Made by a program: the position numbers and the translations under genes | Shown: positions 1 through 64,000 of the stretch, in pieces | Numbering within the stretch: the stretch's first letter is position 1 | How the letters are laid out: each line of letters begins with the position of its first letter | Assembly (NCBI GenBank): GCA_021810045.1 | Contig: JAJZJR010000003.1 | Coordinates: 1 to 64,000 of the forward strand | Length of the DNA stretch: 64,000 nt | From: Thermoplasmata archaeon | Lineage (GTDB): Archaea > Thermoplasmatota > Thermoplasmata > Thermoplasmatales > Thermoplasmataceae | Direction of reading: 5' to 3' | Notes under the pieces: model-generated | The model's input: only the letters and a program-made list of their open reading frames with translations | The model's database searches: none | Told to the model about the DNA's origin: nothing

Positions 1-370
1 TGTAATTGAATAGAGGCCTTCAATGAGTTCCCTGTCGTCCACAGAGGATCAATAATGAAGTGAATAATATTCTATCCCCAATATTGTGTGAAGAACCTAT
101 TTTTTATAGTATGGATAGTTAGGTAAGAGAATAAATTCCAAAACAACTTTCCGGGAAATCAGGTAATATAGGTATAATCACACTTTTTGTTTTTGAATGT
201 GGCAATGACCTCTAATATATAAGTAAACAGTTTAATATTTTTCAAGACGTAAAGTGATCGTAACATTACTTCAATAAGTCATATTTCTGCTGTTTGTCCC
301 GGATTTTTTTAATCGGTGTTAGTAATTTGTATTACTTGTTATTAATTATTAATATTTTTATGAATTAAGA
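1..370. other. AT-rich non-coding leader region
   Basis: No reading frame here looks like a gene. The stretch is AT-rich, with a low-complexity TTATTAATTATTAAT-like tract around 338-357. The end of a neighbouring gene may lie to the left of the window, but nothing in these bases shows it. The right end grades into the promoter of the Rieske/cytochrome b operon. Confidence 0.5.
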
Positions 371-380
371 TATAAATAAA
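371..380 (+). promoter_or_regulatory. TATA box of the Rieske/cytochrome b operon
   Basis: The tract TATAAATAAA is centred about 27 nt before the ATG at 402, the archaeal TATA-to-transcription-start distance. The transcript is therefore probably leaderless. No Shine-Dalgarno-like sequence precedes this ATG, which agrees. Confidence 0.6.
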
Positions 381-401
381 ATTGTTAAATCAGAGCCAGA
401 A

Positions 402-1235
402 ATGATGGGAGAAACATCTAAAAAAGAGTCTCAAGACGACGAAGAATATGATAAGACGAGACGAACTTTCATCAAAGGAGCAACATTTTCCATTGGATCT
501 CTACTGCTTGGCGGGGTATCACTTGAGAGATTTCTCACCCCGGCCAGCAGAAATACGCCTGTGGCAAACAGTTATCCCAAGGCAATACTTTTGGACTCAG
601 CGGGAAACCCAATAAAAGCTTCCCAGATACCTTCTGCCACTACACAATCAAGCAGCTACCCAATTATGTCCTTCAATTATCCGCTGCAGAATGAACCAAA
701 TATTCTTATGAGATTGCACGGGGTAAAAATACCGGGTCCGGGAGTACTATATGAGGGAAGAGACAGCATACTGGCTCTTAGTGGCATATGTCAGCACCTG
801 GGTTGTACTGTTCCACTGCTTGATTATCATCCACATGGATCAATTCCCTTTGAGGCAAAGTTGATTGGATACACAGACAGCAATTGGCCAGATTATGGTC
901 TTCTATACTGCAAGTGCCATGGCAGCCAGTATGATCCTACCAAAGGTGCCAAGAATCTTTACAACTCCGGTCCTGCACCAAGTCCGGCTAACCACTCCCT
1001 TCCTCAGGTATATCTTGAAACCGATTCCAACGGATACATCTACGCAAATGGCATGAATCCAGAAAGTGCAGTTATCAGGGGGCATCTCTGGCAGCCTGCG
1101 GGTGAGGTAAAAGGAAGTCTTGTTGAATCAGAGAATCTCTCAGGTGGAACTGAATTACCATTTGACAACACATTTGGTGCATACAAGACAATTGTTGTCT
1201 CCAGTTCCAATGGTCCATGGCCGGGTGATCTCTGA
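402..1235 (+). CDS. Rieske iron-sulfur protein with twin-arginine signal
   Basis: Rieske 2Fe-2S subunit of a cytochrome bc-type complex, passing electrons from quinol to a downstream acceptor on the outer membrane face. Residues 20-40 carry a twin-arginine motif (TRRTFIKG) and a hydrophobic stretch, so the folded protein is probably exported by Tat and anchored by its N-terminus. The two cluster-binding boxes are present: CQHLGC near residue 129 and CKCHGS near residue 168, which supply two Cys and two His plus the disulfide pair. Length (277 aa) is usual for archaeal Rieske proteins. Its stop overlaps the next start (TGATG), so it is translationally coupled to cytochrome b. The final electron acceptor (for example sulfocyanin or an oxidase) is not in view. 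Confidence 0.93.
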   Translation: MMGETSKKESQDDEEYDKTRRTFIKGATFSIGSLLLGGVSLERFLTPASRNTPVANSYPKAILLDSAGNPIKASQIPSATTQSSSYPIMSFNYPLQNEPNILMRLHGVKIPGPGVLYEGRDSILALSGICQHLGCTVPLLDYHPHGSIPFEAKLIGYTDSNWPDYGLLYCKCHGSQYDPTKGAKNLYNSGPAPSPANHSLPQVYLETDSNGYIYANGMNPESAVIRGHLWQPAGEVKGSLVESENLSGGTELPFDNTFGAYKTIVVSSSNGPWPGDL

Positions 1236-2437
1236 TGGCTGCTGAAGAACCAAATGAGTACAGAATCGAGAAACTGTGGGAGGAGGAAGGTGCTCCTGAA
1301 GGTTCGTACAATATACCCTTGAGGTCCATATCCAAAAAAGAGCTTAGGATAGATTACTGGACTGGAGCTTTCCTAGTTGCTGCCTTTGGATACCTGGCTT
1401 TTTCCGGAATCATGGTGTTCCTCTACTATCAGCAAGGCAGTCCTTATCTGTCATCACAGGCAATAATACTTGGCGTCCCCCTCGGACATGTTATTCTGAC
1501 TTCTCATCTCTACATGGCTTATGCTATGGTTATTCTGGTCTACGTCCATATGTTCAGGAATTACTTCAAGGGTGCTTACAGGGGGAAATGGAGATGGTTA
1601 CAGTGGATCACAGGCGTCCTGCTTTTCATACTTGTTAACACTATTGCAATCCTTGGGTATCTGCTCCAGGAAACATACATCAGCGTTGCTGCAACTCATG
1701 TAATGGAATTGCTCATTGAGAGGAGTGTAGTTGGAAGACTTTTCCCCGCACTGGCAAACTGGGTTGTTGGAATACTCATTGGAAACGGCACTACAGGGGC
1801 AGCATTCGGACACATACTTGCATTGCATGTGACTGCTGTTGGAGCACTTATTATGCTACTGATCGGTGTTCACTTCTTCCTGTTCGAGAAATCCGGGCCG
1901 CACGGAATAAATGAAGAAGAAGAGGAAAAGCTTGTAAAGAAAAAGGAAAAGAACATTCCATGGTTCCCAGCCAATGCCCTTTACACTGGTTTTGTTTCAC
2001 TTGTTTTCATCGGGATAGTACTGATATTTTCAGCATTATTCATGCAGCATCTTCAGACCGGCTATGGCGTGCTGACATATGGTGAGCTTCCTTTCCCGGA
2101 CTGGTATATAATGCCTGTTTACAAGCTTATGGACCTTGCTGGTTACGGATTGTCCACCGGCGGTGTTCCACTGGTTACCCTGTTCTTCGTATTCCTATTC
2201 ATAGTACCCTTCATTGACAGGTACAAGGAATCAGGCCCTCTGCAGAGACCGATGATTACTGCATTTGGGGTTTTCTTCCTGATTGCCCTTCCGGTTATGG
2301 CACTCTGGGGATACACACAGCCAGGACTTACCCAGACAAGGATGCTGACAATGTATATGTGGTGGGGAATAACCTTCGTTTCATTCCTGACAGTTTATGC
2401 AATGAAGTTTGCTAAGAAGGATCTTGATGTATCATGA
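1235..2437 (+). CDS. Cytochrome b, full-length (b6 plus subunit IV fused)
   Basis: Di-heme membrane subunit of the quinol-oxidising complex. Two transmembrane helices carry His pairs about 14-15 residues apart: SHLYMAYAMVILVYVH and HVTAVGALIMLLIGVH, the four heme ligands. The Qo-site motif appears as PDWY (in FPDWYIMPVYK), a variant of PEWY. At 400 aa the protein holds both the cytochrome b6-like half and the subunit-IV-like half. The ATG shares one base with the Rieske stop codon, and its own TGA overlaps the next ATG. Order and coupling support one operon for the respiratory complex. Confidence 0.93.
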   Translation: MAAEEPNEYRIEKLWEEEGAPEGSYNIPLRSISKKELRIDYWTGAFLVAAFGYLAFSGIMVFLYYQQGSPYLSSQAIILGVPLGHVILTSHLYMAYAMVILVYVHMFRNYFKGAYRGKWRWLQWITGVLLFILVNTIAILGYLLQETYISVAATHVMELLIERSVVGRLFPALANWVVGILIGNGTTGAAFGHILALHVTAVGALIMLLIGVHFFLFEKSGPHGINEEEEEKLVKKKEKNIPWFPANALYTGFVSLVFIGIVLIFSALFMQHLQTGYGVLTYGELPFPDWYIMPVYKLMDLAGYGLSTGGVPLVTLFFVFLFIVPFIDRYKESGPLQRPMITAFGVFFLIALPVMALWGYTQPGLTQTRMLTMYMWWGITFVSFLTVYAMKFAKKDLDVS

Positions 2438-2634
2438 AGTCGACTACTGCAATATTTGTAATCGTGGCAATCCAGCTGCTCGTTGATTTGTTCATGTGGT
2501 ACTTTGCCATAGAAAATCCATTTAAATACCAGGCTTACTGGGCTGTACTGCTGGCAATCAATGTCATACTGGTTTCCCTTGTTATGCTCATAATTTTAAG
2601 ATATTATATCAAAAGGAGCGAAATATATGGATAA
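2434..2634 (+). CDS. Small membrane protein, Rieske/cyt b operon (66 aa)
   Basis: A 66-residue hydrophobic protein with two predicted transmembrane helices (about 5-24 and 33-58) and a short basic tail (YYIKRSEIYG). It overlaps the cytochrome b stop by 4 nt (ATGA), so translation is coupled. I do not recognise a family. Position suggests a small accessory subunit or assembly factor of the bc-type complex, which is inference only. Confidence 0.7.
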   Translation: MKSTTAIFVIVAIQLLVDLFMWYFAIENPFKYQAYWAVLLAINVILVSLVMLIILRYYIKRSEIYG

Positions 2635-2965
2635 ACTATCACTGAATATGTACTATGCCTCAATGATTGTGTACATGATAGGAGGGATTCCTCTTATCCT
2701 GTATACGCTCATCATCAGGCCTATAGCTGAACTCTACAATGAACCCATTTCATCTATGGTATCACCGGTATTCGGGAATTACAGTATATACCTGAGGAAC
2801 CTGTTTATTGTTTCAATAGTAATAGTGACGATTTCTCTTGTACTATATCTTGTAGCAGTTTACAGAGCTAAACATGGAAAAAAGAAAATCTCTACATTTA
2901 CAGTGATATTTCCCATAGTCCTGTATATTTTCGGATATGCACTCCTGGGGGTTTCAGGCATATGA
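2627..2965 (+). CDS. Small membrane protein, Rieske/cyt b operon (112 aa)
   Basis: A 112-residue protein with three likely membrane helices (roughly residues 9-27, 55-76 and 88-110) and a basic segment RAKHGKKK before the last helix. The start is set by a good ribosome site (AAAGGAG, about 8 nt before the ATG) inside the end of the previous gene, with an 8-nt overlap. No conserved cofactor residues are visible. It is probably a structural or accessory subunit of the same complex; function unknown. Confidence 0.7.
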   Translation: MDKLSLNMYYASMIVYMIGGIPLILYTLIIRPIAELYNEPISSMVSPVFGNYSIYLRNLFIVSIVIVTISLVLYLVAVYRAKHGKKKISTFTVIFPIVLYIFGYALLGVSGI

Positions 2966-3201
2966 AAAGCTCGAGAACACGCACAGTGAGTGAGTTTCTC
3001 AGGAAAAGAGGTGGGCGGAATAAGATAGTTGCAGGCATAATTATGCTGATAATATCGGTTCCTGTATTCATCCTTTACAATTATTTCCCTACCCTGAACT
3101 CACAGATCGGGCCTCACCAGATAGCCAGCTGGATAGCGGTTGCTTTATCCTTCCTTGGTTTTGTATCCATAATAATGGGTGCAGGTGAACTGGATCTCTG
3201 A
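2962..3201 (+). CDS. Small membrane protein, last gene of Rieske/cyt b operon (79 aa)
   Basis: A 79-residue protein with an Arg/Lys-rich cytoplasmic start (RTRTVSEFLRKRGGRNK) and two membrane helices (about 24-43 and 53-75). The ATGA overlap with the upstream stop keeps it in the coupled chain. T-rich DNA follows. No family recognised. Confidence 0.65.
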   Translation: MKSSRTRTVSEFLRKRGGRNKIVAGIIMLIISVPVFILYNYFPTLNSQIGPHQIASWIAVALSFLGFVSIIMGAGELDL

Positions 3202-3212
3202 TTATCCAACAC

Positions 3213-3240
3213 TATATTTTTTTGAATTTTTTTCTAATTT
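3213..3240 (+). terminator. T-rich terminator after the Rieske/cyt b operon
   Basis: Two T7 runs, separated by GAA, follow the last stop codon. Archaeal RNA polymerase terminates at such oligo-T tracts. The next gene is on the opposite strand and ends just beyond, so the tract separates convergent units. Confidence 0.5.
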
Positions 3241-3247
3241 CTGATGT

Positions 3248-3829
3248 CTATTCTTTTATCAGGGCGTTTTGAACAGCCTGCATCTTAATGAATCCTTCAG
3301 AAGTTTCAACATTGATTACACTAAAATCATACACACTGAGGAGACCGCGTAAACCTTCTGATGTACATCTAGCGGACTCCAGGCTGTTTCCTACTCCCGA
3401 TATAACGAAGTTGGCAGTTTTGTCATCAAGGTCTATATCCATCATGTCTATGGGAATCAGGTAGCGGTAATCCTTGACAAAACTGGACAGCTCCTTGAAA
3501 TTTTTGGCATAGGTTTTCAGAATATTCCCAAGAACCACTCCTCTGTCATACCATCTCCTGATGACACCATCTTCCCCATTCTTCCATGAAAGCTTAATCA
3601 TGGTGTCAAGAAGTATTCCGGGAATTGGGACAGCATCAATATCCCGCATTATTTCAATAACTCTGACAGTTCGCATTATGTCTTCAGAACGAAGTCCTAC
3701 TTTATTGGCTTCAATAAATAGGGTAGCGGCCTCACTGAGTAGAGAACTTACTGTCTTTCCTTTTTCATTGGCCTCATCTTCAAGTGATTTAACAATTTCA
3801 TTTTTTATGGAAACGCTCAGTCGTGCCAT
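3248..3829 (-). CDS. Ribbon-helix-helix regulator with unknown C-terminal domain
   Basis: Predicted DNA-binding protein. Residues 1-45 (MARLSVSIKNEIVKSLEDEA..KGKTVSSLLSEAATLFIEA) look like an RHH/CopG fold. About 145 further residues have no recognised domain and probably mediate ligand binding or oligomerisation. I prefer the ATG at 3829 over the in-frame GTG at 3847, because GAAGGG lies 4-5 nt before the ATG. A perfect inverted repeat (3887-3902) lies upstream of a TATA-like AAAAATATTT, which hints at autoregulation. The regulated genes are not evident; the neighbouring SDR gene is a candidate. Confidence 0.6.
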   Translation of the reverse strand: MARLSVSIKNEIVKSLEDEANEKGKTVSSLLSEAATLFIEANKVGLRSEDIMRTVRVIEIMRDIDAVPIPGILLDTMIKLSWKNGEDGVIRRWYDRGVVLGNILKTYAKNFKELSSFVKDYRYLIPIDMMDIDLDDKTANFVISGVGNSLESARCTSEGLRGLLSVYDFSVINVETSEGFIKMQAVQNALIKE

Positions 3830-3886
3830 TTTTCCCTTCTCTCTCACGATTCACTACTTGGTTGAAATATTTTTCTAAAATGTGTT

Positions 3887-3902
3887 AACAATTATGATTG
3901 TT
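3887..3902. promoter_or_regulatory. Inverted repeat upstream of the RHH gene
   Basis: AACAAT-TATG-ATTGTT is a perfect 6+4+6 palindrome about 60 nt upstream of the RHH regulator start, next to the expected BRE/TATA region on the minus strand. RHH dimers bind such short inverted repeats, so it could be the operator. The region is AT-rich, so chance is possible. Confidence 0.35.
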
Positions 3903-4022
3903 TAATAATTGGTATTACCTTATATTTCATTGTATATGACGAGGTTCTTGCCATGCCAAATGGGATGAGTTTTTCCGTAGCATTATTGGCAAATTCAATT
4001 TTCGTATTGTCCCCTTCACATT

Positions 4023-4826
4023 TCATGCTGATAGAAATCCACCATCAACCGGGATTGCAGCACCAGTTACGTAACTAGACAGATCCGAGGCGAGAACAAG
4101 AGCTATCCTCGCAACCTCATCCGGGGAGCCAAGTCTTCTCATGGGAAGCCTGGAAAGAAATTCAACACCGTCTTTAATCAGCCCTAACTGGAGTTTAAGA
4201 ACACCTTTTGCTGCATTTCTGGTTCCAGGGGTATTTATCCCTCCCGGGAGAATGGCATTGATTCTGAATGCCTTGTTACTGAAATCCTTGGCGAGGCTTC
4301 GTGTTAGTGAAAGTACTCCCCACTTGCTGGGACCATAGGAATAAAGCCCATTCTTGAAAGGTAGGATTGCTTCTATGGACGAGATATTTATTATTATACC
4401 TCCTCTGTTATTCCTGGCCATTATCATTTTCTGGCACATCCAGAAGACAGATTTCAGGTTAATATCAAAAACTCTGTCTAGAAAAGCCTCGTCCACATCC
4501 TCAAGTTTTTTGAAAGGATAGATTCCAGCATTGTTTACCAGGATGTCCGGAGGATTGGCACTGATCTCTTCCCACAGGTTATCTATGGCCTTCTTGTCCG
4601 ATAAGTCAACTTTGTATGTAGAGACGTCAACATTCCCGCCTTTCAAAGTATCTGCCAATCGATCTATCTTCTCCTTGTCTATGTCTATAAGCATAAGTGA
4701 TGATCCCGCCTCAGCAAATCTCTCTGCTATGGCTTTACCTATGCCGGATCCGGATCCTGTGACAAGCGATACCTTTCCGTCAAGAGAAATGAGCTCTTTT
4801 AGAGTGGAATAACCTGCTTTGACCAT
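4023..4826 (-). CDS. Short-chain dehydrogenase/reductase (SDR)
   Basis: Classical SDR oxidoreductase. It shows the Rossmann motif TGSGSGIG near residue 25, NNAG, the catalytic Ser in INISS, and the YxxxK pair (SYGPSK). The C-terminus (PVDGGFLSA) is typical. The acidic residue after the second strand (LIDID) suggests preference for NAD(H). I start at the ATG at 4826, preceded by GGTGG; the longer frame to 4913 adds a Trp/Ile-rich stretch unlike SDR proteins. About 267 aa, normal length. The substrate cannot be told; 3-oxoacyl-ACP-, sugar- or glucose-dehydrogenase-like roles all fit. It is divergent from the deacetylase gene at 5056. Confidence 0.85.
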   Translation of the reverse strand: MVKAGYSTLKELISLDGKVSLVTGSGSGIGKAIAERFAEAGSSLMLIDIDKEKIDRLADTLKGGNVDVSTYKVDLSDKKAIDNLWEEISANPPDILVNNAGIYPFKKLEDVDEAFLDRVFDINLKSVFWMCQKMIMARNNRGGIIINISSIEAILPFKNGLYSYGPSKWGVLSLTRSLAKDFSNKAFRINAILPGGINTPGTRNAAKGVLKLQLGLIKDGVEFLSRLPMRRLGSPDEVARIALVLASDLSSYVTGAAIPVDGGFLSA

Positions 4827-5019
4827 ATATACCCACCATATTTGTATAAATTGATTTTTCAATATAATAAAGTGGTTCCTAAAAGCCCAAATGGTCAGAT
4901 GGATCATCCACAAGCTTATTCAAATGACTGTTGTAAAAAGTGTTCTCGCGAAATATATGATTCCAGTACATTTGCTTTGGAGGATGCTCCAACAAGTTTG
5001 AATTAGTATTGTTGCAATA

Positions 5020-5030
5020 AAAGTATATCA
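5020..5030 (+). promoter_or_regulatory. TATA box of the polysaccharide deacetylase gene
   Basis: AAAGTATATC is centred about 31 nt before the GTG start at 5056. That predicts a leader of only a few bases. It also argues against the ATG at about 5032, which would precede the transcription start. Confidence 0.45.
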
Positions 5031-5055
5031 CCATGACTTCCATGATATGGCATAG

Positions 5056-5934
5056 GTGAGCAATGTGATCAAAACTGTACTTCCTGATCTCCCGGATAGC
5101 AAGAGATATGCAGTATGCCTGTCCTTTGATTTCGATACTTTCAGTTTTCGTATTGGGAGGAAAAATCTTCAGTCCCCAACACAGATTTCTCAGAGTGAAT
5201 TTGGGAACATCGGTGCCCAGAGGATCCTCGACATCCTGACAAAGAACAGTATCAAGGCAACGTGGTTCATACCTGGTTACACTATCGATTCTTTTCCGGA
5301 AACTGTAAAGGAAATAGTAAGCAAAGGCCATGAAATTGCCCATCATAATTATCTACATGAAACCCCCCTTGAACTCTCAAGAGATGAAGAGAGTTTCATA
5401 ATGGACAAATCAAACAGCATAATTGAGAAAATATCCGGGAAAAAGGCAAGGGGGTACAGGGCACCATCATGGGCACTTAGTGAAAACACCATTGATCTAG
5501 TGATCGAAAAAGGTTTTCTCTATGATAGCAGCCTCATGGCTCACGATTACCTCCCCTATCTCGTAAGAACCGGGGATGAGGCAAGGGCAGACGGAGGCTT
5601 CAAGTTTGGAAAGGATTCAGGACTCATTGAAATGCCAATAAGCTGGTCCCTTGAAGACTATCCCGTTTTCGAGATGGATGAAGAAGCTCCTGGCGGTGGA
5701 CTCAGAGATGCAAGAGGTGTTGAATGGAACTGGACTGCAGATTTTGATTATATGACAAAACATCTTGAAAGTGGTGTTTTCACCCTTACAAACCACCCGC
5801 AGGTAATAGGAAGAGGACACAGGATAGAAGTCCTTGAGAATATTATTGATCACATATCAAGGAGGGATGATGTTGTATTCATGTCAATGGAGGATGTGGC
5901 AAAATCCTGCAAATCAAAGGTGGATTTTCGCTGA
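5056..5934 (+). CDS. Polysaccharide deacetylase family protein (NodB fold)
   Basis: Metal-dependent carbohydrate esterase 4 fold, cytoplasmic by sequence (no signal peptide). Catalytic motifs: DFD near residue 25-27 (general base and metal ligand), HHNYLH near residue 100 (metal-binding His pair), and RAPSWA near residue 138 (Arg motif). 292 aa matches the COG0726 group that includes allantoinase PuuE-like and Helicobacter PgdA-like enzymes. Thermoplasmatales have no peptidoglycan, so a small amide or a surface glycan is a likelier substrate. The start is GTG, chosen from the TATA position. It is divergent from the SDR gene and may be functionally linked to it. Confidence 0.8.
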   Translation: MSNVIKTVLPDLPDSKRYAVCLSFDFDTFSFRIGRKNLQSPTQISQSEFGNIGAQRILDILTKNSIKATWFIPGYTIDSFPETVKEIVSKGHEIAHHNYLHETPLELSRDEESFIMDKSNSIIEKISGKKARGYRAPSWALSENTIDLVIEKGFLYDSSLMAHDYLPYLVRTGDEARADGGFKFGKDSGLIEMPISWSLEDYPVFEMDEEAPGGGLRDARGVEWNWTADFDYMTKHLESGVFTLTNHPQVIGRGHRIEVLENIIDHISRRDDVVFMSMEDVAKSCKSKVDFR

Positions 5935-5993
5935 CTTAAACCTTTAACTCCGTAATTTCCATAAAAACTGCTATACCCAGAACACAACAAAAA

Positions 5994-6006
5994 ATGCGGA
6001 GGGCCG
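5994..6006 (+). repeat. 13-bp direct repeat of the tRNA-Leu 3' end (distal att-like site)
   Basis: ATGCGGAGGGCCG is identical, in the same orientation, to 9086-9098. That copy holds the discriminator, the acceptor 3' strand and the first T-stem bases of tRNA-Leu(CAG). The sequences on both sides differ. This is the structure left when an element integrates at a tRNA 3' end: the restored gene at one end, a short copy at the other. The element between is 3.1 kb and encodes no integrase. Confidence 0.6.
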
Positions 6007-6139
6007 TGTGCGATTATTGTTTTAATCGCGTCTGTGACATGTACTATGCCTCTTTTTGCGTGAGGAGGGGAAAACCGTAGCAGTAAAACATAACATTACA
6101 TTAGACTCCATTTCCTAGTGAAACTTCCTTCACTGCAAC

Positions 6140-7600
6140 TTACTTTTCCAAGGAAATTGGCAGTTTTCCAGTCATAAAGACTGATGAAATTACGGCGGTT
6201 AACGACATGATGAACAACACGATAAAGGAACTACTTATTGAAAACGACATAGACATTGCAGGAGAATTTCCCAACGCTATGTGACTTTTGTATGAGGTAT
6301 TAACCAGTACAGTGACAATGGAAAGAATAATTCCTCCCCCAATGTACCCCATGAATTGGACTATAGAACTGGAAGCCCCAATGTCTTGAGGTTCAACAGA
6401 GTATTGCGCAGAAAGCGTCGTAGCAGCCATTGTCATTCCAACTCCAAATCCAATTGGAATTAGTCCAAAAACAAGTCCTCCAACCGGTACCATCCATATG
6501 AACGACCACGGTGTTGTGGAAGGCGAGATATTTAAGAGTGGAATAAAGCCTATCGTCATAAGCACTGTACCCAGGACACAAATGTTCCTATAGGAAAGTC
6601 GTTGAAGAAGAACGCCGCCGATTATCGAACCTGCCACCATTGGAAGCACAAAGCCATAGAGAACATCCCTTAGGATGTTGGAGGAACCAGCGAGCACTTC
6701 GGTGACGAATATAGAAATAAACGTACTCAGTGTAAATATGACCCCGCCCCTGAAGAAGCTTATCGCGCTGGACGAAACAACGCTTTGGTGCCTAAACATT
6801 CTAAACGGTACAATGGGCTCTTTTACCACTCTGTATTCTACAAGTACGAATAATGCGGTTATCAAGAGAGATGCCAGTATCAAACCATCCGGCAATGGTT
6901 GACCCAGTGACCACCCCCCATTGGATACTTCCACAAGAGGGAATAATAACAATGAAACCCAGGCAACCAAGAGAACTGTGCCAAGAACATCAAATTTCCT
7001 CACACGCCCCGGTCTCAATGGCTCAAGCGTGGTCCCGATTATCAGGAGAGACGCAATGCCTAAGGGAATATTGACGTAAAAGATCCACCTCCAACCTACT
7101 GAGTCGACAATAAAAGCGCCCAGTGCGGGCCCAGCCACGATAGCAATTCCAATGAAGCTCGTGACTGCCCCGGTTATGTTGGCCCTCGTTTTTGGCGGTA
7201 GTGTTAATGCAATAACTGCTAGACCAACTGGCAAAAACCCCCCGCTCCCTAAACCCTGAATTATTCTGAAGATAATCAGCTCGGAAAGTGAGTTGCTCAT
7301 CCCTGCCAGTACTGATCCTACAATGAAAATGACAAGCGTGATGAGCAACATGAGCTTCCTATCATAATGATCTGATAATTTCCCGAATATGACCATTCCA
7401 ACTGCTGAAGATGTCACATAAGCATCGATTAGAAATGGTATTACACTGGGCTGGTTAAAATTCAAAACAATATCAGGGAGGGCCGTTGAAACTATTAGAT
7501 TGTCCAGGGCTCCCATTAAGACACCAAGCACTATTCCCAAAATGATCAACAAAGCTTGTTTCTTGGTTATTGCATCCTTGTCTCTCCGAGTTTTGATCAT
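6140..7600 (-). CDS. MFS drug efflux transporter, 14-helix DHA2/EmrB type
   Basis: Proton-driven exporter of the major facilitator superfamily. 486 aa with about 14 hydrophobic helices. The loop 2-3 motif GKLSDHYDRKLML (residues 74-86) matches the MFS signature GxLaDrxGrkxxl, and helix 5 contains the antiporter motif (GPALGAF, near 157). It probably removes organic toxins or dyes. It lies 10 bp downstream of a MarR-type regulator on the same strand, so the pair looks like a self-regulated resistance operon. The gene lies inside the putative tRNA-Leu island, which suggests acquisition by transfer. Confidence 0.88.
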   Translation of the reverse strand: MIKTRRDKDAITKKQALLIILGIVLGVLMGALDNLIVSTALPDIVLNFNQPSVIPFLIDAYVTSSAVGMVIFGKLSDHYDRKLMLLITLVIFIVGSVLAGMSNSLSELIIFRIIQGLGSGGFLPVGLAVIALTLPPKTRANITGAVTSFIGIAIVAGPALGAFIVDSVGWRWIFYVNIPLGIASLLIIGTTLEPLRPGRVRKFDVLGTVLLVAWVSLLLFPLVEVSNGGWSLGQPLPDGLILASLLITALFVLVEYRVVKEPIVPFRMFRHQSVVSSSAISFFRGGVIFTLSTFISIFVTEVLAGSSNILRDVLYGFVLPMVAGSIIGGVLLQRLSYRNICVLGTVLMTIGFIPLLNISPSTTPWSFIWMVPVGGLVFGLIPIGFGVGMTMAATTLSAQYSVEPQDIGASSSIVQFMGYIGGGIILSIVTVLVNTSYKSHIALGNSPAMSMSFSISSSFIVLFIMSLTAVISSVFMTGKLPISLEK

Positions 7601-7610
7601 AGTTTGTCAA

Positions 7611-8069
7611 CTACTCAAGTGCCTCTGTAACTCTAACAAGTATCCGGAAGACCTCCGAAAGTTTGCCTAAAAACTCAGCGTCAGTAGCCAGTTCAACACT
7701 CTCGACAAATTTTTGTTGCAAACTCATAAATTTCCTTAATTTTTGGCTGCCAGTTTCTGAGAGGGAAATCGTCAATTTACGCTCATCTTCCGCTCTCCTG
7801 CTCTTCAGAATGCAATGTGTTTTCGCCAAGCCTTCTACGATATCGGTTATCGTTGGTGGTGCTGTTCCAGTGTAGATAGACAATTCAGAGGGAGTCATCT
7901 CGCCACGCTGATAGATCACTTGAAGTATCCATGCCCTGGTTAACGTCAATCCACTTTTCTTTGCATTTATTCTCGACACCTTAATAAATCTCTGAACAAA
8001 CGTTCCAACGTTGGACCACAGTTCTGTTTGCGCATCCTCATTGTCGAAACTGTTAGTGTGTTTTTTCAT
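7611..8069 (-). CDS. MarR-family transcriptional repressor
   Basis: 152-residue winged-helix regulator with the MarR layout: N-terminal helix, HTH (GEMTPSELSIYTGTAPPTITDIVEGL near residues 57-82) and beta-wing (CILKSRRAEDERKLTISLSETG), followed by a C-terminal dimer helix. The DxR motif of the wing appears as EDERK. It should repress its own promoter and the downstream MFS gene, releasing DNA when an efflux substrate binds. A palindrome and a repeated half-site lie directly before its ATG. Confidence 0.88.
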   Translation of the reverse strand: MKKHTNSFDNEDAQTELWSNVGTFVQRFIKVSRINAKKSGLTLTRAWILQVIYQRGEMTPSELSIYTGTAPPTITDIVEGLAKTHCILKSRRAEDERKLTISLSETGSQKLRKFMSLQQKFVESVELATDAEFLGKLSEVFRILVRVTEALE

Positions 8070-8071
8070 AC

Positions 8072-8110
8072 TTAGGATTCCTAATAGTTAGCATTCCTAA
8101 TAATATTTTG
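8072..8110 (-). promoter_or_regulatory. MarR operator and promoter
   Basis: TTAGGATTCCTAA (8072-8084) is a 13-bp palindrome with a single central base, starting 3 nt before the MarR ATG. A further half-site ATTCCTAA lies at 8093-8100. On the minus strand AAAATATTA around 8099-8108 serves as a TATA box about 35 nt before the ATG. The operator would thus cover the transcription start of a nearly leaderless mRNA. A bound MarR dimer would block it. Confidence 0.55.
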
Positions 8111-8355
8111 CTTAGCTGCCTGAGCCGTAGAATACGCGTTTTGTTTGAAGAATGATATGAGCATATGGCGTGTATTGCGCATTTATGTCGTTACAAATCA
8201 GCCATGGCTCGCGGTCATTTTTGCATAGAATGTAATGATTGATAAAGGGTTAGAAATCAGAAATCTGGAAATGCAGGAGTTCAAAGTATAAGGGGTTCCG
8301 GAGATGTAAAATGTACATAGCATTCGATGCTCAGGTACGTGAAAGCTAATGTCGT
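8111..8355. other. Non-coding spacer between MarR and toxin genes
   Basis: No convincing gene. A 12-codon frame starting at 8311 (MYIAFDAQVRES) is preceded by a GGAG site but stops at once. It may be a remnant of a displaced gene or chance. The stretch lies inside the putative island. Confidence 0.4.
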
Positions 8356-8685
8356 TTAATAATCGAACCTCTTTTCATAGTCCTTATGTGGGAACCATTC
8401 CAGCAATATTGCAATTATTTCCACTTCGTTACCTGCGACGGAGTATACTAGCCTCCATGCGTCTGGTAGATTGTATTTCCACAGATTGTCAATCCCATAT
8501 TTCTGTAGGTATGTCCTCGGTATTTGCCGCTTCGGTATCTGAATTCCGCAGAATGGATTTGACTTGAGGTCATCTGTTGCCCTCTCTAAAAATCTGTAGA
8601 GGGTTGGATTGTCCGATTTCGTTTTCAGGTATGCTTTTTGTATTTCTTCATCCGCGAACACCACAGTGATCTTCTTATTGATCAC
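8356..8685 (-). CDS. RelE/ParE-like toxin of a type II toxin-antitoxin pair
   Basis: Small protein of about 109 aa resembling archaeal RelE-superfamily toxins. It has an N-terminal helix (DEEIQKAYLKTKSDNP), a central segment FCGIQIPKRQIP, the core LWKYNLPDAWRLVYSV, and the strand EVEIIAILLEWFPHKDYEKRFDY. RelE-type toxins cut mRNA on the ribosome. I start at the GTG at 8685, not the frame-open ATG at 8847. The GTG shares its first base with the TAG of the upstream gene (TAGTG) and has GGTG about 8 nt before it. The upstream extension is glutamine-rich shadow of the antitoxin. The coupled order, antitoxin then toxin, is typical of type II modules. Confidence 0.72.
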   Translation of the reverse strand: MINKKITVVFADEEIQKAYLKTKSDNPTLYRFLERATDDLKSNPFCGIQIPKRQIPRTYLQKYGIDNLWKYNLPDAWRLVYSVAGNEVEIIAILLEWFPHKDYEKRFDY

Positions 8686-8951
8686 TATTTTAGCACCAGC
8701 TTGCTGTTGCTGTACTTGCTTACCATATTGGGGTTCCAGATCCAAATTATCTTGCCGTTGTTTTGAACAATCTTCCCTGAATCCTCCAAATATGAAATGA
8801 TCAGGTTGAACGTTTGATACATGACCTTTTTTTCCAGAGAAAGCCAAAGCTGTCTCTTTGATGGATACTCTTCTGCCTTTTTCAGAGCATTCTCGACCAT
8901 GATTACTGTGTCTAACCTTGGGTAGTGTATAATGGGCTTGTCTTGCATCAT
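8685..8951 (-). CDS. Putative antitoxin, winged-helix type (88 aa)
   Basis: 88-residue protein with a helix-rich start (LDTVIMVENALKKAEEYPSK) and a wHTH-like second half (FNLIISYLEDSGKIVQNNGKIIWIW), in which the strands IVQNNGK/IIWIW look like a wing. It is coupled by one base to the RelE-like toxin and precedes it, as antitoxins do. Such wHTH partners of RelE-like toxins occur in archaea. It would bind the toxin and the shared promoter. An AT-rich tract (TATATAGATATATATTATATAA, minus-strand promoter) lies at about 8955-8980. Either of two adjacent ATGs could be the start. Confidence 0.62.
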   Translation of the reverse strand: MMQDKPIIHYPRLDTVIMVENALKKAEEYPSKRQLWLSLEKKVMYQTFNLIISYLEDSGKIVQNNGKIIWIWNPNMVSKYSNSKLVLK

Positions 8952-9085
8952 ATTGTATATAGATATATATTATATAAACTTATTCTCGCTTCTGATAACA
9001 AATAACCAAGTATAACCAAATAATTCGAAGTTTGGTTCGGGGGATACAATGTTACCAGATATTATCAGAAATGTTGAATAATAGG

Positions 9086-9098
9086 ATGCGGAGGGCCG
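9086..9098 (+). repeat. 13-bp direct repeat at the tRNA-Leu 3' end (proximal att-like site)
   Basis: Same 13 bases as 5994-6006. Here they form the 3' end of the intact tRNA-Leu gene. tRNA 3' ends are classic integration sites for archaeal SSV-type and other tyrosine integrases. Confidence 0.6.
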
Positions 9099-9171
9099 GA
9101 TTCGAACCGGCGAACCCCTACGGGAATGAACCCTGAATCCATCGCCTTTGACCTAGCTCGACAACCTCCGC
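9087..9171 (-). tRNA. tRNA-Leu (anticodon CAG)
   Basis: Full cloverleaf of 85 nt on the minus strand. The 7-bp acceptor is GCGGAGG/CCTCCGC. The anticodon stem ATGGA/TTCAT holds loop TTCAGGG, giving anticodon CAG for codon CUG. A long variable arm (CCCGTAGGG) marks class II, and the T-arm GCCGG-TTCGAAT-CCGGC is regular. Discriminator A fits leucine. CCA is not encoded. No intron is seen. Confidence 0.95.
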
Positions 9172-9291
9172 AGGCTTAACCTAAATAGCCCTAGGGTATA
9201 TTAAAAAATTCCATTCTTTTCAGTTGTATTATTAAATATCCACCCAAATGGTGAGGAATTCCGGTTAAAGCCTAGACTTGTTATAGCAGTT

Positions 9292-10005
9292 ATGGCAAAA
9301 ACAGTTGCCTTGTTAATTACAGGTGTGATGATCCTGATGGCAATAAGTGCCATGACATCATCCGAAGGTGCAGCACCAAACCATATTTTGGTAGGGGCAT
9401 CTTCGCAAGAAGCCAGCCAATTCAATGCTACAACGTATTTTACTGGATTAACATGGATTTCCAGTTCCGGCCAGTACGGAACCTGGACTGAAATCATGTC
9501 GGATCCAAATCCTGACAACACAACATTCACTTATTATCCCGCCGAAAAAACACTCAGTGTGAACCTTTCTTCGGATCTCTGGTTCAACTTCAGCTTCAAT
9601 GGTTTACATCATGGATTTAGTCTCTGGGTAGTCAATCCTCACCTCCCGGGCAATTCGAATTCATTTTACGGAATCGCAACAATGACAATGGGTGGATACG
9701 CGATATTCAATGGCAACACTCCCTCTTCAGATAATTTCGTAGCAATGGCCCTGTTTGCCTGGGTATACTTCCCGCAGGAATATATGAACAATGACCCGGA
9801 ATATCTTGCGAATTCCACCTACGTTCCATCAATGAACGAGTATTTTGTGATGTCTGATATCATGGTTCTCCTGCCTCACGCACTCACTGAATCTCAATTG
9901 ACAGATCTGATTTCAGCGCTTCCATACCTTGGCCCGATCCCTACAAACGAGGTTCAAAAAACAGCTCTCAACAGTCCCATGGGAGTGAACAATTTTTCAT
10001 TTTGA
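9292..10005 (+). CDS. Secreted protein of unknown function
   Basis: 237-residue protein with an N-terminal hydrophobic stretch (about 4-22) ending in small residues (SAMTSSEGA), like a cleavable signal or membrane anchor. The rest is rich in Asn, Ser, Thr and aromatic residues and has at least five N-x-S/T sequons (NAT, NTT, NLS, NFS, NST), as in glycosylated exoproteins of acidophiles. No domain recognised. The block LWFNFSFNGLHHGFSLWVV is distinctive. It stands alone between the tRNA-Leu and the sulfur genes, and its T-rich 3' flank (10011-10050) may terminate transcription. Confidence 0.7.
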   Translation: MAKTVALLITGVMILMAISAMTSSEGAAPNHILVGASSQEASQFNATTYFTGLTWISSSGQYGTWTEIMSDPNPDNTTFTYYPAEKTLSVNLSSDLWFNFSFNGLHHGFSLWVVNPHLPGNSNSFYGIATMTMGGYAIFNGNTPSSDNFVAMALFAWVYFPQEYMNNDPEYLANSTYVPSMNEYFVMSDIMVLLPHALTESQLTDLISALPYLGPIPTNEVQKTALNSPMGVNNFSF

Positions 10006-10332
10006 AGACAGTTCAATTTATAAATTTTAAATCTTTTTAATTTTATCCATTACTTTTTTAGAAAGGTATATTTGCTCTAGACTTCACTCCTTATTCAAAT
10101 TAACCATTAGACCTGCTCTATATATGCATGGATACAACCCACGTGCAAATCAATTTGAAATTTTGTTACAAGGAACATAAATCTGGTCTATGTAGTTGAG
10201 ATTCTTATCCACCTCCCGGAATGTGACAGTAAAAGTTGGACATTTAACAAACGACAAGTACTGTGAAGTGACTGCAAATAATTGTACAGATATTGTTTTA
10301 CTTTTTTTAAAAATTGAGAAAAATAAATTTGA
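10006..10332. other. Intergenic stretch, no gene seen
   Basis: Convergent spacer between the secreted protein and the minus-strand TusA gene. T-rich runs near 10030-10060 and 10290-10325 can end transcription from both sides. A 61-codon frame at 10196 has poor composition and runs into the TusA gene on the other strand, so I do not call it. No RNA gene recognised. Confidence 0.5.
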
Positions 10333-10602
10333 TTATGATGAGGGCATTTTTCCTCTCATCTTTTCCATTATTATTTCATAGAAACCTTCGTGATCCACTA
10401 TCCCGATCAGTCTGTTTCCAGTCTTCTCTATCCATATGGGTGCATCAGTCCTTGTTTCACTGTCATAATCATCAGAGGAATAAACTGATATTACTTCCCT
10501 GGGATTGGAATATCTGTAAGCCTTAACCAATTCCCAGAATGGTCCAGGACAAAGAACATTACGCGCATCCACGATCTTGTCAGGTTTAATTTCACCATTC
10601 AT
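10333..10602 (-). CDS. TusA/SirA-like sulfur carrier protein
   Basis: Small sulfurtransferase-like carrier (89 aa from the ATG at 10602). The family motif CPGP is present (VLCPGPFWELVK, Cys18), following VDAR as in TusA proteins. The Cys would carry a persulfide between sulfur donors and acceptors in the cytoplasm. It is a clear paralog of the protein at 11355: the active Cys is in the same place, and NRLIGIVDHEGFYEIIMEK resembles [19 protein letters not shown]. It is transcribed divergently from the DsrE-TusA-SQR operon. An upstream in-frame GTG at 10614 is an alternative start. Confidence 0.85.
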   Translation of the reverse strand: MNGEIKPDKIVDARNVLCPGPFWELVKAYRYSNPREVISVYSSDDYDSETRTDAPIWIEKTGNRLIGIVDHEGFYEIIMEKMRGKMPSS

Positions 10603-10933
10603 TTTTGAATCCACACTCCATAATATCAAAACCTGCACTCCAGAGGAGATAACAGGATTCTCAACCTTTTCGATTAAACTCTTGTAGGCAAATAATGGGT
10701 TTCCCTAACATATGACAGTCACTTTTCCATGAGGAATAATGAAAAAATCCCAACATCCGACACATTGGCAGAAAGACCTGATATTCATTCGCAACCTGAA
10801 AAATACAATCTCTCAATAGAATTGTCAGTATGCCAGCCCAAAAAAAACTTCATCCAACCAGATAATATAGTGACTCTTCATAAGTAAGGCACCTAGTTCA
10901 ATTATTTTCGAATGATAGAAATCTGGTGATTTT
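10603..10933. other. Divergent promoter region between sulfur genes
   Basis: 331-bp spacer between divergent TusA and DsrE genes. It must hold both promoters, but I cannot assign TATA boxes with confidence. No ORF or RNA recognised. GGTGAT at 10925-10930 is the ribosome site of the DsrE gene. Confidence 0.45.
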
Positions 10934-11344
10934 GTGGCAGATAAAATGTCGTTAGTTGTCTTTTCAGGCACGGAGGACAAATTGATGGCTGCTTCTATTA
11001 TAGCATCAGGTGCAGTCGCCAACGAAATGGACGTGGATATATTTGTGACTTTCTGGGGTCTCACAAAAACCATGAAGTCTGGTAATCCAGAGCCTGATCT
11101 GAGCTTTGATGGCCAGAAGATGAAACAGCAGGTCTTCGCACTGATGAAGCAGAAAAACATCCCGGACTGGATTTCCATGCTTAAAAACGCAAAGGAAGTG
11201 GGAAATATCAAAGTCTACGGGTGTGCCATGTTTGCAGATCTGTTGAGCATTAAAAAAGAAGATCTGGACCCGATTGTGGATGATATAATCGGAGTAAACG
11301 AGTTTGTCTCAATGTCTAAGAACTCAATGACCATGTTTATCTGA
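10934..11344 (+). CDS. DsrE-family sulfurtransferase-like protein
   Basis: 136-residue DsrE/DsrE2-type protein. The flavodoxin-like fold is suggested by [21 protein letters not shown] at the start, and the conserved Cys lies in [11 protein letters not shown] (Cys97), the residue that takes a persulfide or thiosulfonate group in this family. DsrE partners exchange sulfur with TusA, and the next gene encodes TusA. The GTG start at 10934 sits just after GGTGAT; the ATG at 10946 is an alternative. First gene of a four-gene plus-strand operon. Confidence 0.85.
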
Positions 11345-11354
11345 GGTGATGTGG

Positions 11355-11597
11355 ATGGAAGAACAGGAAAAACCAACAAAAGTTGTTGATGCAAGGGGAT
11401 CTTTTTGTCCAGGTCCTCTCATGGAACTCATAAAAGCATATAAGTCAGCAAAGACGAATGATGTAATCTCTCTTTACTCAACTGATACCGGAACCAAGAA
11501 AGATGCTGCTGCGTGGATAAACAAATCCGGAAATCAGCTGATTGGTGTATTCGACAGGGAAGGATACTACGAGATCGTCATGAAGAAGACTAAGTGA
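11355..11597 (+). CDS. TusA-like sulfur carrier protein
   Basis: 80-residue TusA protein with the active-site motif [10 protein letters not shown] (Cys18) after VDARG. It would shuttle sulfane sulfur with the upstream DsrE protein. The ATG at 11355 is chosen because GAGGTG ends 6 nt before it; two earlier in-frame starts (11346, 11349) overlap that ribosome site. The SQR gene starts 9 bp later, after a GAGGT site. Second TusA in 1.3 kb. Confidence 0.87.
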
Positions 11598-11606
11598 GGT
11601 TCTCAT

Positions 11607-12743
11607 ATGGTTACTAACATTCTAATTCTGGGGGATGGGGCAGCAGGAACCATCATGGCCAACAAGCTCAGGTTCCTCACACACAGGGAAGATGCTGAGA
11701 TAACAGTAATCGGCAATTCCAAATACCACTATTTCAAGCCAGACGGCATTCATATCCCATTAGGAATAAAGAACTACAGGGACAGTGTCAAAAATCCCAA
11801 ATTTCTCTTCAATTACGGCATAAATTATGTGAGGGATTCGGTCACCAGGATCGATGTAGACAACAGGAATGTGTCAACGCAATCCGGGAAGAACTACACT
11901 TACGACTATCTTGTAATTGCAACCGGTGACAGACTTGTTCCGGAGGAAATCGAGAACTTTGACAGGGAGGCCCACCACTTCTACACCCTTGAGGGTTCAC
12001 TGGAGCTCAAGGAAAAACTTTCAGGATTCAATGGGGGGAAGATAGTTATTGGACCTTCAAGCATCCCATACCAATGTCCGCCGGCACCTTATGAATTCGC
12101 ATTCCAGCTTGACCGGTACCTAAGAAGAAGGGGTATCAGGGACAAAACTGAACTGCATTACATATTCCCCCTGAACAGAGTGTTCACCATGGAAAACGTT
12201 TCCAACTATGTTCAGAAGCTGTTTGATGAGAAGGACATAATTTACCACACACTGTTCAATCTGGAATCAATTGATGCCCAGAAGAAGACTGTTTCATCCC
12301 TTGAGGGCGAGGACCAGAAGTATGATTTCCTTATTCTTGTACCGCCGCATAAGGGACAGCAGGTCATAACTGAATCCGGTCTGGCCGGGGATCAGGGATA
12401 TATCGCTGTAGACCGTCATCACCTGAATTATGGGGATTATGACAACGTTTTCGTGGTTGGAGATGCCACTGATCTTCCGATCTCCAAAGCAGGAGCAACC
12501 GCACACTTCCAGTCAGAATACCTTTCAGGCCGGATTGCATCAGAAATATCGGGATTCGTCGCAGAAGAGCTATACGATGGTTCTGTTGCGTGTACGACCG
12601 TTACAGGGGATGAAAAAGCATTTACACTGTACTTCTCCTATACCAGGCCGCCCAGGGCACTCTTCCAGAGCAAGGCAGACTATCTTCTGAAATGGACTTC
12701 TGCCGATACCTACTTCAGTGGAATGCTAAGAGGGGTGATGTAG
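11607..12743 (+). CDS. Sulfide:quinone oxidoreductase-like flavoprotein
   Basis: 378-residue FAD enzyme of the SQR/FCSD/NDH-2 superfamily. The dinucleotide motif is LGDGAAGT (8-15), ATG lies near 105 and the second FAD motif is VFVVGDATD (281-289). Cys157 (YQCPPAPYE) and Cys329 (YDGSVACTTVTG) sit where SQRs carry their two redox cysteines; there is no third Cys. SQR oxidises sulfide to polysulfide on the membrane face and reduces quinone, feeding the bc-type complex. The C-terminus (TYFSGMLRGVM) may be amphipathic for membrane attachment. Neighbours TusA and DsrE could accept the sulfane sulfur. A different FAD-dependent dehydrogenase of this family cannot be excluded. Confidence 0.75.
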   Translation: MVTNILILGDGAAGTIMANKLRFLTHREDAEITVIGNSKYHYFKPDGIHIPLGIKNYRDSVKNPKFLFNYGINYVRDSVTRIDVDNRNVSTQSGKNYTYDYLVIATGDRLVPEEIENFDREAHHFYTLEGSLELKEKLSGFNGGKIVIGPSSIPYQCPPAPYEFAFQLDRYLRRRGIRDKTELHYIFPLNRVFTMENVSNYVQKLFDEKDIIYHTLFNLESIDAQKKTVSSLEGEDQKYDFLILVPPHKGQQVITESGLAGDQGYIAVDRHHLNYGDYDNVFVVGDATDLPISKAGATAHFQSEYLSGRIASEISGFVAEELYDGSVACTTVTGDEKAFTLYFSYTRPPRALFQSKADYLLKWTSADTYFSGMLRGVM

Positions 12744-13217
12744 ATGGAAAGACCTGATATTCTGGATAATGACGAGATGGAGGAGCTTCTAGTCAAGGTT
12801 ATCGATAACGCTGATGTGCTCAAGTCCCTGATGGGTGCTCTGGAAAAGCTGAAATCAGCAGGTATACTAGATCTGATGACCGGGCTGGTAAATGATTATC
12901 TGCCCACGGATGTCGATTTTCTGGGAAAGTTCTTTTCATCGAAGGAATTTTCAGTTTCTCTCATGAAAACCCTGAATGTTCTCATTTCTGTTATGGGTGC
13001 AATGGGATCCGAAAAGAATTCCGACATGATCAAGGGTCTCATGTTCAACATGGAAAACATAACAGATAATGTGCACGCAGCAATTGAAAATCCCAAAAAA
13101 TACTCCCCCATGAAGCTGTCAAATATAATGGCTGACGAAGATGTGAGACTTTCATTATCTGTCATGGTAGCCCTGATGAAGGGTCTGGGACAAATAATGC
13201 ATAGAATCGGACCTTGA
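12744..13217 (+). CDS. DUF1641 family protein
   Basis: 157-residue all-helical protein resembling DUF1641 (COG2427; Bacillus YrhD), with the repeated pattern LLVKVIDNADVLKSLMGALEKLKSAG and a C-terminal LMKGLGQIMH. Members of this family are known beside SQR-like flavoproteins and beside formate dehydrogenase genes; here it has both within 1 kb. The ATG directly follows the SQR stop codon, so the two are coupled. Its biochemical role is unknown; an accessory or anchor to SQR is a reasonable inference. Confidence 0.75.
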   Translation: MERPDILDNDEMEELLVKVIDNADVLKSLMGALEKLKSAGILDLMTGLVNDYLPTDVDFLGKFFSSKEFSVSLMKTLNVLISVMGAMGSEKNSDMIKGLMFNMENITDNVHAAIENPKKYSPMKLSNIMADEDVRLSLSVMVALMKGLGQIMHRIGP

Positions 13218-13258
13218 TTTATTTCGTTTTATAAAATTTAAATTTAATTTTCCTATTT
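13218..13258. terminator. T/A-rich convergent terminator
   Basis: Short AT-rich spacer (TTTTATAAAATTTAAATTTAA-like) between convergent DUF1641 and VTT genes, with T runs on both strands. Consistent with archaeal oligo-T termination in both directions. Confidence 0.4.
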
Positions 13259-13879
13259 TTAATCCTTCCTTTTATTCATGTGTTTTTCTCCCCATTTTTC
13301 CCAGTCAATACGGGATATGAGATAGGTTACCAAAACAGCAACAACAGCAAATGCTATTCCTATTGCAATAAGCTCAATCAAACCGGTTTCTCCGCTTCCA
13401 ACCAAGATGGGTCCGAGAAATGAATTTGTGAGAAATGCCGCACCGTACACAACTGCAAGCGTGATGGTTGTCTTGCCTGCCAGCAGTGCCGTTAGAAATT
13501 TGATTTTGTTGTATCTGCCCAGTCCCAATGGTGCATACACAATATCATCCGGAACAGGGGTTGCTGCAGCAAGGAAAACAGCAATCCATGCATAATTGGC
13601 AAACAATGTGTTGAATGAGGTGAGATTTCTCCTGGACTTTTCCTTAACAATCCTCGAGCCTGAGTAAAAAGACTGGAAAACAATCATCTTACCAATTGTT
13701 GCACCAATTGCACTTGATAAGACAAGCACGACAGGATTGAATTGGCCACTTAGGGCCGCAAGAAGTATCAGAAGGAGGTATGGCACCGGAATAAAGACTA
13801 TGAGATTGGTCCCCAGACTTAGGATGAAAATTCCCAGATAACCCAGCGATAGAAGGGCTGCATCAGATAAACCGAACAT
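13259..13879 (-). CDS. VTT/DedA-like membrane protein
   Basis: 206-residue integral membrane protein with about five hydrophobic segments and a basic tail (HMNKRKD). The central part GATIGKMIVFQSFYSGSR and AAATPVPDDIVYAPLGLGRY recalls the SNARE-associated/VTT (DedA) fold, in which re-entrant loops carry G and P residues (here TPVPDD). DedA-like proteins move lipids or small solutes. It lies downstream of fdhA on the same strand with a hairpin between, so co-transcription is uncertain. Confidence 0.65.
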   Translation of the reverse strand: MFGLSDAALLSLGYLGIFILSLGTNLIVFIPVPYLLLILLAALSGQFNPVVLVLSSAIGATIGKMIVFQSFYSGSRIVKEKSRRNLTSFNTLFANYAWIAVFLAAATPVPDDIVYAPLGLGRYNKIKFLTALLAGKTTITLAVVYGAAFLTNSFLGPILVGSGETGLIELIAIGIAFAVVAVLVTYLISRIDWEKWGEKHMNKRKD

Positions 13880-13951
13880 TTGCCAGTCTTATTATTATTT
13901 TTTAAGGATTAATAAGCGTGAATCTTAATATGCATGGGGTCAGCAGTTTAA

Positions 13952-13979
13952 AAAGGGGGTTTGAAAAAATAAACCCTTT
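13952..13979. terminator. Hairpin after the formate dehydrogenase operon
   Basis: AAAGGG(GG)TTT and AAACCCTTT can pair around an A-rich loop, with a two-base bulge. It lies about 35 bp past the fdhA stop. It could end or stabilise the mRNA. Confidence 0.35.
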
Positions 13980-14012
13980 GAAACACTTTATCTTTCAGGG
14001 TATCAGAAATGT

Positions 14013-16709
14013 TTATCGAATCTTTGTCACTTTGACCCTTGTGTCCTTGTAGGCAGGTGTCTTGGTTGGAGGATCATAGGTATCCGGAGTAAGTGTGTTT
14101 GTGGGCAGATCACTGTAATGGAATGTTGTAAAGAGTACACCGGAGGGGACATCATTGTTCTCTTTTACTTTTCCTCTGATCCTTCCTGTCTTTGATTGAA
14201 TTTCTATTTCTTCACCTGTACTGAAATTCTCTTTCCTCATATCATCGGGGTTCATCTCAATGAATCCTCCCCCCTCTATAAGGCTGATAACCTTCGATCT
14301 GGAAGTCATGGTGGAAGTGTGGTAATGCTCTCTCTGTCTTCCAATTATTAGGGAATATGGGTAGGTATGAATTTCAGATGGATCTTTCTCTCTCCATGAT
14401 ATTATTCTGAATCTTCCCTTCCCCCGGATAAAGGAATCAGTATGCAGAAGGTCAGTACCGGTATGGTTCTTGTCCTTCACAGGCCACTGAAGACCCTTTG
14501 ACATGAGGCGTTCATGTGAAATTCCTGCATAGGAAGGTATCAGGCTGGCAATTTCTTCCATTATGTCTGAGCTTGACCCGAATTTCATGTCGAAATTGAG
14601 CTTTTCAGCAAGCTCAGAGTATATTTTCCAGTCAGGCTTTGCTTCTCCCGGTGGATCGAATATCTTGTTCACAAGCTGAACACGTCTTTCTGTATTGGTG
14701 AAAGTTCCGGATTTCTCGTATGAAGAGGCTGCAGGCAGGACAAGATCAGCATATTCTGCAGTTTCAGTCATGAATATGTCCTGTACGGCCAGGAAATCAA
14801 GTTTCTTCAAAGCAGCTACGGCTCCTTCGGAATCGGGATGGGAACGGACGGAGTTTTCTCCGGTTATATAGAGCAGTTTCAGCATGCCTTTTCGTGCTGC
14901 TTCAATCATTTCCGTACTCTTCCAGCCCTGGAATTCAGGTAGCTCCGAAGACCATGATTTCTGAAATTTTTCTCTGACTCCGTTATCAAAGAATGGCTGA
15001 TAACCGGGAAGTGATCCAGCTACTGCCCCCATGTCAGCTCCACCCTGGACATTGTTCTGTCCCCTGATGGGACTCAATCCGGTTCCAGGTTTACCCACGT
15101 TTCCTGTGATCAGGGCGAGGTTGATCAAGGAAGAGACGTTGTCTGAACCATTTTCATGTTCGGTAATGCCCAGGGTCCAGAATATTACGGATGGTGTTTG
15201 TGTTGCATAGGTCCTTGCTACTTCTGCGATTTCGTTTTCAGGTATGCCTGTAACTCTTGAGGCAAATTCCAGGGTAAAGGGTGCAAGGCTATCCCTGAAA
15301 GCATCAAATCCCTCAGTTCTGCTGGAGATGAAATCCCTGTCGGCAAGTTCATTGTCAAGAATGTATCTGGCCATTGCAGAGAACAGAACCGAGTCTGTTC
15401 CAGGTCTAAGAAGGAGATGCCTGTTGGCAAGTCTTGAAAGTTCCACCTTTCTTGGATCCACTATTATGAGATTTACTCCTTTTTTGGCGGCCTTCTTTAT
15501 CTCTGAATAAAGTACTGGATGAGCTCTATCAACGTTGGACCCTGCCATGAGGATTGTTCTGGCAACCCTTACATCCTTTATTGAATTTGTCGAGGCTCCG
15601 GCACCTGTAGCATATGAAAGCATTGATGCCGAAGGTGCATGACAGAGTGTTGCAGATTGATCCACATTATCTGTTCCAACTGCAGCTCTCATGAATTTCT
15701 GGAAAGCAAAAACATCCTCGTTGGTTGCTCTGTCACAGGCAATTCCTCCGATCGACTGCCTGCCATGAACAGATCTGGCATTTAGGATTTCCCTCGCCAT
15801 TATGTCAATGGCCTCATCCCATGAAACGGGTCTGAATACTTCATCAATGCTCCTTCCATTAAGTGGACCCCTCTCGCCAGGCCTCTTTCTCACCAGAGGT
15901 ACAGTGAGTCTGTACCTGCTCATCTCAAACTCGAAGCCAAACTTGCCTTTGACACAGAGTTTGCCATGGTTGACATCGCTTTCATTGTAGCCTCTTGCCC
16001 ATATTATTTTATTGTCTTTTATGCCGTATTCAACGGAACAGCCAACTGCACAGTAAGGACAAATTGTTACTGCAGTTCGGTCAGCGGGTTCCCAGCCTTT
16101 TTCTATGAGTGCACCGGTTGGACATGAATCGACACATGCACCACAACTCACGCACTTTGAATCTCCCATGGGTACGTCGAGATCAAAAGCTATCCGGGAA
16201 TTTTGACCCCTGTCTGAAATGGATATCACTTCGTTGACCTGATCAAAATCGCAGGCTATGACACATTTCCTGCACAAAATACATTTAGCCGGATCATAAA
16301 GTATTCCCGGGTGACTGGAATCAATAGTTACATCCATGGCAGGATGCGGTCTTTCAACTTCAACATTAAATTCCTCAGCATATGTTTCCAGTTTGCATTT
16401 TTCACCATCAGAACCGGAATGTTGGGGATGATCTTTCATTATGACGGTAATCAGGCCTTTCCTGTAATCATCCAATGTTTCTGATCTGGTTTTTATCTCC
16501 ATGTTTTCCGTAATTTTTGTAGAGCAGGATGGAACCATTCTTGGAGGCTTGCCTACTTCCACCATGCAAAGCCTGCATACGCCATTGTCATGTCCATTAT
16601 ATGAACACAGGTTTGGAATCTCTAGCCCGGTGGACTTTACTGCATCCATTATACTCTGGTTTTCTTCAGCAGAAAAGGCTGTTCCATCAATATATATTTT
16701 CATTGTCAT
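14013..16709 (-). CDS. fdhA: Formate dehydrogenase catalytic subunit with NuoG-like N-terminus
   Basis: Molybdo/tungstopterin enzyme oxidising formate to CO2, soluble and paired with the NAD-reducing subunit upstream. Domains: 2Fe-2S ferredoxin (Cys35, 45, 48, 62), two 4Fe-4S sites (Cys143/146/149/153 and Cys186/189/192/196), a further 4Fe-4S (Cys217/220/224/252), then the pterin domains. The active site reads LCHAPS: Cys356-His357, a Cys rather than selenocysteine enzyme. The region that normally forms the His-Cys3 4Fe-4S site has one Cys left (DHPQHSGSDGEKC), so that cluster is probably missing. I start at the ATG at 16709, with AGGAGG about 9 nt before it, 2 bp after the upstream stop. The remaining 898 aa is normal length. 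Confidence 0.92.
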   Translation of the reverse strand: MTMKIYIDGTAFSAEENQSIMDAVKSTGLEIPNLCSYNGHDNGVCRLCMVEVGKPPRMVPSCSTKITENMEIKTRSETLDDYRKGLITVIMKDHPQHSGSDGEKCKLETYAEEFNVEVERPHPAMDVTIDSSHPGILYDPAKCILCRKCVIACDFDQVNEVISISDRGQNSRIAFDLDVPMGDSKCVSCGACVDSCPTGALIEKGWEPADRTAVTICPYCAVGCSVEYGIKDNKIIWARGYNESDVNHGKLCVKGKFGFEFEMSRYRLTVPLVRKRPGERGPLNGRSIDEVFRPVSWDEAIDIMAREILNARSVHGRQSIGGIACDRATNEDVFAFQKFMRAAVGTDNVDQSATLCHAPSASMLSYATGAGASTNSIKDVRVARTILMAGSNVDRAHPVLYSEIKKAAKKGVNLIIVDPRKVELSRLANRHLLLRPGTDSVLFSAMARYILDNELADRDFISSRTEGFDAFRDSLAPFTLEFASRVTGIPENEIAEVARTYATQTPSVIFWTLGITEHENGSDNVSSLINLALITGNVGKPGTGLSPIRGQNNVQGGADMGAVAGSLPGYQPFFDNGVREKFQKSWSSELPEFQGWKSTEMIEAARKGMLKLLYITGENSVRSHPDSEGAVAALKKLDFLAVQDIFMTETAEYADLVLPAASSYEKSGTFTNTERRVQLVNKIFDPPGEAKPDWKIYSELAEKLNFDMKFGSSSDIMEEIASLIPSYAGISHERLMSKGLQWPVKDKNHTGTDLLHTDSFIRGKGRFRIISWREKDPSEIHTYPYSLIIGRQREHYHTSTMTSRSKVISLIEGGGFIEMNPDDMRKENFSTGEEIEIQSKTGRIRGKVKENNDVPSGVLFTTFHYSDLPTNTLTPDTYDPPTKTPAYKDTRVKVTKIR

Positions 16710-16711
16710 GT

Positions 16712-18301
16712 TTATCTTGCCTCCTGGAAGCAGACATTTGAAGGACATTTGCCTGAAACATGCTCGTCCAATTCCTCCTGGAAATATTTTAAGGAATCCA
16801 GAAACATCCTCGCGCTGGCCTGTCCCAGTCCACATATGGAACCTTTCATCATCACATCAGCCGTTCTTTTTGCGTTTTCAATATCTTTTCCTGTTGCTTC
16901 TCCATGTTTGAGGTTTTCAAAAAGGCTTGAAAGTTCCTTTGTCCCATAACGGCAGGGCATGCATTTTCCGCAGGATTCTCTTTCGAAGAATTCCTCAATG
17001 CTGTCCATGACATCCACCATGCACCTGTCTTTTGAGATAGCAATCATTGATCCGGTTCCCATTCCCGCCCCATGTGCTTTTATGGAATCAAATTCAAGTT
17101 TTACGTTTCCTTCAGCCGATGTAAGTATTCCACCTGAAAGACCTCCTGGAAGGATTGCTTTCAGATCAGAAAGGTTGCTGCCGCCTTTCTTTGAAATGAG
17201 GTCAAGGGCCGGAGAACCATATGGCAGGATGTAAGCACCCGGGTTTTTGACGTCTCCTGTTAGACAATAGGATTTTGTTCCAGGTATTTTACTCCAGTCT
17301 TTCGAATACTCCCTCAATCTTCCAAGAAAGTAGAGGAGGGTTTCCACATTGTCAATAAGTGTTGGTTTCCCGAAAAGACCTATCTCTGCAGGATAAGGCG
17401 GCCTTAGCCTGGGCTCACTTCTCTTTCCTTCTATGGCTTCCATCAGGGCACTTTCCTCTCCTGTTATGTAGTATCCCGGGACTCTCATTATTCGCATTTT
17501 GGGCAAGGCTGTATCCACACCGCTAGAATGGAAAAAGTCCATGGATTTCTCAAATGCACTTTTCAAGGTATTCTCTGCCTGAAGGTATTCATGTTTCAGC
17601 GCTATAATGATCTCATCTGCACCTACCACAAGTGCCGCTATGAGAGAGGCTTCAAGAAGTTCATACGGGTTGGTTTCCATAAGGATCCTGTCCTTGAATG
17701 TCCCAGGCTCACCTTCGTGTGCATTCACCAAAAGAAATTTTTTCTGCTCATTTGATGCCGATACTGCCTTCCATTTTATATAAACTGGAAAACCTGCTCC
17801 TCCAAATCCCCTCAGGTTTAAATCATTAACCATCTGCAGGACTTCATCCCGATTGTTTTTCTTAAGAAAGCTGATGAGGGTTTCGTATCCATTTAGCTCA
17901 AGAAATTCTTTCAGGTCTTTTACTTCTCTGAAATCTGAACCATACGGTTGTTTTTCCAGTTCTTTTGTTCCACCATTGCCTAACTGATAATATTTACCCT
18001 GAGACCAGGCTACTGGGGCTTTATCACAGTATCCTAAGCAGGATACATCCTCCAGTTCCTCGTCAGGATATTTTGCGAGAAGTTCTCTCTCAATGCCAGT
18101 GCTTTTAAGGCTGCATGGAAGTCCTCTGCAAACCTTCACCTTTCCTTCACTGTGGGTGTAGAAGCTTGCAATATTTTCCGCTTCAGATAACCTCAAACCG
18201 TGTTTTTCTGCCAGTTTTGAAATAAAATCCTTTGACTTTCTATCCTCATTTGAACCACTTGTCAGTTCTTCAAGAAATTCTGCCTTATGACCATTATACA
18301 A
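16712..18301 (-). CDS. Formate dehydrogenase NAD(+)-reducing subunit, NuoE-NuoF fusion
   Basis: Diaphorase subunit that passes electrons from FdhA to NAD+. Residues 1-120 are NuoE-like, with four 2Fe-2S cysteines (CRGLPC and CLGYC). Residues 125-529 are NuoF-like: FMN/NAD glycine motif GFGGAGFP, NAHEGEPGTFKDR, and the 4Fe-4S site CGKCMPC with a later Cys in SICGLG. The start is TTG at 18301, preceded by GGTGG at 6-nt spacing; no ATG in frame lies nearby. It is followed after 2 bp by fdhA, so both are one operon. Fusion of the E and F parts is known in some bacterial NAD-reducing formate dehydrogenases and hydrogenases. Confidence 0.88.
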   Translation of the reverse strand: MYNGHKAEFLEELTSGSNEDRKSKDFISKLAEKHGLRLSEAENIASFYTHSEGKVKVCRGLPCSLKSTGIERELLAKYPDEELEDVSCLGYCDKAPVAWSQGKYYQLGNGGTKELEKQPYGSDFREVKDLKEFLELNGYETLISFLKKNNRDEVLQMVNDLNLRGFGGAGFPVYIKWKAVSASNEQKKFLLVNAHEGEPGTFKDRILMETNPYELLEASLIAALVVGADEIIIALKHEYLQAENTLKSAFEKSMDFFHSSGVDTALPKMRIMRVPGYYITGEESALMEAIEGKRSEPRLRPPYPAEIGLFGKPTLIDNVETLLYFLGRLREYSKDWSKIPGTKSYCLTGDVKNPGAYILPYGSPALDLISKKGGSNLSDLKAILPGGLSGGILTSAEGNVKLEFDSIKAHGAGMGTGSMIAISKDRCMVDVMDSIEEFFERESCGKCMPCRYGTKELSSLFENLKHGEATGKDIENAKRTADVMMKGSICGLGQASARMFLDSLKYFQEELDEHVSGKCPSNVCFQEAR

Positions 18302-18466
18302 TTTTAACCACCCGCCAATTCAAACAAATTGAACCTTTAATCGATGATATGAAAGGGAAGCGTTAGCCAGTAAAGGAGCACATCCCTGTGCAATGGTTAA
18401 AAATTAGGTACCATTCTTATTAATTGGTTATGCCTAATATGTATGGGTATATTGTGTCAGGACCCA

Positions 18467-19366
18467 TTAATCATAAGTCTTGATGAAACCGGATAATACC
18501 TCCATGTATTTCTCCCGTTCTTCCCAGAACTGCAGATGCGAACTGTTTGGAAAGACCTCCAGTTTCGAGTTTTTAATCTCCTTGTGTAGAGTTTCTGCAA
18601 TCTTTGGCGTGACTTCATCATAAAACCCGCAGGTTATCAATGTCGGAACTTTGATTTTATGCAGTTCGTCTGTGAAATCAATGTCCTTGATAAGCCCGAT
18701 GATGGTAAATTCGCTCGGACCATTCATCTTCAGGTAAGTCCCCCGTTCATTTGTCATTTGGAACATCCTGGTTATTTCATCTGGAACCCTGTCCATTCTC
18801 AGGGCGTGTTGCCTCATGAAATAATCTGTTGCCGCAATATAGTCGGGATGATCAAAGTCACCGCTTGCTTCATGCTCCTCTATTGCTTTCCTGTGTTTTT
18901 CTGGAAGAAGCGAAATAAGCCGATGCATCTCTCTTACTGTTTCGGGAACGTTGGAAAGACCACTGCTGGAAGTAAGAGTTAACAGTCTGTCCTGATACTT
19001 TATGGCGTAAGCAAGAGCAAGCAGCCCGCCCCAGGAATTTCCGAACAGGTTGACTCTGGCATCACCAAATACCGCTTTCCTTATGCCTTCAACCTCCTCT
19101 ACAGCATATTCAAGCGAATAATCCGACTCGTTCTTCGGGTATTCTGATTTCCCGCAGCCAAATTGATCGTAGAAGAAAACATCATAATCAAACGCAGCAA
19201 GATCTGCCAGTGGGAGAAGATAGTCATGGGTTCCACCTGGACCTCCATGCAAAGCCAGTAACTTGTGCCGGTTTCCTTTTCCAAACCTCTCATAATATAG
19301 CTTGATCCCGTTTATCTGCAGAAATCCATCCTCATGTTCTGTTTCCTTGTCATTCATATAACTCAC
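18467..19366 (-). CDS. pip: Proline iminopeptidase, tricorn interacting factor F1-like
   Basis: Alpha/beta-hydrolase that removes N-terminal residues (Pro and others) from short peptides released by tricorn protease. Oxyanion motif HGGPGGTHDYLL, nucleophile elbow GNSWGG (catalytic Ser), FYDQFGCGKSEYP, acid in TCGFYDEVTP and the final His in NSSHLQFWE. Closely similar in length (299 aa) and motifs to Thermoplasma acidophilum factor F1. Start at ATG 19366 or the ATG three codons later. Monocistronic by spacing. Together with proteasome/tricorn it would complete cytoplasmic protein turnover. Confidence 0.9.
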   Translation of the reverse strand: MSYMNDKETEHEDGFLQINGIKLYYERFGKGNRHKLLALHGGPGGTHDYLLPLADLAAFDYDVFFYDQFGCGKSEYPKNESDYSLEYAVEEVEGIRKAVFGDARVNLFGNSWGGLLALAYAIKYQDRLLTLTSSSGLSNVPETVREMHRLISLLPEKHRKAIEEHEASGDFDHPDYIAATDYFMRQHALRMDRVPDEITRMFQMTNERGTYLKMNGPSEFTIIGLIKDIDFTDELHKIKVPTLITCGFYDEVTPKIAETLHKEIKNSKLEVFPNSSHLQFWEEREKYMEVLSGFIKTYD

Positions 19367-19455
19367 CGAAAAATCATAAGTGGCTTCTAGGCCAAGAGGA
19401 AACCATGCTCATATATGCTTCTATTATGGACCAAAAGGGACTGGAACGTCTTAAT

Positions 19456-20379
19456 CTAGTTCAGCCCGTTTCTCAATTTCACTGTTTCTTTGTGAGCAAT
19501 TTTGAGAAGTTCAGGATATTTGCCATTGAATTTTGTTTCAGTGAGTGAAACTGCTGAATCAAGGCTTATTCTATGTCCGGGACTCACGAAGTATTTCCTG
19601 TCCAGTACATATGCGGATCTGGTGTCCCCAATATAAATCCAGTCCCCCTCTTTCCTTCCAAGAAGCAATGACTTGGCTATACCTATGGTGGGGATATCCA
19701 GCATTAATCCTGCAAAGGATGCCAATCCGATTCTCCTGGGATGAAGATATCCATTTCCATCAACGAGGAGTAATCCACTTAAATCTTCTGTCAATTCTCT
19801 GATAAACTTGAATTCCCTGTATGAAAGATAACCTGGAATGTATGGGAACCTGGTCTCCATTTTAGTAAATCTCTTCTCCAGTTTGCCTGCCCTTTCTATG
19901 ACCATAACCCCATATCCAAAATTATCATCATAGGAAACGTCAACTGCTGCAATTTCTTCAGTATTAAAATCATCTGAAAGAGAGACCATTGATGCCATTT
20001 TTTCCTGCTCACTTTTCATTCTTTCCAATGGCTTATCCGACTTGAAGTCGATGAAACATCTTGATTCAAAATCCACTATGGCATCATTCTCAACACTTAC
20101 TCCATTATCATGCAGCCTTCTGATTTTCTCCTCTGAACCAAGCGGATGAGTAAATTTTCCTACTTTCCCGTCTGATTTTACAACCTTGTAACAGGGGGTG
20201 CCAACAGGGTCCGGATTTATGGATAGCATATATCCACAGGCTCTTGCTGCCACTACATCTCCAAGTGCTCTTGCAAGAGCACCATAGGTAGTAACCATGC
20301 CATCCGGGATCTGCCTGACAAGTTCATAGAAATCTGAGTAAAGATCATAGTCAGCAAAGGCAGAATCCAGTTTTACCAT
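19456..20379 (-). CDS. O6-alkylguanine-DNA alkyltransferase / endonuclease V fusion
   Basis: Two DNA repair activities in one 307-residue chain. Residues 10-100 are an AGT/Ogt C-terminal domain: helix-turn-helix (TTYGALARALG..VAARACGY) and active Cys63 in TPCYKVV. The usual motif is PCHRV, so His and Arg are replaced by Tyr and Lys. Residues 118-307 are endonuclease V (Nfi): Asp147, Glu189, Asp207 (LLVDGNG) and HPRRIGLASF, followed by PTIGIAKS. The AGT acts on O6-alkylguanine; EndoV nicks near deoxyinosine. A bifunctional protein of this architecture has been characterised from Ferroplasma acidarmanus. Function retained in the AGT half is likely but depends on the altered motif. Confidence 0.92.
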   Translation of the reverse strand: MVKLDSAFADYDLYSDFYELVRQIPDGMVTTYGALARALGDVVAARACGYMLSINPDPVGTPCYKVVKSDGKVGKFTHPLGSEEKIRRLHDNGVSVENDAIVDFESRCFIDFKSDKPLERMKSEQEKMASMVSLSDDFNTEEIAAVDVSYDDNFGYGVMVIERAGKLEKRFTKMETRFPYIPGYLSYREFKFIRELTEDLSGLLLVDGNGYLHPRRIGLASFAGLMLDIPTIGIAKSLLLGRKEGDWIYIGDTRSAYVLDRKYFVSPGHRISLDSAVSLTETKFNGKYPELLKIAHKETVKLRNGLN

Positions 20380-20535
20380 TAGGCATTATCATGTTCCTTG
20401 ATTGATAAAGATATTTCGTCCAGCATTTTGAAAGAGAAATGCTATTGATGAAAACGATTGGCATAGCTTTCGATGTGAGTAATGGATCATAAAAGGTTAG
20501 GGATCATTAATTAAATATGAAACGATAACCGAGAG

Positions 20536-23500
20536 ATGTTTGAGAATGGATTTGAGAAACTTGGAAGGTTCTCAGCCAAACACAGTGGAAAAGTTATCAT
20601 TTTCTGGGTAGTCCTGCTTATTATATTAACTCCTTTTGCAAGTTTACTTTTCTCAGAGACTTCTTACGATCTTGGTGGCAGCATCACTCCTGCCAATTCA
20701 ATGGCAAACAAGGCATCGAATTTACAGACAATGTACTTCGGTGGAAATGGTTCTGCTTCAGGATCCAACCAGAGCATGGTCATAGTTACGACCGGCACTT
20801 ACGTTAACCAGTCCAATGGTTACTCAGCAATAGTGCAGAGCCAGGATCAGGTTTCATCATACCTGAAATCTCAGGGGGTAAGCGCCAGCTTCACTTCTAT
20901 ATCCGGTGTTGAAAACAGCACTTTGTCGGGAGTTGCCCTTTACATCTCAAAGATAATCAACGCCACGTATCCCCTGGTAAGCTCCATAAACGCTAACACT
21001 TCGCTGCTAAATGATACGGTATTGGCAATAAACGCCACAATATTCGGCCTGCCTGCCGTCTATTTGTATGCATATAATCAGTCTCATGACAGGAGTATTG
21101 CCTATAACACAACAATAACGGAACTGGAACAGTTTCATCTTGGCGCAATCACAGCAATGGCAAGGTCATACTTTGACAACCTTACCTTTTATCTCAACAA
21201 GTCAACTGCTATTACTCCAACGGTAATTGATCAGAATATCAGCAATACTCTTTTCAATTCAACTTTCAGTCAATATGTGGTCTCCAACTTCGGCCAGAGC
21301 GTTTATGGTATTGCAGTCGCCCTTCGCCAGAATTTCACTTTCGAACAGGCCCTATCACCAGGTTTCAACACATCACTGTACAATTTCACGAACAATCTCG
21401 TATTGGCTCAATTTGCCCCAGCTCTTGCTGGAAATACAACCATTTCCAACTTCATAACAAAACAGTTGAACCTTACTATTGATGAATTCATCAACCAGTC
21501 GTTCAGATCCGGGAGCCCTGCAACAGTCCACCAGTTGAATGAGACTGTAAGAAGCATGGTTACACACAGCACTGCCTCCTATTTTTCAGGGAGTCCGCTG
21601 ATTAGCATTAATTCTGCACAGCTCCCACAATTTGTCAGAGACATCAATGAATCAGGCAATCCCAACCTGACTGTTTCACAGGTTCTTTCTGATCAGAATT
21701 TTGCAACATTCGCTGCAATACCGGCAGACTATGCATATCACCAGTTTGTTGGATATGACAATTCAACTGTAATAACTATACTTACCACTTCCCAGAACCT
21801 TTCAACTGCACAGGTTAACCATATCAGTAACATCTACAGTTCTAGTCTGAAATCAATTCCCAATACAAGTTACTATATGGCCGGCTCATCTGCACTTAGC
21901 ACTCAGCTTGCATCGGAATCCCTCTCCGGAATGGTCAGGGCCCTGATTATCGGCATAGTTCTTTCTGTCATAATTGTTGGAGTTTTCTTCAGGTCTCCAG
22001 TTGCCGCATTCCTGCCTCTGGCTGTATTCGGAATGTCAGCAGGAATATCTATCTCCCTCAATGCCCTGCTTTACAAGTATATCCTGCACGGTTCAATTTC
22101 CTTTATCACCCCTACATTGCTGTTAATTCTTCTTCTTGGGCTCTCAAGTGACTATGTTGTATATATAATGTCAAGGTACAGGAGGGAACTCAGGACTAAG
22201 AATGGAGATGCCCCCGCAGTAACTTCCAGATGGGCAGGACACGCTGTGTTCACTTCCGGAATCACAGTGGGTATATCTTATGTGGTTCTTTGGCTTTCCA
22301 ATGTTCCCATATTCAGTGATTCCGGTATTACAAATGCAATTGGCGTGATCATAGCCGTACTCATTGCAAATACATTCCTTATTGCTCTTTTAAGCCGTGC
22401 AAAAGATAAGATATTCTGGCCCTACAAGATAGCTGAGAATGAGCACCTTCCTGCAGAAAAGAGTATGCAGAAAGTAGCCAATTTTGTTGTTAACAACAAG
22501 GGCAAAATTCTCGTACTGTTTGTTATAAGTGCATTGTTTGGCACATACCTCTACTCCGTTACTCCAACAAATATGGATGTTTTCAAGCTAGTACCCTCAA
22601 GTAGCGGTATACAGGCAATCGAAGTTGTAAACAGCAGCTTCAACGGGGATTTCTTTGACAGGGGTTTCATAGTGCTTCAGTTTTCCAGCCCTGTGGTATC
22701 AAATGGGAACTACAACTGGTCAGAAGTAAATGCCATAACAAATGTTGAAAATGCTCTTATTGGCAGTTCTCAGGTGTCTCAGGTCTACGGGCCAACGTTC
22801 CCATTCGGGCATTATCAAAACATAAGTTTACCGGATGTATCTTCATCATTCAGTTCTCAATATCAGTCACAGATCAACAGCTTCATTGGGAATGACAGCA
22901 GATATGTCATGATAGATTTCCAGCTCAAGTCATTGGCATATGAGAGTGCATCATCGAATTTTGTAAGCAATCTTCCTCAGTTGATTGGCAGTCAGTTCCA
23001 CGGGGCCTCATATAAGAGTTATATTGGCGGTCTTACGGAATCCCTGAACGATTCCTATTCGTTCACGCTTGCCAGCTTCATAAAAATGGTTCCAATATTG
23101 GCCATAGCAATATTCATCGTTTTGTTGATCCAGATAAGTTCACTCCTTACACCAATAAGGCTCATTTTCATGGTGTTTGCATCAGTGATTATATCGCTTT
23201 CCCTGGCTTATCTTGCTCTTCATTTTTACGCAGGCCTGCCCATTCTCATATTCCTGCCAATGTTCACAGTTATCACGTTGCTGGCTGTGGGCCTGGATTA
23301 TGATATATTCATGGTAAGCAGGGTACGTGAGGAAGTCTACAAAGGTAGAACCGATGAGGAAGGTATAAAGACCAGCATATCTGAAAATGGTGGCGTTATC
23401 ATTACACTAGGGACTTTGCTGTTCGCAACCTTTGGTTCCCTTGCTTTCAGTGGAATTGGTATAATACAGGAGATTGGCATAGGACTGGCTTTTGGTGTAC

Positions 23501-23616
23501 TTATTGATACTTTCATAAGCTGGCCGTTCTTTGTGCCATCTGTCATGCTTTATCTCCACAGGTTTAACTGGTGGCCATCAAAGATAGGCCAGAAGCAGGA
23601 GAGGCCGAAAAACTAA
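20536..23616 (+). CDS. MMPL/RND superfamily exporter
   Basis: 1026-residue membrane transporter of the MMPL type: one N-terminal helix (about 20-38), a large Asn-rich external domain (40-460) full of N-x-S/T sequons, five or six helices (470-640), a second external domain (680-840) and a closing helix bundle (845-1010). The typical RND acidic pair lies in the helices (LLGLSSDYVVYIMSRYRREL and AVGLDYDIFMVSRVREE). Such proteins export lipids or hydrophobic compounds using the proton gradient. It stands alone with a T-run after it. Substrate unknown; export of surface lipids or glycolipids is a guess. Confidence 0.87.
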   Translation: MFENGFEKLGRFSAKHSGKVIIFWVVLLIILTPFASLLFSETSYDLGGSITPANSMANKASNLQTMYFGGNGSASGSNQSMVIVTTGTYVNQSNGYSAIVQSQDQVSSYLKSQGVSASFTSISGVENSTLSGVALYISKIINATYPLVSSINANTSLLNDTVLAINATIFGLPAVYLYAYNQSHDRSIAYNTTITELEQFHLGAITAMARSYFDNLTFYLNKSTAITPTVIDQNISNTLFNSTFSQYVVSNFGQSVYGIAVALRQNFTFEQALSPGFNTSLYNFTNNLVLAQFAPALAGNTTISNFITKQLNLTIDEFINQSFRSGSPATVHQLNETVRSMVTHSTASYFSGSPLISINSAQLPQFVRDINESGNPNLTVSQVLSDQNFATFAAIPADYAYHQFVGYDNSTVITILTTSQNLSTAQVNHISNIYSSSLKSIPNTSYYMAGSSALSTQLASESLSGMVRALIIGIVLSVIIVGVFFRSPVAAFLPLAVFGMSAGISISLNALLYKYILHGSISFITPTLLLILLLGLSSDYVVYIMSRYRRELRTKNGDAPAVTSRWAGHAVFTSGITVGISYVVLWLSNVPIFSDSGITNAIGVIIAVLIANTFLIALLSRAKDKIFWPYKIAENEHLPAEKSMQKVANFVVNNKGKILVLFVISALFGTYLYSVTPTNMDVFKLVPSSSGIQAIEVVNSSFNGDFFDRGFIVLQFSSPVVSNGNYNWSEVNAITNVENALIGSSQVSQVYGPTFPFGHYQNISLPDVSSSFSSQYQSQINSFIGNDSRYVMIDFQLKSLAYESASSNFVSNLPQLIGSQFHGASYKSYIGGLTESLNDSYSFTLASFIKMVPILAIAIFIVLLIQISSLLTPIRLIFMVFASVIISLSLAYLALHFYAGLPILIFLPMFTVITLLAVGLDYDIFMVSRVREEVYKGRTDEEGIKTSISENGGVIITLGTLLFATFGSLAFSGIGIIQEIGIGLAFGVLIDTFISWPFFVPSVMLYLHRFNWWPSKIGQKQERPKN

Positions 23617-23625
23617 TCCCACAAT

Positions 23626-23656
23626 AATTTTTTTTGGTATTTAAAAAAAATTTAAT
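23626..23656 (+). terminator. T-run terminator after the MMPL gene
   Basis: A T8 run (23628-23635) follows the stop codon by about 12 bp, then an A8 run and more AT-rich DNA. Fits archaeal oligo-T termination. Confidence 0.5.
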
Positions 23657-23701
23657 ATTTTCCACCTCCTTAATTTAATTTATATCACGTCGTTGCCATT
23701 T

Positions 23702-23947
23702 ATGAGAATAAGAGGAAAGGAGATATCGAAAAATAACAGTAAACTTACAATATACTTTCTTGTGGTAATCATTGCCTTTCTTCTCATCATTTATTTCCTG
23801 AATTTCGGTACTATACTTACCATGATACTGGAACTCATCTTAATCCCGTTTGCAGCTGCAATTCTTATTGTCAGCTATTTCATTGGCGAGAATCTTTTCG
23901 TGACAATGTATCACAATTTCCTGAAGCACATTCATAAAAATTCTTGA
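23702..23947 (+). CDS. Small two-helix membrane protein
   Basis: 81 residues from the ATG at 23702: a basic start (MRIRGKEISKNNSK), two long hydrophobic helices (about 16-37 and 42-66) and a short tail with HNFLKHIHKN. TTTATAT about 30 nt upstream suggests a leaderless start. No family recognised and no close operon partner, since the next gene is 170 bp away. Confidence 0.6.
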   Translation: MRIRGKEISKNNSKLTIYFLVVIIAFLLIIYFLNFGTILTMILELILIPFAAAILIVSYFIGENLFVTMYHNFLKHIHKNS

Positions 23948-24080
23948 TAGGAAAGTCAATGTTCTCTGGATAACAGGTCTCAATGATCATCACTATTGAT
24001 CTGCTTCCTGCGGTTTTCGGAAAAATCAAATAAATCGGGCATTTGCAGAAGATATCCATAAAGGCTGTGGTAAGAAAAAA

Positions 24081-24088
24081 CTTTATAG
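24081..24088 (+). promoter_or_regulatory. TATA box before the 75-aa conserved protein
   Basis: CTTTATAG is centred 30 nt before the ATG at 24115, so the leader is three bases or fewer. Confidence 0.45.
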
Positions 24089-24114
24089 CTTTCCCCTATT
24101 AAGCTTGGAAGCCA

Positions 24115-24342
24115 ATGAAAACCTATCTTAAAGTAACATTTTCGAGCGAGGGAGCCAAACCCAGCGAAGTAATCAATAGGTTGAGGTCGCTTGGATTCAA
24201 GCCAGTTATAGGAGAACAGGATTTAATCTACGAATGGGGCGACAGCGCCACAACTGAGGACTCAATCTGGTTCGCAGACAAAATTCAGGCTACACTTGAA
24301 GGCTTTAAGGTTATGTTCCAGATAGAGACTTTGAACGATTAA
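24115..24342 (+). CDS. Small conserved-looking hypothetical protein (75 aa)
   Basis: 75-residue soluble protein (MKTYLKVTFSSEGAKPSEV...). The alternating pattern, with a helix SEVINRLRSLGF between strands LKVTF and LIYEW, then a helix WFADKIQATLEGF and strand KVMFQIETL, suggests a ferredoxin-like beta-alpha-beta unit. It has its own promoter. No family name assigned; a role in RNA or metal binding cannot be told from sequence. Confidence 0.6.
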   Translation: MKTYLKVTFSSEGAKPSEVINRLRSLGFKPVIGEQDLIYEWGDSATTEDSIWFADKIQATLEGFKVMFQIETLND

Positions 24343-24421
24343 GTTTAGTTTTTACAATAAATATTAATTGGATAAGTATGGATTTTCAGGTATCCTGAAA
24401 GTTATCTTTCTCAAATTCCAC

Positions 24422-24718
24422 TCATTGCTTGTAGGGTATCCTTCTGACATCGTTGCAGTTGCTGCACGTTACAAGGCACAATCCTCTCTTGATCCTGACT
24501 CTTGTAAGATTTCCATATGGGTGGCCGCATTTCTTGCAGTATGACCTCTTGATATCAATGGGGAGCGGCATATCCAATCTTTTTGCAATGGCCTCTGCCA
24601 GTCTCATGTACCGTTTGCCCAGATGCGAATCTGAAGATTCCCTCGCAAGATAGGAAAGTTTCAGGATTCTTTCCCTGGCCACATCCTTTGGTGGAGGGAT
24701 TTTTCTGTGATGTACCAT
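24422..24718 (-). CDS. rnp4: RNase P protein component 4 (Rpp21/Rpr2)
   Basis: Subunit of archaeal RNase P, which trims tRNA 5' leaders. About 98 aa with an N-terminal helix pair (RERILKLSYLAR..YMRLAEAIAKRL) and a zinc ribbon: CKKCG near residue 61 and CSNC near residue 86, the family's four Cys. Start at ATG 24718; an in-frame ATG at 24727 is possible. It is divergent from the phosphoglycolate phosphatase gene with only 26 bp between starts, so the two promoters must overlap. Confidence 0.9.
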   Translation of the reverse strand: MVHHRKIPPPKDVARERILKLSYLARESSDSHLGKRYMRLAEAIAKRLDMPLPIDIKRSYCKKCGHPYGNLTRVRIKRGLCLVTCSNCNDVRRIPYKQ

Positions 24719-24744
24719 TATAAACATTCAGGAAATTACTGCCA

Positions 24745-25416
24745 ATGATAAAGCTTGTCCTTCTAGACGTCGACGGGACTATCACAGATCCTGGTAGGCT
24801 GATCTCCCTGAGGGCTATTGAAGCCATAAGGAAAGTACAGAACGACGGGGTAATCGTCAGTTTGGCAAGTGGAAATGTAATCCCGGTGATGTACGGGGTC
24901 AAAACATTTGTAGGGGTGAAGGCACCGGTCTTTGCCGAGAATGGTGGAGCAATGTTCCAGAACGACAATATAACTCCTTTCTTCTCAATGGATATGCCTA
25001 AAAGACTATTCGAAAAACTGGAAAGTGAGGAAAAATTAAAAGGAATACTTTCAAACAAATGGCGATTAACTTCCATGGCTTATGTTCCCGTAGAAGGGCA
25101 CCAGGCTGAAATAACAAGTGAGGCAGAATCTGAAGGTCTTGTCACAGTGGATAGCGGCTTTTCCTGGCATCTCCTGAACAGGGGCCAGGATAAAGGGTTT
25201 GCACTTGAAAAACTAAAAGAGATATATTCTCTGGACTACGATGAAATTCTTGTTATGGGTGACTCATACAATGACGCACCCATGTTCAAGAAAGACGTTG
25301 TAAAGGCAGTTCCGGCAAACGCAGAGGAGAGCCTTAAAACCATAGCTGACCACATTACCAAGGAAGGAAATGGGGATGGAGTGGCTGAAATCCTTCTAAA
25401 TCTAAGATCACTTTAG
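24745..25416 (+). CDS. pgp: Phosphoglycolate phosphatase, archaeal HAD type
   Basis: HAD hydrolase with motif I DVDGT (Asp8/Asp10), motif II Ser in SLASGN, Lys in GQDKGFAL and motif IV GDSYNDAPMF. Close in size and motifs to Thermoplasma acidophilum TA0175, a phosphoglycolate phosphatase with a small cap domain (residues 80-150). 223 aa is normal. Its 3' end overlaps the convergent pyrC gene by 9 bp. Confidence 0.88.
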   Translation: MIKLVLLDVDGTITDPGRLISLRAIEAIRKVQNDGVIVSLASGNVIPVMYGVKTFVGVKAPVFAENGGAMFQNDNITPFFSMDMPKRLFEKLESEEKLKGILSNKWRLTSMAYVPVEGHQAEITSEAESEGLVTVDSGFSWHLLNRGQDKGFALEKLKEIYSLDYDEILVMGDSYNDAPMFKKDVVKAVPANAEESLKTIADHITKEGNGDGVAEILLNLRSL

Positions 25417-26661
25417 TTCAGCAAGATGCTTTCCAATCCTATCTTCAATAAATTCCCCATCTTCTATGATCAATTCACCACGAAGTGCAACATTGTCCGG
25501 AAATACCACAGGTAATTCATGGAATGGTGATACAGGGGTTTTAGAATGGAGCCTTTCCTGGTTCAGCCTCTTAATATCGCTGAAACGGAAACTGAAGAAA
25601 TCGGCATAATATCCCAACTCAAGCTTTCCCTTCTTGATTCCCATAAATTCTGCAGGGTTTCTGATTGCAGTGTTATATAAAACATCAAGACTTAGTATTT
25701 TCTTTTGGACTAGGGCCAGGAGAAGTGGGATCCGTGTTTCAACACCAATAATTCCAGACGGTGCCTGAGGAAACTCTTCCTTGTCGTGTTCAGTGTGGGG
25801 AGCGTGATCCGAAGAAAGCAGATCATACTTCCCATCAAGGTAGGCCTGAAGATTCCTTTCCTGTGTAGCTTTGTCCCTCAGGGGTGGATTCACTTTCCCC
25901 CATGACCCAGAATCAGAATCAGTGTTGAGAAGAAGATGATGAGGAGTTACTTCCCCCATAATCTTTCCCTGAAGTATCTCTAAACTATCCGGGGTGCTGA
26001 TATGGGCCATTAGTGAATGATTAACATCAAGTTCCAGCATTGTTTTCGCAGATTTCAGTTCGCACTCTTCCGGTCTGCTCATTTCATGCTCTGACAGGCT
26101 GTTTACCTCTGACTTCCTGTGTGCCAGAAGACACTGGGCATCCTCTCCGTGGAAAACAACCGGTTTCCCAAGATCACGGAGTCCCTGGAGCTCCTTCTGG
26201 GGAATATCTCCAACGGGAAGGCTGTTGGTGCTTCCTCCAAGGTATATCTTTATGGAACTGCTTCTTTTGTCAATAATCTGGGAATTTCGCCCGTTGAACA
26301 TTGAATATAGGCCAAAATCAACATATGCCCTGTTCTGAACTGAATGAAGCTTGTCGTCAAATGATGCATAGTCTAGTACAGGCACCTTATTGTTTGGCAT
26401 GTCAAACACTGTCGTAGTACCGCCGAACGCAGCAGAAACTGTTCCGGAACGGAAATCCTCTTTCTGTGTTTCCCCGGGATCCCTGAAGTGCACATGCGTA
26501 TCTGTTCCAGCTGGAAGAATGGCACCGAACAGTTCTTTTCTTATTCCGCCTTTCAGGTTCTTACCAATCTTGGCTATTTTTCCGTTGTTTATCCCAACCT
26601 CAAGGTCCTGGAATTTGCCCTCAAAGTAGAATTTTCCCACAAGAATTGTGTCAAAAGCCAA
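25408..26661 (-). CDS. pyrC: Dihydroorotase
   Basis: Zinc amidohydrolase closing the dihydroorotate ring in pyrimidine synthesis. Metal-binding HVHFRDPG near residue 56, the substrate Arg within it, VVFHGED, LMAHIST and the Asp in SSDHAPH. 417 aa fits the class I enzyme. The start is TTG, five bases after the queE stop, with GGGGGTG just before. pyrB and pyrI lie 27 kb away, so the pathway genes are scattered. It overlaps the convergent pgp gene by 9 bp. Confidence 0.92.
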   Translation of the reverse strand: MAFDTILVGKFYFEGKFQDLEVGINNGKIAKIGKNLKGGIRKELFGAILPAGTDTHVHFRDPGETQKEDFRSGTVSAAFGGTTTVFDMPNNKVPVLDYASFDDKLHSVQNRAYVDFGLYSMFNGRNSQIIDKRSSSIKIYLGGSTNSLPVGDIPQKELQGLRDLGKPVVFHGEDAQCLLAHRKSEVNSLSEHEMSRPEECELKSAKTMLELDVNHSLMAHISTPDSLEILQGKIMGEVTPHHLLLNTDSDSGSWGKVNPPLRDKATQERNLQAYLDGKYDLLSSDHAPHTEHDKEEFPQAPSGIIGVETRIPLLLALVQKKILSLDVLYNTAIRNPAEFMGIKKGKLELGYYADFFSFRFSDIKRLNQERLHSKTPVSPFHELPVVFPDNVALRGELIIEDGEFIEDRIGKHLAELK

Positions 26662-26666
26662 TTCAT

Positions 26667-27302
26667 CTACACCCCCGATATTTCTCCCCAGATCAATTTG
26701 TGCATCTGTGTGAGTACCCTTACCTGGAGGTCATCGGAAAGTGTGGATTCCACCAGCCATTTCAAGTCGGTACCCCAGGCTGGCTGGAAAACGATTTCGC
26801 ACTTTATCTCATCCTTGTGGCTGTTCAGGAAATTCTTGGCATATTGATAGTCATTATCGTCCTGGATTACAAATTTGATATAGTCGGAAGGACGCAGCAG
26901 AGAAAGGTTAGGCAGGTGAATTGAATTTTCCTCTCCCGATGAGGGGGTTTTTACATCCATGTCTATAACCGTGCCTGATATTGATGTGAATTTGTTGACA
27001 GGAAGCGACCCGCTTGTTTCGATAAGTACCTTTTTTCCTGCCTCTACAATTTTAACAACAAATTCTTCAGCATCTCTCTGGAGAAGTGGTTCTCCTCCGG
27101 TAAAACATATCCAGTCTTCCTTTGCCTCCCTGACCTCGCTAACCAGTTCAGGAATTTCCTTCTCACTGCCCCCTTCAAATGTGTAAGTGGAATCACACCA
27201 TTTGCACCTCAAATTGCATCTGTTGGTCCGAACAAAAAACATGGGGATACCTATCAGTGTGCCTTCACCCTGAATGCTGTGGAAAGTTTCTGTTAATCTC
27301 AA
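26667..27302 (-). CDS. queE: 7-carboxy-7-deazaguanine synthase
   Basis: Radical SAM enzyme that makes the deazaguanine ring, here for archaeosine in tRNA. The short signature CNLRCKWC holds the 4Fe-4S cysteines; SIQGEGTLIGIPMFFVR at the start and FTGGEPLLQ are typical of QueE. 211 aa is normal. The start is probably TTG at 27302, since the nearby ATG is out of frame. Operon with pyrC. Confidence 0.92.
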   Translation of the reverse strand: MRLTETFHSIQGEGTLIGIPMFFVRTNRCNLRCKWCDSTYTFEGGSEKEIPELVSEVREAKEDWICFTGGEPLLQRDAEEFVVKIVEAGKKVLIETSGSLPVNKFTSISGTVIDMDVKTPSSGEENSIHLPNLSLLRPSDYIKFVIQDDNDYQYAKNFLNSHKDEIKCEIVFQPAWGTDLKWLVESTLSDDLQVRVLTQMHKLIWGEISGV

Positions 27303-27380
27303 TGCAACTGTATTTCATATGGGAATAAACCTTTAACTTAATTCATGTTATTTTTTTCAACACCAGTAATCCACAAAAGG

Positions 27381-27388
27381 TTTTAACA
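27381..27388 (+). promoter_or_regulatory. TATA-like box of pepQ-priL
   Basis: TTTTAACA is centred about 29 nt before the ATG at 27413, so the mRNA is probably leaderless. This supports that ATG over the upstream in-frame TTG at 27398. Confidence 0.4.
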
Positions 27389-27412
27389 CAGATTCCATTG
27401 TCAATTGATAAT

Positions 27413-28492
27413 ATGGACTTCAAGAGAATATTTGACTATGCAAGGGAAACCGATGCAATTTTGATAGTTCAGGGAGACGAGAACAGTGTGGACAAGACTT
27501 TCTTCTACCTCACTGGAGTTTCTGGAGGTCTCTTTGAGGGCTCGGCACTTATTGTTAAACCTGACGAACTCAAGATCATAACTTCAGCACTGGAAGAGGA
27601 AACTGCAAGACAAACCGGTCTTGAAGTCATAGTTGCAAACGGCAAAAACGAGTTTGAGAACGCCGTGAAAGAGAATCTGAACAACACAAATATTGTTGGC
27701 CTCAACTATTCATCACTTACACTCGAGCAGTATAAAAGGCTGCTGAGAGTGATTCCGGACAAGGAATTCATTGATGTGTCAAACTCCATAATGGAATCAA
27801 GAAGAATGAAGAACCCGGAGGAACTCTCAAGGATCAGAGAAGCAGCCAAAATAGGTAGCGAGGCATTTGAAAAGGTTATTGGAAAACTACACGAAGGCAT
27901 TACAGAAAGTGAAGTTGCTTCCGAGTTGGCTTACGAAATGATGAAACTCGGGGCATCTGAACCATCTTTTTCATCCATCGTAGCATTTGGCGAAAATGCG
28001 TCTATGCCACATTACTCCCCCGGAGACAGGAAACTAAGGAAGAACGAGTTTGTACTCATGGATTTTGGGGCAAAATACAAGCGGTACTGCTCAGACATTA
28101 CAAGAACAGTAGTTTACGGAAAAGCCAATGACGAAATGAGGGAAATGTATGGCATAGTTCACAAGGCACAGACTGAGAGTATGAACATAATAAAGGAAAA
28201 CGTAAATGGAAGAGACGTGGACCTAACCGCAAGGAAGGTTATAGACGATTCAAAATTCAAAGGCAGGTTCATACACTCATTAGGACACGGCCTTGGAATG
28301 GATGTACATGATCACCCTGCACTGGCTTCAACATTCGACTTCCCGCTAAAAGAGAACATGGTAGTTACTGTTGAGCCGGGTGTTTATATCCCGAAGGTTG
28401 GAGGAGTAAGAATTGAGGACGACGTCATTGTTAAAAAGGACGGATTTGAGCTCATCACAACTGCTCCAAGGGACCTCATTGAAGTATCTTAA
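27413..28492 (+). CDS. pepQ: Xaa-Pro dipeptidase (M24 family)
   Basis: Metallopeptidase cleaving X-Pro dipeptides. The creatinase-like N-domain spans 1-125 and the pita-bread domain 130-359. Metal ligands are recognisable: DFGAKYKRYCSDITRT (two Asp), HSLGHGLGMDVHD (His), TVEPGVYI (Glu) and RIEDDV (Glu). About 359 aa fits. The stop is followed directly by the priL ATG (TAAATG). Confidence 0.9.
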   Translation: MDFKRIFDYARETDAILIVQGDENSVDKTFFYLTGVSGGLFEGSALIVKPDELKIITSALEEETARQTGLEVIVANGKNEFENAVKENLNNTNIVGLNYSSLTLEQYKRLLRVIPDKEFIDVSNSIMESRRMKNPEELSRIREAAKIGSEAFEKVIGKLHEGITESEVASELAYEMMKLGASEPSFSSIVAFGENASMPHYSPGDRKLRKNEFVLMDFGAKYKRYCSDITRTVVYGKANDEMREMYGIVHKAQTESMNIIKENVNGRDVDLTARKVIDDSKFKGRFIHSLGHGLGMDVHDHPALASTFDFPLKENMVVTVEPGVYIPKVGGVRIEDDVIVKKDGFELITTAPRDLIEVS

Positions 28493-29524
28493 ATGATACC
28501 TCAGGCAGCAAACGCCTACCTGGATGTAAGGGATGAATCAATATCCCACATCCTTTCTTCTTTTGACACAAAATCCTCCCAGATTAGAAGACACGCTGTC
28601 AGATTAATAATTGAGGCCATGGGAAATGAAAAAGAAAGGGAGGTGAGTGCAATTGACGATCTTATCTGTCTTCCTCTTTCCCTGTGGCTCCTCAGGCATG
28701 TAAACGAGCATATACTTACTTCAAGAGTAATAAACCACGCGAGAGATATTGTTGAAGATTTTCTGGCGGCATCTTCGCTTGCACCCGAATTTGTTCCGGA
28801 TTACGCCAACAGATACGGAGTACAAATACAGTATTCAGAGGATGACGAGGTTTTCACTATGCCCGTAGGAACTTTTGTTACATACACCTCCAGGGTAACA
28901 GGCTTCAAGTATCGGCTGGTTTATCAGAATGTAAGGAAAGGTATAGTTTACACGGACAGGGAAATAGCTGCAAAAGTAGTACGCGAAGCATTTGTAAGGC
29001 ATGTTCTTGAAGCATACGAATCTATAGAACCTGGAAAGACTGCTATTGTGCTGGAGCCAATGAAAAACAGCATTGAAGAGATAGTAGATACCCTTCAGAA
29101 ATCAGGAATAACCAAGAATTTTGATCTTGGAGAAGTCGATTTTAATCTGTTTCCACCCTGTATAAAGGAATTTATTTCTGAGATGCAGGACGGCGTAAAC
29201 CTTCCGCACATGGCCAGGTTCACTCTTGTGAGTTTCCTGCACAAGATAGGTATGGACAATAATGCCATTATCGGGTTATTCAAAACCGCTCCTGACTTCA
29301 GGGAGACACTTACTACCTACCAGGTTAACCATGTCACCGGTGAGAAATCAAGTACAGAGTATTCTCCACCCAAATGCAGTGTGCTGCAATCCAATCACCT
29401 GTGCTATAAAGGAGACGATCCACTTTGCAATAAGGAGTGGCTCAAACATCCCCTGCGATATTATACAATAAAAAAGAAACCTAAGAACCAGCCAAAGAGA
29501 CCAAGAAGAAATCCTGACGAATAG
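28493..29524 (+). CDS. priL: DNA primase large subunit
   Basis: Regulatory subunit of the archaeal/eukaryotic-type primase. The C-terminal half holds the four cysteines of the 4Fe-4S cluster: FPPC near 223, PPKC near 296, NHLC near 305 and DPLC near 313, followed by HPLRYY. A Lys/Arg/Pro-rich tail ends the protein. 343 aa is usual. It follows pepQ without a gap, so it depends on the pepQ promoter. Confidence 0.93.
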   Translation: MIPQAANAYLDVRDESISHILSSFDTKSSQIRRHAVRLIIEAMGNEKEREVSAIDDLICLPLSLWLLRHVNEHILTSRVINHARDIVEDFLAASSLAPEFVPDYANRYGVQIQYSEDDEVFTMPVGTFVTYTSRVTGFKYRLVYQNVRKGIVYTDREIAAKVVREAFVRHVLEAYESIEPGKTAIVLEPMKNSIEEIVDTLQKSGITKNFDLGEVDFNLFPPCIKEFISEMQDGVNLPHMARFTLVSFLHKIGMDNNAIIGLFKTAPDFRETLTTYQVNHVTGEKSSTEYSPPKCSVLQSNHLCYKGDDPLCNKEWLKHPLRYYTIKKKPKNQPKRPRRNPDE

Positions 29525-29557
29525 TTATTTTCTTTAACGGAACCACGTTGGGGTGAG

Positions 29558-30055
29558 ATGCCAGTAAAATCAAGAAAGGCTGAATTTTCAGATCTTCCCG
29601 ACATTGCAAGAATCTATAATCAGGGCATCCAGGACAGGATTGCCACTTTTGAAGCAGACCAGAAATCGCCGGAGGACCTGGAACCATGGATCAGATCCAG
29701 GTATCCTGTGGTAGTAGCAACAAATGAAGGCAAAGTAGTTGCTTTTGCCGCGAGTTTTCCTTACAGCAGCCGGGAGTGTTATCGGGGGGTTGGTGAATTC
29801 TCAGTTTATGTTGAAAGATCAAATCGTGGAAAAGGTACCGGAAAAACTATCATGAAGTCCTTAATTGATGCAGTTGGAGAGGCAGGAATGTGGAAGCTTG
29901 TTTCCAGGGTATTTGTTGAAAACATTGCAAGCAGAAGTATGCTAAGGAAAATAGGATTCAGAGAGGTTGGTATTTATGAAAAACATGCCCAGCTAGACGG
30001 TGTCTGGAAAGATGTTGTTATTGTTGAATACCTGATCGGGATAAATATGCACTAA
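29558..30055 (+). CDS. GNAT acetyltransferase, phosphinothricin-acetyltransferase-like
   Basis: 165-residue N-acetyltransferase. The start AEFSDLPDIARIYNQGI and the acetyl-CoA motif VERSNRGKGTGKTIM, followed by VFVENIASRSMLRKIGF, match the PAT/YncA group, which acetylates small amines such as methionine sulfoximine or sulfone. GGGGTGAG lies just before the ATG. Convergent with SRP19, overlapping by 4 bp. Confidence 0.82.
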   Translation: MPVKSRKAEFSDLPDIARIYNQGIQDRIATFEADQKSPEDLEPWIRSRYPVVVATNEGKVVAFAASFPYSSRECYRGVGEFSVYVERSNRGKGTGKTIMKSLIDAVGEAGMWKLVSRVFVENIASRSMLRKIGFREVGIYEKHAQLDGVWKDVVIVEYLIGINMH

Positions 30056-30303
30056 AGTTTTCTTTCTATTAGTTCAATCAATGTACTTTTCTTTATGTTT
30101 GCTTCAACCACGTACATTTTACAGGGTTCCCAGGGTATTCTGGGATAATGTGCGTCTCTGGCTTCAAACTGGAATCGCAGGGATCTGAGTATCTCCTCAA
30201 GCCTGTTTTCAGAAAATTTCTTTGCAGCTTCTATAGAGATTCTTCTGCCTTTGGATTTTGAGATTTTAGGATTAAAATATTGGGAATAGAGAGTCAGAGT
30301 CAT
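30052..30303 (-). CDS. srp19: Signal recognition particle 19 kDa protein
   Basis: Small RNA-binding subunit that helps SRP54 bind 7S RNA. Signature features are YFNPKISKSKGRRIS near the start and the end PWEPCKMYVVEA. 83 aa is short, but archaeal SRP19 runs 80-100 aa. Its ATG overlaps the eS8 stop, so the two form one operon. Confidence 0.9.
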   Translation of the reverse strand: MTLTLYSQYFNPKISKSKGRRISIEAAKKFSENRLEEILRSLRFQFEARDAHYPRIPWEPCKMYVVEANIKKSTLIELIERKL

Positions 30304-30677
30304 AATAGGACTGCGTTAACTACTCCGTCTTGTCCAGGTCTGGAAGTTACTCTTGCATCTCCCAGTTCAGTCTGAATGACTGTTCCCCTGTTGATTATAT
30401 TTCTCTGTACATAGTGGGGATTGGCTGGGTTTTCTTTTACAGTCTGGATCTTGACTTTCTTCGTAGCTTTATCTGCAGGAACATAAACATTGGCAACTTC
30501 AGTTCTCATGAGAACTGCCTTGTTGTTTCCACCAAGTGTGCGAATTACTTTCCTTGCGTCAGTTCCAACTCTAGTAAGAGTGGGTTCTCTACCAAGCTCG
30601 AATCTTCTCTTTGACCTGGAAGCCCTAAGCTTTCCACCGGTTGGTTTTTTTCTGGATTTACCTTGAAATATTGTCAT
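30300..30677 (-). CDS. rps8e: 30S ribosomal protein eS8
   Basis: Ribosomal protein of the small subunit, 125 aa, with the typical basic start FQGKSRKKPTGGKLRASRSK and the conserved ANVYVPADKA and NPANPHYVQRNIINRGT. GTGATG precedes the start. First gene of the eS8-SRP19 unit, combining translation and protein targeting. Confidence 0.95.
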   Translation of the reverse strand: MTIFQGKSRKKPTGGKLRASRSKRRFELGREPTLTRVGTDARKVIRTLGGNNKAVLMRTEVANVYVPADKATKKVKIQTVKENPANPHYVQRNIINRGTVIQTELGDARVTSRPGQDGVVNAVLL

Positions 30678-30764
30678 TTCTACATCACTGGTTCAATCTT
30701 GCCATGGTGACAGGGATTGTTGTTCCATATCATATGGTAGAATAAATAATTTGATCTTCTGAAC

Positions 30765-31331
30765 TCATTCCTTAAGCAGATTCAAGTGATCCTTGAACCA
30801 GTATCTGCTTTCAACTGTTGAGATTATCACAGACCTGTCGGTAGGCTTTCCTTTTTTTATCTCATCCAATATTGTTCTGTGCATTTCATCCCATGATCCA
30901 TTTTCAAGTTCAAAAAACACTGAAGAAAACAGCTTGTGTTTTGCCCGATACAATGAGTCGGTAACTTCGGAATTAATTGTCTCTGGTCCTTTCCAGTATT
31001 GAGTAAGGTAGTTGTATATGGTGTCATTGATAAGATCGAGCATATTTTTCTTGATACTGAGTTCCGGGCTGTTAAGGTTCGCCTCGATATATTCCTCCCT
31101 GAATTTATCGAACTGTTTGCCGTCCACGCCGGAAGGTATTATTGATGCACCTGTTGCTTTCCCAAGAGAACTGTAGAAATCCGATTCTGTAAAATTTTTG
31201 TATTCTGCTTCAGAGATTTCAGTAATGAATATCCTGTCGGGATTTAATTGCCTTATAAGTTCTAACAGGACTCCCTCATCATAACCCCTCACCGAAATGC
31301 CTAAACTGGCAACTGAGGATAAGACTTCCAT
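30765..31331 (-). CDS. Hypothetical protein (188 aa)
   Basis: Soluble alpha/beta protein that I do not recognise. The N-terminus (LSSVASLGISVRGYDEGVLLELIRQLNPDRIFITEIS) looks like a Rossmann-like half. The rest is helical, with conserved-looking YLTQYWKGPETIN and YRAKHKLFSSVF and a C-terminal STVESRYWFKDHL. No signal peptide or membrane helix. It is separated from eS8 by about 90 bp and could be the last gene of nothing larger. Function unknown. Confidence 0.6.
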   Translation of the reverse strand: MEVLSSVASLGISVRGYDEGVLLELIRQLNPDRIFITEISEAEYKNFTESDFYSSLGKATGASIIPSGVDGKQFDKFREEYIEANLNSPELSIKKNMLDLINDTIYNYLTQYWKGPETINSEVTDSLYRAKHKLFSSVFFELENGSWDEMHRTILDEIKKGKPTDRSVIISTVESRYWFKDHLNLLKE

Positions 31332-31439
31332 GAGTACATTAAATGTTAATAGACAATTAAGATTTCTATTCCAGAACCAGAGATTTTCCTGTAACTTTGT
31401 ACAACAAATGTTATATCCTCTTCACTCTTGCCTTTAATT

Positions 31440-31763
31440 ATGGCAAAAAGGTCACTAGACCAGCTTATCGGTCTCGTAGGAGGCTTTATCGGGATAATAA
31501 TGGGCGCAATAGGGATGGGCCTGCATAGGCTGGTTGCCTCAATTTCAATGGGTGCCTCTGAAACCATGTTGCTCTTTTCAGTCATAGGTCTGGTTGGAGC
31601 CCTCCTTGTGACTTCTCGCAAGAAAGATGCCAGCATGATAATGATCGTGATAGGTCTTGCCGGAATCATCGCTTTCCCAGCTTTTGTTGGCGGCGTGATG
31701 GTTTATGTTACTATCATACCGTTCATCATCCTTCTAATTGCCGGGGTAATTTCAAGGCTTTAG
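31440..31763 (+). CDS. Small multi-helix membrane protein (107 aa)
   Basis: Four hydrophobic segments rich in Gly, Ile and Met, with a short basic loop (TSRKKD). I start at the ATG at 31440; the upstream TTG adds only four residues. It resembles small DUF4064-like membrane proteins, but I cannot assign a family. Transcribed in the same direction as the next gene but 60 bp apart, with T-rich DNA between. Confidence 0.6.
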   Translation: MAKRSLDQLIGLVGGFIGIIMGAIGMGLHRLVASISMGASETMLLFSVIGLVGALLVTSRKKDASMIMIVIGLAGIIAFPAFVGGVMVYVTIIPFIILLIAGVISRL

Positions 31764-31823
31764 CCATATTTTTATATTTTTTTGCTAACGTAGTTTTTAA
31801 TACCATATAATTGATGATATGTT

Positions 31824-32774
31824 ATGGGGCTGCTTGAAATACTGAATTCAGTTGCTTTGGTAACCTCATTGTTATTTATCGCCTTCACTATGTCAAGGGA
31901 CCCCAGGCGATTTGCAATTTCATACTTGATAATTTCTGTTTTCGGGCTGTTATTTTTCCTCTTGTTTACAACCACAATGCCATTTCTGGTAATGGTGTTG
32001 TCTGTAATCAGCGTAAAATATCTTTACTCAAGAATATTCTATTATTTTACGCCGGTTCTTTTCATCATCGGAATAGCCCTTATTGTAATGCGTGTGGATC
32101 TCCTTATCTGGGCTATTTTCGACCTCTCAGTAGGAATCGGAATATCCACTTCCCTTTTCTCAGACAAGCAGAGCAGAGAAAGGATTGCAGCCAACAATAA
32201 ATCCAAGGGTGCAGATGTAAAGAAGGAAGTTGACAGGGATCTTATCCAGGTAGGTGCCGGCATTATTATCCTTATGCTCCTTTTTACTATGAATCAGAAA
32301 GAATTCCGAATGACCCTGAGCATGGCAATTTTCCCTCTGTATATGATAGGAAATTATTATTCAATGGCACCAGACACAAAACTTGGAAAAACACTGAATT
32401 TCTTTGAAAGGCCTACAACCCCCCTTGGACTTGGTGCAATATGGTTTGCTGCAGGCATACTCATTGCATTGGGTATCGTGAACTCTGTTTCAATACTTGC
32501 CATAATAATATTTGTTACCACAATAGGCGATTCCCTGGCAACTATATTTGGCAGCCTCGTCAAATCTCCAAAACTTCCATACAACAGGAAAAAATCCTTA
32601 GCAGGTTTCATGGCAATCTTCCTGTTTTCAGGAGCATTTGGTTTTGTACTTATTGGCTGGCAGGGTCTGGCCATAGCACTTCTTTCCGCAGTGGTGGAGA
32701 GCATATCACTTCACCCGCTTGATGACAACTTCATTCTGCCTGTGATTCTAGGGGCATTTTCATATGTGGTTTAA
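31824..32774 (+). CDS. CTP-dependent dolichol/lipid kinase-like membrane protein
   Basis: 316-residue protein with about eight membrane helices and the signature of the SEC59/CdsA-like family in its second half: GDSLATIFGSLVKSPKLPYNRKKSLAG, and VESISLHPLDDNFILPV near the end, where the acidic residues bind metal-CTP. It probably phosphorylates or activates a polyprenol for glycan synthesis. Sequons in neighbouring exported proteins make a dolichol-phosphate pathway plausible. A phosphatidate cytidylyltransferase cannot be excluded. Confidence 0.75.
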   Translation: MGLLEILNSVALVTSLLFIAFTMSRDPRRFAISYLIISVFGLLFFLLFTTTMPFLVMVLSVISVKYLYSRIFYYFTPVLFIIGIALIVMRVDLLIWAIFDLSVGIGISTSLFSDKQSRERIAANNKSKGADVKKEVDRDLIQVGAGIIILMLLFTMNQKEFRMTLSMAIFPLYMIGNYYSMAPDTKLGKTLNFFERPTTPLGLGAIWFAAGILIALGIVNSVSILAIIIFVTTIGDSLATIFGSLVKSPKLPYNRKKSLAGFMAIFLFSGAFGFVLIGWQGLAIALLSAVVESISLHPLDDNFILPVILGAFSYVV

Positions 32775-32798
32775 AAGCAGTCCTTAAAAATTCAAAAT

Positions 32799-33728
32799 TT
32801 AGGGTTTTTTGAAATAAAATATTTCAGAAGTTCCTGAGACCTTGAATCCCTCTCTCTCATAGAGTTTTACGGCAGGATTCCCTTCCGAAACCCAGAGGTG
32901 GCATTCTTCATATCCCAGCTTTTTAAGCCCATTGAGCGACATGTGCAGTAATTTCCCTGCGTATCCTTTCCCTCTATATTCTTTTGAAACAAATATGTCT
33001 GCAAGAAGCGAAATCCTGGATCCGTCTGAGGTCTTGTAATCGGTGCATAGGGTGGCTCCAGCAATTTTATCCCTTTCCACAAGTGCAAATGAAGCTTCGC
33101 TCAGCACAACCCCATATCTCCCATCGAACATTTTCTTGACAAATATCAGTCTTTCCGCAGAGTTCTCAACGTTGAACAAGATCTGGTCAACGGTCCCCTT
33201 ATATGCCTGAAATTCAACTTCAGAGTATATCTCCGGATTGATCTTTGTAATTGGTACGGCTCGTTCCGATCCTACCTGCGATATTTCATGTAACTTATAA
33301 TCCCCAATATCCAGAATCATCCTATCTCTCTTGAATTTCGTAAATCCATTGGACTCGAGATATGATCCTCCGAGTTCATCTGCATTGTAGATACGATCAA
33401 CCATCAGGTATTTCTTCTGTATTCTTGCCGTATCCTCAAGCCACATTATCAGATTGGCCAATCGGTCCTGTGTTGCAAATGAAGGATTTGTGAATCCCAA
33501 TGAGCCGTATAACCTGTCCCCGTAATCCCCGCTTGGTGCTATGAATGCATATGCCGCTACGTTTATGCCGCTAAGGATAACACGCGATTTGATTTTGTTC
33601 TCATTAAGCTCATGAATAAGGTTTTCGAATGATTTTCTGACTGGAATCTCCGGGTAAAGTGATTCAAGGTGCTTGATCTGGCCCTCCAATATAGGTGCCC
33701 AGTCAAGTTTGACATTTTTCATATCCAT
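32799..33728 (-). CDS. GNAT acetyltransferase (two-domain)
   Basis: 309-residue protein. The C-terminal 150 residues form a clear GNAT domain: FVSKEYRGKGYAGKLLHMSLNGLKKLG is the acetyl-CoA loop, followed by CHLWVSEGNPAVKLYEREGFKV. The N-terminal half also shows a degenerate GNAT-like pattern (KYLMVDRIYNADELGGSYLESNGFTKF), so the gene may derive from duplication. Substrate unknown. Start at ATG 33728 or 33722. Confidence 0.75.
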   Translation of the reverse strand: MDMKNVKLDWAPILEGQIKHLESLYPEIPVRKSFENLIHELNENKIKSRVILSGINVAAYAFIAPSGDYGDRLYGSLGFTNPSFATQDRLANLIMWLEDTARIQKKYLMVDRIYNADELGGSYLESNGFTKFKRDRMILDIGDYKLHEISQVGSERAVPITKINPEIYSEVEFQAYKGTVDQILFNVENSAERLIFVKKMFDGRYGVVLSEASFALVERDKIAGATLCTDYKTSDGSRISLLADIFVSKEYRGKGYAGKLLHMSLNGLKKLGYEECHLWVSEGNPAVKLYEREGFKVSGTSEIFYFKKP

Positions 33729-33861
33729 ATTCCGGGATAGTTCTGTATAAAAATAAATCCTTTGAAGATAAGAATGTCCTTGTAATTCGTCAAAGAGCGA
33801 ATCCGGGATTCAATATTATGGACAATATTAATAAATGCTGTTAAACTCAACAACTGATTGA

Positions 33862-35205
33862 ATGGACGATACTGCCAGGACTGAAGGATACAATCAGAAA
33901 GCCATCAGATATTCTGAGTATTATAAAGGCAAGGTACAGATTGTTTCAAAGGTTCCAGTGAGGCACCTACAGGATTTTTCCGTGTGGTACACGCCCGGTG
34001 TCGCTGCCGTTTCAAGAAAAATCGCTGAAAATGCGGATCTTTCTTTTGAATTGACAGGAAGATGGAACAGCATCGCAATCCTTACAGACGGAACCAGGGT
34101 TCTGGGCCTTGGAAACATAGGGCCGGAAGCTGCAATGCCCGTTATGGAAGGCAAATCCCTAATATTCAACTTCCTTGGTGCTGTTAATGCCGTACCTATA
34201 CCTATCAGGACAAAGACTAAAGACGAATTTATAACAGTCGCAAAGGCACTTGAACCATCATTTGGAGGTTTCAACCTTGAAGACATAGAGTCGCCAAAAT
34301 GTTTCTTTGTTCTGGAAAGCCTACAGAAACAACTCTCAATACCTGCGTGGCATGATGATCAACTTGGAACAGCTTGTATAACGCTTGCAGGGTTAATCAA
34401 CGCCCTTAGGGTTACAGGAAGGAAGATAGAAGATTCCAGAATTGTCTTGCTTGGATCGGGTGCTGCCAATATTGCAGCAGCGCACCTCCTTTTCGCTGCC
34501 GGATTCAAGGAAGGCAACATAATAATGGCGGACTCCAAAGGAATTCTTGAACCTGAAAGGGAAGATATGGACAGCCTGATGTTGAACAACCCATGGAAAT
34601 ATCAGCTTGCTATGAGAACAAATTCTGAGAGGCTCAAGGGGCCCGCGGAACTCGCTTTCAAGGGTGCTGACGCAGTCATATCTGCCACAAAACCAGGCCC
34701 GGACACCATTAAGAAAGACTGGATAAGGACAATGAATGATGATTCCATTCTCTTTGCTCTGGCAAACCCTGTGCCTGAAATATGGCCTGAAGCTGCTAAA
34801 GAAGCAGGAGCAAAGATTGTGGCAACGGGCAGGAGTGATTTCCCTAATCAGGTAAATAACAGCCTTGTTTTCCCGGGAGTTTTTAGGGGAGTCCTTGATG
34901 CAAGGGCAAAAGGTGTGAACTTTGACATCATGGTTACAGCCTCGTACGAAATTGCAGATTTTGTGAAGGATCCCCATGAGGACAGGATTGTTCCAACAAT
35001 GGAAGAGTGGGAGCTCTATCCAAGAGTTGCCTCTGCAGTGGCATCAAAGACTGTTGAAATGGGACTTGCAAGGAAGAATAATTCAAGAGAAGGATTTTAT
35101 AAAAATGCAGAAGAAATGATCGAAGCCAACAGGAAAATGTATATCAAGCTAATGGATGAAAAGATCATAAAGGAATTGCCAGGTGGTGACAATGTCGAAA
35201 AGTGA
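33862..35205 (+). CDS. Malic enzyme (malate oxidoreductase, decarboxylating)
   Basis: Converts malate to pyruvate and CO2 with NAD(P)+. It shows SVWYTPGVAAVS (catalytic Tyr), the metal-binding FGGFNLEDIESPKCF and WHDDQLGTA, and the nucleotide-binding LLGSGAANIAAAHLL. 447 aa matches the short prokaryotic form. It links the citric-acid cycle to pyruvate. The next gene starts inside its end. Confidence 0.9.
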   Translation: MDDTARTEGYNQKAIRYSEYYKGKVQIVSKVPVRHLQDFSVWYTPGVAAVSRKIAENADLSFELTGRWNSIAILTDGTRVLGLGNIGPEAAMPVMEGKSLIFNFLGAVNAVPIPIRTKTKDEFITVAKALEPSFGGFNLEDIESPKCFFVLESLQKQLSIPAWHDDQLGTACITLAGLINALRVTGRKIEDSRIVLLGSGAANIAAAHLLFAAGFKEGNIIMADSKGILEPEREDMDSLMLNNPWKYQLAMRTNSERLKGPAELAFKGADAVISATKPGPDTIKKDWIRTMNDDSILFALANPVPEIWPEAAKEAGAKIVATGRSDFPNQVNNSLVFPGVFRGVLDARAKGVNFDIMVTASYEIADFVKDPHEDRIVPTMEEWELYPRVASAVASKTVEMGLARKNNSREGFYKNAEEMIEANRKMYIKLMDEKIIKELPGGDNVEK

Positions 35206-35674
35206 GTTAAAGATCAGGGAATTAAAGGAAACAGATATTTCGGCCGCTGCAGAATTGATGCTGCGTCTGAAAAAGCTCAACGGTGAATTCGATTCAATAT
35301 TCAATGTATCTGAAGGAGCAAAGGCAGAAGCTGAACAGATCCTGAAGGATGTAATAAAGGAAAAGACAAAGCACTTAGCCTACGTTTCTGAAAGGGATGG
35401 AAAGATACTTGGCCTTATTGTTGTGAACCTGATTCACAGGTGCTATTATCTTCCCGAAATAGAGGCAAGGATAGTTGATTTCTACATAATGCCTGAAGGA
35501 AGAAGAACAGGATCAGGTAAGCTTCTCATTGACAGGACCTACAAAGAGCTCAAGGCAAGAAATGTCAGCCTGATCACCGCAGAATTCCCGGCTCTGAATC
35601 CCATTGCCATGAAATTCTACAAGAGTCTTGGCTTCAGGGAAATTGTTGGAATATACGGAAAAATGCTGGAATAG
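35192..35674 (+). CDS. GNAT acetyltransferase (160 aa)
   Basis: Typical GNAT: IRELKETDISAAAELML at the start, acetyl-CoA loop MPEGRRTGSGKLLIDRTYKELK, then LNPIAMKFYKSLGFREI. The ATG at 35192 follows AGGTGGTG; it overlaps the malic enzyme stop by 14 bp, so the pair is coupled. Substrate unknown; coupling to central metabolism may be incidental. Confidence 0.78.
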   Translation: MSKSELKIRELKETDISAAAELMLRLKKLNGEFDSIFNVSEGAKAEAEQILKDVIKEKTKHLAYVSERDGKILGLIVVNLIHRCYYLPEIEARIVDFYIMPEGRRTGSGKLLIDRTYKELKARNVSLITAEFPALNPIAMKFYKSLGFREIVGIYGKMLE

Positions 35675-35758
35675 ATTCAACAATATTCCCCCTTATTTCA
35701 TTCTTTTTTGATTTTTTCAATTTCCAGAATAAAAGTATAATCAACTGACTTTAGAAAG

Positions 35759-36484
35759 TCACTGGCTCAATTCCAGAATGGCCTTAACAGTTTCTTCTGG
35801 AATGGTAATCATTGGATAGTGTGCTGAAACCAGAAGTTTGTACTTGCCGTCAAGTGAAGATATGAAATCCTTCCAGTCCTGCCCTATATCTTCCCAGTCC
35901 CTGTTGCACAATATGTATGCTTTTTTTGCATTGTCCACCTTCTCACTCAGTGTTATTGAATCAAAGTCCAGTTTTGCAGGCCATGGGGTAATTTTTGAGA
36001 AAAACCATTCTCTGTTTTCGCCTTTCAGGTCCCATGTCAGGTCATCCACGAATTCATCGGGAATGCCCAATTTCCAGCCGGAACCCTCTACCTTCACTGC
36101 CTTTTCAAATATTTCCCTTTCCGCTTTGTCGGTCTGTTCCAATCCACCCTGAGGTTCCCTAGTTTTCTGGGGAACAAATGCATCCAGGTAGAGGAGCAGT
36201 CTGATCCTGTCAGGAATTCTGTCATAAACTGCCGAAATGACCTTGCCTGCAAAACTGTGCCCAACAAGGACCACATCGTGCAGGTCTTCGTATTCGATAA
36301 GATTGACTACATCCTGCACGGCAGTTTCCATTCCATATTCCTTCCGTGCAAGATGAATCCTGTCGCCCATTCCGGTTAAAGTTATTGGGTTCACGTCGTG
36401 CCCTTTTTCCCTTATTGGCCCTAATATTTTCTTCCAGACCCAGGAACCAAGCCATGCACCGTGAACAAGAACATAAACTGTCAT
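35759..36484 (-). CDS. Alpha/beta hydrolase, esterase/hydroxynitrile-lyase-like
   Basis: 241-residue hydrolase: LVHGAWLGSWVWKKI (oxyanion region), nucleophile elbow GHSFAG (Ser near 76), Asp near 204 in the late strand and the final His in SAHYPMITIPEE. The short form with HGAW resembles the methylesterase/hydroxynitrile lyase (MES/EstC) group. The substrate is not predictable. It lies alone, downstream of the TFB-GTPase gene on the same strand in map order but with its own spacer. Confidence 0.78.
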   Translation of the reverse strand: MTVYVLVHGAWLGSWVWKKILGPIREKGHDVNPITLTGMGDRIHLARKEYGMETAVQDVVNLIEYEDLHDVVLVGHSFAGKVISAVYDRIPDRIRLLLYLDAFVPQKTREPQGGLEQTDKAEREIFEKAVKVEGSGWKLGIPDEFVDDLTWDLKGENREWFFSKITPWPAKLDFDSITLSEKVDNAKKAYILCNRDWEDIGQDWKDFISSLDGKYKLLVSAHYPMITIPEETVKAILELSQ

Positions 36485-36608
36485 TGTAATTCATAATCTT
36501 ATGTTGTTAATAACTCATGCATGAGAAACCTGAATAGTAAATAACTTATAGAAACTGCATTGGAATTTTGTTATGTTTTTGGTCAGTTTCTCCCAGCTGC
36601 CCTGAAAG

Positions 36609-38327
36609 TCAGTTATTCAGTATCCACTTGAAAATATCTGGAAAATCTCCCATGGGACCTGTACCAATCATGGTCAATCTCTTCTTTCCATTTTCCACAG
36701 TGACTTGGGGTTTTCCTTGACGGTCTAGCTTTATCCCACTTCTGAACACAATGAAATTGCCTGAGAAATACTCCTCAATGTAGGAATGAACATAATTCAG
36801 ATGATGTTTTAATATATCATAGGGGTGCATTTGCTGAATCTCTTCAGATAGCAGGTTGAATTTCATCAGAAGTATCGATACCGGCTTCTTGACTTTCTTC
36901 CCACCATTAAGAATTCTTATTGACTTGAGTAATGATAGGATGCTGAACTGCTCAGAATCCCACAAATCAAACTTATCACAATCCACTGCAATCATGTATC
37001 CAGATGCTGTCTGCAGGGTTACAAGGGAAGGATTTGCCCTTATCATCGCCTCCAATACTTCACCAGCCCTTTCAGAGCTCTTTGCAACGTCCCTCCAGAT
37101 TTCCCCGCTGGAATCGTTTATAGTCATTGAAACCTGCTTCTTCACCAACTTTCCATTTCTGCTGAGTACAAGGCTTGATCCTGTTCTGGTTTCCGATGCC
37201 GAGGTTCCTGAAGGCCAATTTCCTGAGAGCAGAGTTTTCAGGTCATTTCTTACAAGTTCACTCGCTTCCTCTACCAGGAACTTGAATCCAGGAACCGTTT
37301 TCACATACTGTCCTGCATAAAGAAAAAGCGAAACAAATGTGCTTTTTCCACTTCCAACGAATCCAGCCAGTACTACGTTTTTTATATCCATATTTTTCCA
37401 GGGTAGAGGGGATTTATTCCGGTCTTTTTCCACTGCAGCCATTTTACCTCTCTCGTTTTGTACAGGTGTGTTATCATGGGATATTTTGTCAGAAATTCTC
37501 GGAATGCCTAATGATTTACTTATCTTGTAATACCTTTTTCTAAGTGAATTTTCTGATATGCCGGAAGCCATAGAGATATTTTCCAAAGTCAGATTCTTCC
37601 CCGACATCAAGGAAGCCATATAGATTGAAGCAGCTGCAATTGATTCTATTCGCTTTTCGGAAAATGAACCTGTGGATAGGTATTTGCTTGCAATATCTTT
37701 GCTAATGGCTATAACATTTTCACCAAAACCGGCCTTATAACAGATTTTTTCCAGATACGCATTGAGACTGAAAGTAGAACCCATAGATTTTACACCCAAC
37801 CCCAATTTATTGTTTAGAAACCTGATGGCTTTTTCTACTTTCTTTCTGCTTACGTGGGTTATCTTAGAAATTTCATTTGGGGTTTGTGGAAAATGCCACA
37901 GTACAGAAGAGATATATAACGAACCACAGGCAACGGCTTCTGTGTTTTTTCTGTTGATTAGGTTATTGTAATAAGCCGAGGCGAATACCTGGGACGCATG
38001 TGATATGGCATCTTTGGGTAGGCCAAGTTTAATCCCGAATTCATTCACTATTCGGTTCCCATCCATATAAAGGGAAATATCGCCATAATCCTTTGTAATG
38101 CCTAACCTCGGTTGGATATTCGGATTGCTGTTAACATGGGTTCTTGCCCCTCTATCGTCCTGTTCTGAGTCGAAAGCCCTCCACTCTGGATCCTGATCTA
38201 TAAATGAATCCTCTAGAACCATACCACAATCATTACAAATCAGTTCTCCCCTCTCATAATCTCTAACGAGATGCTCGGATCCACACTCATAACATCTATT
38301 GTAATCTTCAGTGGAATCAAATGGCAC
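36609..38327 (-). CDS. TFB transcription factor fused to a GTPase-like domain
   Basis: 572-residue single frame. Residues 1-275 are an apparently complete TFB: zinc ribbon Cys12/15/31/34, B-finger region around 44-65 (DPEWRAFDSEQDDRGART), and two cyclin repeats (about 92-177 and 186-273). After a polar linker (276-312) comes a P-loop domain. Walker A is GFVGSGKST at 322-330, a switch II-like NDSSGE at 404-409 (DxxG), a strand YMIAVD (444-449) and KPVSILLMKFNLL (481-493), where a G4 TKxD would stand but reads MKFN. The segment NWPSGT (370-375) recalls double-GTPase (DO-GTPase2-like) proteins of conflict systems. TFB normally recruits RNA polymerase to TBP-bound promoters, and ordinary TFB is about 300 aa. 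The start is GTG, with a TATA box 25 nt upstream. No stop or frameshift separates the halves. Confidence 0.88.
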   Translation of the reverse strand: MPFDSTEDYNRCYECGSEHLVRDYERGELICNDCGMVLEDSFIDQDPEWRAFDSEQDDRGARTHVNSNPNIQPRLGITKDYGDISLYMDGNRIVNEFGIKLGLPKDAISHASQVFASAYYNNLINRKNTEAVACGSLYISSVLWHFPQTPNEISKITHVSRKKVEKAIRFLNNKLGLGVKSMGSTFSLNAYLEKICYKAGFGENVIAISKDIASKYLSTGSFSEKRIESIAAASIYMASLMSGKNLTLENISMASGISENSLRKRYYKISKSLGIPRISDKISHDNTPVQNERGKMAAVEKDRNKSPLPWKNMDIKNVVLAGFVGSGKSTFVSLFLYAGQYVKTVPGFKFLVEEASELVRNDLKTLLSGNWPSGTSASETRTGSSLVLSRNGKLVKKQVSMTINDSSGEIWRDVAKSSERAGEVLEAMIRANPSLVTLQTASGYMIAVDCDKFDLWDSEQFSILSLLKSIRILNGGKKVKKPVSILLMKFNLLSEEIQQMHPYDILKHHLNYVHSYIEEYFSGNFIVFRSGIKLDRQGKPQVTVENGKKRLTMIGTGPMGDFPDIFKWILNN

Positions 38328-38347
38328 ATACTGGCTAAATAGAATGT

Positions 38348-38357
38348 CTTATAATTT
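38348..38357 (-). promoter_or_regulatory. TATA box of the TFB-GTPase gene
   Basis: On the minus strand AATTATAAGA is centred about 25 nt before the GTG start at 38327. The mRNA is probably leaderless, and the gene has its own promoter, downstream of the tRNA-Arg gene. Confidence 0.5.
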
Positions 38358-38472
38358 TTTTCTATTTTATTATTTATTTCGGTCTATCGCTGTCCATTGT
38401 CTTCCGGCCCAATTAAATTGATTGGTACTGAGCAGACACCAACAATGGGAATCCAAATTACAACCGTGAAGA

Positions 38473-38545
38473 CGGGCCCGTCGGGATTCGAACCCGAATC
38501 ATAGGCTCCGGAGGCCTAGGTGATAATCCATTACACTACGGGCCC
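38473..38545 (-). tRNA. tRNA-Arg (anticodon CCG)
   Basis: 73-nt cloverleaf on the minus strand: acceptor GGGCCCG/CGGGCCC, anticodon stem TAGGC/GCCTA with loop CTCCGGA (anticodon CCG, codon CGG), T-arm TCGGG-TTCGAAT-CCCGA, discriminator G. No intron, no encoded CCA. Its 5' end directly abuts the stop codon of the upstream protein gene, so it is probably cut from a joint transcript. Confidence 0.95.
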
Positions 38546-39031
38546 TTAACTCTTGTATCCAATGTCCCTGAGGAATTTCCTGCGCTTATTTTTGTTTTCC
38601 TCATCTTCAATTCCCAATGGAGAAAAACCATCAATCACACCAAGAACCCCATTTCCTCTCTCTGACTTAGCAATTACAACTGAAAGAGGATTGGCTGTGG
38701 CCGCAAATATTCTTCCCACTTCCTGGCAGTTCTTGATCTGATTGAGGATGGCAATGGGGAACGCATTCCGAAGGAAAATTAGGAAAGTGTGCCCTGCGGA
38801 GAGATTCTGAATAGCTTCAATGGCTCTCTCTTTCAGTTCCTCATCGTTGGCTTCCCATCTGATGAGTCTCACTCCGGAAGCTTCAGAAAAGGCAATTGCA
38901 TATTTTGCCTGTGGGGCATGTGTGGCAATAATTTCATTGAGGTCTTCAACGGTCTTGATAAAATGGGAATAACCAAGAATCACGTTCGAGTCTTTTGGCA
39001 ATTCAATTTCCACTATCTCTGTTGAAACCAT
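38546..39031 (-). CDS. Adenosine-specific kinase (DUF355/PF04008)
   Basis: 161-residue protein that matches the adenosine-specific kinase family. Conserved blocks are ILGYSHFIKTVEDL, AIAFSEASGVRLIRWEAND, AGHTFLIFLRNAFPIAILNQIK, AATANPLSVVIAKSERGNGVLGVIDGFSPLGIE and the C-terminal GYK. Family members bind adenosine or AMP; the physiological role is unclear. Its TAA stop is the last codon before the tRNA-Arg 5' base. Confidence 0.85.
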   Translation of the reverse strand: MVSTEIVEIELPKDSNVILGYSHFIKTVEDLNEIIATHAPQAKYAIAFSEASGVRLIRWEANDEELKERAIEAIQNLSAGHTFLIFLRNAFPIAILNQIKNCQEVGRIFAATANPLSVVIAKSERGNGVLGVIDGFSPLGIEDEENKNKRRKFLRDIGYKS

Positions 39032-39077
39032 AAAAGACCAGCATTACCCTGTAGATAAACTTCTCTGGAATTCTGTG

Positions 39078-39087
39078 TTATATATTT
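39078..39087 (+). promoter_or_regulatory. TATA box of elp3
   Basis: TTATATATTT is centred about 28 nt before the ATG at 39111. That fixes the start there rather than at the in-frame upstream codon at 39075, which lies before the TATA box. Confidence 0.5.
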
Positions 39088-39110
39088 ATCATAAACTGTC
39101 CGAAATTGAA

Positions 39111-40709
39111 ATGATACATGTGGAAAGACTTTATTTCAAATCGTTATCAAGTTTGAAAATGGAATTTTTCCAGTTAATAGGCAGGGAAATCAACGAAGGT
39201 ATCATCACAAGCAGGGATGATCTCCAGAAGAGGAAAATGGACCTTGCCAGGGAACTCAGACTTGATTACATACCCGGTGACACAGAGATCCTGAATTCAG
39301 GGTACGTGGATTCCAAATACAAAAGCCTTCTAAGAATAAAACCAACCAGGACAATCTCCGGAGTAGCAGTCGTTGCTGCAATGACTTCTCCGGAAAGATG
39401 TCCTCATGGAAAATGCATTTACTGCCCGGGTGGTGTTGAAAATAACTCACCTCAGGCTTACACAGGGTACGAACCTGCAGCCTTAAGGGGGAGAGACAAT
39501 GATTATGATTCATACAGAATTGTTTTCAACAGGCTGAAGCAGCTTGAAACCATTGGGCATGATACAAGCAAGATTGATCTTATTATCATGGGCGGAACCT
39601 TTACCGCCAGAACAAAAGAGTACCAGGAATCCTATATCAAGGGCTGTTTTGATGCTATGAACAGGAACACCGCAAATACCCTTGAAGAATCCATAGAAAT
39701 AAACGAAACGACTGAAAGAAGATGCATTGGCCTCACCGTTGAAACCAAGCCTGACTGGTTCATGGAAAAGGATATCGATCTTGCACTCTCCTATGGAACG
39801 ACAAAGGTGGAGCTGGGAGTCCAGGTACTCAACGATAATGCCCTGAGACTGAACGGAAGAGGTCATGGCCTGGAGGAAGTAGTCAGATCAACGCAGCTCT
39901 CCAGGGATGCAGGCCTGAAGATCGTATATCATGTAATGCCTGGTATGTATGGAACAGATATAGAAGATGACAGGAAGAGTTTTGATCAGATGATCTCAGA
40001 TCCAGACTATAAACCGGATATGTTGAAGATTTACCCCACCCTTGTGGTAAAAGGGACTTCTCTGTACAGGTTATGGAAACAGGGCAAGTATGTGCCACCT
40101 GATACGGAAGCTGTCGCCGACCTGGTTGCATATTTTATGGAGAAAATGCCACCATGGATAAGAGTCCAGAGAATGCAGAGAGACATACCGGTGAAATTCA
40201 TCGAAGCCGGTGTGAAGAGGAGCGACATCAGAAACATTGTCGACAGCAAACTGAGGGAACGTGGTGTCAAGACTATGGAAATAAGGAGCCGTGAAGTCGG
40301 CCTATCCCACAGCCAGAAGCAGGATGGAATAGAGCTTATTCGAAGAGACTATGTTGCTGCGGACGGAGATGAAATATTCCTTTCAAAAGAAAACAGCGAA
40401 AGTATTTACGGTTTTATCCGGCTCAGAAAACCATCACCTTCTTATCACAGACCAGAGCTGAAGGACAGCTCCATAATAAGGGAAATAAAGGTCCTCGGCG
40501 AAGTTGTTCCCGTTGGGAAGCACTCCGGCGATCTCTGGCAGCATAAGGGGCTGGGTGGAGAGCTGCTCGAAGAGGCTGAACGCATAACCAGGGAAGAAAT
40601 GGGATTGGACAGAATTCTAGTGATAAGCGGTGTTGGAGTTAGAGAATACTTCAGGAAACATGGTTATGAAAGAGTTGGCCCTTATATGGGTAAGGTGTTG
40701 AATCATTAG
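39111..40709 (+). CDS. elp3: Elp3, tRNA U34 carboxymethyl synthase
   Basis: Radical SAM/acetyltransferase that makes the cm5 group on wobble uridine of tRNA. The radical SAM part has RCPHGKCIYCPGG and LIIMGGTFTAR; the motif EIRSREVG leads into a C-terminal GNAT domain with HKGLGGELLEEAERIT and VGVREYFRKHGY. About 532 aa, typical of archaeal Elp3, which works without other Elongator subunits. Monocistronic, leaderless start from the TATA position. Confidence 0.95.
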   Translation: MIHVERLYFKSLSSLKMEFFQLIGREINEGIITSRDDLQKRKMDLARELRLDYIPGDTEILNSGYVDSKYKSLLRIKPTRTISGVAVVAAMTSPERCPHGKCIYCPGGVENNSPQAYTGYEPAALRGRDNDYDSYRIVFNRLKQLETIGHDTSKIDLIIMGGTFTARTKEYQESYIKGCFDAMNRNTANTLEESIEINETTERRCIGLTVETKPDWFMEKDIDLALSYGTTKVELGVQVLNDNALRLNGRGHGLEEVVRSTQLSRDAGLKIVYHVMPGMYGTDIEDDRKSFDQMISDPDYKPDMLKIYPTLVVKGTSLYRLWKQGKYVPPDTEAVADLVAYFMEKMPPWIRVQRMQRDIPVKFIEAGVKRSDIRNIVDSKLRERGVKTMEIRSREVGLSHSQKQDGIELIRRDYVAADGDEIFLSKENSESIYGFIRLRKPSPSYHRPELKDSSIIREIKVLGEVVPVGKHSGDLWQHKGLGGELLEEAERITREEMGLDRILVISGVGVREYFRKHGYERVGPYMGKVLNH

Positions 40710-40746
40710 TTCCCGCAATGCTTGTACATGGGCTTTAGAAAATGTT

Positions 40747-40774
40747 CTTTTAAATTATTCAACATCTTTTAAAT
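40747..40774 (+). promoter_or_regulatory. Duplicated TATA-like elements before kdp
   Basis: CTTTTAAAT occurs twice (40747-40755 and 40766-40774) in direct orientation. The second copy is about 30 nt before the kdpF ATG and is the likely TATA box; the first may be a regulator site or second promoter. A GGAG lies at 40781-40784. Confidence 0.45.
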
Positions 40775-40802
40775 AGTAAAGGAGTATTTATGCAGGATAT
40801 CC

Positions 40803-40892
40803 ATGATTATTGCGTATATCGCTGTTGGACTGGTTGTCTTGGTTCTGGCAGTCTATCTCATTTACACAATAGTCGGAGCTGAGAAATTTTGA
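40803..40892 (+). CDS. kdpF: KdpF, small subunit of the K+-ATPase
   Basis: 29-residue single-helix peptide (MIIAYIAVGLVVLVLAVYLI...). The ending YLIYTIVGAEKF matches the KdpF consensus YLxYxLxxxExF. It lies directly before kdpA, as in bacterial kdpFABC, and stabilises the complex. Its TTTTGA end overlaps the kdpA TTG start. Too short for usual gene calling, so it may be missed in other annotations. Confidence 0.85.
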   Translation: MIIAYIAVGLVVLVLAVYLIYTIVGAEKF

Positions 40893-42673
40893 CTGATATT
40901 CAATTATTAACAATGTCAACAGGTAACGGTTCCTTTTGGGGCAATTTCTTCCTTCAAAATCGCCTTGTGTCAGGTGCAATCATCATTCTGATTTACATAG
41001 CCATTATGTCTGTAATGGCATTTCTTCTTTCAGGTTATATCAAGAAGCTCTATCTGGGAGAATCAAACTTACTGGATCCTGTTTCGGGAAGAATCGTTGC
41101 TTTCTTTGAGAAATTATTTGGAGAAAACAAGGACAAAACCATGAAGTTCAGGGAATATTTCCTGAATCTCCTCCTTTTTAATGCAGCTGCTGGCGTAATG
41201 ACTTTTCTTGTGTTGTATTTCCAGAATTTTTTGCCATTTTCTGCAGGTTATTCTCATTTTACTCCTTCTCTGACTTTCAATACAGTTACAAGTTTTCTCA
41301 CCAACACAAACCTTCAGCATTATTCCAACCCACTCCAGCTGACTTATTTCAGTCAGACCTTTGTAATAACCGGTCTTATGTTTGTGGGGGCTGGAACAGG
41401 TTTTGCAGCTTCAATGGCATTTATACGTGGTATCCTGAATGACAAGGGGTTTCTCGGGAACTTCTACCATGATTTTCTTGTTTCCATATTTTATCTGCTA
41501 CTGCCTCTGTCCCTGGGTCTGACAGTAATCCTCCTGGTATTTGGCGTACCTGAGACCACATCTTCAGCTATGGTTCTTCATGTTTTAGGAGGTCATGGTA
41601 CTGTAACAATACCTCTTGGGCCTGTTGCAACCCTGGAAGGAATAAAGAACATTGGAACAAATGGGGGAGGTTTCTACGGGGCAAATGCAGGTTTTCCTTT
41701 TGAGAACCCAAATTGGTTTACCAATCTGTCTGAATTTGTGGGATACACCCTCATACCACTTGCTTCCATATTTTCCCTCGGACGTGTATTCAACAACAAA
41801 GGTTTCTCCAACATGCTTTACGGCGTTGTAATGACAGTATTCATTTTCACCACATTCATGACGTTCTTTGGTGAATACACAGGAATTCCTGCACTTTCAA
41901 CTCTGGGAACCTTGTACACAGGCAATATGCTTGGAAAGGAAACTGCAATAGGAATTGCGCAGAGCTCCATATTCTCCACAGGTGCAGTATTCACCTCAAC
42001 AGGTGCGGGTAATTCCATACTGCTTGCCTTCACTCCAGTTGGAATTCTTGGTGTAATGGGGAATCTGCTTCTTAACGATCCCATCGGTGGTGTTGGCGTT
42101 GGAATAATGAATCTTTTCATGTTTGTAATTTTCACTACATTCATTACCTCCCTGATGGTAGGCAAACTCCCTGAACTGATGAGCCTCAAGCTTAGCTCCA
42201 GGGAAATCAAGTACTCCACACTATCACTGGTAACGCACCCTCTTCTGGTTCTCATTCCGTTCGGTGTAACAATGCTGCTTCCCGGCCTCATTGCCGGTTT
42301 CCCAGGTACCAGACCTGACGCCATTACATCTGTTCTTTACGAATTTGGAACCGCGGCAGCCAACAATGGTTCAGAAATTGGAGGATTTCTCACCAATCAG
42401 GCTTACTTCAATTATATCGATGGAATAATTATGCTTCTGGGAAGGTTTCTCCTCATAGGATTCCAGCTGGTAATTGCCGATTCATTCTCATTAAAAAGTC
42501 CAAAGGTGGAATTTGGCCGTTCAATAAATCCCAACAGCTTCCTCTACGGTCTGATGCTCTTTACGGTAATGATACTTCTCGGAGTACTGTCATTCTTTCC
42601 AATACTTGCCCTTGGGCCGTTCCTTTCCTGGGCACATGATTTCTCTCTGTGGATAGGAGTTGTGATACATTGA
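40889..42673 (+). CDS. kdpA: K+-transporting ATPase subunit A
   Basis: Potassium channel-like subunit of the high-affinity Kdp pump, with about ten or more membrane helices. The selectivity-filter loop is GTNGGGFYGANAGFPFENP, with further filter-like loops GTGFAAS, STGAGNS and NGSEIGGF. The start is taken as TTG at 40889, with GGAG 10 nt upstream and overlapping the kdpF stop; an ATG at 40913 has no ribosome site. 594 aa is a little longer than the E. coli protein. The stop overlaps the kdpB TTG. Confidence 0.93.
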   Translation: MTDIQLLTMSTGNGSFWGNFFLQNRLVSGAIIILIYIAIMSVMAFLLSGYIKKLYLGESNLLDPVSGRIVAFFEKLFGENKDKTMKFREYFLNLLLFNAAAGVMTFLVLYFQNFLPFSAGYSHFTPSLTFNTVTSFLTNTNLQHYSNPLQLTYFSQTFVITGLMFVGAGTGFAASMAFIRGILNDKGFLGNFYHDFLVSIFYLLLPLSLGLTVILLVFGVPETTSSAMVLHVLGGHGTVTIPLGPVATLEGIKNIGTNGGGFYGANAGFPFENPNWFTNLSEFVGYTLIPLASIFSLGRVFNNKGFSNMLYGVVMTVFIFTTFMTFFGEYTGIPALSTLGTLYTGNMLGKETAIGIAQSSIFSTGAVFTSTGAGNSILLAFTPVGILGVMGNLLLNDPIGGVGVGIMNLFMFVIFTTFITSLMVGKLPELMSLKLSSREIKYSTLSLVTHPLLVLIPFGVTMLLPGLIAGFPGTRPDAITSVLYEFGTAAANNGSEIGGFLTNQAYFNYIDGIIMLLGRFLLIGFQLVIADSFSLKSPKVEFGRSINPNSFLYGLMLFTVMILLGVLSFFPILALGPFLSWAHDFSLWIGVVIH

Positions 42674-44661
42674 ATTCCATAACTAACGCGGCTATACAGA
42701 CTGTCAAGAATTTCAGTCCGAAATACCTGATGCGCAATCCGGTGATGTTCATCACAGAATGTGCATTTGTATTGTCCATAGTAATAGCAGTAGAACCATC
42801 ATGGTTTGGAGCACCCTCAGGTTCCGGTTTCACACTGTTTTACGTTGCTGTAGTGGCTAATCTGTTCCTTACACTGCTTTTCTCAAATGTAAGTGTTGCA
42901 ATTTCAGAAAGCAAGAGCAAAGCCATTTCTGATTCCCTCAGACAATTGAAAAAGGAAGTGAAGGCAAAACTCCTTGTTGACGGCCAGGTAAATGAAGTAA
43001 CATCTTCCGAACTAAGGAAAGGTGACCTCATACTCATAGAACAGGGGGATGTGATACCCACTGATGGTGAAATTGTTGAAGGGACAGGCTATGTCAATGA
43101 ATCTAACGTGACCGGAGAGTCCCGGCCTTCAAGGAAAATATTTGGTGACAGTGTTACAGGCTCAACAGTTCTTGTAACTGATTCACTTAAAGTTCAGGTT
43201 ACAAGCGATCCCGGGGAATCATTCCTCGATAAGATGATCGCAATTGTCGAAAGCTCAAAGAGGTCAAGAACCCCAAATGAAATTGCATTGACTGTGTTCC
43301 TGTCCGGAATCACTTTAATTTTCCTTATTGTGGTTTCAGCATTGTTTGGAGCCACATATTATTCCGGGATTTCTCCCAATCTTATGATACTCATAGTTCT
43401 GCTCATTGCCTTAATACCTACAACCATTGGCGGCCTTCTTCCTGCAATTGGTGTTGCTTCTATAAATAAAATATCTCAGTATAATGTAATTGCAAAGAGC
43501 GGAAAAGCCATTGAGAATGCAGGAGACATAGATACAATAATTCTGGATAAAACCGGAACTGTAACAATGGGTGAACGGGAAGCTGCAAAGTTCTATCCCA
43601 ACAAAGGCGTGGATTACATCGAATTCGTGAAGCAGTGTGTAATGAGTTCCATGGATGATCTCACAAAGGAAGGTATGTCCGTTGTCAAGCTTGGAAAGAA
43701 GGAAGGAGTAGAAGTCAGCAGGGAAGAAATGAAGAATTACGAGTTTGTTCCCTTCTCTGCTGAAACAAAATCAAGTGGTATCAAATCTTCATCTGACGAA
43801 ATATTCAAGGGTGCCCTGCGTGCAATGGAAAAGAGATTCGATCTTTCAGATATCTATATTGAAGGACTTTGCAAGGAGATATCTCTAAGAGGAGGTACTG
43901 CACTTGTTGTTGTTAGAAACAACGAGTTTACAGGTGTCATTGAATTAAATGACATGCTGAAGCCAGGAATGCGGCAGCGGCTTGAGAGACTCAAGAAGAT
44001 GAATATCAAGACAATTATGTGCACCGGTGATGACGAGACAACCGCAGCATTTATTGCTCAGGAAAGCGGAATAGATGAATTCGTCGCAAATAGCACACCC
44101 ATGGATAAGTACAATGTTGTTGTGAGAGAGAAGGAGCAGCAGAGGATGGTTGCCATGGTTGGAGATGGCACAAACGATGCTCCTGCACTTTCCAGGGCAG
44201 ATGTTGGACTTGCAATGAATAACGGAACACAGGCGGCAAAGGATGCTGCAAACATGGTTGATTTGGACAACGATCCAACCAAACTGATCGATGTTATATT
44301 CCTTGGAAAGCAGGTTCTCATTACAAGAGGTTCCCTGACAGCATTCAGTATTGCCAATGATCTGTCAAAATACTTTGTTATTGTTCCTGCCATGTTCACA
44401 ATGCTCCCTCAGCTTGGATTCCTGAACATTCTTGATCTCCAGAATTCAATAGTTGCAATAACTGCTGCCCTCATTTTCAACACACTTATTATTCTCATGC
44501 TTGTGCCAATGGCCCTGAGAGGAGTCAGATACAAGCCATCGTCAATAGGGGATTTGTTAAGGAGGAATATCTCTATTTATGGAATTGGCGGTATTATTCT
44601 GCCATTTATCCTCATCAAGGTCATATACAGCATAATGATCGCTTCGGGGGCGGTTTGGTGA
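42670..44661 (+). CDS. kdpB: K+-transporting ATPase subunit B (P-type)
   Basis: ATP-hydrolysing P-type subunit. Phosphorylation motif DKTGTVT, actuator TGES, hinge GDGTNDAPALSRADVG, and KSGKAIENAG. 663 aa from the TTG at 42670, which overlaps the kdpA TGA (TTGA), with AGGAG about 10 nt upstream; an in-frame GTG at 42649 is the longer alternative. Energises K+ uptake through KdpA under K+ limitation. Confidence 0.94.
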   Translation: MNSITNAAIQTVKNFSPKYLMRNPVMFITECAFVLSIVIAVEPSWFGAPSGSGFTLFYVAVVANLFLTLLFSNVSVAISESKSKAISDSLRQLKKEVKAKLLVDGQVNEVTSSELRKGDLILIEQGDVIPTDGEIVEGTGYVNESNVTGESRPSRKIFGDSVTGSTVLVTDSLKVQVTSDPGESFLDKMIAIVESSKRSRTPNEIALTVFLSGITLIFLIVVSALFGATYYSGISPNLMILIVLLIALIPTTIGGLLPAIGVASINKISQYNVIAKSGKAIENAGDIDTIILDKTGTVTMGEREAAKFYPNKGVDYIEFVKQCVMSSMDDLTKEGMSVVKLGKKEGVEVSREEMKNYEFVPFSAETKSSGIKSSSDEIFKGALRAMEKRFDLSDIYIEGLCKEISLRGGTALVVVRNNEFTGVIELNDMLKPGMRQRLERLKKMNIKTIMCTGDDETTAAFIAQESGIDEFVANSTPMDKYNVVVREKEQQRMVAMVGDGTNDAPALSRADVGLAMNNGTQAAKDAANMVDLDNDPTKLIDVIFLGKQVLITRGSLTAFSIANDLSKYFVIVPAMFTMLPQLGFLNILDLQNSIVAITAALIFNTLIILMLVPMALRGVRYKPSSIGDLLRRNISIYGIGGIILPFILIKVIYSIMIASGAVW

Positions 44662-45272
44662 ATTCTAAGAGAGCAATAAAGGCAGTTGCGTTCGCATTCG
44701 TGTTTCTTTTCGTCCTTGGTTTTGTATATCCAACAGTTATGTCAGAAATAACTGAGCATGCGATTCCTTTTCAGTCTCAGGGCTCGCCCGTAAAGATAAA
44801 CGGTACTGTATACGGTTCATATCTCATAGCCGATGCCTTCAATGCATCATATTTCTTCCATCCAAGACCATCGGCTAACAATACCTATGCAATTGACACC
44901 AACGCTACGCTGAACCAGACATTGACATACATCAATCAGTTCAGGTCTGAAAACCCCGGCATAAATCTTTCTCAGGTACCATATGCAATGGTTGCATACT
45001 CCGCTTCCGGAGTTGATCCAAACATACCCATTCTTGGTGCATATGATCAGGTGGCCAGAATTGCAAATTCGGTCCAGAATGTATCAGCAGCTAGAAATAT
45101 ATCACTTTCAGTAAGTTCCCTGGAATCAATGCTGAACAGCAAGATTTCACAGCTGGAACAGAGAAATTTCCCCGTGTTTGGTTCCTATTATGTGAATACG
45201 GTTGCCCTGAATGTATATATAATAAATTTCATGCAGAATGAAGGAATACTTCCATCAGGACTTCTTTCCTGA
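44658..45272 (+). CDS. kdpC: K+-transporting ATPase subunit C
   Basis: One N-terminal membrane helix (about 7-27) and an external domain with YGSYLIADAFNASYFFHPRPSA, the KdpC signature FxxxxYFxxRPS. Residues 85-150 have several N-x-S/T sequons, unusual for bacterial KdpC. GTG start overlapping the kdpB stop (GTGA). Closes the kdpFABC operon. No KdpD/KdpE genes follow. Confidence 0.9.
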   Translation: MNSKRAIKAVAFAFVFLFVLGFVYPTVMSEITEHAIPFQSQGSPVKINGTVYGSYLIADAFNASYFFHPRPSANNTYAIDTNATLNQTLTYINQFRSENPGINLSQVPYAMVAYSASGVDPNIPILGAYDQVARIANSVQNVSAARNISLSVSSLESMLNSKISQLEQRNFPVFGSYYVNTVALNVYIINFMQNEGILPSGLLS

Positions 45273-45274
45273 AA

Positions 45275-46093
45275 TTATTTTTTAAGTACTACAATGTCCT
45301 GGTTGGTGGATTTTACAAGAGTCTTCATCTGAGTATTGAATCTCACCTTACCATTTTTTGATTCAGATACGCCGAACACAAGAAGATCCGGTTTCTGGTC
45401 CCTCAAAATCACATTCATTTCATCAACCAGGTTGGTGGAGAAGCTTGGTCTCACAACTGTTATGTTTTCCCCATACATTGAGATCAACTCGCCCATCCTG
45501 TCGAAAAGTGTGGAGAAACCATGTGTTCGTTTTTTGTCATATTTCCTCAGGTCTGCAAGGACGAGATCCGCACCAAGGGCCTTCTTTATGTGAATGGCCA
45601 GAGAAACAGATGCCCTTGTGTTGAGTGTTTCACTTATTGGAACTAGTATTTTTCTATATGGGTAGTGACTCCCCTTTATGCTGAACACTGCTGTAGGAAT
45701 TGTTGAATTCTTGATGACATAGTCACCGATTCCTCCAAACAGCGATCCTGAAAGAAGAGATCGCTTGAATGTGCCCAGAAGAATTAGATCGTAGTTTTTA
45801 TTGCTTGTCTCATCCACAATACCTTGCCGGACGCTCCTGGAAGTCTTTACTTTGGGAATTACCTTGATATTTCTGTCTTTTCCATCCCTATATGCATTTA
45901 TGATGACATTTACCTTATCGCTCCAGGTGACCTCTTTCAACTCTTCCTTTACAGTTAGAGCTGTTATTTCGGTATTATATACATCCGAGAGTGAAAATGC
46001 CAGGTCCAGAACCACTCTTGAACGGTCTCCTTTCGCCATCGGCACAATTGCACGGTCAAATTTTAAAAGGTAAGCTCTGGAAGACTCAAGCAT
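45275..46093 (-). CDS. Universal stress protein, tandem UspA domains
   Basis: 272 aa with two UspA-like halves (1-140 and 145-272). The first has LILLGTFKRSLLSG...DYVIKNSTIPTAVFSI, a recognisable but altered ATP-loop; the second ends VFGVSESKNGKVRF..TLVKSTNQDIVVLKK and lacks the glycine pattern, so it may not bind ATP. It is convergent with kdpC, only 2 bp apart. Usp domains occur in KdpD sensor kinases, so a link to Kdp control is attractive but unproved. Confidence 0.8.
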   Translation of the reverse strand: MLESSRAYLLKFDRAIVPMAKGDRSRVVLDLAFSLSDVYNTEITALTVKEELKEVTWSDKVNVIINAYRDGKDRNIKVIPKVKTSRSVRQGIVDETSNKNYDLILLGTFKRSLLSGSLFGGIGDYVIKNSTIPTAVFSIKGSHYPYRKILVPISETLNTRASVSLAIHIKKALGADLVLADLRKYDKKRTHGFSTLFDRMGELISMYGENITVVRPSFSTNLVDEMNVILRDQKPDLLVFGVSESKNGKVRFNTQMKTLVKSTNQDIVVLKK

Positions 46094-46393
46094 AGTTAAA
46101 TATAATCAGAAATTGATAAATAAGCTTTTGTTTTAACTTTGGAGACAAAAATGAATTTGTATTGTATTATGCATTATTGATAAATCATATATATTCCCTT
46201 TACTGTCCTGTTAACAAATAATGAATATGCCTGTTGGATGACACTCATTATCTAGTTATATCCATCTGAGTGAAAATTACATCCGTACATATATTGCATG
46301 CGTCAGACAAAACACAGTTGAATTACGCTCTCCCGAACCTTATGGAATAACCATTGTTCAAAAACTTTTAGTGAAGCGATCCAATATGGCTTT
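46094..46393. other. Divergent promoter region of usp and purB
   Basis: 300-bp AT-rich spacer without ORF or RNA gene. ACATATAT near 46286-46294 could serve as a TATA box toward purB, with a long leader; TAATAC-like and TTATATT-like tracts near 46085-46200 could serve the usp gene. Nothing else seen. Confidence 0.4.
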
Positions 46394-47755
46394 GTGTCAG
46401 TTTCTCCAATTGAATATCGGTACGGAAGGGATGAAGTAAAGGCTATTTTCACAGAGGAAGCAAAGTTAAGGTACATGCTCAAGGTGGAGGAAACTCTTGC
46501 ACAAGCCCAGGCCGAATTCAACATTATCCCAAAGGAAGCTTTTCTTGACATCCAGAGTGTAGTAGACTCAAATCTGGTGAAGGTTGAAAGGGTCAAGGAA
46601 ATTGAGAACGAGATCAAACACGATGTAATGGCCATTGTCAGAGCACTTTCTGAGCAATGCACAGCTGGCCAGAAATATGTTCACTTCGGGGTTACATCCA
46701 ATGACATTATAGATACTGCAACAGCTGTTCAGATCAGGGACTTCTATTCATATTTCATTGAGGACCTGATCGATCTTCAGAAATCAATGATGAAACTAGT
46801 TGATGAGCATAGACTAAGTGTAATGCTTGGCAGAACCCATGGCCAGCATGCCAGTCCTGTAACATTCGGTTTGAAAATGGCAGTATATCTTGCAGAGTTG
46901 AACAGACACATTGAAAGGGCTGTACAGGCAAAATCACGTGTTATCGCCGGTAAAATAATGGGCCCTGTTGGGACTGGTGCTTCACTTGGTGAGGGGGCAC
47001 TGGAACTCCAGGACAGAGTGATGGAAATCCTCGGCATAAGTGCCGAAGTTGCCTCATCACAGATTGTTAACCGGGACCGGTATGTGGAACTCCTTCAGAT
47101 TTTCAGTGGTGTTGTAACATCTCTGGAAAAATTTGCAACGGAAATAAGGAATCTTCAGAGACCTGAAATAGACGAGGTATCTGAGTACTTTGACGCTTCC
47201 AAGCAGGTTGGATCAAGTTCTATGCCAAGCAAAGTCAACCCAATCAATTCTGAAAACATTGTGAGTCTGTCAAGACTTGTCCGGAGTCTCATACTACCTG
47301 AATATGAAGCAGCTGTTACCTGGCATGAAAGGGATTTAACAAATAGTGCTTCAGAAAGGTTTTCAATCCCTTACAGTTGCATTCTTACTGATCATGTTCT
47401 GGTGAAAATGACTAAAGTATTCTCTGGTCTGGTCGTAAAGAAGGAAAACATGCTAAGAAACCTGACATCCGACGATTTTGTTCTATCGGAGAGATTTGTT
47501 TCGGAACTCACACTTAACGGCATACCAAGGCAAGAGGCACATGAAATGATCCGCGAAGCATCCATGAAGGCTTACGAAAAACATACCTCTCTTCTTAAGA
47601 GCCTTGAAGACATGGGAATATTGGCAAAGCTTTCCAAGGAGAAAGTGGATGCAATAAGAGATCCAATCAGTTTTGTTGGCCGATCGGACAAAATATGTGC
47701 CGCGGTCCTGGAACAGTCTGAGAGGATCAGAAGGAGTGCCCTGGGAGCAGCTTGA
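46394..47755 (+). CDS. purB: Adenylosuccinate lyase
   Basis: Acts twice in purine synthesis (SAICAR to AICAR; adenylosuccinate to AMP). Fumarase-superfamily signature GSSSMPSKVNPINSEN, and HFGVTSNDIIDTA and GRTHGQHASPVTFG carry the catalytic His residues. 453 aa is normal. GTG start; the stop is 1 bp before the next ATG, so the next gene is coupled. Confidence 0.93.
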   Translation: MSVSPIEYRYGRDEVKAIFTEEAKLRYMLKVEETLAQAQAEFNIIPKEAFLDIQSVVDSNLVKVERVKEIENEIKHDVMAIVRALSEQCTAGQKYVHFGVTSNDIIDTATAVQIRDFYSYFIEDLIDLQKSMMKLVDEHRLSVMLGRTHGQHASPVTFGLKMAVYLAELNRHIERAVQAKSRVIAGKIMGPVGTGASLGEGALELQDRVMEILGISAEVASSQIVNRDRYVELLQIFSGVVTSLEKFATEIRNLQRPEIDEVSEYFDASKQVGSSSMPSKVNPINSENIVSLSRLVRSLILPEYEAAVTWHERDLTNSASERFSIPYSCILTDHVLVKMTKVFSGLVVKKENMLRNLTSDDFVLSERFVSELTLNGIPRQEAHEMIREASMKAYEKHTSLLKSLEDMGILAKLSKEKVDAIRDPISFVGRSDKICAAVLEQSERIRRSALGAA

Positions 47756-47756
47756 A

Positions 47757-48344
47757 ATGAATAATCTCAATACGCAGAAAACACTCAAAGAGGATATAAT
47801 TTCAGAACTTGTAGAAGAAGAAAAATCCATATCCGGCCTGCAAAAATCACTTGAATCCAAGGGTGTTAATACACACAGGCTCGTCCTCACCGGATATCTG
47901 CGGGCCATGGTAGACATGGGAATCCTCAGGGAAAAGGAGATCAAACCCTCCCTGATTTATTCAATTCAGAGCATTCCCGGAAAGGATATCTATGAACTGG
48001 CAGGTATAGCATCAAGAAAGCTTTCTCCAGAATCTACGGGTGATCACGCTCTGGAATTACTGTACTTTATCTTCAACAGGCCAATTTTTGTGAGGGAGAT
48101 AGAGCGATGCAATGTAGATCTACCAAGAAAATACAAGACAGTAGTTCCTCAGAGAAGACTTGAATATATTGCAAAACTGAATGAGCAGGGGATCAAAATT
48201 CCTCAGAACAATATTATGATGGAACCTGAAGGTCGGGACAACCATAAGCTCCTGATGATGCTAAAAGACCTCGTTTCAATCAGCCTGGATGTTAAGAGAT
48301 ATATTATGCCAGACCAGGAAGGTACGCAGACAACCCTGGATTAA
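47757..48344 (+). CDS. Hypothetical protein downstream of purB (195 aa)
   Basis: The N-terminal 60 residues (LKEDIISELVEEEKSISGLQKSLESKGVNTHRLVLTGYLRAMVDMGILREKE, read in segments) have a winged-helix pattern; the rest is mixed, with VDLPRKYKTVVPQRRLEYI. It might be a DNA- or RNA-binding regulator. I take the ATG at 47757, directly after the purB stop, not the frame-open start inside purB. Convergent with dph6, 2 bp apart. Confidence 0.6.
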   Translation: MNNLNTQKTLKEDIISELVEEEKSISGLQKSLESKGVNTHRLVLTGYLRAMVDMGILREKEIKPSLIYSIQSIPGKDIYELAGIASRKLSPESTGDHALELLYFIFNRPIFVREIERCNVDLPRKYKTVVPQRRLEYIAKLNEQGIKIPQNNIMMEPEGRDNHKLLMMLKDLVSISLDVKRYIMPDQEGTQTTLD

Positions 48345-48346
48345 TG

Positions 48347-48991
48347 TCATTTTTTCACCACATTATCAAGAAGCAGATATCCATGAGAACCTTCCCATAT
48401 TTTTCTTGAATCACTTATATCTAGCTCACCCATGCCTCTGGCAGAGACAACAAAAGTCTCGTATTCTCCACCTTCTCCGGAAATATTTATTCCGTACTTG
48501 CTGTTCTTCTTTTCAAGTTCTTCGATGTATTCCTCATCAATTATGCGGCCAAGGTCATTTTCAGTAAAACCCTCTGCAGACACAGACACAATCATGGCCT
48601 CGATTCCCCTTAGCTGTAATTCTTTCAGAATGAATTTCTGGTCCTTTCTCCAGAGAGGTATATATGACATGATTCCCAGTTTTGTGCACAATTTTTCGAC
48701 TCTTGTTTTCTGGTACTCTGATGCAATAGCACCAACAGTTATTGCCTTAAACCCCTGTTTAACATAATCCTCTAAAGTTTCAGCAAATTTATCTTCAGAT
48801 GTTGTGGACCATGGTACTCCAAGAAGAGAAGCAACCATTTCTGCTTTAGCTGCATTGGGATAATGAAACATTAGTGAAAATTCCTCCGGTATAACTGTCA
48901 AAGCAGCTGCAACATCATAACCCTGTTCCATTGCTATCTGTGCTGAAAGGAAGGAATCTTTGCCTCCTGATAAGAGTGCCAGTGTTTTCAT
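48347..48991 (-). CDS. dph6: Diphthamide synthetase (Dph6), PP-loop ATPase
   Basis: Last step of diphthamide synthesis on elongation factor 2: ATP-dependent amidation. The PP-loop is SGGKDSFLSA at 8-17, and the family end motif GEGGEYETFV is present near 176. About 214 aa. I start at the ATG at 48991; the open frame further upstream (to 49078) adds a non-conserved tail. Confidence 0.88.
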   Translation of the reverse strand: MKTLALLSGGKDSFLSAQIAMEQGYDVAAALTVIPEEFSLMFHYPNAAKAEMVASLLGVPWSTTSEDKFAETLEDYVKQGFKAITVGAIASEYQKTRVEKLCTKLGIMSYIPLWRKDQKFILKELQLRGIEAMIVSVSAEGFTENDLGRIIDEEYIEELEKKNSKYGINISGEGGEYETFVVSARGMGELDISDSRKIWEGSHGYLLLDNVVKK

Positions 48992-49292
48992 GATCAGTAT
49001 GCTATAATGGCTTTGTTTAATACTTAATCTGTCAAACCTGTATAATCTGTTAAACTGCAAAACAAGGATAACTATCACATGGAAATACCAAGGTGCAATT
49101 CAATCTGTATTTAGGCAAAATTCACAACTACTTTCATTTGCCATTGGATAAAAGGAAGTCAACTTCACTAATGAGTTACATCTGAAAGTAGCAACACTTA
49201 TTTCATGGATGCCCAACCATTGAGGAAATTGTGTGCTAAATTATAGTCATTATAGTTTTATACGTTCAAGCAATAGCCAGACAGGTGAAAAA

Positions 49293-49766
49293 ATGTCAGT
49301 AAAAGTAGGAGAAAAAGCACCAGAATTCAAGGCATTAGATTCAGCACTCAAGGAAAAGAAACTTTCAGATTATCAGGGCCACAAGACTGTCCTGGCATTC
49401 TTCCCGGGAGCTTTCACATCTGTTTGCACAAAGGAAATGTGCACCTTCAGGGATTCAATGGTCGCATTCAATAACCTTGATGCAAAAGTAGTAGGAATAA
49501 GCGTTGACCAGCCATTCTCACTTGCAGAATTTGGAAAGCAGAACAAGCTTGATTTTGATCTCCTAAGTGATGCAGACAGGGAAATTAGCAAGAAATACGG
49601 TGCCCTGCATGAGAATTTTGTGAACATACAGGGACTCACTGCCTCTAAAAGGTCCGTTTTCATTTTGGACAAGGGTGGAGTAGTAAAGTATGCCTGGGTT
49701 TCAGAAGACCCAGGAAAAGAACCGGATTATGAAGCAATAAAGAACGAACTGTCAAAAATAAACTAA
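49293..49766 (+). CDS. Peroxiredoxin (AhpC/TSA, AhpE-BCP-like)
   Basis: Thiol peroxidase of 157 aa. The peroxidatic Cys lies in FFPGAFTSVCTKEMCTFRD (about residue 47), with a second Cys five residues later as a possible resolving Cys. ATG at 49293, preceded by CAGGTG. Upstream frame is not conserved. Protects against peroxide, and could use the adjacent convergent thioredoxin-like protein as reductant. They are 4 bp apart. Confidence 0.9.
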   Translation: MSVKVGEKAPEFKALDSALKEKKLSDYQGHKTVLAFFPGAFTSVCTKEMCTFRDSMVAFNNLDAKVVGISVDQPFSLAEFGKQNKLDFDLLSDADREISKKYGALHENFVNIQGLTASKRSVFILDKGGVVKYAWVSEDPGKEPDYEAIKNELSKIN

Positions 49767-49770
49767 ATTT

Positions 49771-50622
49771 TTAAAAAGAAAGGGTGAAAACCCTAACCCC
49801 TTTGGGGATTGTCAAAACAAGATTCCTTTGGGAGTATTCGGTCTGGCACAAATGGTAGGTGTTGGGGCCATCAATCTTCACAGAAGTTTCTTCACCATCC
49901 AATGAGCATTTTATGAGAATTTCTGAAGGAGAATCAAACACCCCACTGATACTGGTTCCTCTGAAGACAATGTGTATCCGGCTTTCATCGCTCAAAGATT
50001 CTATGAACTGTTCTTTCTGTTCCCAAGCTCCTTCCAAATAGGCAGTTTCGGCTTTCCGTTTATCAGGTAGGAGATAAATGTTACATGAATCACCATTGCA
50101 AACTGCAGAATTTCCAAGATCACCCCTGGCTTTCCCGAGATAAATCTCGGGTGTAACTTTTCCGGTTTTAATTGAATTAACCGTGCTGACAGGCAGTTCT
50201 TCACCAAATATTTCATTTAGGATCCTGACAAGTTCGTCTGCACCCTCCTCGCCTATGGATTCGTAAATTAATTCTCCATCTTTGTCAAACAGGTAGTGTG
50301 CTGGCCAGTATTGATTGTTGAAGTATGCCCAGATATAATATTCAGGATCCAGAATAACAGGATAGGTAATTTGCAGGTTTTTGATAGCCCTTGTGACATT
50401 AGAGGGTATTTTTTCAAATTCAAATTCAGGCGTGTGAACCCCCACAACAACAAGGCCTTTGGATGAGAGTTTTCTGTACATTTCCTTCATTTGGGGCACT
50501 GTCCGGACACAATTGACGCATGAATACGTCCAGAAGTCGACCAAAACATATTTTCCCTGGAGATCAAGTTGATTTGTATTGAGCAACCAATCCTGATCTA
50601 TGTCATCAAACGCCTCTAACAC
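49771..50622 (-). CDS. TlpA/DipZ-like thioredoxin domain protein
   Basis: 283 aa. Residues 15-150 form a thioredoxin fold with WTYSCVNCVRTVP, the Cys-x-x-Cys of the DipZ/TlpA group. Residues 170-283 resemble the C-terminal DipZ beta-domain. No signal peptide or transmembrane part, unlike membrane DipZ, so it appears cytoplasmic. GTG start. Tail-to-tail with the peroxiredoxin gene. Confidence 0.78.
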   Translation of the reverse strand: MLEAFDDIDQDWLLNTNQLDLQGKYVLVDFWTYSCVNCVRTVPQMKEMYRKLSSKGLVVVGVHTPEFEFEKIPSNVTRAIKNLQITYPVILDPEYYIWAYFNNQYWPAHYLFDKDGELIYESIGEEGADELVRILNEIFGEELPVSTVNSIKTGKVTPEIYLGKARGDLGNSAVCNGDSCNIYLLPDKRKAETAYLEGAWEQKEQFIESLSDESRIHIVFRGTSISGVFDSPSEILIKCSLDGEETSVKIDGPNTYHLCQTEYSQRNLVLTIPKGVRVFTLSF

Positions 50623-50745
50623 TGATGATTATTACGTACACATATAAAATCAAAAGTAAAAAATGAGTTTATATTCTTATCATAATTTCATTGATTTTGA
50701 AAGTTATCTGATGAAATCCAAATAGTATGGGTACATAACCAGGAT

Positions 50746-51225
50746 GTGAACAAGGACCTTTCAAGAAAACTGATAGCAATTGTATCGGCCAGCAAGAGAT
50801 CTGCACAGGGTTACACTGAACAGGACTTTGTTACCAATCTTTCATTCAAAAAAAATCTACTCGATCCGGATACTGTTAAAGAGTTCATATCTGCAGCAAC
50901 CAACGAAGGATTGCTGGTTCAGAGAGAAAAACTGTATATTCCAAATTTCAGTACATCAGGAGTAATAGTTCCACTTGATTTTTCTGTTACAAAGGATGAA
51001 CTGTTCTCTGAGTCCAAAGAAGCTCCCTTGGTGGACAGGATCCTGGAAGCAGTTTCGGCCTCTGGAAAAATGACTAAAAAAGATGCAATAACAAGAGCCA
51101 GGGATGTGTTGAAAGCTGTAAAATATGTACCATTTGAAATGGCCCTGCTTGCAATAATGTCGGATGAGGGCCTTGAAACAAAAAGTTTTGTTGCCGAAAT
51201 AGAAGAGAAATGGAAAAAAGAGTGA
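50746..51225 (+). CDS. DUF2240-like archaeal protein (159 aa)
   Basis: Soluble protein with helical ends and the central IVPLDFSVTKDELF, resembling archaeal DUF2240 proteins, which may be nucleic-acid associated. GTG start after AGGAT. The C-terminal half (LVDRILEAVSASGKMTKKDAIT) looks like a second winged-helix. Tail-to-tail with the TPR gene. Function unknown. Confidence 0.62.
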   Translation: MNKDLSRKLIAIVSASKRSAQGYTEQDFVTNLSFKKNLLDPDTVKEFISAATNEGLLVQREKLYIPNFSTSGVIVPLDFSVTKDELFSESKEAPLVDRILEAVSASGKMTKKDAITRARDVLKAVKYVPFEMALLAIMSDEGLETKSFVAEIEEKWKKE

Positions 51226-51228
51226 TTT

Positions 51229-51972
51229 TCACTCGGCCTTGGATCTTTGTGCGATCTTTATGGCCTCGTCAACATTTTCCAGTTCCATGGCAATATCTGA
51301 AGCAAGATCATAGATGTAACCAAGAGATTTCTTGAAATCTTTTTTCTCCTTTTTGTTCTTTATCTTGACACCAATCTTGTCGATGAGCTCAATGGCATCC
51401 ATTGCTTCCTTCAGTGCCTTGTCTTCATCACCTGCAGTTCTGATTAGTCCTATCCTTCCTCTTACCGCTTCAAAGTAATTTTCCCAGTCTTCTGTGTTTT
51501 CAGAAATTTTAAGGACTTCATCATAAATCTGCTGTGCTTCTCCTCTCTCCTTTGCACTTTGGGATTTGAGTTCAGCTACTGCATTTAGTGTGGTGGATAT
51601 TAGGAACGGATCATCAAGCTCTTTCGATACCTCAAAGGCTTTCCTGAAAAATTCTTCACTTTCCCCTCTCTTCTTGGCATCCATTTCAATGTACCCAAGA
51701 TTAAGGTAATCCAGAACAACCAGTTCCTTATTGTCTCCTTTCTGGTGAATCTTTAATGATGTTTCAGCATACATTTTGGAATTTTCATCATTCTTGCTTT
51801 CAAGGGTATTGTATGCCTGTGAAAGCCTATAGCAGAGATCTGCGGTATCTTCATCTTCATTGGATTTGAGGACCTCGTATGCTTTAAGGTACTCTCTAAT
51901 AGCATCCATAACCTTTTCTTTCTGCATCAGCGTATCGCCGTTTTTTATTGCGATCTCTACAGTCTCGTCCAT
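51229..51972 (-). CDS. Tetratricopeptide-repeat protein
   Basis: 247 residues of amphipathic helix pairs with TPR spacing (NLGYIEMDAKKRGESEEFFRKAF; TLNAVAELKSQ...AQQIYDEVLKIS), acidic overall. No catalytic motif. Such proteins scaffold complexes. It lies 29 bp downstream of the HMG-CoA reductase gene on the same strand and may be co-transcribed. Confidence 0.78.
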   Translation of the reverse strand: MDETVEIAIKNGDTLMQKEKVMDAIREYLKAYEVLKSNEDEDTADLCYRLSQAYNTLESKNDENSKMYAETSLKIHQKGDNKELVVLDYLNLGYIEMDAKKRGESEEFFRKAFEVSKELDDPFLISTTLNAVAELKSQSAKERGEAQQIYDEVLKISENTEDWENYFEAVRGRIGLIRTAGDEDKALKEAMDAIELIDKIGVKIKNKKEKKDFKKSLGYIYDLASDIAMELENVDEAIKIAQRSKAE

Positions 51973-52001
51973 TTGTTATTCTCTCCTTAAATTTTAACTG
52001 C

Positions 52002-53276
52002 CTATTTATTTGTTCTTTTACGGATGTCCTCTAACAGTTCTCTTGCTTTGGACATGCTTATTGTTCCGTTTTTAATCATGGTATCAGATATTAGGTCTAT
52101 TTCTTCTTTCTCTGCTCCAACAGAAGCTGCCAGGCTTCTTGCATGCAGTGACATGTGACCTTTTTGGATTCCCTCTGAACTCAATGCCCTCACCGCGGCA
52201 AAGTTCTGGGCAAGTCCAACAGCTGCCAAAACATTTGCAAACTCCCTCGAATTCTCGACACCCAGTATTTTCCGGTATATTGCAGCTTTTTTGACAGTGT
52301 TTGTTGATCCGCCCACCGTACCGACTGCAATAGGTATCTCAATTTCACCCATGAGATCCCCCTCTGGTGTTTTGCTGAAACGTGTCAGTGAATAGTTGCC
52401 TGTGAGTACGTGATATGTATGTGCATTTGCCTCTGCTGATCTCCAGTCGTTGAGTGTTGCCAGCAGAACAGCGTCTATTCCGTTCATAATGCCCTTATTG
52501 TGTGTAGCGGCCCGGAAGGGATCTACATTTGCCATCTGATAAGCACTGATGATATTGTCGACAACAGCTTCTCCACCAATTAGGTCTCTCTTGAAAATTG
52601 CCCTGCTTCTTGAAACGCGGTGAGGTGTGAGGTTACTCAGTATCCTGAGATTTGTCCTGCAACCGGTGATCTCTTCGAGATATGGAGCCACTGTTTCGCA
52701 CATGCTGTTTACTACGTTTGCACCCATTGCATCTCTTACATCTATGAGCAGGTGAACAACAACACTTTTCTGAGGATCATCAAGAGTTCTGATTTCAATG
52801 CCTTTTGCTCCTGCTCCCAATGATGATAATGTCCTGCTTCTGGTGTTTGCAAGTGTGATAATGTCGGTTTCGTGTTCCAGTATGGTACTCTTGAGTTTTT
52901 CCAATGAATCATACTTGACGATTTGAATCTGGCCAATCATGATTGGTTCGGTAGATTCGGAGACAAAACCGCCTGATACTCTCGCAATCCTGGCCGCATT
53001 GGAACAGGCCGCAACAACAGATGCCTCTTCAATGGCCATCGGTATGAGGTAATCCTTCCCGTTAATCCTGAAATTTGGAGCTATTCCAACAGGGAGTTCC
53101 AGGGTCGAAACTACATTTTCAATCAGTCTGTCTGCAAGCTCTGTGCCTAGTGAACCTTGCATTCGAAGAGTCTCAATCTCTTCAGGAGAAAGATCTGAAA
53201 ATGATTCCAAAATCTTCAGTCTTTCATCGACGCTTAACTTGTAAAACCCTGATATCTCTGAACTCCTGTTTTCCAT
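52002..53276 (-). CDS. mvaA: HMG-CoA reductase, class II
   Basis: Makes mevalonate for isoprenoid lipids. Class II marks: ENVVSTLELPVGIAPNF, DVRDAMGANVVNSM, the GTVGGSTN loop and the C-terminal His in KGHMSLHARSLA. 424 aa fits class II (as in Archaeoglobus and Thermoplasmata) rather than the larger class I enzyme of most archaea. Divergent from pyrB. Feeds the ether-lipid prenyltransferases at 60.9-62.4 kb. Confidence 0.93.
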   Translation of the reverse strand: MENRSSEISGFYKLSVDERLKILESFSDLSPEEIETLRMQGSLGTELADRLIENVVSTLELPVGIAPNFRINGKDYLIPMAIEEASVVAACSNAARIARVSGGFVSESTEPIMIGQIQIVKYDSLEKLKSTILEHETDIITLANTRSRTLSSLGAGAKGIEIRTLDDPQKSVVVHLLIDVRDAMGANVVNSMCETVAPYLEEITGCRTNLRILSNLTPHRVSRSRAIFKRDLIGGEAVVDNIISAYQMANVDPFRAATHNKGIMNGIDAVLLATLNDWRSAEANAHTYHVLTGNYSLTRFSKTPEGDLMGEIEIPIAVGTVGGSTNTVKKAAIYRKILGVENSREFANVLAAVGLAQNFAAVRALSSEGIQKGHMSLHARSLAASVGAEKEEIDLISDTMIKNGTISMSKARELLEDIRKRTNK

Positions 53277-53372
53277 TCCATTGGAAATAACACGAATCTA
53301 GTTAATAATTTTTGAAGAACTGATTCGACAGTCTCCAAAGATATATAATTCACTGTTCAATCTGAATGCCTG

Positions 53373-54287
53373 ATGTTAAAAAACAGGAGCATTGTTTCAA
53401 TCGATGATGTATCCCAGTCAGAATTGGAGGATATTTTCAAAAAAGCAGATGAGATGTCAGAACATCTCAAACAGGGGAAACCACTTAAAATCCTTGATGG
53501 AAAGATAATGGCTACCTTTTTTTATGAACCAAGCACAAGAACCAGGCTTTCATTCGAGAGTTCAATGAACAGACTTGGCGGCTCAGTCATAAGCGTTTCT
53601 GAAGCCAAATCGTCATCTGTAGCAAAAGGGGAAACTCTGGCAGATACGGTAAGAATGGCTGAGGGGTATTCTGATATAATCGTAATCAGACATCCAATGG
53701 AAGGAGCTGCAAAACTTGCCGCAAGATTCTCCTCAAAACCAATCATAAATGCGGGTGACGGGTCTGGACAGCATCCAACTCAGACCATTATGGATCTTTA
53801 CACCATCAGAAAGGAACTGGGTGGAATAAACGGTAAGACCATAACTATGGTAGGAGACCTTAGATACGGGAGAACAGTGCATTCCCTGCTTCTTGCTCTG
53901 ACCAATTATGATGTTAAGGTCAATCTCATATCACCGGAAATCCTCAAGATCCCGGATCACATAATTTCCAGGCTTCCAAAAGATTTCAATGTAAACGTTT
54001 CTGCTGATTTTGACAATGCCCTAGAAGAAACGGATGTTCTTTACGTCACAAGAATACAGAAGGAGAGATTTACTGATCAGAACGAATACCTGAGCGTAAT
54101 AGGTTCGTATTCCATAACTCCTGAAACAGTTGAGAAGATGAAGGAGAAATCAATTATCATGCATCCTCTACCTAGGATAGACGAGATATCGCCTGATGTT
54201 GACACAAGTCCCAATGCAGCATATTTCAGACAGGCAAGCAACGGAGTGCCGGTTAGAATGGCTCTTATCTCAATGATTCTGGGGTGA
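53373..54287 (+). CDS. pyrB: Aspartate carbamoyltransferase catalytic subunit
   Basis: Second step of pyrimidine synthesis. Carbamoyl-phosphate site [10 protein letters not shown], aspartate site loop [13 protein letters not shown] and MHPLPR near the end. 304 aa, normal. The start of pyrI follows within a few bases, so the holoenzyme is co-expressed. Confidence 0.95.
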
Positions 54288-54292
54288 TTCAA

Positions 54293-54757
54293 ATGGAACA
54301 GACATTAAAAATTTCAAAAATCAAGGATGGAACAGTTATTGACCATATAGCTGCTGGAAAGGCTTTGAAAGTACTTTCAATACTGAAGATAGACGAAAAG
54401 AGCAATAATTATTCCGTGAGCATCGGAATCAGAGTACCAAGCAGCAAAATGAGCTACAAGGATGTAATAAAGATTGAGAACAGGAACCTTGAGAAATTCG
54501 AGGTGGACAAAATCTCGCTCATTGCACCTGATGCTTCAATAAGCATTGTAAAGGATTACGAAGTAACTCAGAAATACACAGTGGAACTTCCCGCAAGAAT
54601 CGTTGGAATAGTGAAGTGTCACAATGCAAACTGCATTACTAATGTAAAAGAACCTGTCAGTAGTGAATTCACACTGGTTTCAAAAAAGCCTTTGGTTATA
54701 AGGTGTAATTTCTGTGAGAGAAATATGAGTGAAAGGGAAATATTGGGTTCCCTTTAA
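54293..54757 (+). CDS. pyrI: Aspartate carbamoyltransferase regulatory subunit
   Basis: Nucleotide-binding subunit that transmits CTP inhibition and ATP activation. C-terminal zinc domain has CHNANC and CNFC, the four Zn cysteines. 154 aa from the ATG at 54293, which follows GGGGTG at the pyrB stop. The presence of pyrI indicates an allosteric, bacterial-like ATCase, as in several archaea. Confidence 0.93.
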
Positions 54758-54758
54758 C

Positions 54759-55535
54759 TTATGCGGAAAGCTGGTACTTTAGAAGTTCTGAGGTGTTTGA
54801 GAGCCTTGTAGAAAGAACTTCCACGTGCCTGGCTATTTCCACATTTATTTTTCCTATGATTTTGTTTTTGTCGTGTGTTGTTACTCTCTGTTTTTCAATC
54901 ATTTTCTGGTTGTCGTAGACAACAACGCTTGCCCCGCTTTCTTTTAATTCTCTGATTCCAGATTCAGCGAGCTTTCTCCTCTTTGCGTCTTCCTTTGAGG
55001 GTTTGATAATCACATTTACATGTGCTATCTTTCTGGATGTCAGCAGTTTGGAGAAATTTATGTGCATGGACTGGCCAAAGTCCCCGCCAAAACCGCTGAG
55101 TAAAACATAGGAATTGGATTTATCAATCTCATTTATGAGCTCCTTGCTCATGGCTTCCCAGTTGCCGTTTGCTGCAAGGTGAGATGTTGAAACAGTTGCA
55201 GATTCCAGAGGTTCATCCCACTGTTCGAACTGGTTTAGGGTCTTTCTGTATTCATATTCCTCTCTGGATAGAATGGTAACTCTCATTGGATCAGGTTCTG
55301 TAATTTCAAGATCGGTATAACCGGCTCCATTAAGGTTGGTTGCAAAGGCCCTTTCTTCCTTTACCAGAACTGACCTGTAAGATGTTCTCCTGATCTGGAG
55401 TGGTTTGATATTCCGCAGAATCCTGTCACCCGCTTTACCAAAAGATAGAACAACATTGTCCATTCTTTCCTGGTAATACTTCTTGATCAGTCCTTTAAGC
55501 ACGCCTTCAATATAGTTTGCACCAATCGTTTCCAA
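54759..55535 (-). CDS. Possible degenerate FtsZ/tubulin-fold protein
   Basis: 258-residue protein I place only tentatively. The middle resembles FtsZ: VVLSFGKAGDRIL (28-40) sits where FtsZ has its GGAGNN loop, ATNLN (65-69) where it has NTD, SGFGGDFGQS (147-156) where it has GGGTGTG, and KPSKEDAKRRKLAESGIREL (178-197) then VVVYDNQKM where FtsZ has P..(F)E...R...A..GI..L and N. The GTP loops are altered, and the C-terminal domain is absent. It could be an inactive or non-polymerising relative, or a Rossmann protein with coincidental similarity. TTG start, GGAGG 8 nt upstream. Second gene after an RHH regulator, 13 bp away. Confidence 0.4.
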   Translation of the reverse strand: METIGANYIEGVLKGLIKKYYQERMDNVVLSFGKAGDRILRNIKPLQIRRTSYRSVLVKEERAFATNLNGAGYTDLEITEPDPMRVTILSREEYEYRKTLNQFEQWDEPLESATVSTSHLAANGNWEAMSKELINEIDKSNSYVLLSGFGGDFGQSMHINFSKLLTSRKIAHVNVIIKPSKEDAKRRKLAESGIRELKESGASVVVYDNQKMIEKQRVTTHDKNKIIGKINVEIARHVEVLSTRLSNTSELLKYQLSA

Positions 55536-55548
55536 CTCATTATCCTCC

Positions 55549-55977
55549 TTACAGTTTGTTTACCTTATGATTCTTGGGTGAACCCTCGTTGAATTTATCA
55601 TTAATTTCCTCGAATTTTTCTAGGTCATTCATAATCGAGGCAAAGCTGTCCATTTTCTCCTGTATTATTTTATGAAGCTCTCCAGATTTTACTGCATTTT
55701 CAAGAAGTTCTTCTATAACTTCGTCCTTTGTTTTGAAAAAGCCTTTCTGCACTACTGAAGAAATTATCCTGTCCATGTTCTTGCTGAGCCTTATGCCGGT
55801 CTCGGACTGATCTACAAAGCCTATCCTGGTTTTTGAGATATAATCCAGAACTGAATGCCTGATGAATTCAGACCTGCTCCCAAATCTGGGATTGGTGTTG
55901 AGGAACTCATCAATTTCTGAAAGGTCCTCTTCTGATATTCTCAGTGTTAACTTTGTATCCTTGTTATCGAGACTCAC
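55549..55977 (-). CDS. Ribbon-helix-helix regulator (CdrS-like)
   Basis: 142 aa. N-terminal RHH: TKLTLRISEEDLSEIDEFL and SRSEFIRHSVLDYI. A helical C-terminal part includes GIRLSKNMDRIISSVVQKGFFKTKDEVIEELLENAV, which looks like a second RHH half. In haloarchaea the small RHH protein CdrS controls ftsZ and other division genes and lies near them; here an RHH gene directly precedes a possible FtsZ-fold gene. GTG start, leaderless from the TATA box. Confidence 0.65.
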   Translation of the reverse strand: MSLDNKDTKLTLRISEEDLSEIDEFLNTNPRFGSRSEFIRHSVLDYISKTRIGFVDQSETGIRLSKNMDRIISSVVQKGFFKTKDEVIEELLENAVKSGELHKIIQEKMDSFASIMNDLEKFEEINDKFNEGSPKNHKVNKL

Positions 55978-56000
55978 GAGACTTCAAGACAAAATAACAT

Positions 56001-56010
56001 ATTATATATT
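56001..56010 (-). promoter_or_regulatory. TATA box of the RHH/FtsZ-like operon
   Basis: AATATATAAT on the minus strand, centred 29 nt before the GTG at 55977. Supports a leaderless GTG start. Confidence 0.45.
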
Positions 56011-56215
56011 TAAATCTTCGTATTTGTACATACATGATAAGCGAAATGTACGGCAATTGTTTTTATTTGTATTGACAATGTAAGTCGTATTTTCTAGGAT
56101 TTATACATGCAAACTAAGTAATTAGGCTAAATACAATTTTCATCATTGTAAGACCATGTATATATTTATAAGTTATATAAAATATATATCTCATTCCTGA
56201 CCCTGAAGTTGACAA

Positions 56216-56225
56216 GGTTATAAGC
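56216..56225 (+). promoter_or_regulatory. TATA box of the aIF2-beta operon
   Basis: GGTTATAAGC is centred about 25 nt before the ATG at 56245, so the mRNA is probably leaderless. Confidence 0.45.
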
Positions 56226-56244
56226 CTGGTCCAAATTACAGAGT

Positions 56245-56871
56245 ATGGATGTAAGCGACTACGAGAGTCTGTTGAAAAAAACAGAAGATGTACTTTCAAA
56301 ATCAAATGTTAACCTGCAGAGATTACAGATACCTGAACCAGACATTATGCAGGAAGGCAAGGTAACAATTGTAAGGAATTTCATGGATATTGTTGAGATG
56401 ATCAACCGGGATCCAAAGCACATTTCCAAGTTCTTAATGACAGAATTTGGAATAGGTGTCACGGTAAGCGGAAAGAGGCTCATTATAAACAGGAAGATAT
56501 CGGCAGACCAGATCTCAGCGAAGATAAAGCAGTATATGGATTCTTACGTAATGTGTTATGAATGTAACTCACCAGATACAGAAATTCAGAAAATCGGGAG
56601 AACTTATGTGCTTGCCTGTAAGGCATGTGGTGCACAGCACCCAATAAGAATAGTAACCGAATCAAAATCCGATGACACAAAAATAGAAGAAGGAAGAACC
56701 TACACTGTTGAGATCACAAAAATAGGAAACTCCGGTGAAGGGAGAGCATTTTACAGAGGATTCAATATATTCGTTCCGGGCGTGAAGAAGGGAGATACTG
56801 TAAAGGTCCTGATAAAGAGGATCAGGGCAAATACGGCCATTGCAGAGGTTGTTGACAGAGAGAAAAGCTGA
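56245..56871 (+). CDS. eif2b: Translation initiation factor aIF2 beta with TRAM domain
   Basis: Beta subunit of the factor that brings initiator Met-tRNA. N-terminal half (30-110) has IVRNFMDIVEMINRDPKHI and FLMTEFG; the zinc ribbon is CYECN near 109 and CKACG near 128. Residues 145-208 add a TRAM domain (EGRTYTVEITKIGNSGEGRAFYRGFNIFVPGVKKGD), an RNA-binding module not in the usual aIF2-beta. 208 aa. Coupled to the PIN gene by a TGATG overlap. Confidence 0.93.
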   Translation: MDVSDYESLLKKTEDVLSKSNVNLQRLQIPEPDIMQEGKVTIVRNFMDIVEMINRDPKHISKFLMTEFGIGVTVSGKRLIINRKISADQISAKIKQYMDSYVMCYECNSPDTEIQKIGRTYVLACKACGAQHPIRIVTESKSDDTKIEEGRTYTVEITKIGNSGEGRAFYRGFNIFVPGVKKGDTVKVLIKRIRANTAIAEVVDREKS

Positions 56872-57242
56872 TGTCTTCGGGATTGGCTTCAAAAGTTATT
56901 GTTGATACCAATTCCTTTATTTATTCCATAAAGCACAAAGTAGATTTGAAATACCTTTTGCAGGAACTTCCTGAAATAAAAGGAATAGTAGTTCCTGAGT
57001 GCGTGCACGGTGAACTGACCACACTGGCAAGAACCCTAAAATATGCAAACGGTGCATTGGAACTATCTGAAAAATTTGAGCGTATCTCCGGACAGGGATA
57101 TGCAGATGATTGCATAATCGAAGTGGCATCAAGGGAACACTTTTTTGTTTTGAGCAACGATCGGGAATTACTGAAAAGAGCAAAAGAAGCAGGAATTAGA
57201 ACGCTCATGATCCGTGGCAACAGGAAGATTGAGTTTGTTTGA
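56871..57242 (+). CDS. PIN-domain nuclease, Fcf1/Utp24-like
   Basis: 123-residue PIN domain with the acidic quartet: VDTNSF (Asp12), VHGEL (Glu), YADDCI (Asp) and LSNDREL (Asp). Unlike VapC toxins it has no antitoxin neighbour and is coupled to aIF2-beta. It resembles the archaeal rRNA-processing PIN protein akin to Fcf1/Utp24. An endonuclease on rRNA or tRNA precursors is the probable role. Confidence 0.75.
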   Translation: MSSGLASKVIVDTNSFIYSIKHKVDLKYLLQELPEIKGIVVPECVHGELTTLARTLKYANGALELSEKFERISGQGYADDCIIEVASREHFFVLSNDRELLKRAKEAGIRTLMIRGNRKIEFV

Positions 57243-57314
57243 ATCTCTATTATAAAAAGTGATCCTAAAAAAGAATAAAAGCTAAAAAGGCATTCTGCAG
57301 GTAATTGAGTGACT

Positions 57315-57989
57315 ATGGGCGAAACAATTGATAACAGTTACTGGACACTTAAGGCGTTGAAGAGTCTTGGCGGAACCAGAAGCATGATTTCCATCTCCTC
57401 GTCAGAACTGGCAGAATACATGAATATCAGTCAGCAGTCCGCATCCCGTTTTATACTGGATCTACTCAGGGAAGGGTACATAATAAGGCAGATGAATGGA
57501 CGAAAACAGGACATTTCAATTACCGAAAAGGGAATGGCAGTCCTGGTGAAGGAATATGCAGATCTTAGCATCATTCTGGAGAAACCTGTGAGGATGAAAC
57601 TCTATGGAAATGTTCAAAGCGGCTTGGGAGAGGGGAGGTATTACATTTCAAGAAAGGGCTACATTATCCAGTTCCAGGAAAAACTTGGTTTCATTCCTTA
57701 TCTTGGCACCCTAAATCTAAGAATCAAGCCTGGTTCAGAACTTGCCTTGAGAAAACTCAGAAGCATGGATGGCATACATATAGATGGCTTTGTAACTGAT
57801 GATAGGACATACGGGCCTGTCAAGGCATTCATGGGAAATATAAACGGTATCAAATGTGCAGTAATATTCCCTGAAAGATCCGTCTACAGTGACGTTCTGG
57901 AAGTAATCTCCATAGATTTCCTCAGGGATTCCCTGAATATAAAGGATGGAGATGAACTCGTAGTGGAAATAGAAGGGCCCTTCAACTAA
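57315..57989 (+). CDS. rbkR: RbkR: riboflavin regulator and CTP-dependent riboflavin kinase
   Basis: Bifunctional archaeal protein: N-terminal winged-helix (SSSELAEYMNISQQSASRFILDLLREGYI) and C-terminal CTP-dependent kinase making FMN (LYGNVQSGLGEGRYYIS; LGTLNLRI). About 224 aa from the ATG at 57315. Thermoplasma Ta1064 has the same architecture. The HTH part represses riboflavin genes in related archaea; its operators are not seen here. 67 bp after the PIN gene; overlaps the next convergent gene by 4 bp. Confidence 0.93.
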   Translation: MGETIDNSYWTLKALKSLGGTRSMISISSSELAEYMNISQQSASRFILDLLREGYIIRQMNGRKQDISITEKGMAVLVKEYADLSIILEKPVRMKLYGNVQSGLGEGRYYISRKGYIIQFQEKLGFIPYLGTLNLRIKPGSELALRKLRSMDGIHIDGFVTDDRTYGPVKAFMGNINGIKCAVIFPERSVYSDVLEVISIDFLRDSLNIKDGDELVVEIEGPFN

Positions 57990-58255
57990 AAGGACACGTC
58001 AAGTTTGCCTTCTTTTATTTCTTTTATGATCTTGTTCTCTTTCTCCTTGACCTGTTCAAGAGTCAAGCCGCATTCATGGAGTTCCATGTACACTTCATAC
58101 AATTCATCTTCAGGTGAGGGGTTTTCCACCTTTCCACTGAAAACTCTCGTAAATCCGCACGTCTTGTCAGCGTCAAAATTCAGTCTGTAGTTTGTCTCCA
58201 CAGTTACATCATTTTCTTTCAGGTATGTTCTTTCCGAATAGTAGTCATCAGCCAT
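57986..58255 (-). CDS. Small acidic hypothetical protein (89 aa)
   Basis: 89 residues with high Glu/Asp content, beta-rich at the start (YLKENDVTVETNYRLNFDADKTCGF) and a charged helical tail (LTLEQVKEKENKIIKEIKEGK). No recognised family. 34 bp downstream of purL on the same strand, so it may be the last gene of the purSL operon. Confidence 0.6.
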   Translation of the reverse strand: MADDYYSERTYLKENDVTVETNYRLNFDADKTCGFTRVFSGKVENPSPEDELYEVYMELHECGLTLEQVKEKENKIIKEIKEGKLDVSF

Positions 58256-58289
58256 TTAATCTATCTCCTTGTTTATCTTAAATTAATAA

Positions 58290-60605
58290 TCAGATAAAGT
58301 TGTCCAGTCCATGAAGCCATGGCTCCTTGAATTCCTTTATCTCTCCTTCCAGGATCGTAATGTTCCTGTCAATAACATTTATTTCGCCAGAGGTTGTCTT
58401 TCCAATTTCCGTTATTTTTACCTCGTCGAAGACCTTTATGAATTCCTCTCTGTTTTCAGGTTTCACTTCCACGACGATTCTTTCACCGCCCTCGGAAAAA
58501 ATCTTTTCCAAGGTTCTGGCATCGGATATATCACTGAGGTCAATATGGAATCCTTTGTTAAACCCAAATGACATCTCAAGCAATGTCTGGATCAGACCTC
58601 CATTTGATACATCGTGTGCAGAAAGGATTAATTCTCTTGAATAAGCCTCTCTGTATTTTTCTGATATCTGCTTAAGCTCATCCATATCAAACCATGGAGC
58701 TGTGTTACTGTCAATATTCCTGAACTTCAGGTACTGGCTTCCCCCGAGGCTTGAAGATTCTCTTCCAATAATGAATATGTGATTTCCAGTTTCTTTAAAA
58801 TCAGCACTGATTGCTTTTGAGACGTCATCCATCACACCAACCATCATTATGTTCGGCACTGGCTTTATGTTGCTTCCGGAATACTGGTTGTACAGGCTGA
58901 CATTTCCTGCTACAACCGGGAGTTCCATTTTCGTGCAGAATTCGGACATAGATTCCAGAACCTGGATAAGCTGACCCATTATTTTTGGTTCCTCAGGGTT
59001 TCCCATGTTGAGGCAGTCTACAACAGAACTTGGTTTCGCCCCTGTAACAAGAACGTTAAGATATGCTTCAGTCATGGTTCCAAAAGTACCTGACATAGGA
59101 TCAACTGCAACCATATCATATCTGGAACCGGCTGTTACGGCAAGCCCCTTCATGGAATGTTCAAGTGGTTTTATTACAGAGGCATCTGAATGTGTTTCAC
59201 CATTGGTCATTCCTGTAAGTGGTCTTATGACTGTGTCACCACGAACTGTGTGATCGTATTGCCTGAGTATATTCTGCCTTGTGCAGTTTGAAGGAGCCCC
59301 AAGAAACTTCTGAAGGAACACCTTGAGATCCAAATCTTCAGGAGGTATTACATATTCAAGCATTTCCTTCTTGGGTAATTCATAATTTCTGCAATAGACT
59401 GGACCTGACGTAAGGAAATTCAGATCAAGGTCCAGTACCTTTTCCTTCTCGTAGTTAAGCACAAGGGATGTTCCTGAAACAACTTCCCCTATAATTGAAA
59501 ATTCTATATCCCAGTTATGGAAGATCTTTGAAATTTTTTCAAGATTTTCAGGAGAAATGGCGAGCAGCATTCTTTCCTGGCTCTCGCTGACCCATATTTC
59601 CCAAGGCTTCATGCCCTCTTCCTTCAGCAACACCTTGTCAAGTTGAACAATAGCGGAAACTCCTCCGGCAAGGCAAATCTCCCCAACTGAACTGGAAAGG
59701 CCACCTCCGCCTAGGTCCTTCATTCCGTCGATAAGTCCATCCTCATTTGCCTCAAGCACTGCATGAATGAGAGGTTCCTTTATGATGGGGTTTCCAAGCT
59801 GGACCACAGATTTCTTTTCCTCGCTCCCCTCTGTGAGTATTGCTGAGGCGAAATTAACTCCATGAATGCCATCTCTTCCGGTTCTTCCTCCTACCAGGAG
59901 TAGGAGGTCACCAACTTTGGAAATAAGGCTTCGTGAAATTTTGTCTTTCCTGACAATCCCAATACAGCCTGCATTTACAAGTGGTGAATTGTTGAAGCAT
60001 TTGTCAAACTCAACTGATCCTGCTATGTTTGGAATACCTACACGGTTTCCATAGTCCCTTATTCCACCAACAACATTATTCAGGACAAATCTTGGATGAA
60101 GCCCCTTTCCTTTTATGGAATTGTTCCAGACTTCACCGAAATATATTGAATCTAGAAGACCAACCGGCTGGGCACCCATGCACAGTATATCTCTCAGTAT
60201 GCCTCCAACGCCCGTAGCGGCTCCACCATATGGCTCAAGTGCACTGGGATGGTTGTGGCTTTCCATTTTCACAACATAGGCATAATCATCATCGAATGAG
60301 ACTACTCCTGCATCATCCTCCATTGCAAGCATTGCATCATGCTTCTCCAAGCCTGAAAAATATTTTTTAAGGTAAAATTTTGATGATTTGTAGCAGCAAT
60401 GCTCGCTCCATGCCTGGGCCATTGCCTGCATTTCAACATCTGTTGGGTTTCTTCCCAGGTTTAAAAAATAATTCTGAAGCATGGACATTTCTTCGGTACT
60501 GAGGCCCAGTGACATGTCAAGAGAAATCTGCTCAAGTTTCTTCCTGTCTGCATCAAGTAGTTGAACGGTTTCAGATAACGGTTCTACGTGGTTGATTTCT
60601 GACAT
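58290..60605 (-). CDS. purL: Phosphoribosylformylglycinamidine synthase subunit PurL
   Basis: ATP-dependent synthetase of purine pathway step 4, small form needing PurS and PurQ. Conserved blocks: WSEHCCYKSSKFYLKK, VKMESHNHPSALEPYGGAATGVGG, GGRTGRDGIHGVNFAS, LGGGGLSSSVGE. 771 aa fits the small type. AAGGAG precedes the ATG in the end of purS. purQ is not in the window. Confidence 0.94.
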   Translation of the reverse strand: MSEINHVEPLSETVQLLDADRKKLEQISLDMSLGLSTEEMSMLQNYFLNLGRNPTDVEMQAMAQAWSEHCCYKSSKFYLKKYFSGLEKHDAMLAMEDDAGVVSFDDDYAYVVKMESHNHPSALEPYGGAATGVGGILRDILCMGAQPVGLLDSIYFGEVWNNSIKGKGLHPRFVLNNVVGGIRDYGNRVGIPNIAGSVEFDKCFNNSPLVNAGCIGIVRKDKISRSLISKVGDLLLLVGGRTGRDGIHGVNFASAILTEGSEEKKSVVQLGNPIIKEPLIHAVLEANEDGLIDGMKDLGGGGLSSSVGEICLAGGVSAIVQLDKVLLKEEGMKPWEIWVSESQERMLLAISPENLEKISKIFHNWDIEFSIIGEVVSGTSLVLNYEKEKVLDLDLNFLTSGPVYCRNYELPKKEMLEYVIPPEDLDLKVFLQKFLGAPSNCTRQNILRQYDHTVRGDTVIRPLTGMTNGETHSDASVIKPLEHSMKGLAVTAGSRYDMVAVDPMSGTFGTMTEAYLNVLVTGAKPSSVVDCLNMGNPEEPKIMGQLIQVLESMSEFCTKMELPVVAGNVSLYNQYSGSNIKPVPNIMMVGVMDDVSKAISADFKETGNHIFIIGRESSSLGGSQYLKFRNIDSNTAPWFDMDELKQISEKYREAYSRELILSAHDVSNGGLIQTLLEMSFGFNKGFHIDLSDISDARTLEKIFSEGGERIVVEVKPENREEFIKVFDEVKITEIGKTTSGEINVIDRNITILEGEIKEFKEPWLHGLDNFI

Positions 60606-60607
60606 CT

Positions 60608-60844
60608 TTACTCCTTAATTGTGTACGACTGGATAACAGGGTTGGCGAGTAGTTTCTCGGAGATTTCCTTTACCATGGCCTTTGGATCGGATTCTCCCAC
60701 TTCTATATCAAAAGAATATGTTTTCGATGTCTTTATGCTCTTTATCCCTGAATAACCCAATAGTTTCAGGTTTTTCTGTATAGTAAGAGCCTCAGGGTCC
60801 TCTACCCCGGGGAGAAATTTGATTTCCACACTGATTACTGGCAT
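60608..60844 (-). CDS. purS: Phosphoribosylformylglycinamidine synthase subunit PurS
   Basis: 78-residue small subunit: ISVEIKFLPGVEDPEALTIQKNLKLLGY and VREx-like end, the usual PurS. Dimerises and mediates PurL-PurQ contact. ATG at 60844 is preferred over the GTG at 60862, which adds six residues. Coupled to purL, 2 bp apart. Confidence 0.88.
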   Translation of the reverse strand: MPVISVEIKFLPGVEDPEALTIQKNLKLLGYSGIKSIKTSKTYSFDIEVGESDPKAMVKEISEKLLANPVIQSYTIKE

Positions 60845-60882
60845 GTGTTTCAGGATTCCCACTGAAAATTAAAAGATGTTGA

Positions 60883-61626
60883 TTACACAACCGACTTGAT
60901 TTCTCTGATTATTGGTTCAAGTGCATCATACACCTTTTCAGCTTTTTCCACGATTGTACCGGTTACAACAACATCTGCACCAGCTTTCGCAATTATGGAG
61001 GCATTCTCTTTAGTTCTGATGCCACCGCCAACGATCAATGGAACACTAATCTGGGATTTTACGGCTTTGACAATCCTTGGATTTACGGTAACTGGTGCAC
61101 CGCTCCCAGCTTCCAGGTATACAAGTTTCATTCCCAACATCTGGGCCGCAAGAGAATATGCTATGGCAGGATCTTCATTCCTGTTGTCGATAAGATCTGC
61201 CTCGCCAACCTTGCCAACGGTCATGCCCGGATCAAACACAAGATAACCCATGGGGATGGTCTCTATTCCCATTTTCTTCAGGAATGGGGCAGCTTTTACC
61301 TGATGGCCGATAATAAAATTTGGATTTCTTGAGTTCAGAAGGCTCATGAAATAAATTGCATCTGCATATCTGCTTATCATTAAGGATGAGCCAGGGAAAA
61401 TGATAACAGGTTTTGTGGTCTCTTTCTTGATCCCGCTTATTGTATCATCCATTACTTTCATGTCGATTGACGTGGACCCGCCGATCATGAAAAAATCGGT
61501 CCCTGCCCTCTCGGCCTCAATGGCAATTTCAGTGGATCGCGAAATATTCTGTGAAGCAGGATCTATAAGGGTCATGTGCACTTTTCGCTTCAGGGTAAGA
61601 TTATATATCTGGCTGTAAATCGTCAT
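60883..61626 (-). CDS. Geranylgeranylglyceryl phosphate synthase
   Basis: Adds the first C20 chain to glycerol-1-phosphate in archaeal membrane lipids. TIM barrel of 247 aa: HMTLIDPASQ, FMIGGSTSID, YLEAGSGAPVTV and phosphate loop VGGGIRTKENA. The ATGA overlap with the next enzyme's stop couples the first two steps of lipid core synthesis. Confidence 0.93.
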   Translation of the reverse strand: MTIYSQIYNLTLKRKVHMTLIDPASQNISRSTEIAIEAERAGTDFFMIGGSTSIDMKVMDDTISGIKKETTKPVIIFPGSSLMISRYADAIYFMSLLNSRNPNFIIGHQVKAAPFLKKMGIETIPMGYLVFDPGMTVGKVGEADLIDNRNEDPAIAYSLAAQMLGMKLVYLEAGSGAPVTVNPRIVKAVKSQISVPLIVGGGIRTKENASIIAKAGADVVVTGTIVEKAEKVYDALEPIIREIKSVV

Positions 61627-62441
61627 ATTACTCCACCAACTGCGAATGACAGCAAGCCAACTATCATGGCAAGTTTGGACACTTGCTGGCTGATCCCGGG
61701 ATTTCTTATTATTGTAACGGCCGAAACAATGAAGAGAACATCAGACACTGCCACTATTCCCAGATAAAATAACTTGAAAATTCCAAGGTAGTATGGTATG
61801 TATGAAAACGATACCGCTACAGCAATTGCAAAAACAGCTACTGCTGCAGCCCCTCTGACGCCAACCTTCTTCGGCAATGTTATCCGGTCTATGTCTCCCT
61901 CCATGTCCTGGATATCCTTTATGATCTCACGGGAAAGGTTTGCCAGAGTAGCCATTACAAACAGGATGAGCATTTTTCCAACAGAATTAACGGCAATTCC
62001 ACCGAAAATAAAGATGAGGCCAACCAGTATGCTGATCATTATATTTCCCGTAAGTCCAAGTTTCTTTGTTCTGGTCTCGTAAAGTCCAAGGAAAATTTCG
62101 GCAAGTACAACTACAGCGAGTGCGTAAAGTGAGATGAACAATCCGGAAATAACAATTGCCAATGCAAAAAACACTGCAAAAGCTATTTTTGCGGATCCAA
62201 GGGTGATTTTTCCCGTCACGAGAGGCCTTTCTGGATGATTCTTTCTATCGGTTTCAACATCAACGAGATCATTGATGATATTTCCTCCGGATGTAACCAG
62301 GAATACTGCTGCAGAAGCAGCAAGAACAGCATATAAATGTAAGGGTAGATTAAACCCGGCACCTATAAAACCTGAGATTACTGTGGCAACGATGCCCATA
62401 ATGCCGTTCACAGGTCTTATAATCTTAAGCCAGGGATTCAT
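61623..62441 (-). CDS. Digeranylgeranylglyceryl phosphate synthase (UbiA family)
   Basis: Adds the second geranylgeranyl chain. 272-residue membrane prenyltransferase with NDLVDVETDRKNHPERPLV (first Asp motif) and DIQDMEGDIDR (second), in a nine-helix fold. The stop overlaps the GGGP synthase start, an arrangement that keeps consecutive lipid enzymes together. Confidence 0.93.
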   Translation of the reverse strand: MNPWLKIIRPVNGIMGIVATVISGFIGAGFNLPLHLYAVLAASAAVFLVTSGGNIINDLVDVETDRKNHPERPLVTGKITLGSAKIAFAVFFALAIVISGLFISLYALAVVVLAEIFLGLYETRTKKLGLTGNIMISILVGLIFIFGGIAVNSVGKMLILFVMATLANLSREIIKDIQDMEGDIDRITLPKKVGVRGAAAVAVFAIAVAVSFSYIPYYLGIFKLFYLGIVAVSDVLFIVSAVTIIRNPGISQQVSKLAMIVGLLSFAVGGVI

Positions 62442-62495
62442 TCCAAAGGGGAAAAATAAAAACAGTTATTATATTTGCGAAAACTGATCGACGAA

Positions 62496-63557
62496 TTACT
62501 TAACCGCAATTTTCTGAAAAATTCTGTTAAACTCTTCGTGATTTATGTTGATCTTGAGGCCTGTGGGCGAGAAGTGTGTTCTGTGAACCTCTACATTAAG
62601 TTCTTCCTTTATGGAATCTGACAGATTATCAAGCCTGGGGAGACTCTTTCCAGAAAATGATGCGTAATCTGATAATTCAAAGAAGAATGGCCTCACATCC
62701 TCGTTAACAAGATTCCCAAGGAATTCCGTGGATTTCTTTTCAGGCCCGTCCGGCATATTGGAAACTGCACTTTTTACAGTTTCAGGTGATACGAGATTGC
62801 CTGTCCAGAGGGGTCCTTCTTCAAACTTTTTGTAAAGTGGGCCTATTTCTATGCTCTTATCCATCATTCTTACTTTCAGGAGGTCCCCATCTGCACGGCC
62901 TGCACCACTTGATACCTTTACAATGGTCCTGTAGTAATGCGATCTCCAGAATGATACAAGTGGAATCACATGTTTGTCCATTGCTGCAGCTCTGCGTATC
63001 ACATAGGAGAGAAGCAGTCTCACTCCAGTCTCATGCCTGAGCCTGTCATTGGAAACTGTTGCTCCATATCTTCTCGCGGTCTTCCCTGGTGCTGATCCAG
63101 TGAGTGCTGAAAGATCAGTTGATGTAAGCCCTATGTAGCCACCGTTTTTTACATGTGTGAGAGCAACATCAAGGAAAGGTACGATTGAACCATACGGATC
63201 AATGTCTATGAAATCAAACAGGGATCGCGAAACAACAGATTCGAATGGTTCATTGCGGACTTCAACGTCCACCTCATTTAATCCTCTGTTTTTCTCAATT
63301 ACTTCTATGGATTTCCGGTTTATCTCAGCTATTACTGAATGGGTGCCGGTCTCCCTTGTAACTCTGATGCCCCGTATCCCTGTTCCACCAAAGCCATCCA
63401 GGTAGTTGCGTGGTTTTAAAAGATTTACCAGTGCAATTGTGATATCTCTGTTCAGAACCTGTTCGGGATTATAAAAGCCGACTCTTTTTGTTCCCGGGCC
63501 TGAGGAAACTACCTCATCCGGGGTAAAAATCTGGGAAAGACCTTCCCGTATGATCAA
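62496..63557 (-). CDS. trm1: tRNA (guanine26-N2)-dimethyltransferase Trm1
   Basis: SAM-dependent methylation of G26 in tRNA. SAM motif YLDGFGGTGIRGIR near 53 and catalytic DIDPYGS near 117; C-terminal domain with VHRTHFSPTGLKIN. 353 aa. Start TTG, directly after the THEP1 stop (TAATTG) with GGAG 5 nt before. Operon with THEP1. Confidence 0.93.
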   Translation of the reverse strand: MIIREGLSQIFTPDEVVSSGPGTKRVGFYNPEQVLNRDITIALVNLLKPRNYLDGFGGTGIRGIRVTRETGTHSVIAEINRKSIEVIEKNRGLNEVDVEVRNEPFESVVSRSLFDFIDIDPYGSIVPFLDVALTHVKNGGYIGLTSTDLSALTGSAPGKTARRYGATVSNDRLRHETGVRLLLSYVIRRAAAMDKHVIPLVSFWRSHYYRTIVKVSSGAGRADGDLLKVRMMDKSIEIGPLYKKFEEGPLWTGNLVSPETVKSAVSNMPDGPEKKSTEFLGNLVNEDVRPFFFELSDYASFSGKSLPRLDNLSDSIKEELNVEVHRTHFSPTGLKININHEEFNRIFQKIAVK

Positions 63558-64000
63558 TTAAGCTCCTTCTTCCCCTCTGAGAACCATTAAAACCCTGAAC
63601 GGCAGGATACTCCTGTTAATTGGTGTAATATCGAATACTCTGATACCTTCAAGGCTCCTAATTTCCTGTAAGACCGGGTTCCTGGATTTTTTATGTAATG
63701 TTACAATAAGGGGTTTCTCTGATTTCAGGGTGGTTTCTATTTCTCCCTGGATATTTCTGGTTGTGTTTTCCAGTTTTCCCACTTCATCAATGACAATTAC
63801 ATCAGCAGTTTCCCTGGCTTTCTGCAAGCTTGGAATGAGTATCTCTTCAAGAAGTCTTGTGTCAACACCCAGCTTGTCTATTTTTACTCTGGACACAATA
63901 CCTGCCTGGGCAAAGGTGATTCTTTTCTTTGTGCTGATATCGAAGAGTGAGTATCCCGTAAGCTTACCATGCTCAGTGAGTTCCGAAACAAGAACTCCCT
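63558..64000 (-). CDS. THEP1-family nucleoside triphosphatase, partial
   Basis: C-terminal 147 residues only; the start and P-loop lie beyond the right window edge. Visible: VLVSELTEHGKLTGYSLFDIST, DVIVIDEVGKLE (Walker B) and the His in LHKKSRNPV. The pattern fits PF03266 NTPases. The frame is open through to base 64000. Overlaps nothing and is coupled to trm1. Confidence 0.8.
   Translation of the reverse strand, partial: GVLVSELTEHGKLTGYSLFDISTKKRITFAQAGIVSRVKIDKLGVDTRLLEEILIPSLQKARETADVIVIDEVGKLENTTRNIQGEIETTLKSEKPLIVTLHKKSRNPVLQEIRSLEGIRVFDITPINRSILPFRVLMVLRGEEGA

Follow-up and report, generated by a model that had tools for sequence, protein, structure and literature searches.

Among the genes in the stretch of DNA analysed here (64,000 nucleotides, referred to as the window), one raises a particular question: if a TFB continues in the same frame into a GTPase-like domain, is this a genuine gene, and can its product still act as a TFB or has it been put to some other use?

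The preliminary description reported such a fusion in a single frame, with the strand left out. Translation bore this out: a minus-strand ORF of 572 codons with a GTG start and no internal stops contains a TFB part (residues 1 to 276) and a DO-GTPase domain (approximately residues 314 to 572). Analysis of the 572 aa protein with Pfam gave matches to Zn_Ribbon_TF (6.9e-17), the TFIIB repeats (PF00382, two stretches, 3.7e-22) and DO-GTPase1 (PF19975, 5.7e-7). The last of these scored 29.5 bits against a cut-off of 27, and 27.5 bits, again above the cut-off, in a separate genome search. The domain suspected earlier to be of the double-GTPase type is thus one of a recognised family, DO-GTPase1/2.

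36609 to 38327, minus strand: TFB-DO-GTPase fusion gene (ORF translation and Pfam)
37389 to 37499, minus strand: linker between TFB and GTPase, residues 277 to 313 (translation)
38349 to 38354, minus strand: TATA-like TTATAA, 21 nt upstream of the GTG (sequence)

The spacing of the TTATAA element would fit a leaderless transcript of the fusion gene.

A check for normal TFBs elsewhere in the genome, as proposed in the preliminary description, found two, TFB1 and TFB2, and initiation is therefore independent of the fusion. TFB1 and TFB2 (L003/L004, G000:C43:78622-80967) are divergently transcribed neighbours, a pairing seen in many members of the family. Alignment of the fusion with TFB1 showed a near-perfect match over the ribbon and the initial portion of the reader, up to the motif DDRxART, with all four zinc ligands of the ribbon present. 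Approximately 30 to 35 residues, comprising the B-reader loop and the B-linker, are missing or replaced in comparison with TFB1.

38172 to 38300, minus strand: TFB zinc ribbon, residues 10 to 52, CxxC at 12 to 15 and 31 to 34 intact (Pfam PF08271, 6.9e-17; motif positions)
38055 to 38135, minus strand: shorter unrelated segment, residues 65 to 91, replacing the B-reader loop and B-linker of TFB1 (TFB1 alignment; the TFB core match begins at residue 92)
37500 to 38054, minus strand: diverged cyclin-repeat core, residues 92 to 276 (Pfam; TFB1 comparison)
37530 to 37556, minus strand: helix-turn-helix (HTH) recognition segment SENSLRKRY, with Arg263 kept and Asn260 replacing the BRE-contact Val (alignments)

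The two cyclin repeats are still recognised by Pfam, though they are strongly diverged. The identity of the core is 38% to TFB1 and 23% to TFB2, whereas TFB1 cores within the genus are 99-100% identical to one another. Near-invariant TFB core positions are retained at 37 of 86 in the fusion, compared with 62/79, 77/81, 75/78 and 77/78 in control TFBs that include the divergent third TFB of the sister species G001. Asn260 and Arg263 we take to be the equivalents of the human TFIIB residues (Val and Arg) with a role in BRE contact. The core sits on a very long branch in the tree, so its position there is not resolvable. The TFB had been called apparently intact; with the reader loop and linker gone, the core strongly diverged and the BRE-contact Val changed to Asn, that wording does not hold.

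The ribbon has had a different history from the core.

38138 to 38304, minus strand: tract in common with TFB1 of this genome (168 nt at 92% identity, of which an inner 138 nt at approximately 96%)

Over 165 nt the fusion differs from its own TFB1 at 18 sites, of which 13 fall in the two ends and 5 in the 138 nt between them. The TFB1 gene of another sister species, G004 (the same protein there as own TFB1), has 34 nucleotide differences from the fusion and 21 from own TFB1; at third positions the differences from the fusion are 25/55 for the G004 gene and 11/55 for own TFB1. The tract is thus younger than the G004 split. No similarity was found between the regions upstream of the fusion gene and of TFB1. 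Judged from these comparisons, the core and GTPase of the fusion are old and the ribbon tract is recent, and gene conversion from TFB1 would be the simplest account of its source. A newly copied ribbon can also come from neutral recombination.

The residue positions given earlier for the GTPase motifs (GFVGSGKST 322-330, NWPSGT 370-375, NDSSGE 404-409 and MKFN 488-491) are all correct.

36612 to 37388, minus strand: DO-GTPase domain, residues 314 to 572 (PF19975 above cut-off; identity to membrane GTPases)
37338 to 37364, minus strand: Walker A / G1, GFVGSGKST (motif)
37101 to 37118, minus strand: Walker B / G3 with the family glutamate, NDSSGE (motif)
36855 to 36866, minus strand: degenerate G4, MKFN (T/SKxD in seven compared relatives)

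Walker A and Walker B (NDxSGE) are retained but the guanine-specificity motif T/NKxD is not, and the earlier description of MKFN as a degenerate G4 agrees with the T/SKxD of the seven relatives. As G4 is degenerate, GTP binding by the fusion is doubtful. In some GTPases an Asp-to-Asn change at G4 alters nucleotide specificity, so the ligand of the fusion may be other than GTP. An AF2 model built from a two-row alignment had a pLDDT of 53 and a GTPase-like order of strands and helices. The 50 Foldseek matches listed for this model were all Ras-superfamily GTPases or complexes with one, none reaching an E of 0.001 and with low TM scores. The single-sequence AF2 model of the whole protein (pLDDT 39.5) was uninformative, and a profile search of the PDB gave P-loop-level matches only.

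The closest homologues of the GTPase half are membrane DO-GTPases of the same genus, one in the same genome (G000:C67:133126-134013, 37% identity) and one in G003 (C13, 44%). In the tree the GTPase half groups with the G003 protein (support 97/92). These proteins have hydrophobic N-terminal segments where the fusion has its TFB, and differ from it further in a disordered-looking linker, an operon setting and an intact TKxD. The locus in the source genome (L068, G000:C67:126000-141000) and L066 encode, besides the membrane DO-GTPase, a GAP1-N2-like protein, an Snf7/ESCRT-III protein, a Vps4-like AAA ATPase and several coiled-coil or unknown proteins; similar loci occur in G002, G045, G017 and G019. 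The Snf7 match is above its cut-off, and the GAP1-N2-like match, at 22.7 bits, is slightly below its cut-off of 24. The combination of membrane DO-GTPase, GAP1-N2-like, Snf7/ESCRT-III, Vps4-like ATPase and long coiled-coil proteins is seen in the archaeal loci L068, L066, L067 and L072-L074; PMC7159879 makes no mention of ESCRT or Vps4, and PMC8970359 none of a GTPase. PADLOC left the fusion unmatched; its likening of the Vps4-like ATPase to IetA was set aside, such resemblance being expected among AAA ATPases. No promoter motif common to the fusion gene and the partner operon was found beyond A/T-rich 8-mers. There is no GAP1 gene beside the fusion, whose neighbours are an alpha/beta hydrolase gene and a tRNA-Arg.

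A switch role in conflict systems, such as those of DO-GTPase/GAP1, is predicted for DO-GTPases, which often occur in pairs and near membranes (Kaur et al. 2020, PMC7159879). Those of the conflict systems (PF19975/PF19993, PMC7159879) have the P-loop, the Walker B with its glutamate and the overall domain in common with the fusion, but the N-terminus of the fusion is a TFB remnant and not a plain zinc ribbon or transmembrane helices, its G4 is MKFN and no GAP1 adjoins it.

On the sequence evidence we tentatively favour the reading that the fusion would be a lineage-specific accessory regulator, made from a duplicated TFB1 and a borrowed GTPase, with docking on RNA polymerase under GTPase control. 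In canonical TFBs the dock domain is the contact through which the zinc ribbon recruits RNA polymerase, and the linker serves to stabilise the template strand within the active site (PMC7289017). The ribbon of the fusion would dock as that of TFB1 does. With the reader loop and linker missing and the promoter-binding core weakened, ordinary initiation should be impossible, and the protein would therefore act in trans on RNA polymerase or on TFB1 complexes, most likely as a competitor or repressor and less likely as a co-activator resembling TFB3. The DO-GTPase domain would supply the input, and the availability of the ribbon would be set by the nucleotide state of this domain, or by its pairing with either the membrane DO-GTPase or the GAP1 partner of the latter. 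A trigger might thus change the GTPase state or exchange partners, expose the ribbon and so alter RNA polymerase activity, a chain that goes beyond the anatomy of the protein. The hypothesis of a tie between initiation and nucleotide level or a defence cue, put forward in the preliminary description, has circumstantial support in the tRNA-Arg hotspot described below and in the predicted conflict role of the family. Against a regulator stand the single draft genome, the lack of an orthologue, the degenerate G4, the lack of an adjacent GAP1 and the lack of a promoter motif common with the partner operon.

Known systems offer partial parallels. Compared with the canonical TFB1 of the family, the fusion has a near-identical zinc ribbon (DNA and protein) and likewise two cyclin repeats, but no B-reader loop or B-linker, a core only 38% identical and an added C-terminal GTPase. 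Sulfolobus TFB3 has no GTPase and a truncation pattern unlike that of the fusion. It is a TFB paralogue that is unable to replace canonical TFB and works together with it (PMC7289017). Saccharolobus TFS4, a general-factor paralogue turned RNA polymerase inhibitor, follows the logic of the favoured model, in that a duplicated factor keeps its docking on RNA polymerase and loses its productive part; TFS4, however, derives from TFS, not TFB, and has no nucleotide switch (PMC9501531). The viral protein RIP is a mimic of the B-linker (PMC9501531).

It is also possible, though unlikely, that the fusion is an alternative, promoter-selective TFB that binds TBP and an altered BRE and serves a small regulon, such as the DO-GTPase/ESCRT locus, with the GTPase switching it on. 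Pfam still recognises the ribbon and both repeats, Arg263 and much of the second repeat are kept, and the HTH is altered rather than lost. Extra TFBs exist in the genus and several TFBs provide promoter choice in haloarchaea (PMC7289017). This reading is opposed by the loss of the B-reader loop and B-linker, by the count of 37/86 near-invariant positions and by the lack of a common promoter motif at the partner operon. The extra TFB of G001 (L065:2179-3192, G001:C67) is divergent and unfused, has an intact linker region and adjoins a TrmB-like gene; what had been taken for a TFB fusion in G001 is this separate third TFB.

The site of the gene and its distribution bear on whether it has any function.

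36520 to 38465, no strand: segment missing from the sister species G001 (approximate bounds), between the tRNA-Arg and the alpha/beta hydrolase gene (synteny comparison)
38473 to 38545, minus strand: tRNA-Arg(CCG), whose 3' side is variable in the genus (comparison with relatives)

The gene order in G001 is the same (hydrolase, tRNA-Arg(CCG), a 161-aa gene, Elp3, Kdp) with a gap of only approximately 180 bp between hydrolase and tRNA, and the fusion is therefore a one-gene insertion of approximately 1.95 kb (or was lost from G001). In G004, where two contigs overlap at the tRNA, HicA, HicB and an Eco57I-type methylase occupy this interval; in G003 it contains a PIN protein and the reverse transcriptase of a group II intron (compared regions: window 36520-38472, L138 1-2500, L077 600-2900). 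As its contents differ among G001, G003 and G004, the 3' side of the tRNA is a site that harbours accessory genes, some of them of a defence type. A search for att-like repeats at the insertion found none.

No second TFB-GTPase fusion was found in 40 relatives, 77 family genomes, 400 class genomes (GTPase profile), 390 phylum genomes (PF19975), a species-wide genome collection (a pattern-based scan of limited sensitivity), or plasmids, phages and viral contigs; these genome sets overlap. In the genome collection the whole fusion protein gave no match, and GTPase alignment A2 matched nothing but the membrane GTPase of G003 (L111) and a KaiC-like protein (L112) that is unrelated. The plasmid and phage matches were ordinary TFBs only; one phage ORF from a viral scan was spurious and another viral scan gave no matches. 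Among the TFB ribbon matches listed for the order there was no frame above 390 aa. The papers searched describe no such fusion either, in keeping with the earlier remark that no described case was known. Elsewhere in the class, one other family has DO-GTPase-like proteins that stand alone and have zinc-ribbon-like segments at their N-termini (L120, L121, L123, L133).

Occurrence in a single genome, the empty site in G001, the eroded core on its very long branch and the lost G4 motif would suit a chimera of little or no present function, in which an old TFB duplicate and a GTPase drift in a variable site and the ribbon was overwritten by chance recombination with TFB1. The 572-codon frame is, however, intact despite the divergence, and the P-loop, Walker B and all four zinc ligands are retained. 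When the TFB1 core was mutated at random to the observed 38% identity the open frame survived in 1 of 2000 simulations, and for the GTPase half (44% identity) in none of 2000. Identities at codon positions 1, 2 and 3 are 0.57, 0.66 and 0.35 when the core is compared with TFB1, and 0.57, 0.71 and 0.37 when the GTPase is compared with G003, the third position being the least conserved in both halves. Both halves are thus evolved coding sequence and not a chance ORF. These results show past selection on both, and would be compatible with a recent loss of function. A chimera without present function is improbable, to about the same degree as an alternative TFB.

Slightly less probable is that the fusion is a decoy TFB that occupies RNA polymerase once a conflict or membrane system with a DO-GTPase is set off, giving a nucleotide-gated shut-off or switch; if true, global transcription in an archaeon would be joined directly to a GTPase pathway with a predicted role in defence or a link to ESCRT. 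Approximately 60% of DO-GTPases carry one or two N-terminal zinc ribbons (PMC7159879), and other members of the class have DO-GTPase-like proteins that bear ribbons, so that an ordinary zinc-ribbon DO-GTPase with the TFB piece as a protein-protein adaptor only, and no transcription link, was considered; this is quite improbable, since the ribbon is a recent copy of that of TFB1, TFB cyclin repeats come after it, and the class ribbon proteins seen have no likeness to TFB. An assembly or sequencing artefact joining two genes is most improbable: the source assembly is a draft of 81 contigs and the ribbon has a near-identical counterpart at a second locus (TFB1), but the TFB/GTPase junction has no repeat, the 18 differences from TFB1 in 165 sites of the ribbon show that the two copies were not collapsed, the diverged core occurs only once in the genome, and the 154 kb contig, with flanks syntenic with a sister species, argues against a misjoin.

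The fusion is apparently unique and is well bounded, with an informative pattern of loss and renewal. If it is functional, nucleotides would directly control a general transcription factor, and the DO-GTPase systems, which are poorly understood, would gain a transcriptional output open to testing. The loss of the reader loop and linker in nature, with the docking ribbon kept and even renewed, would also provide a clean test of which parts of a TFB are separable.
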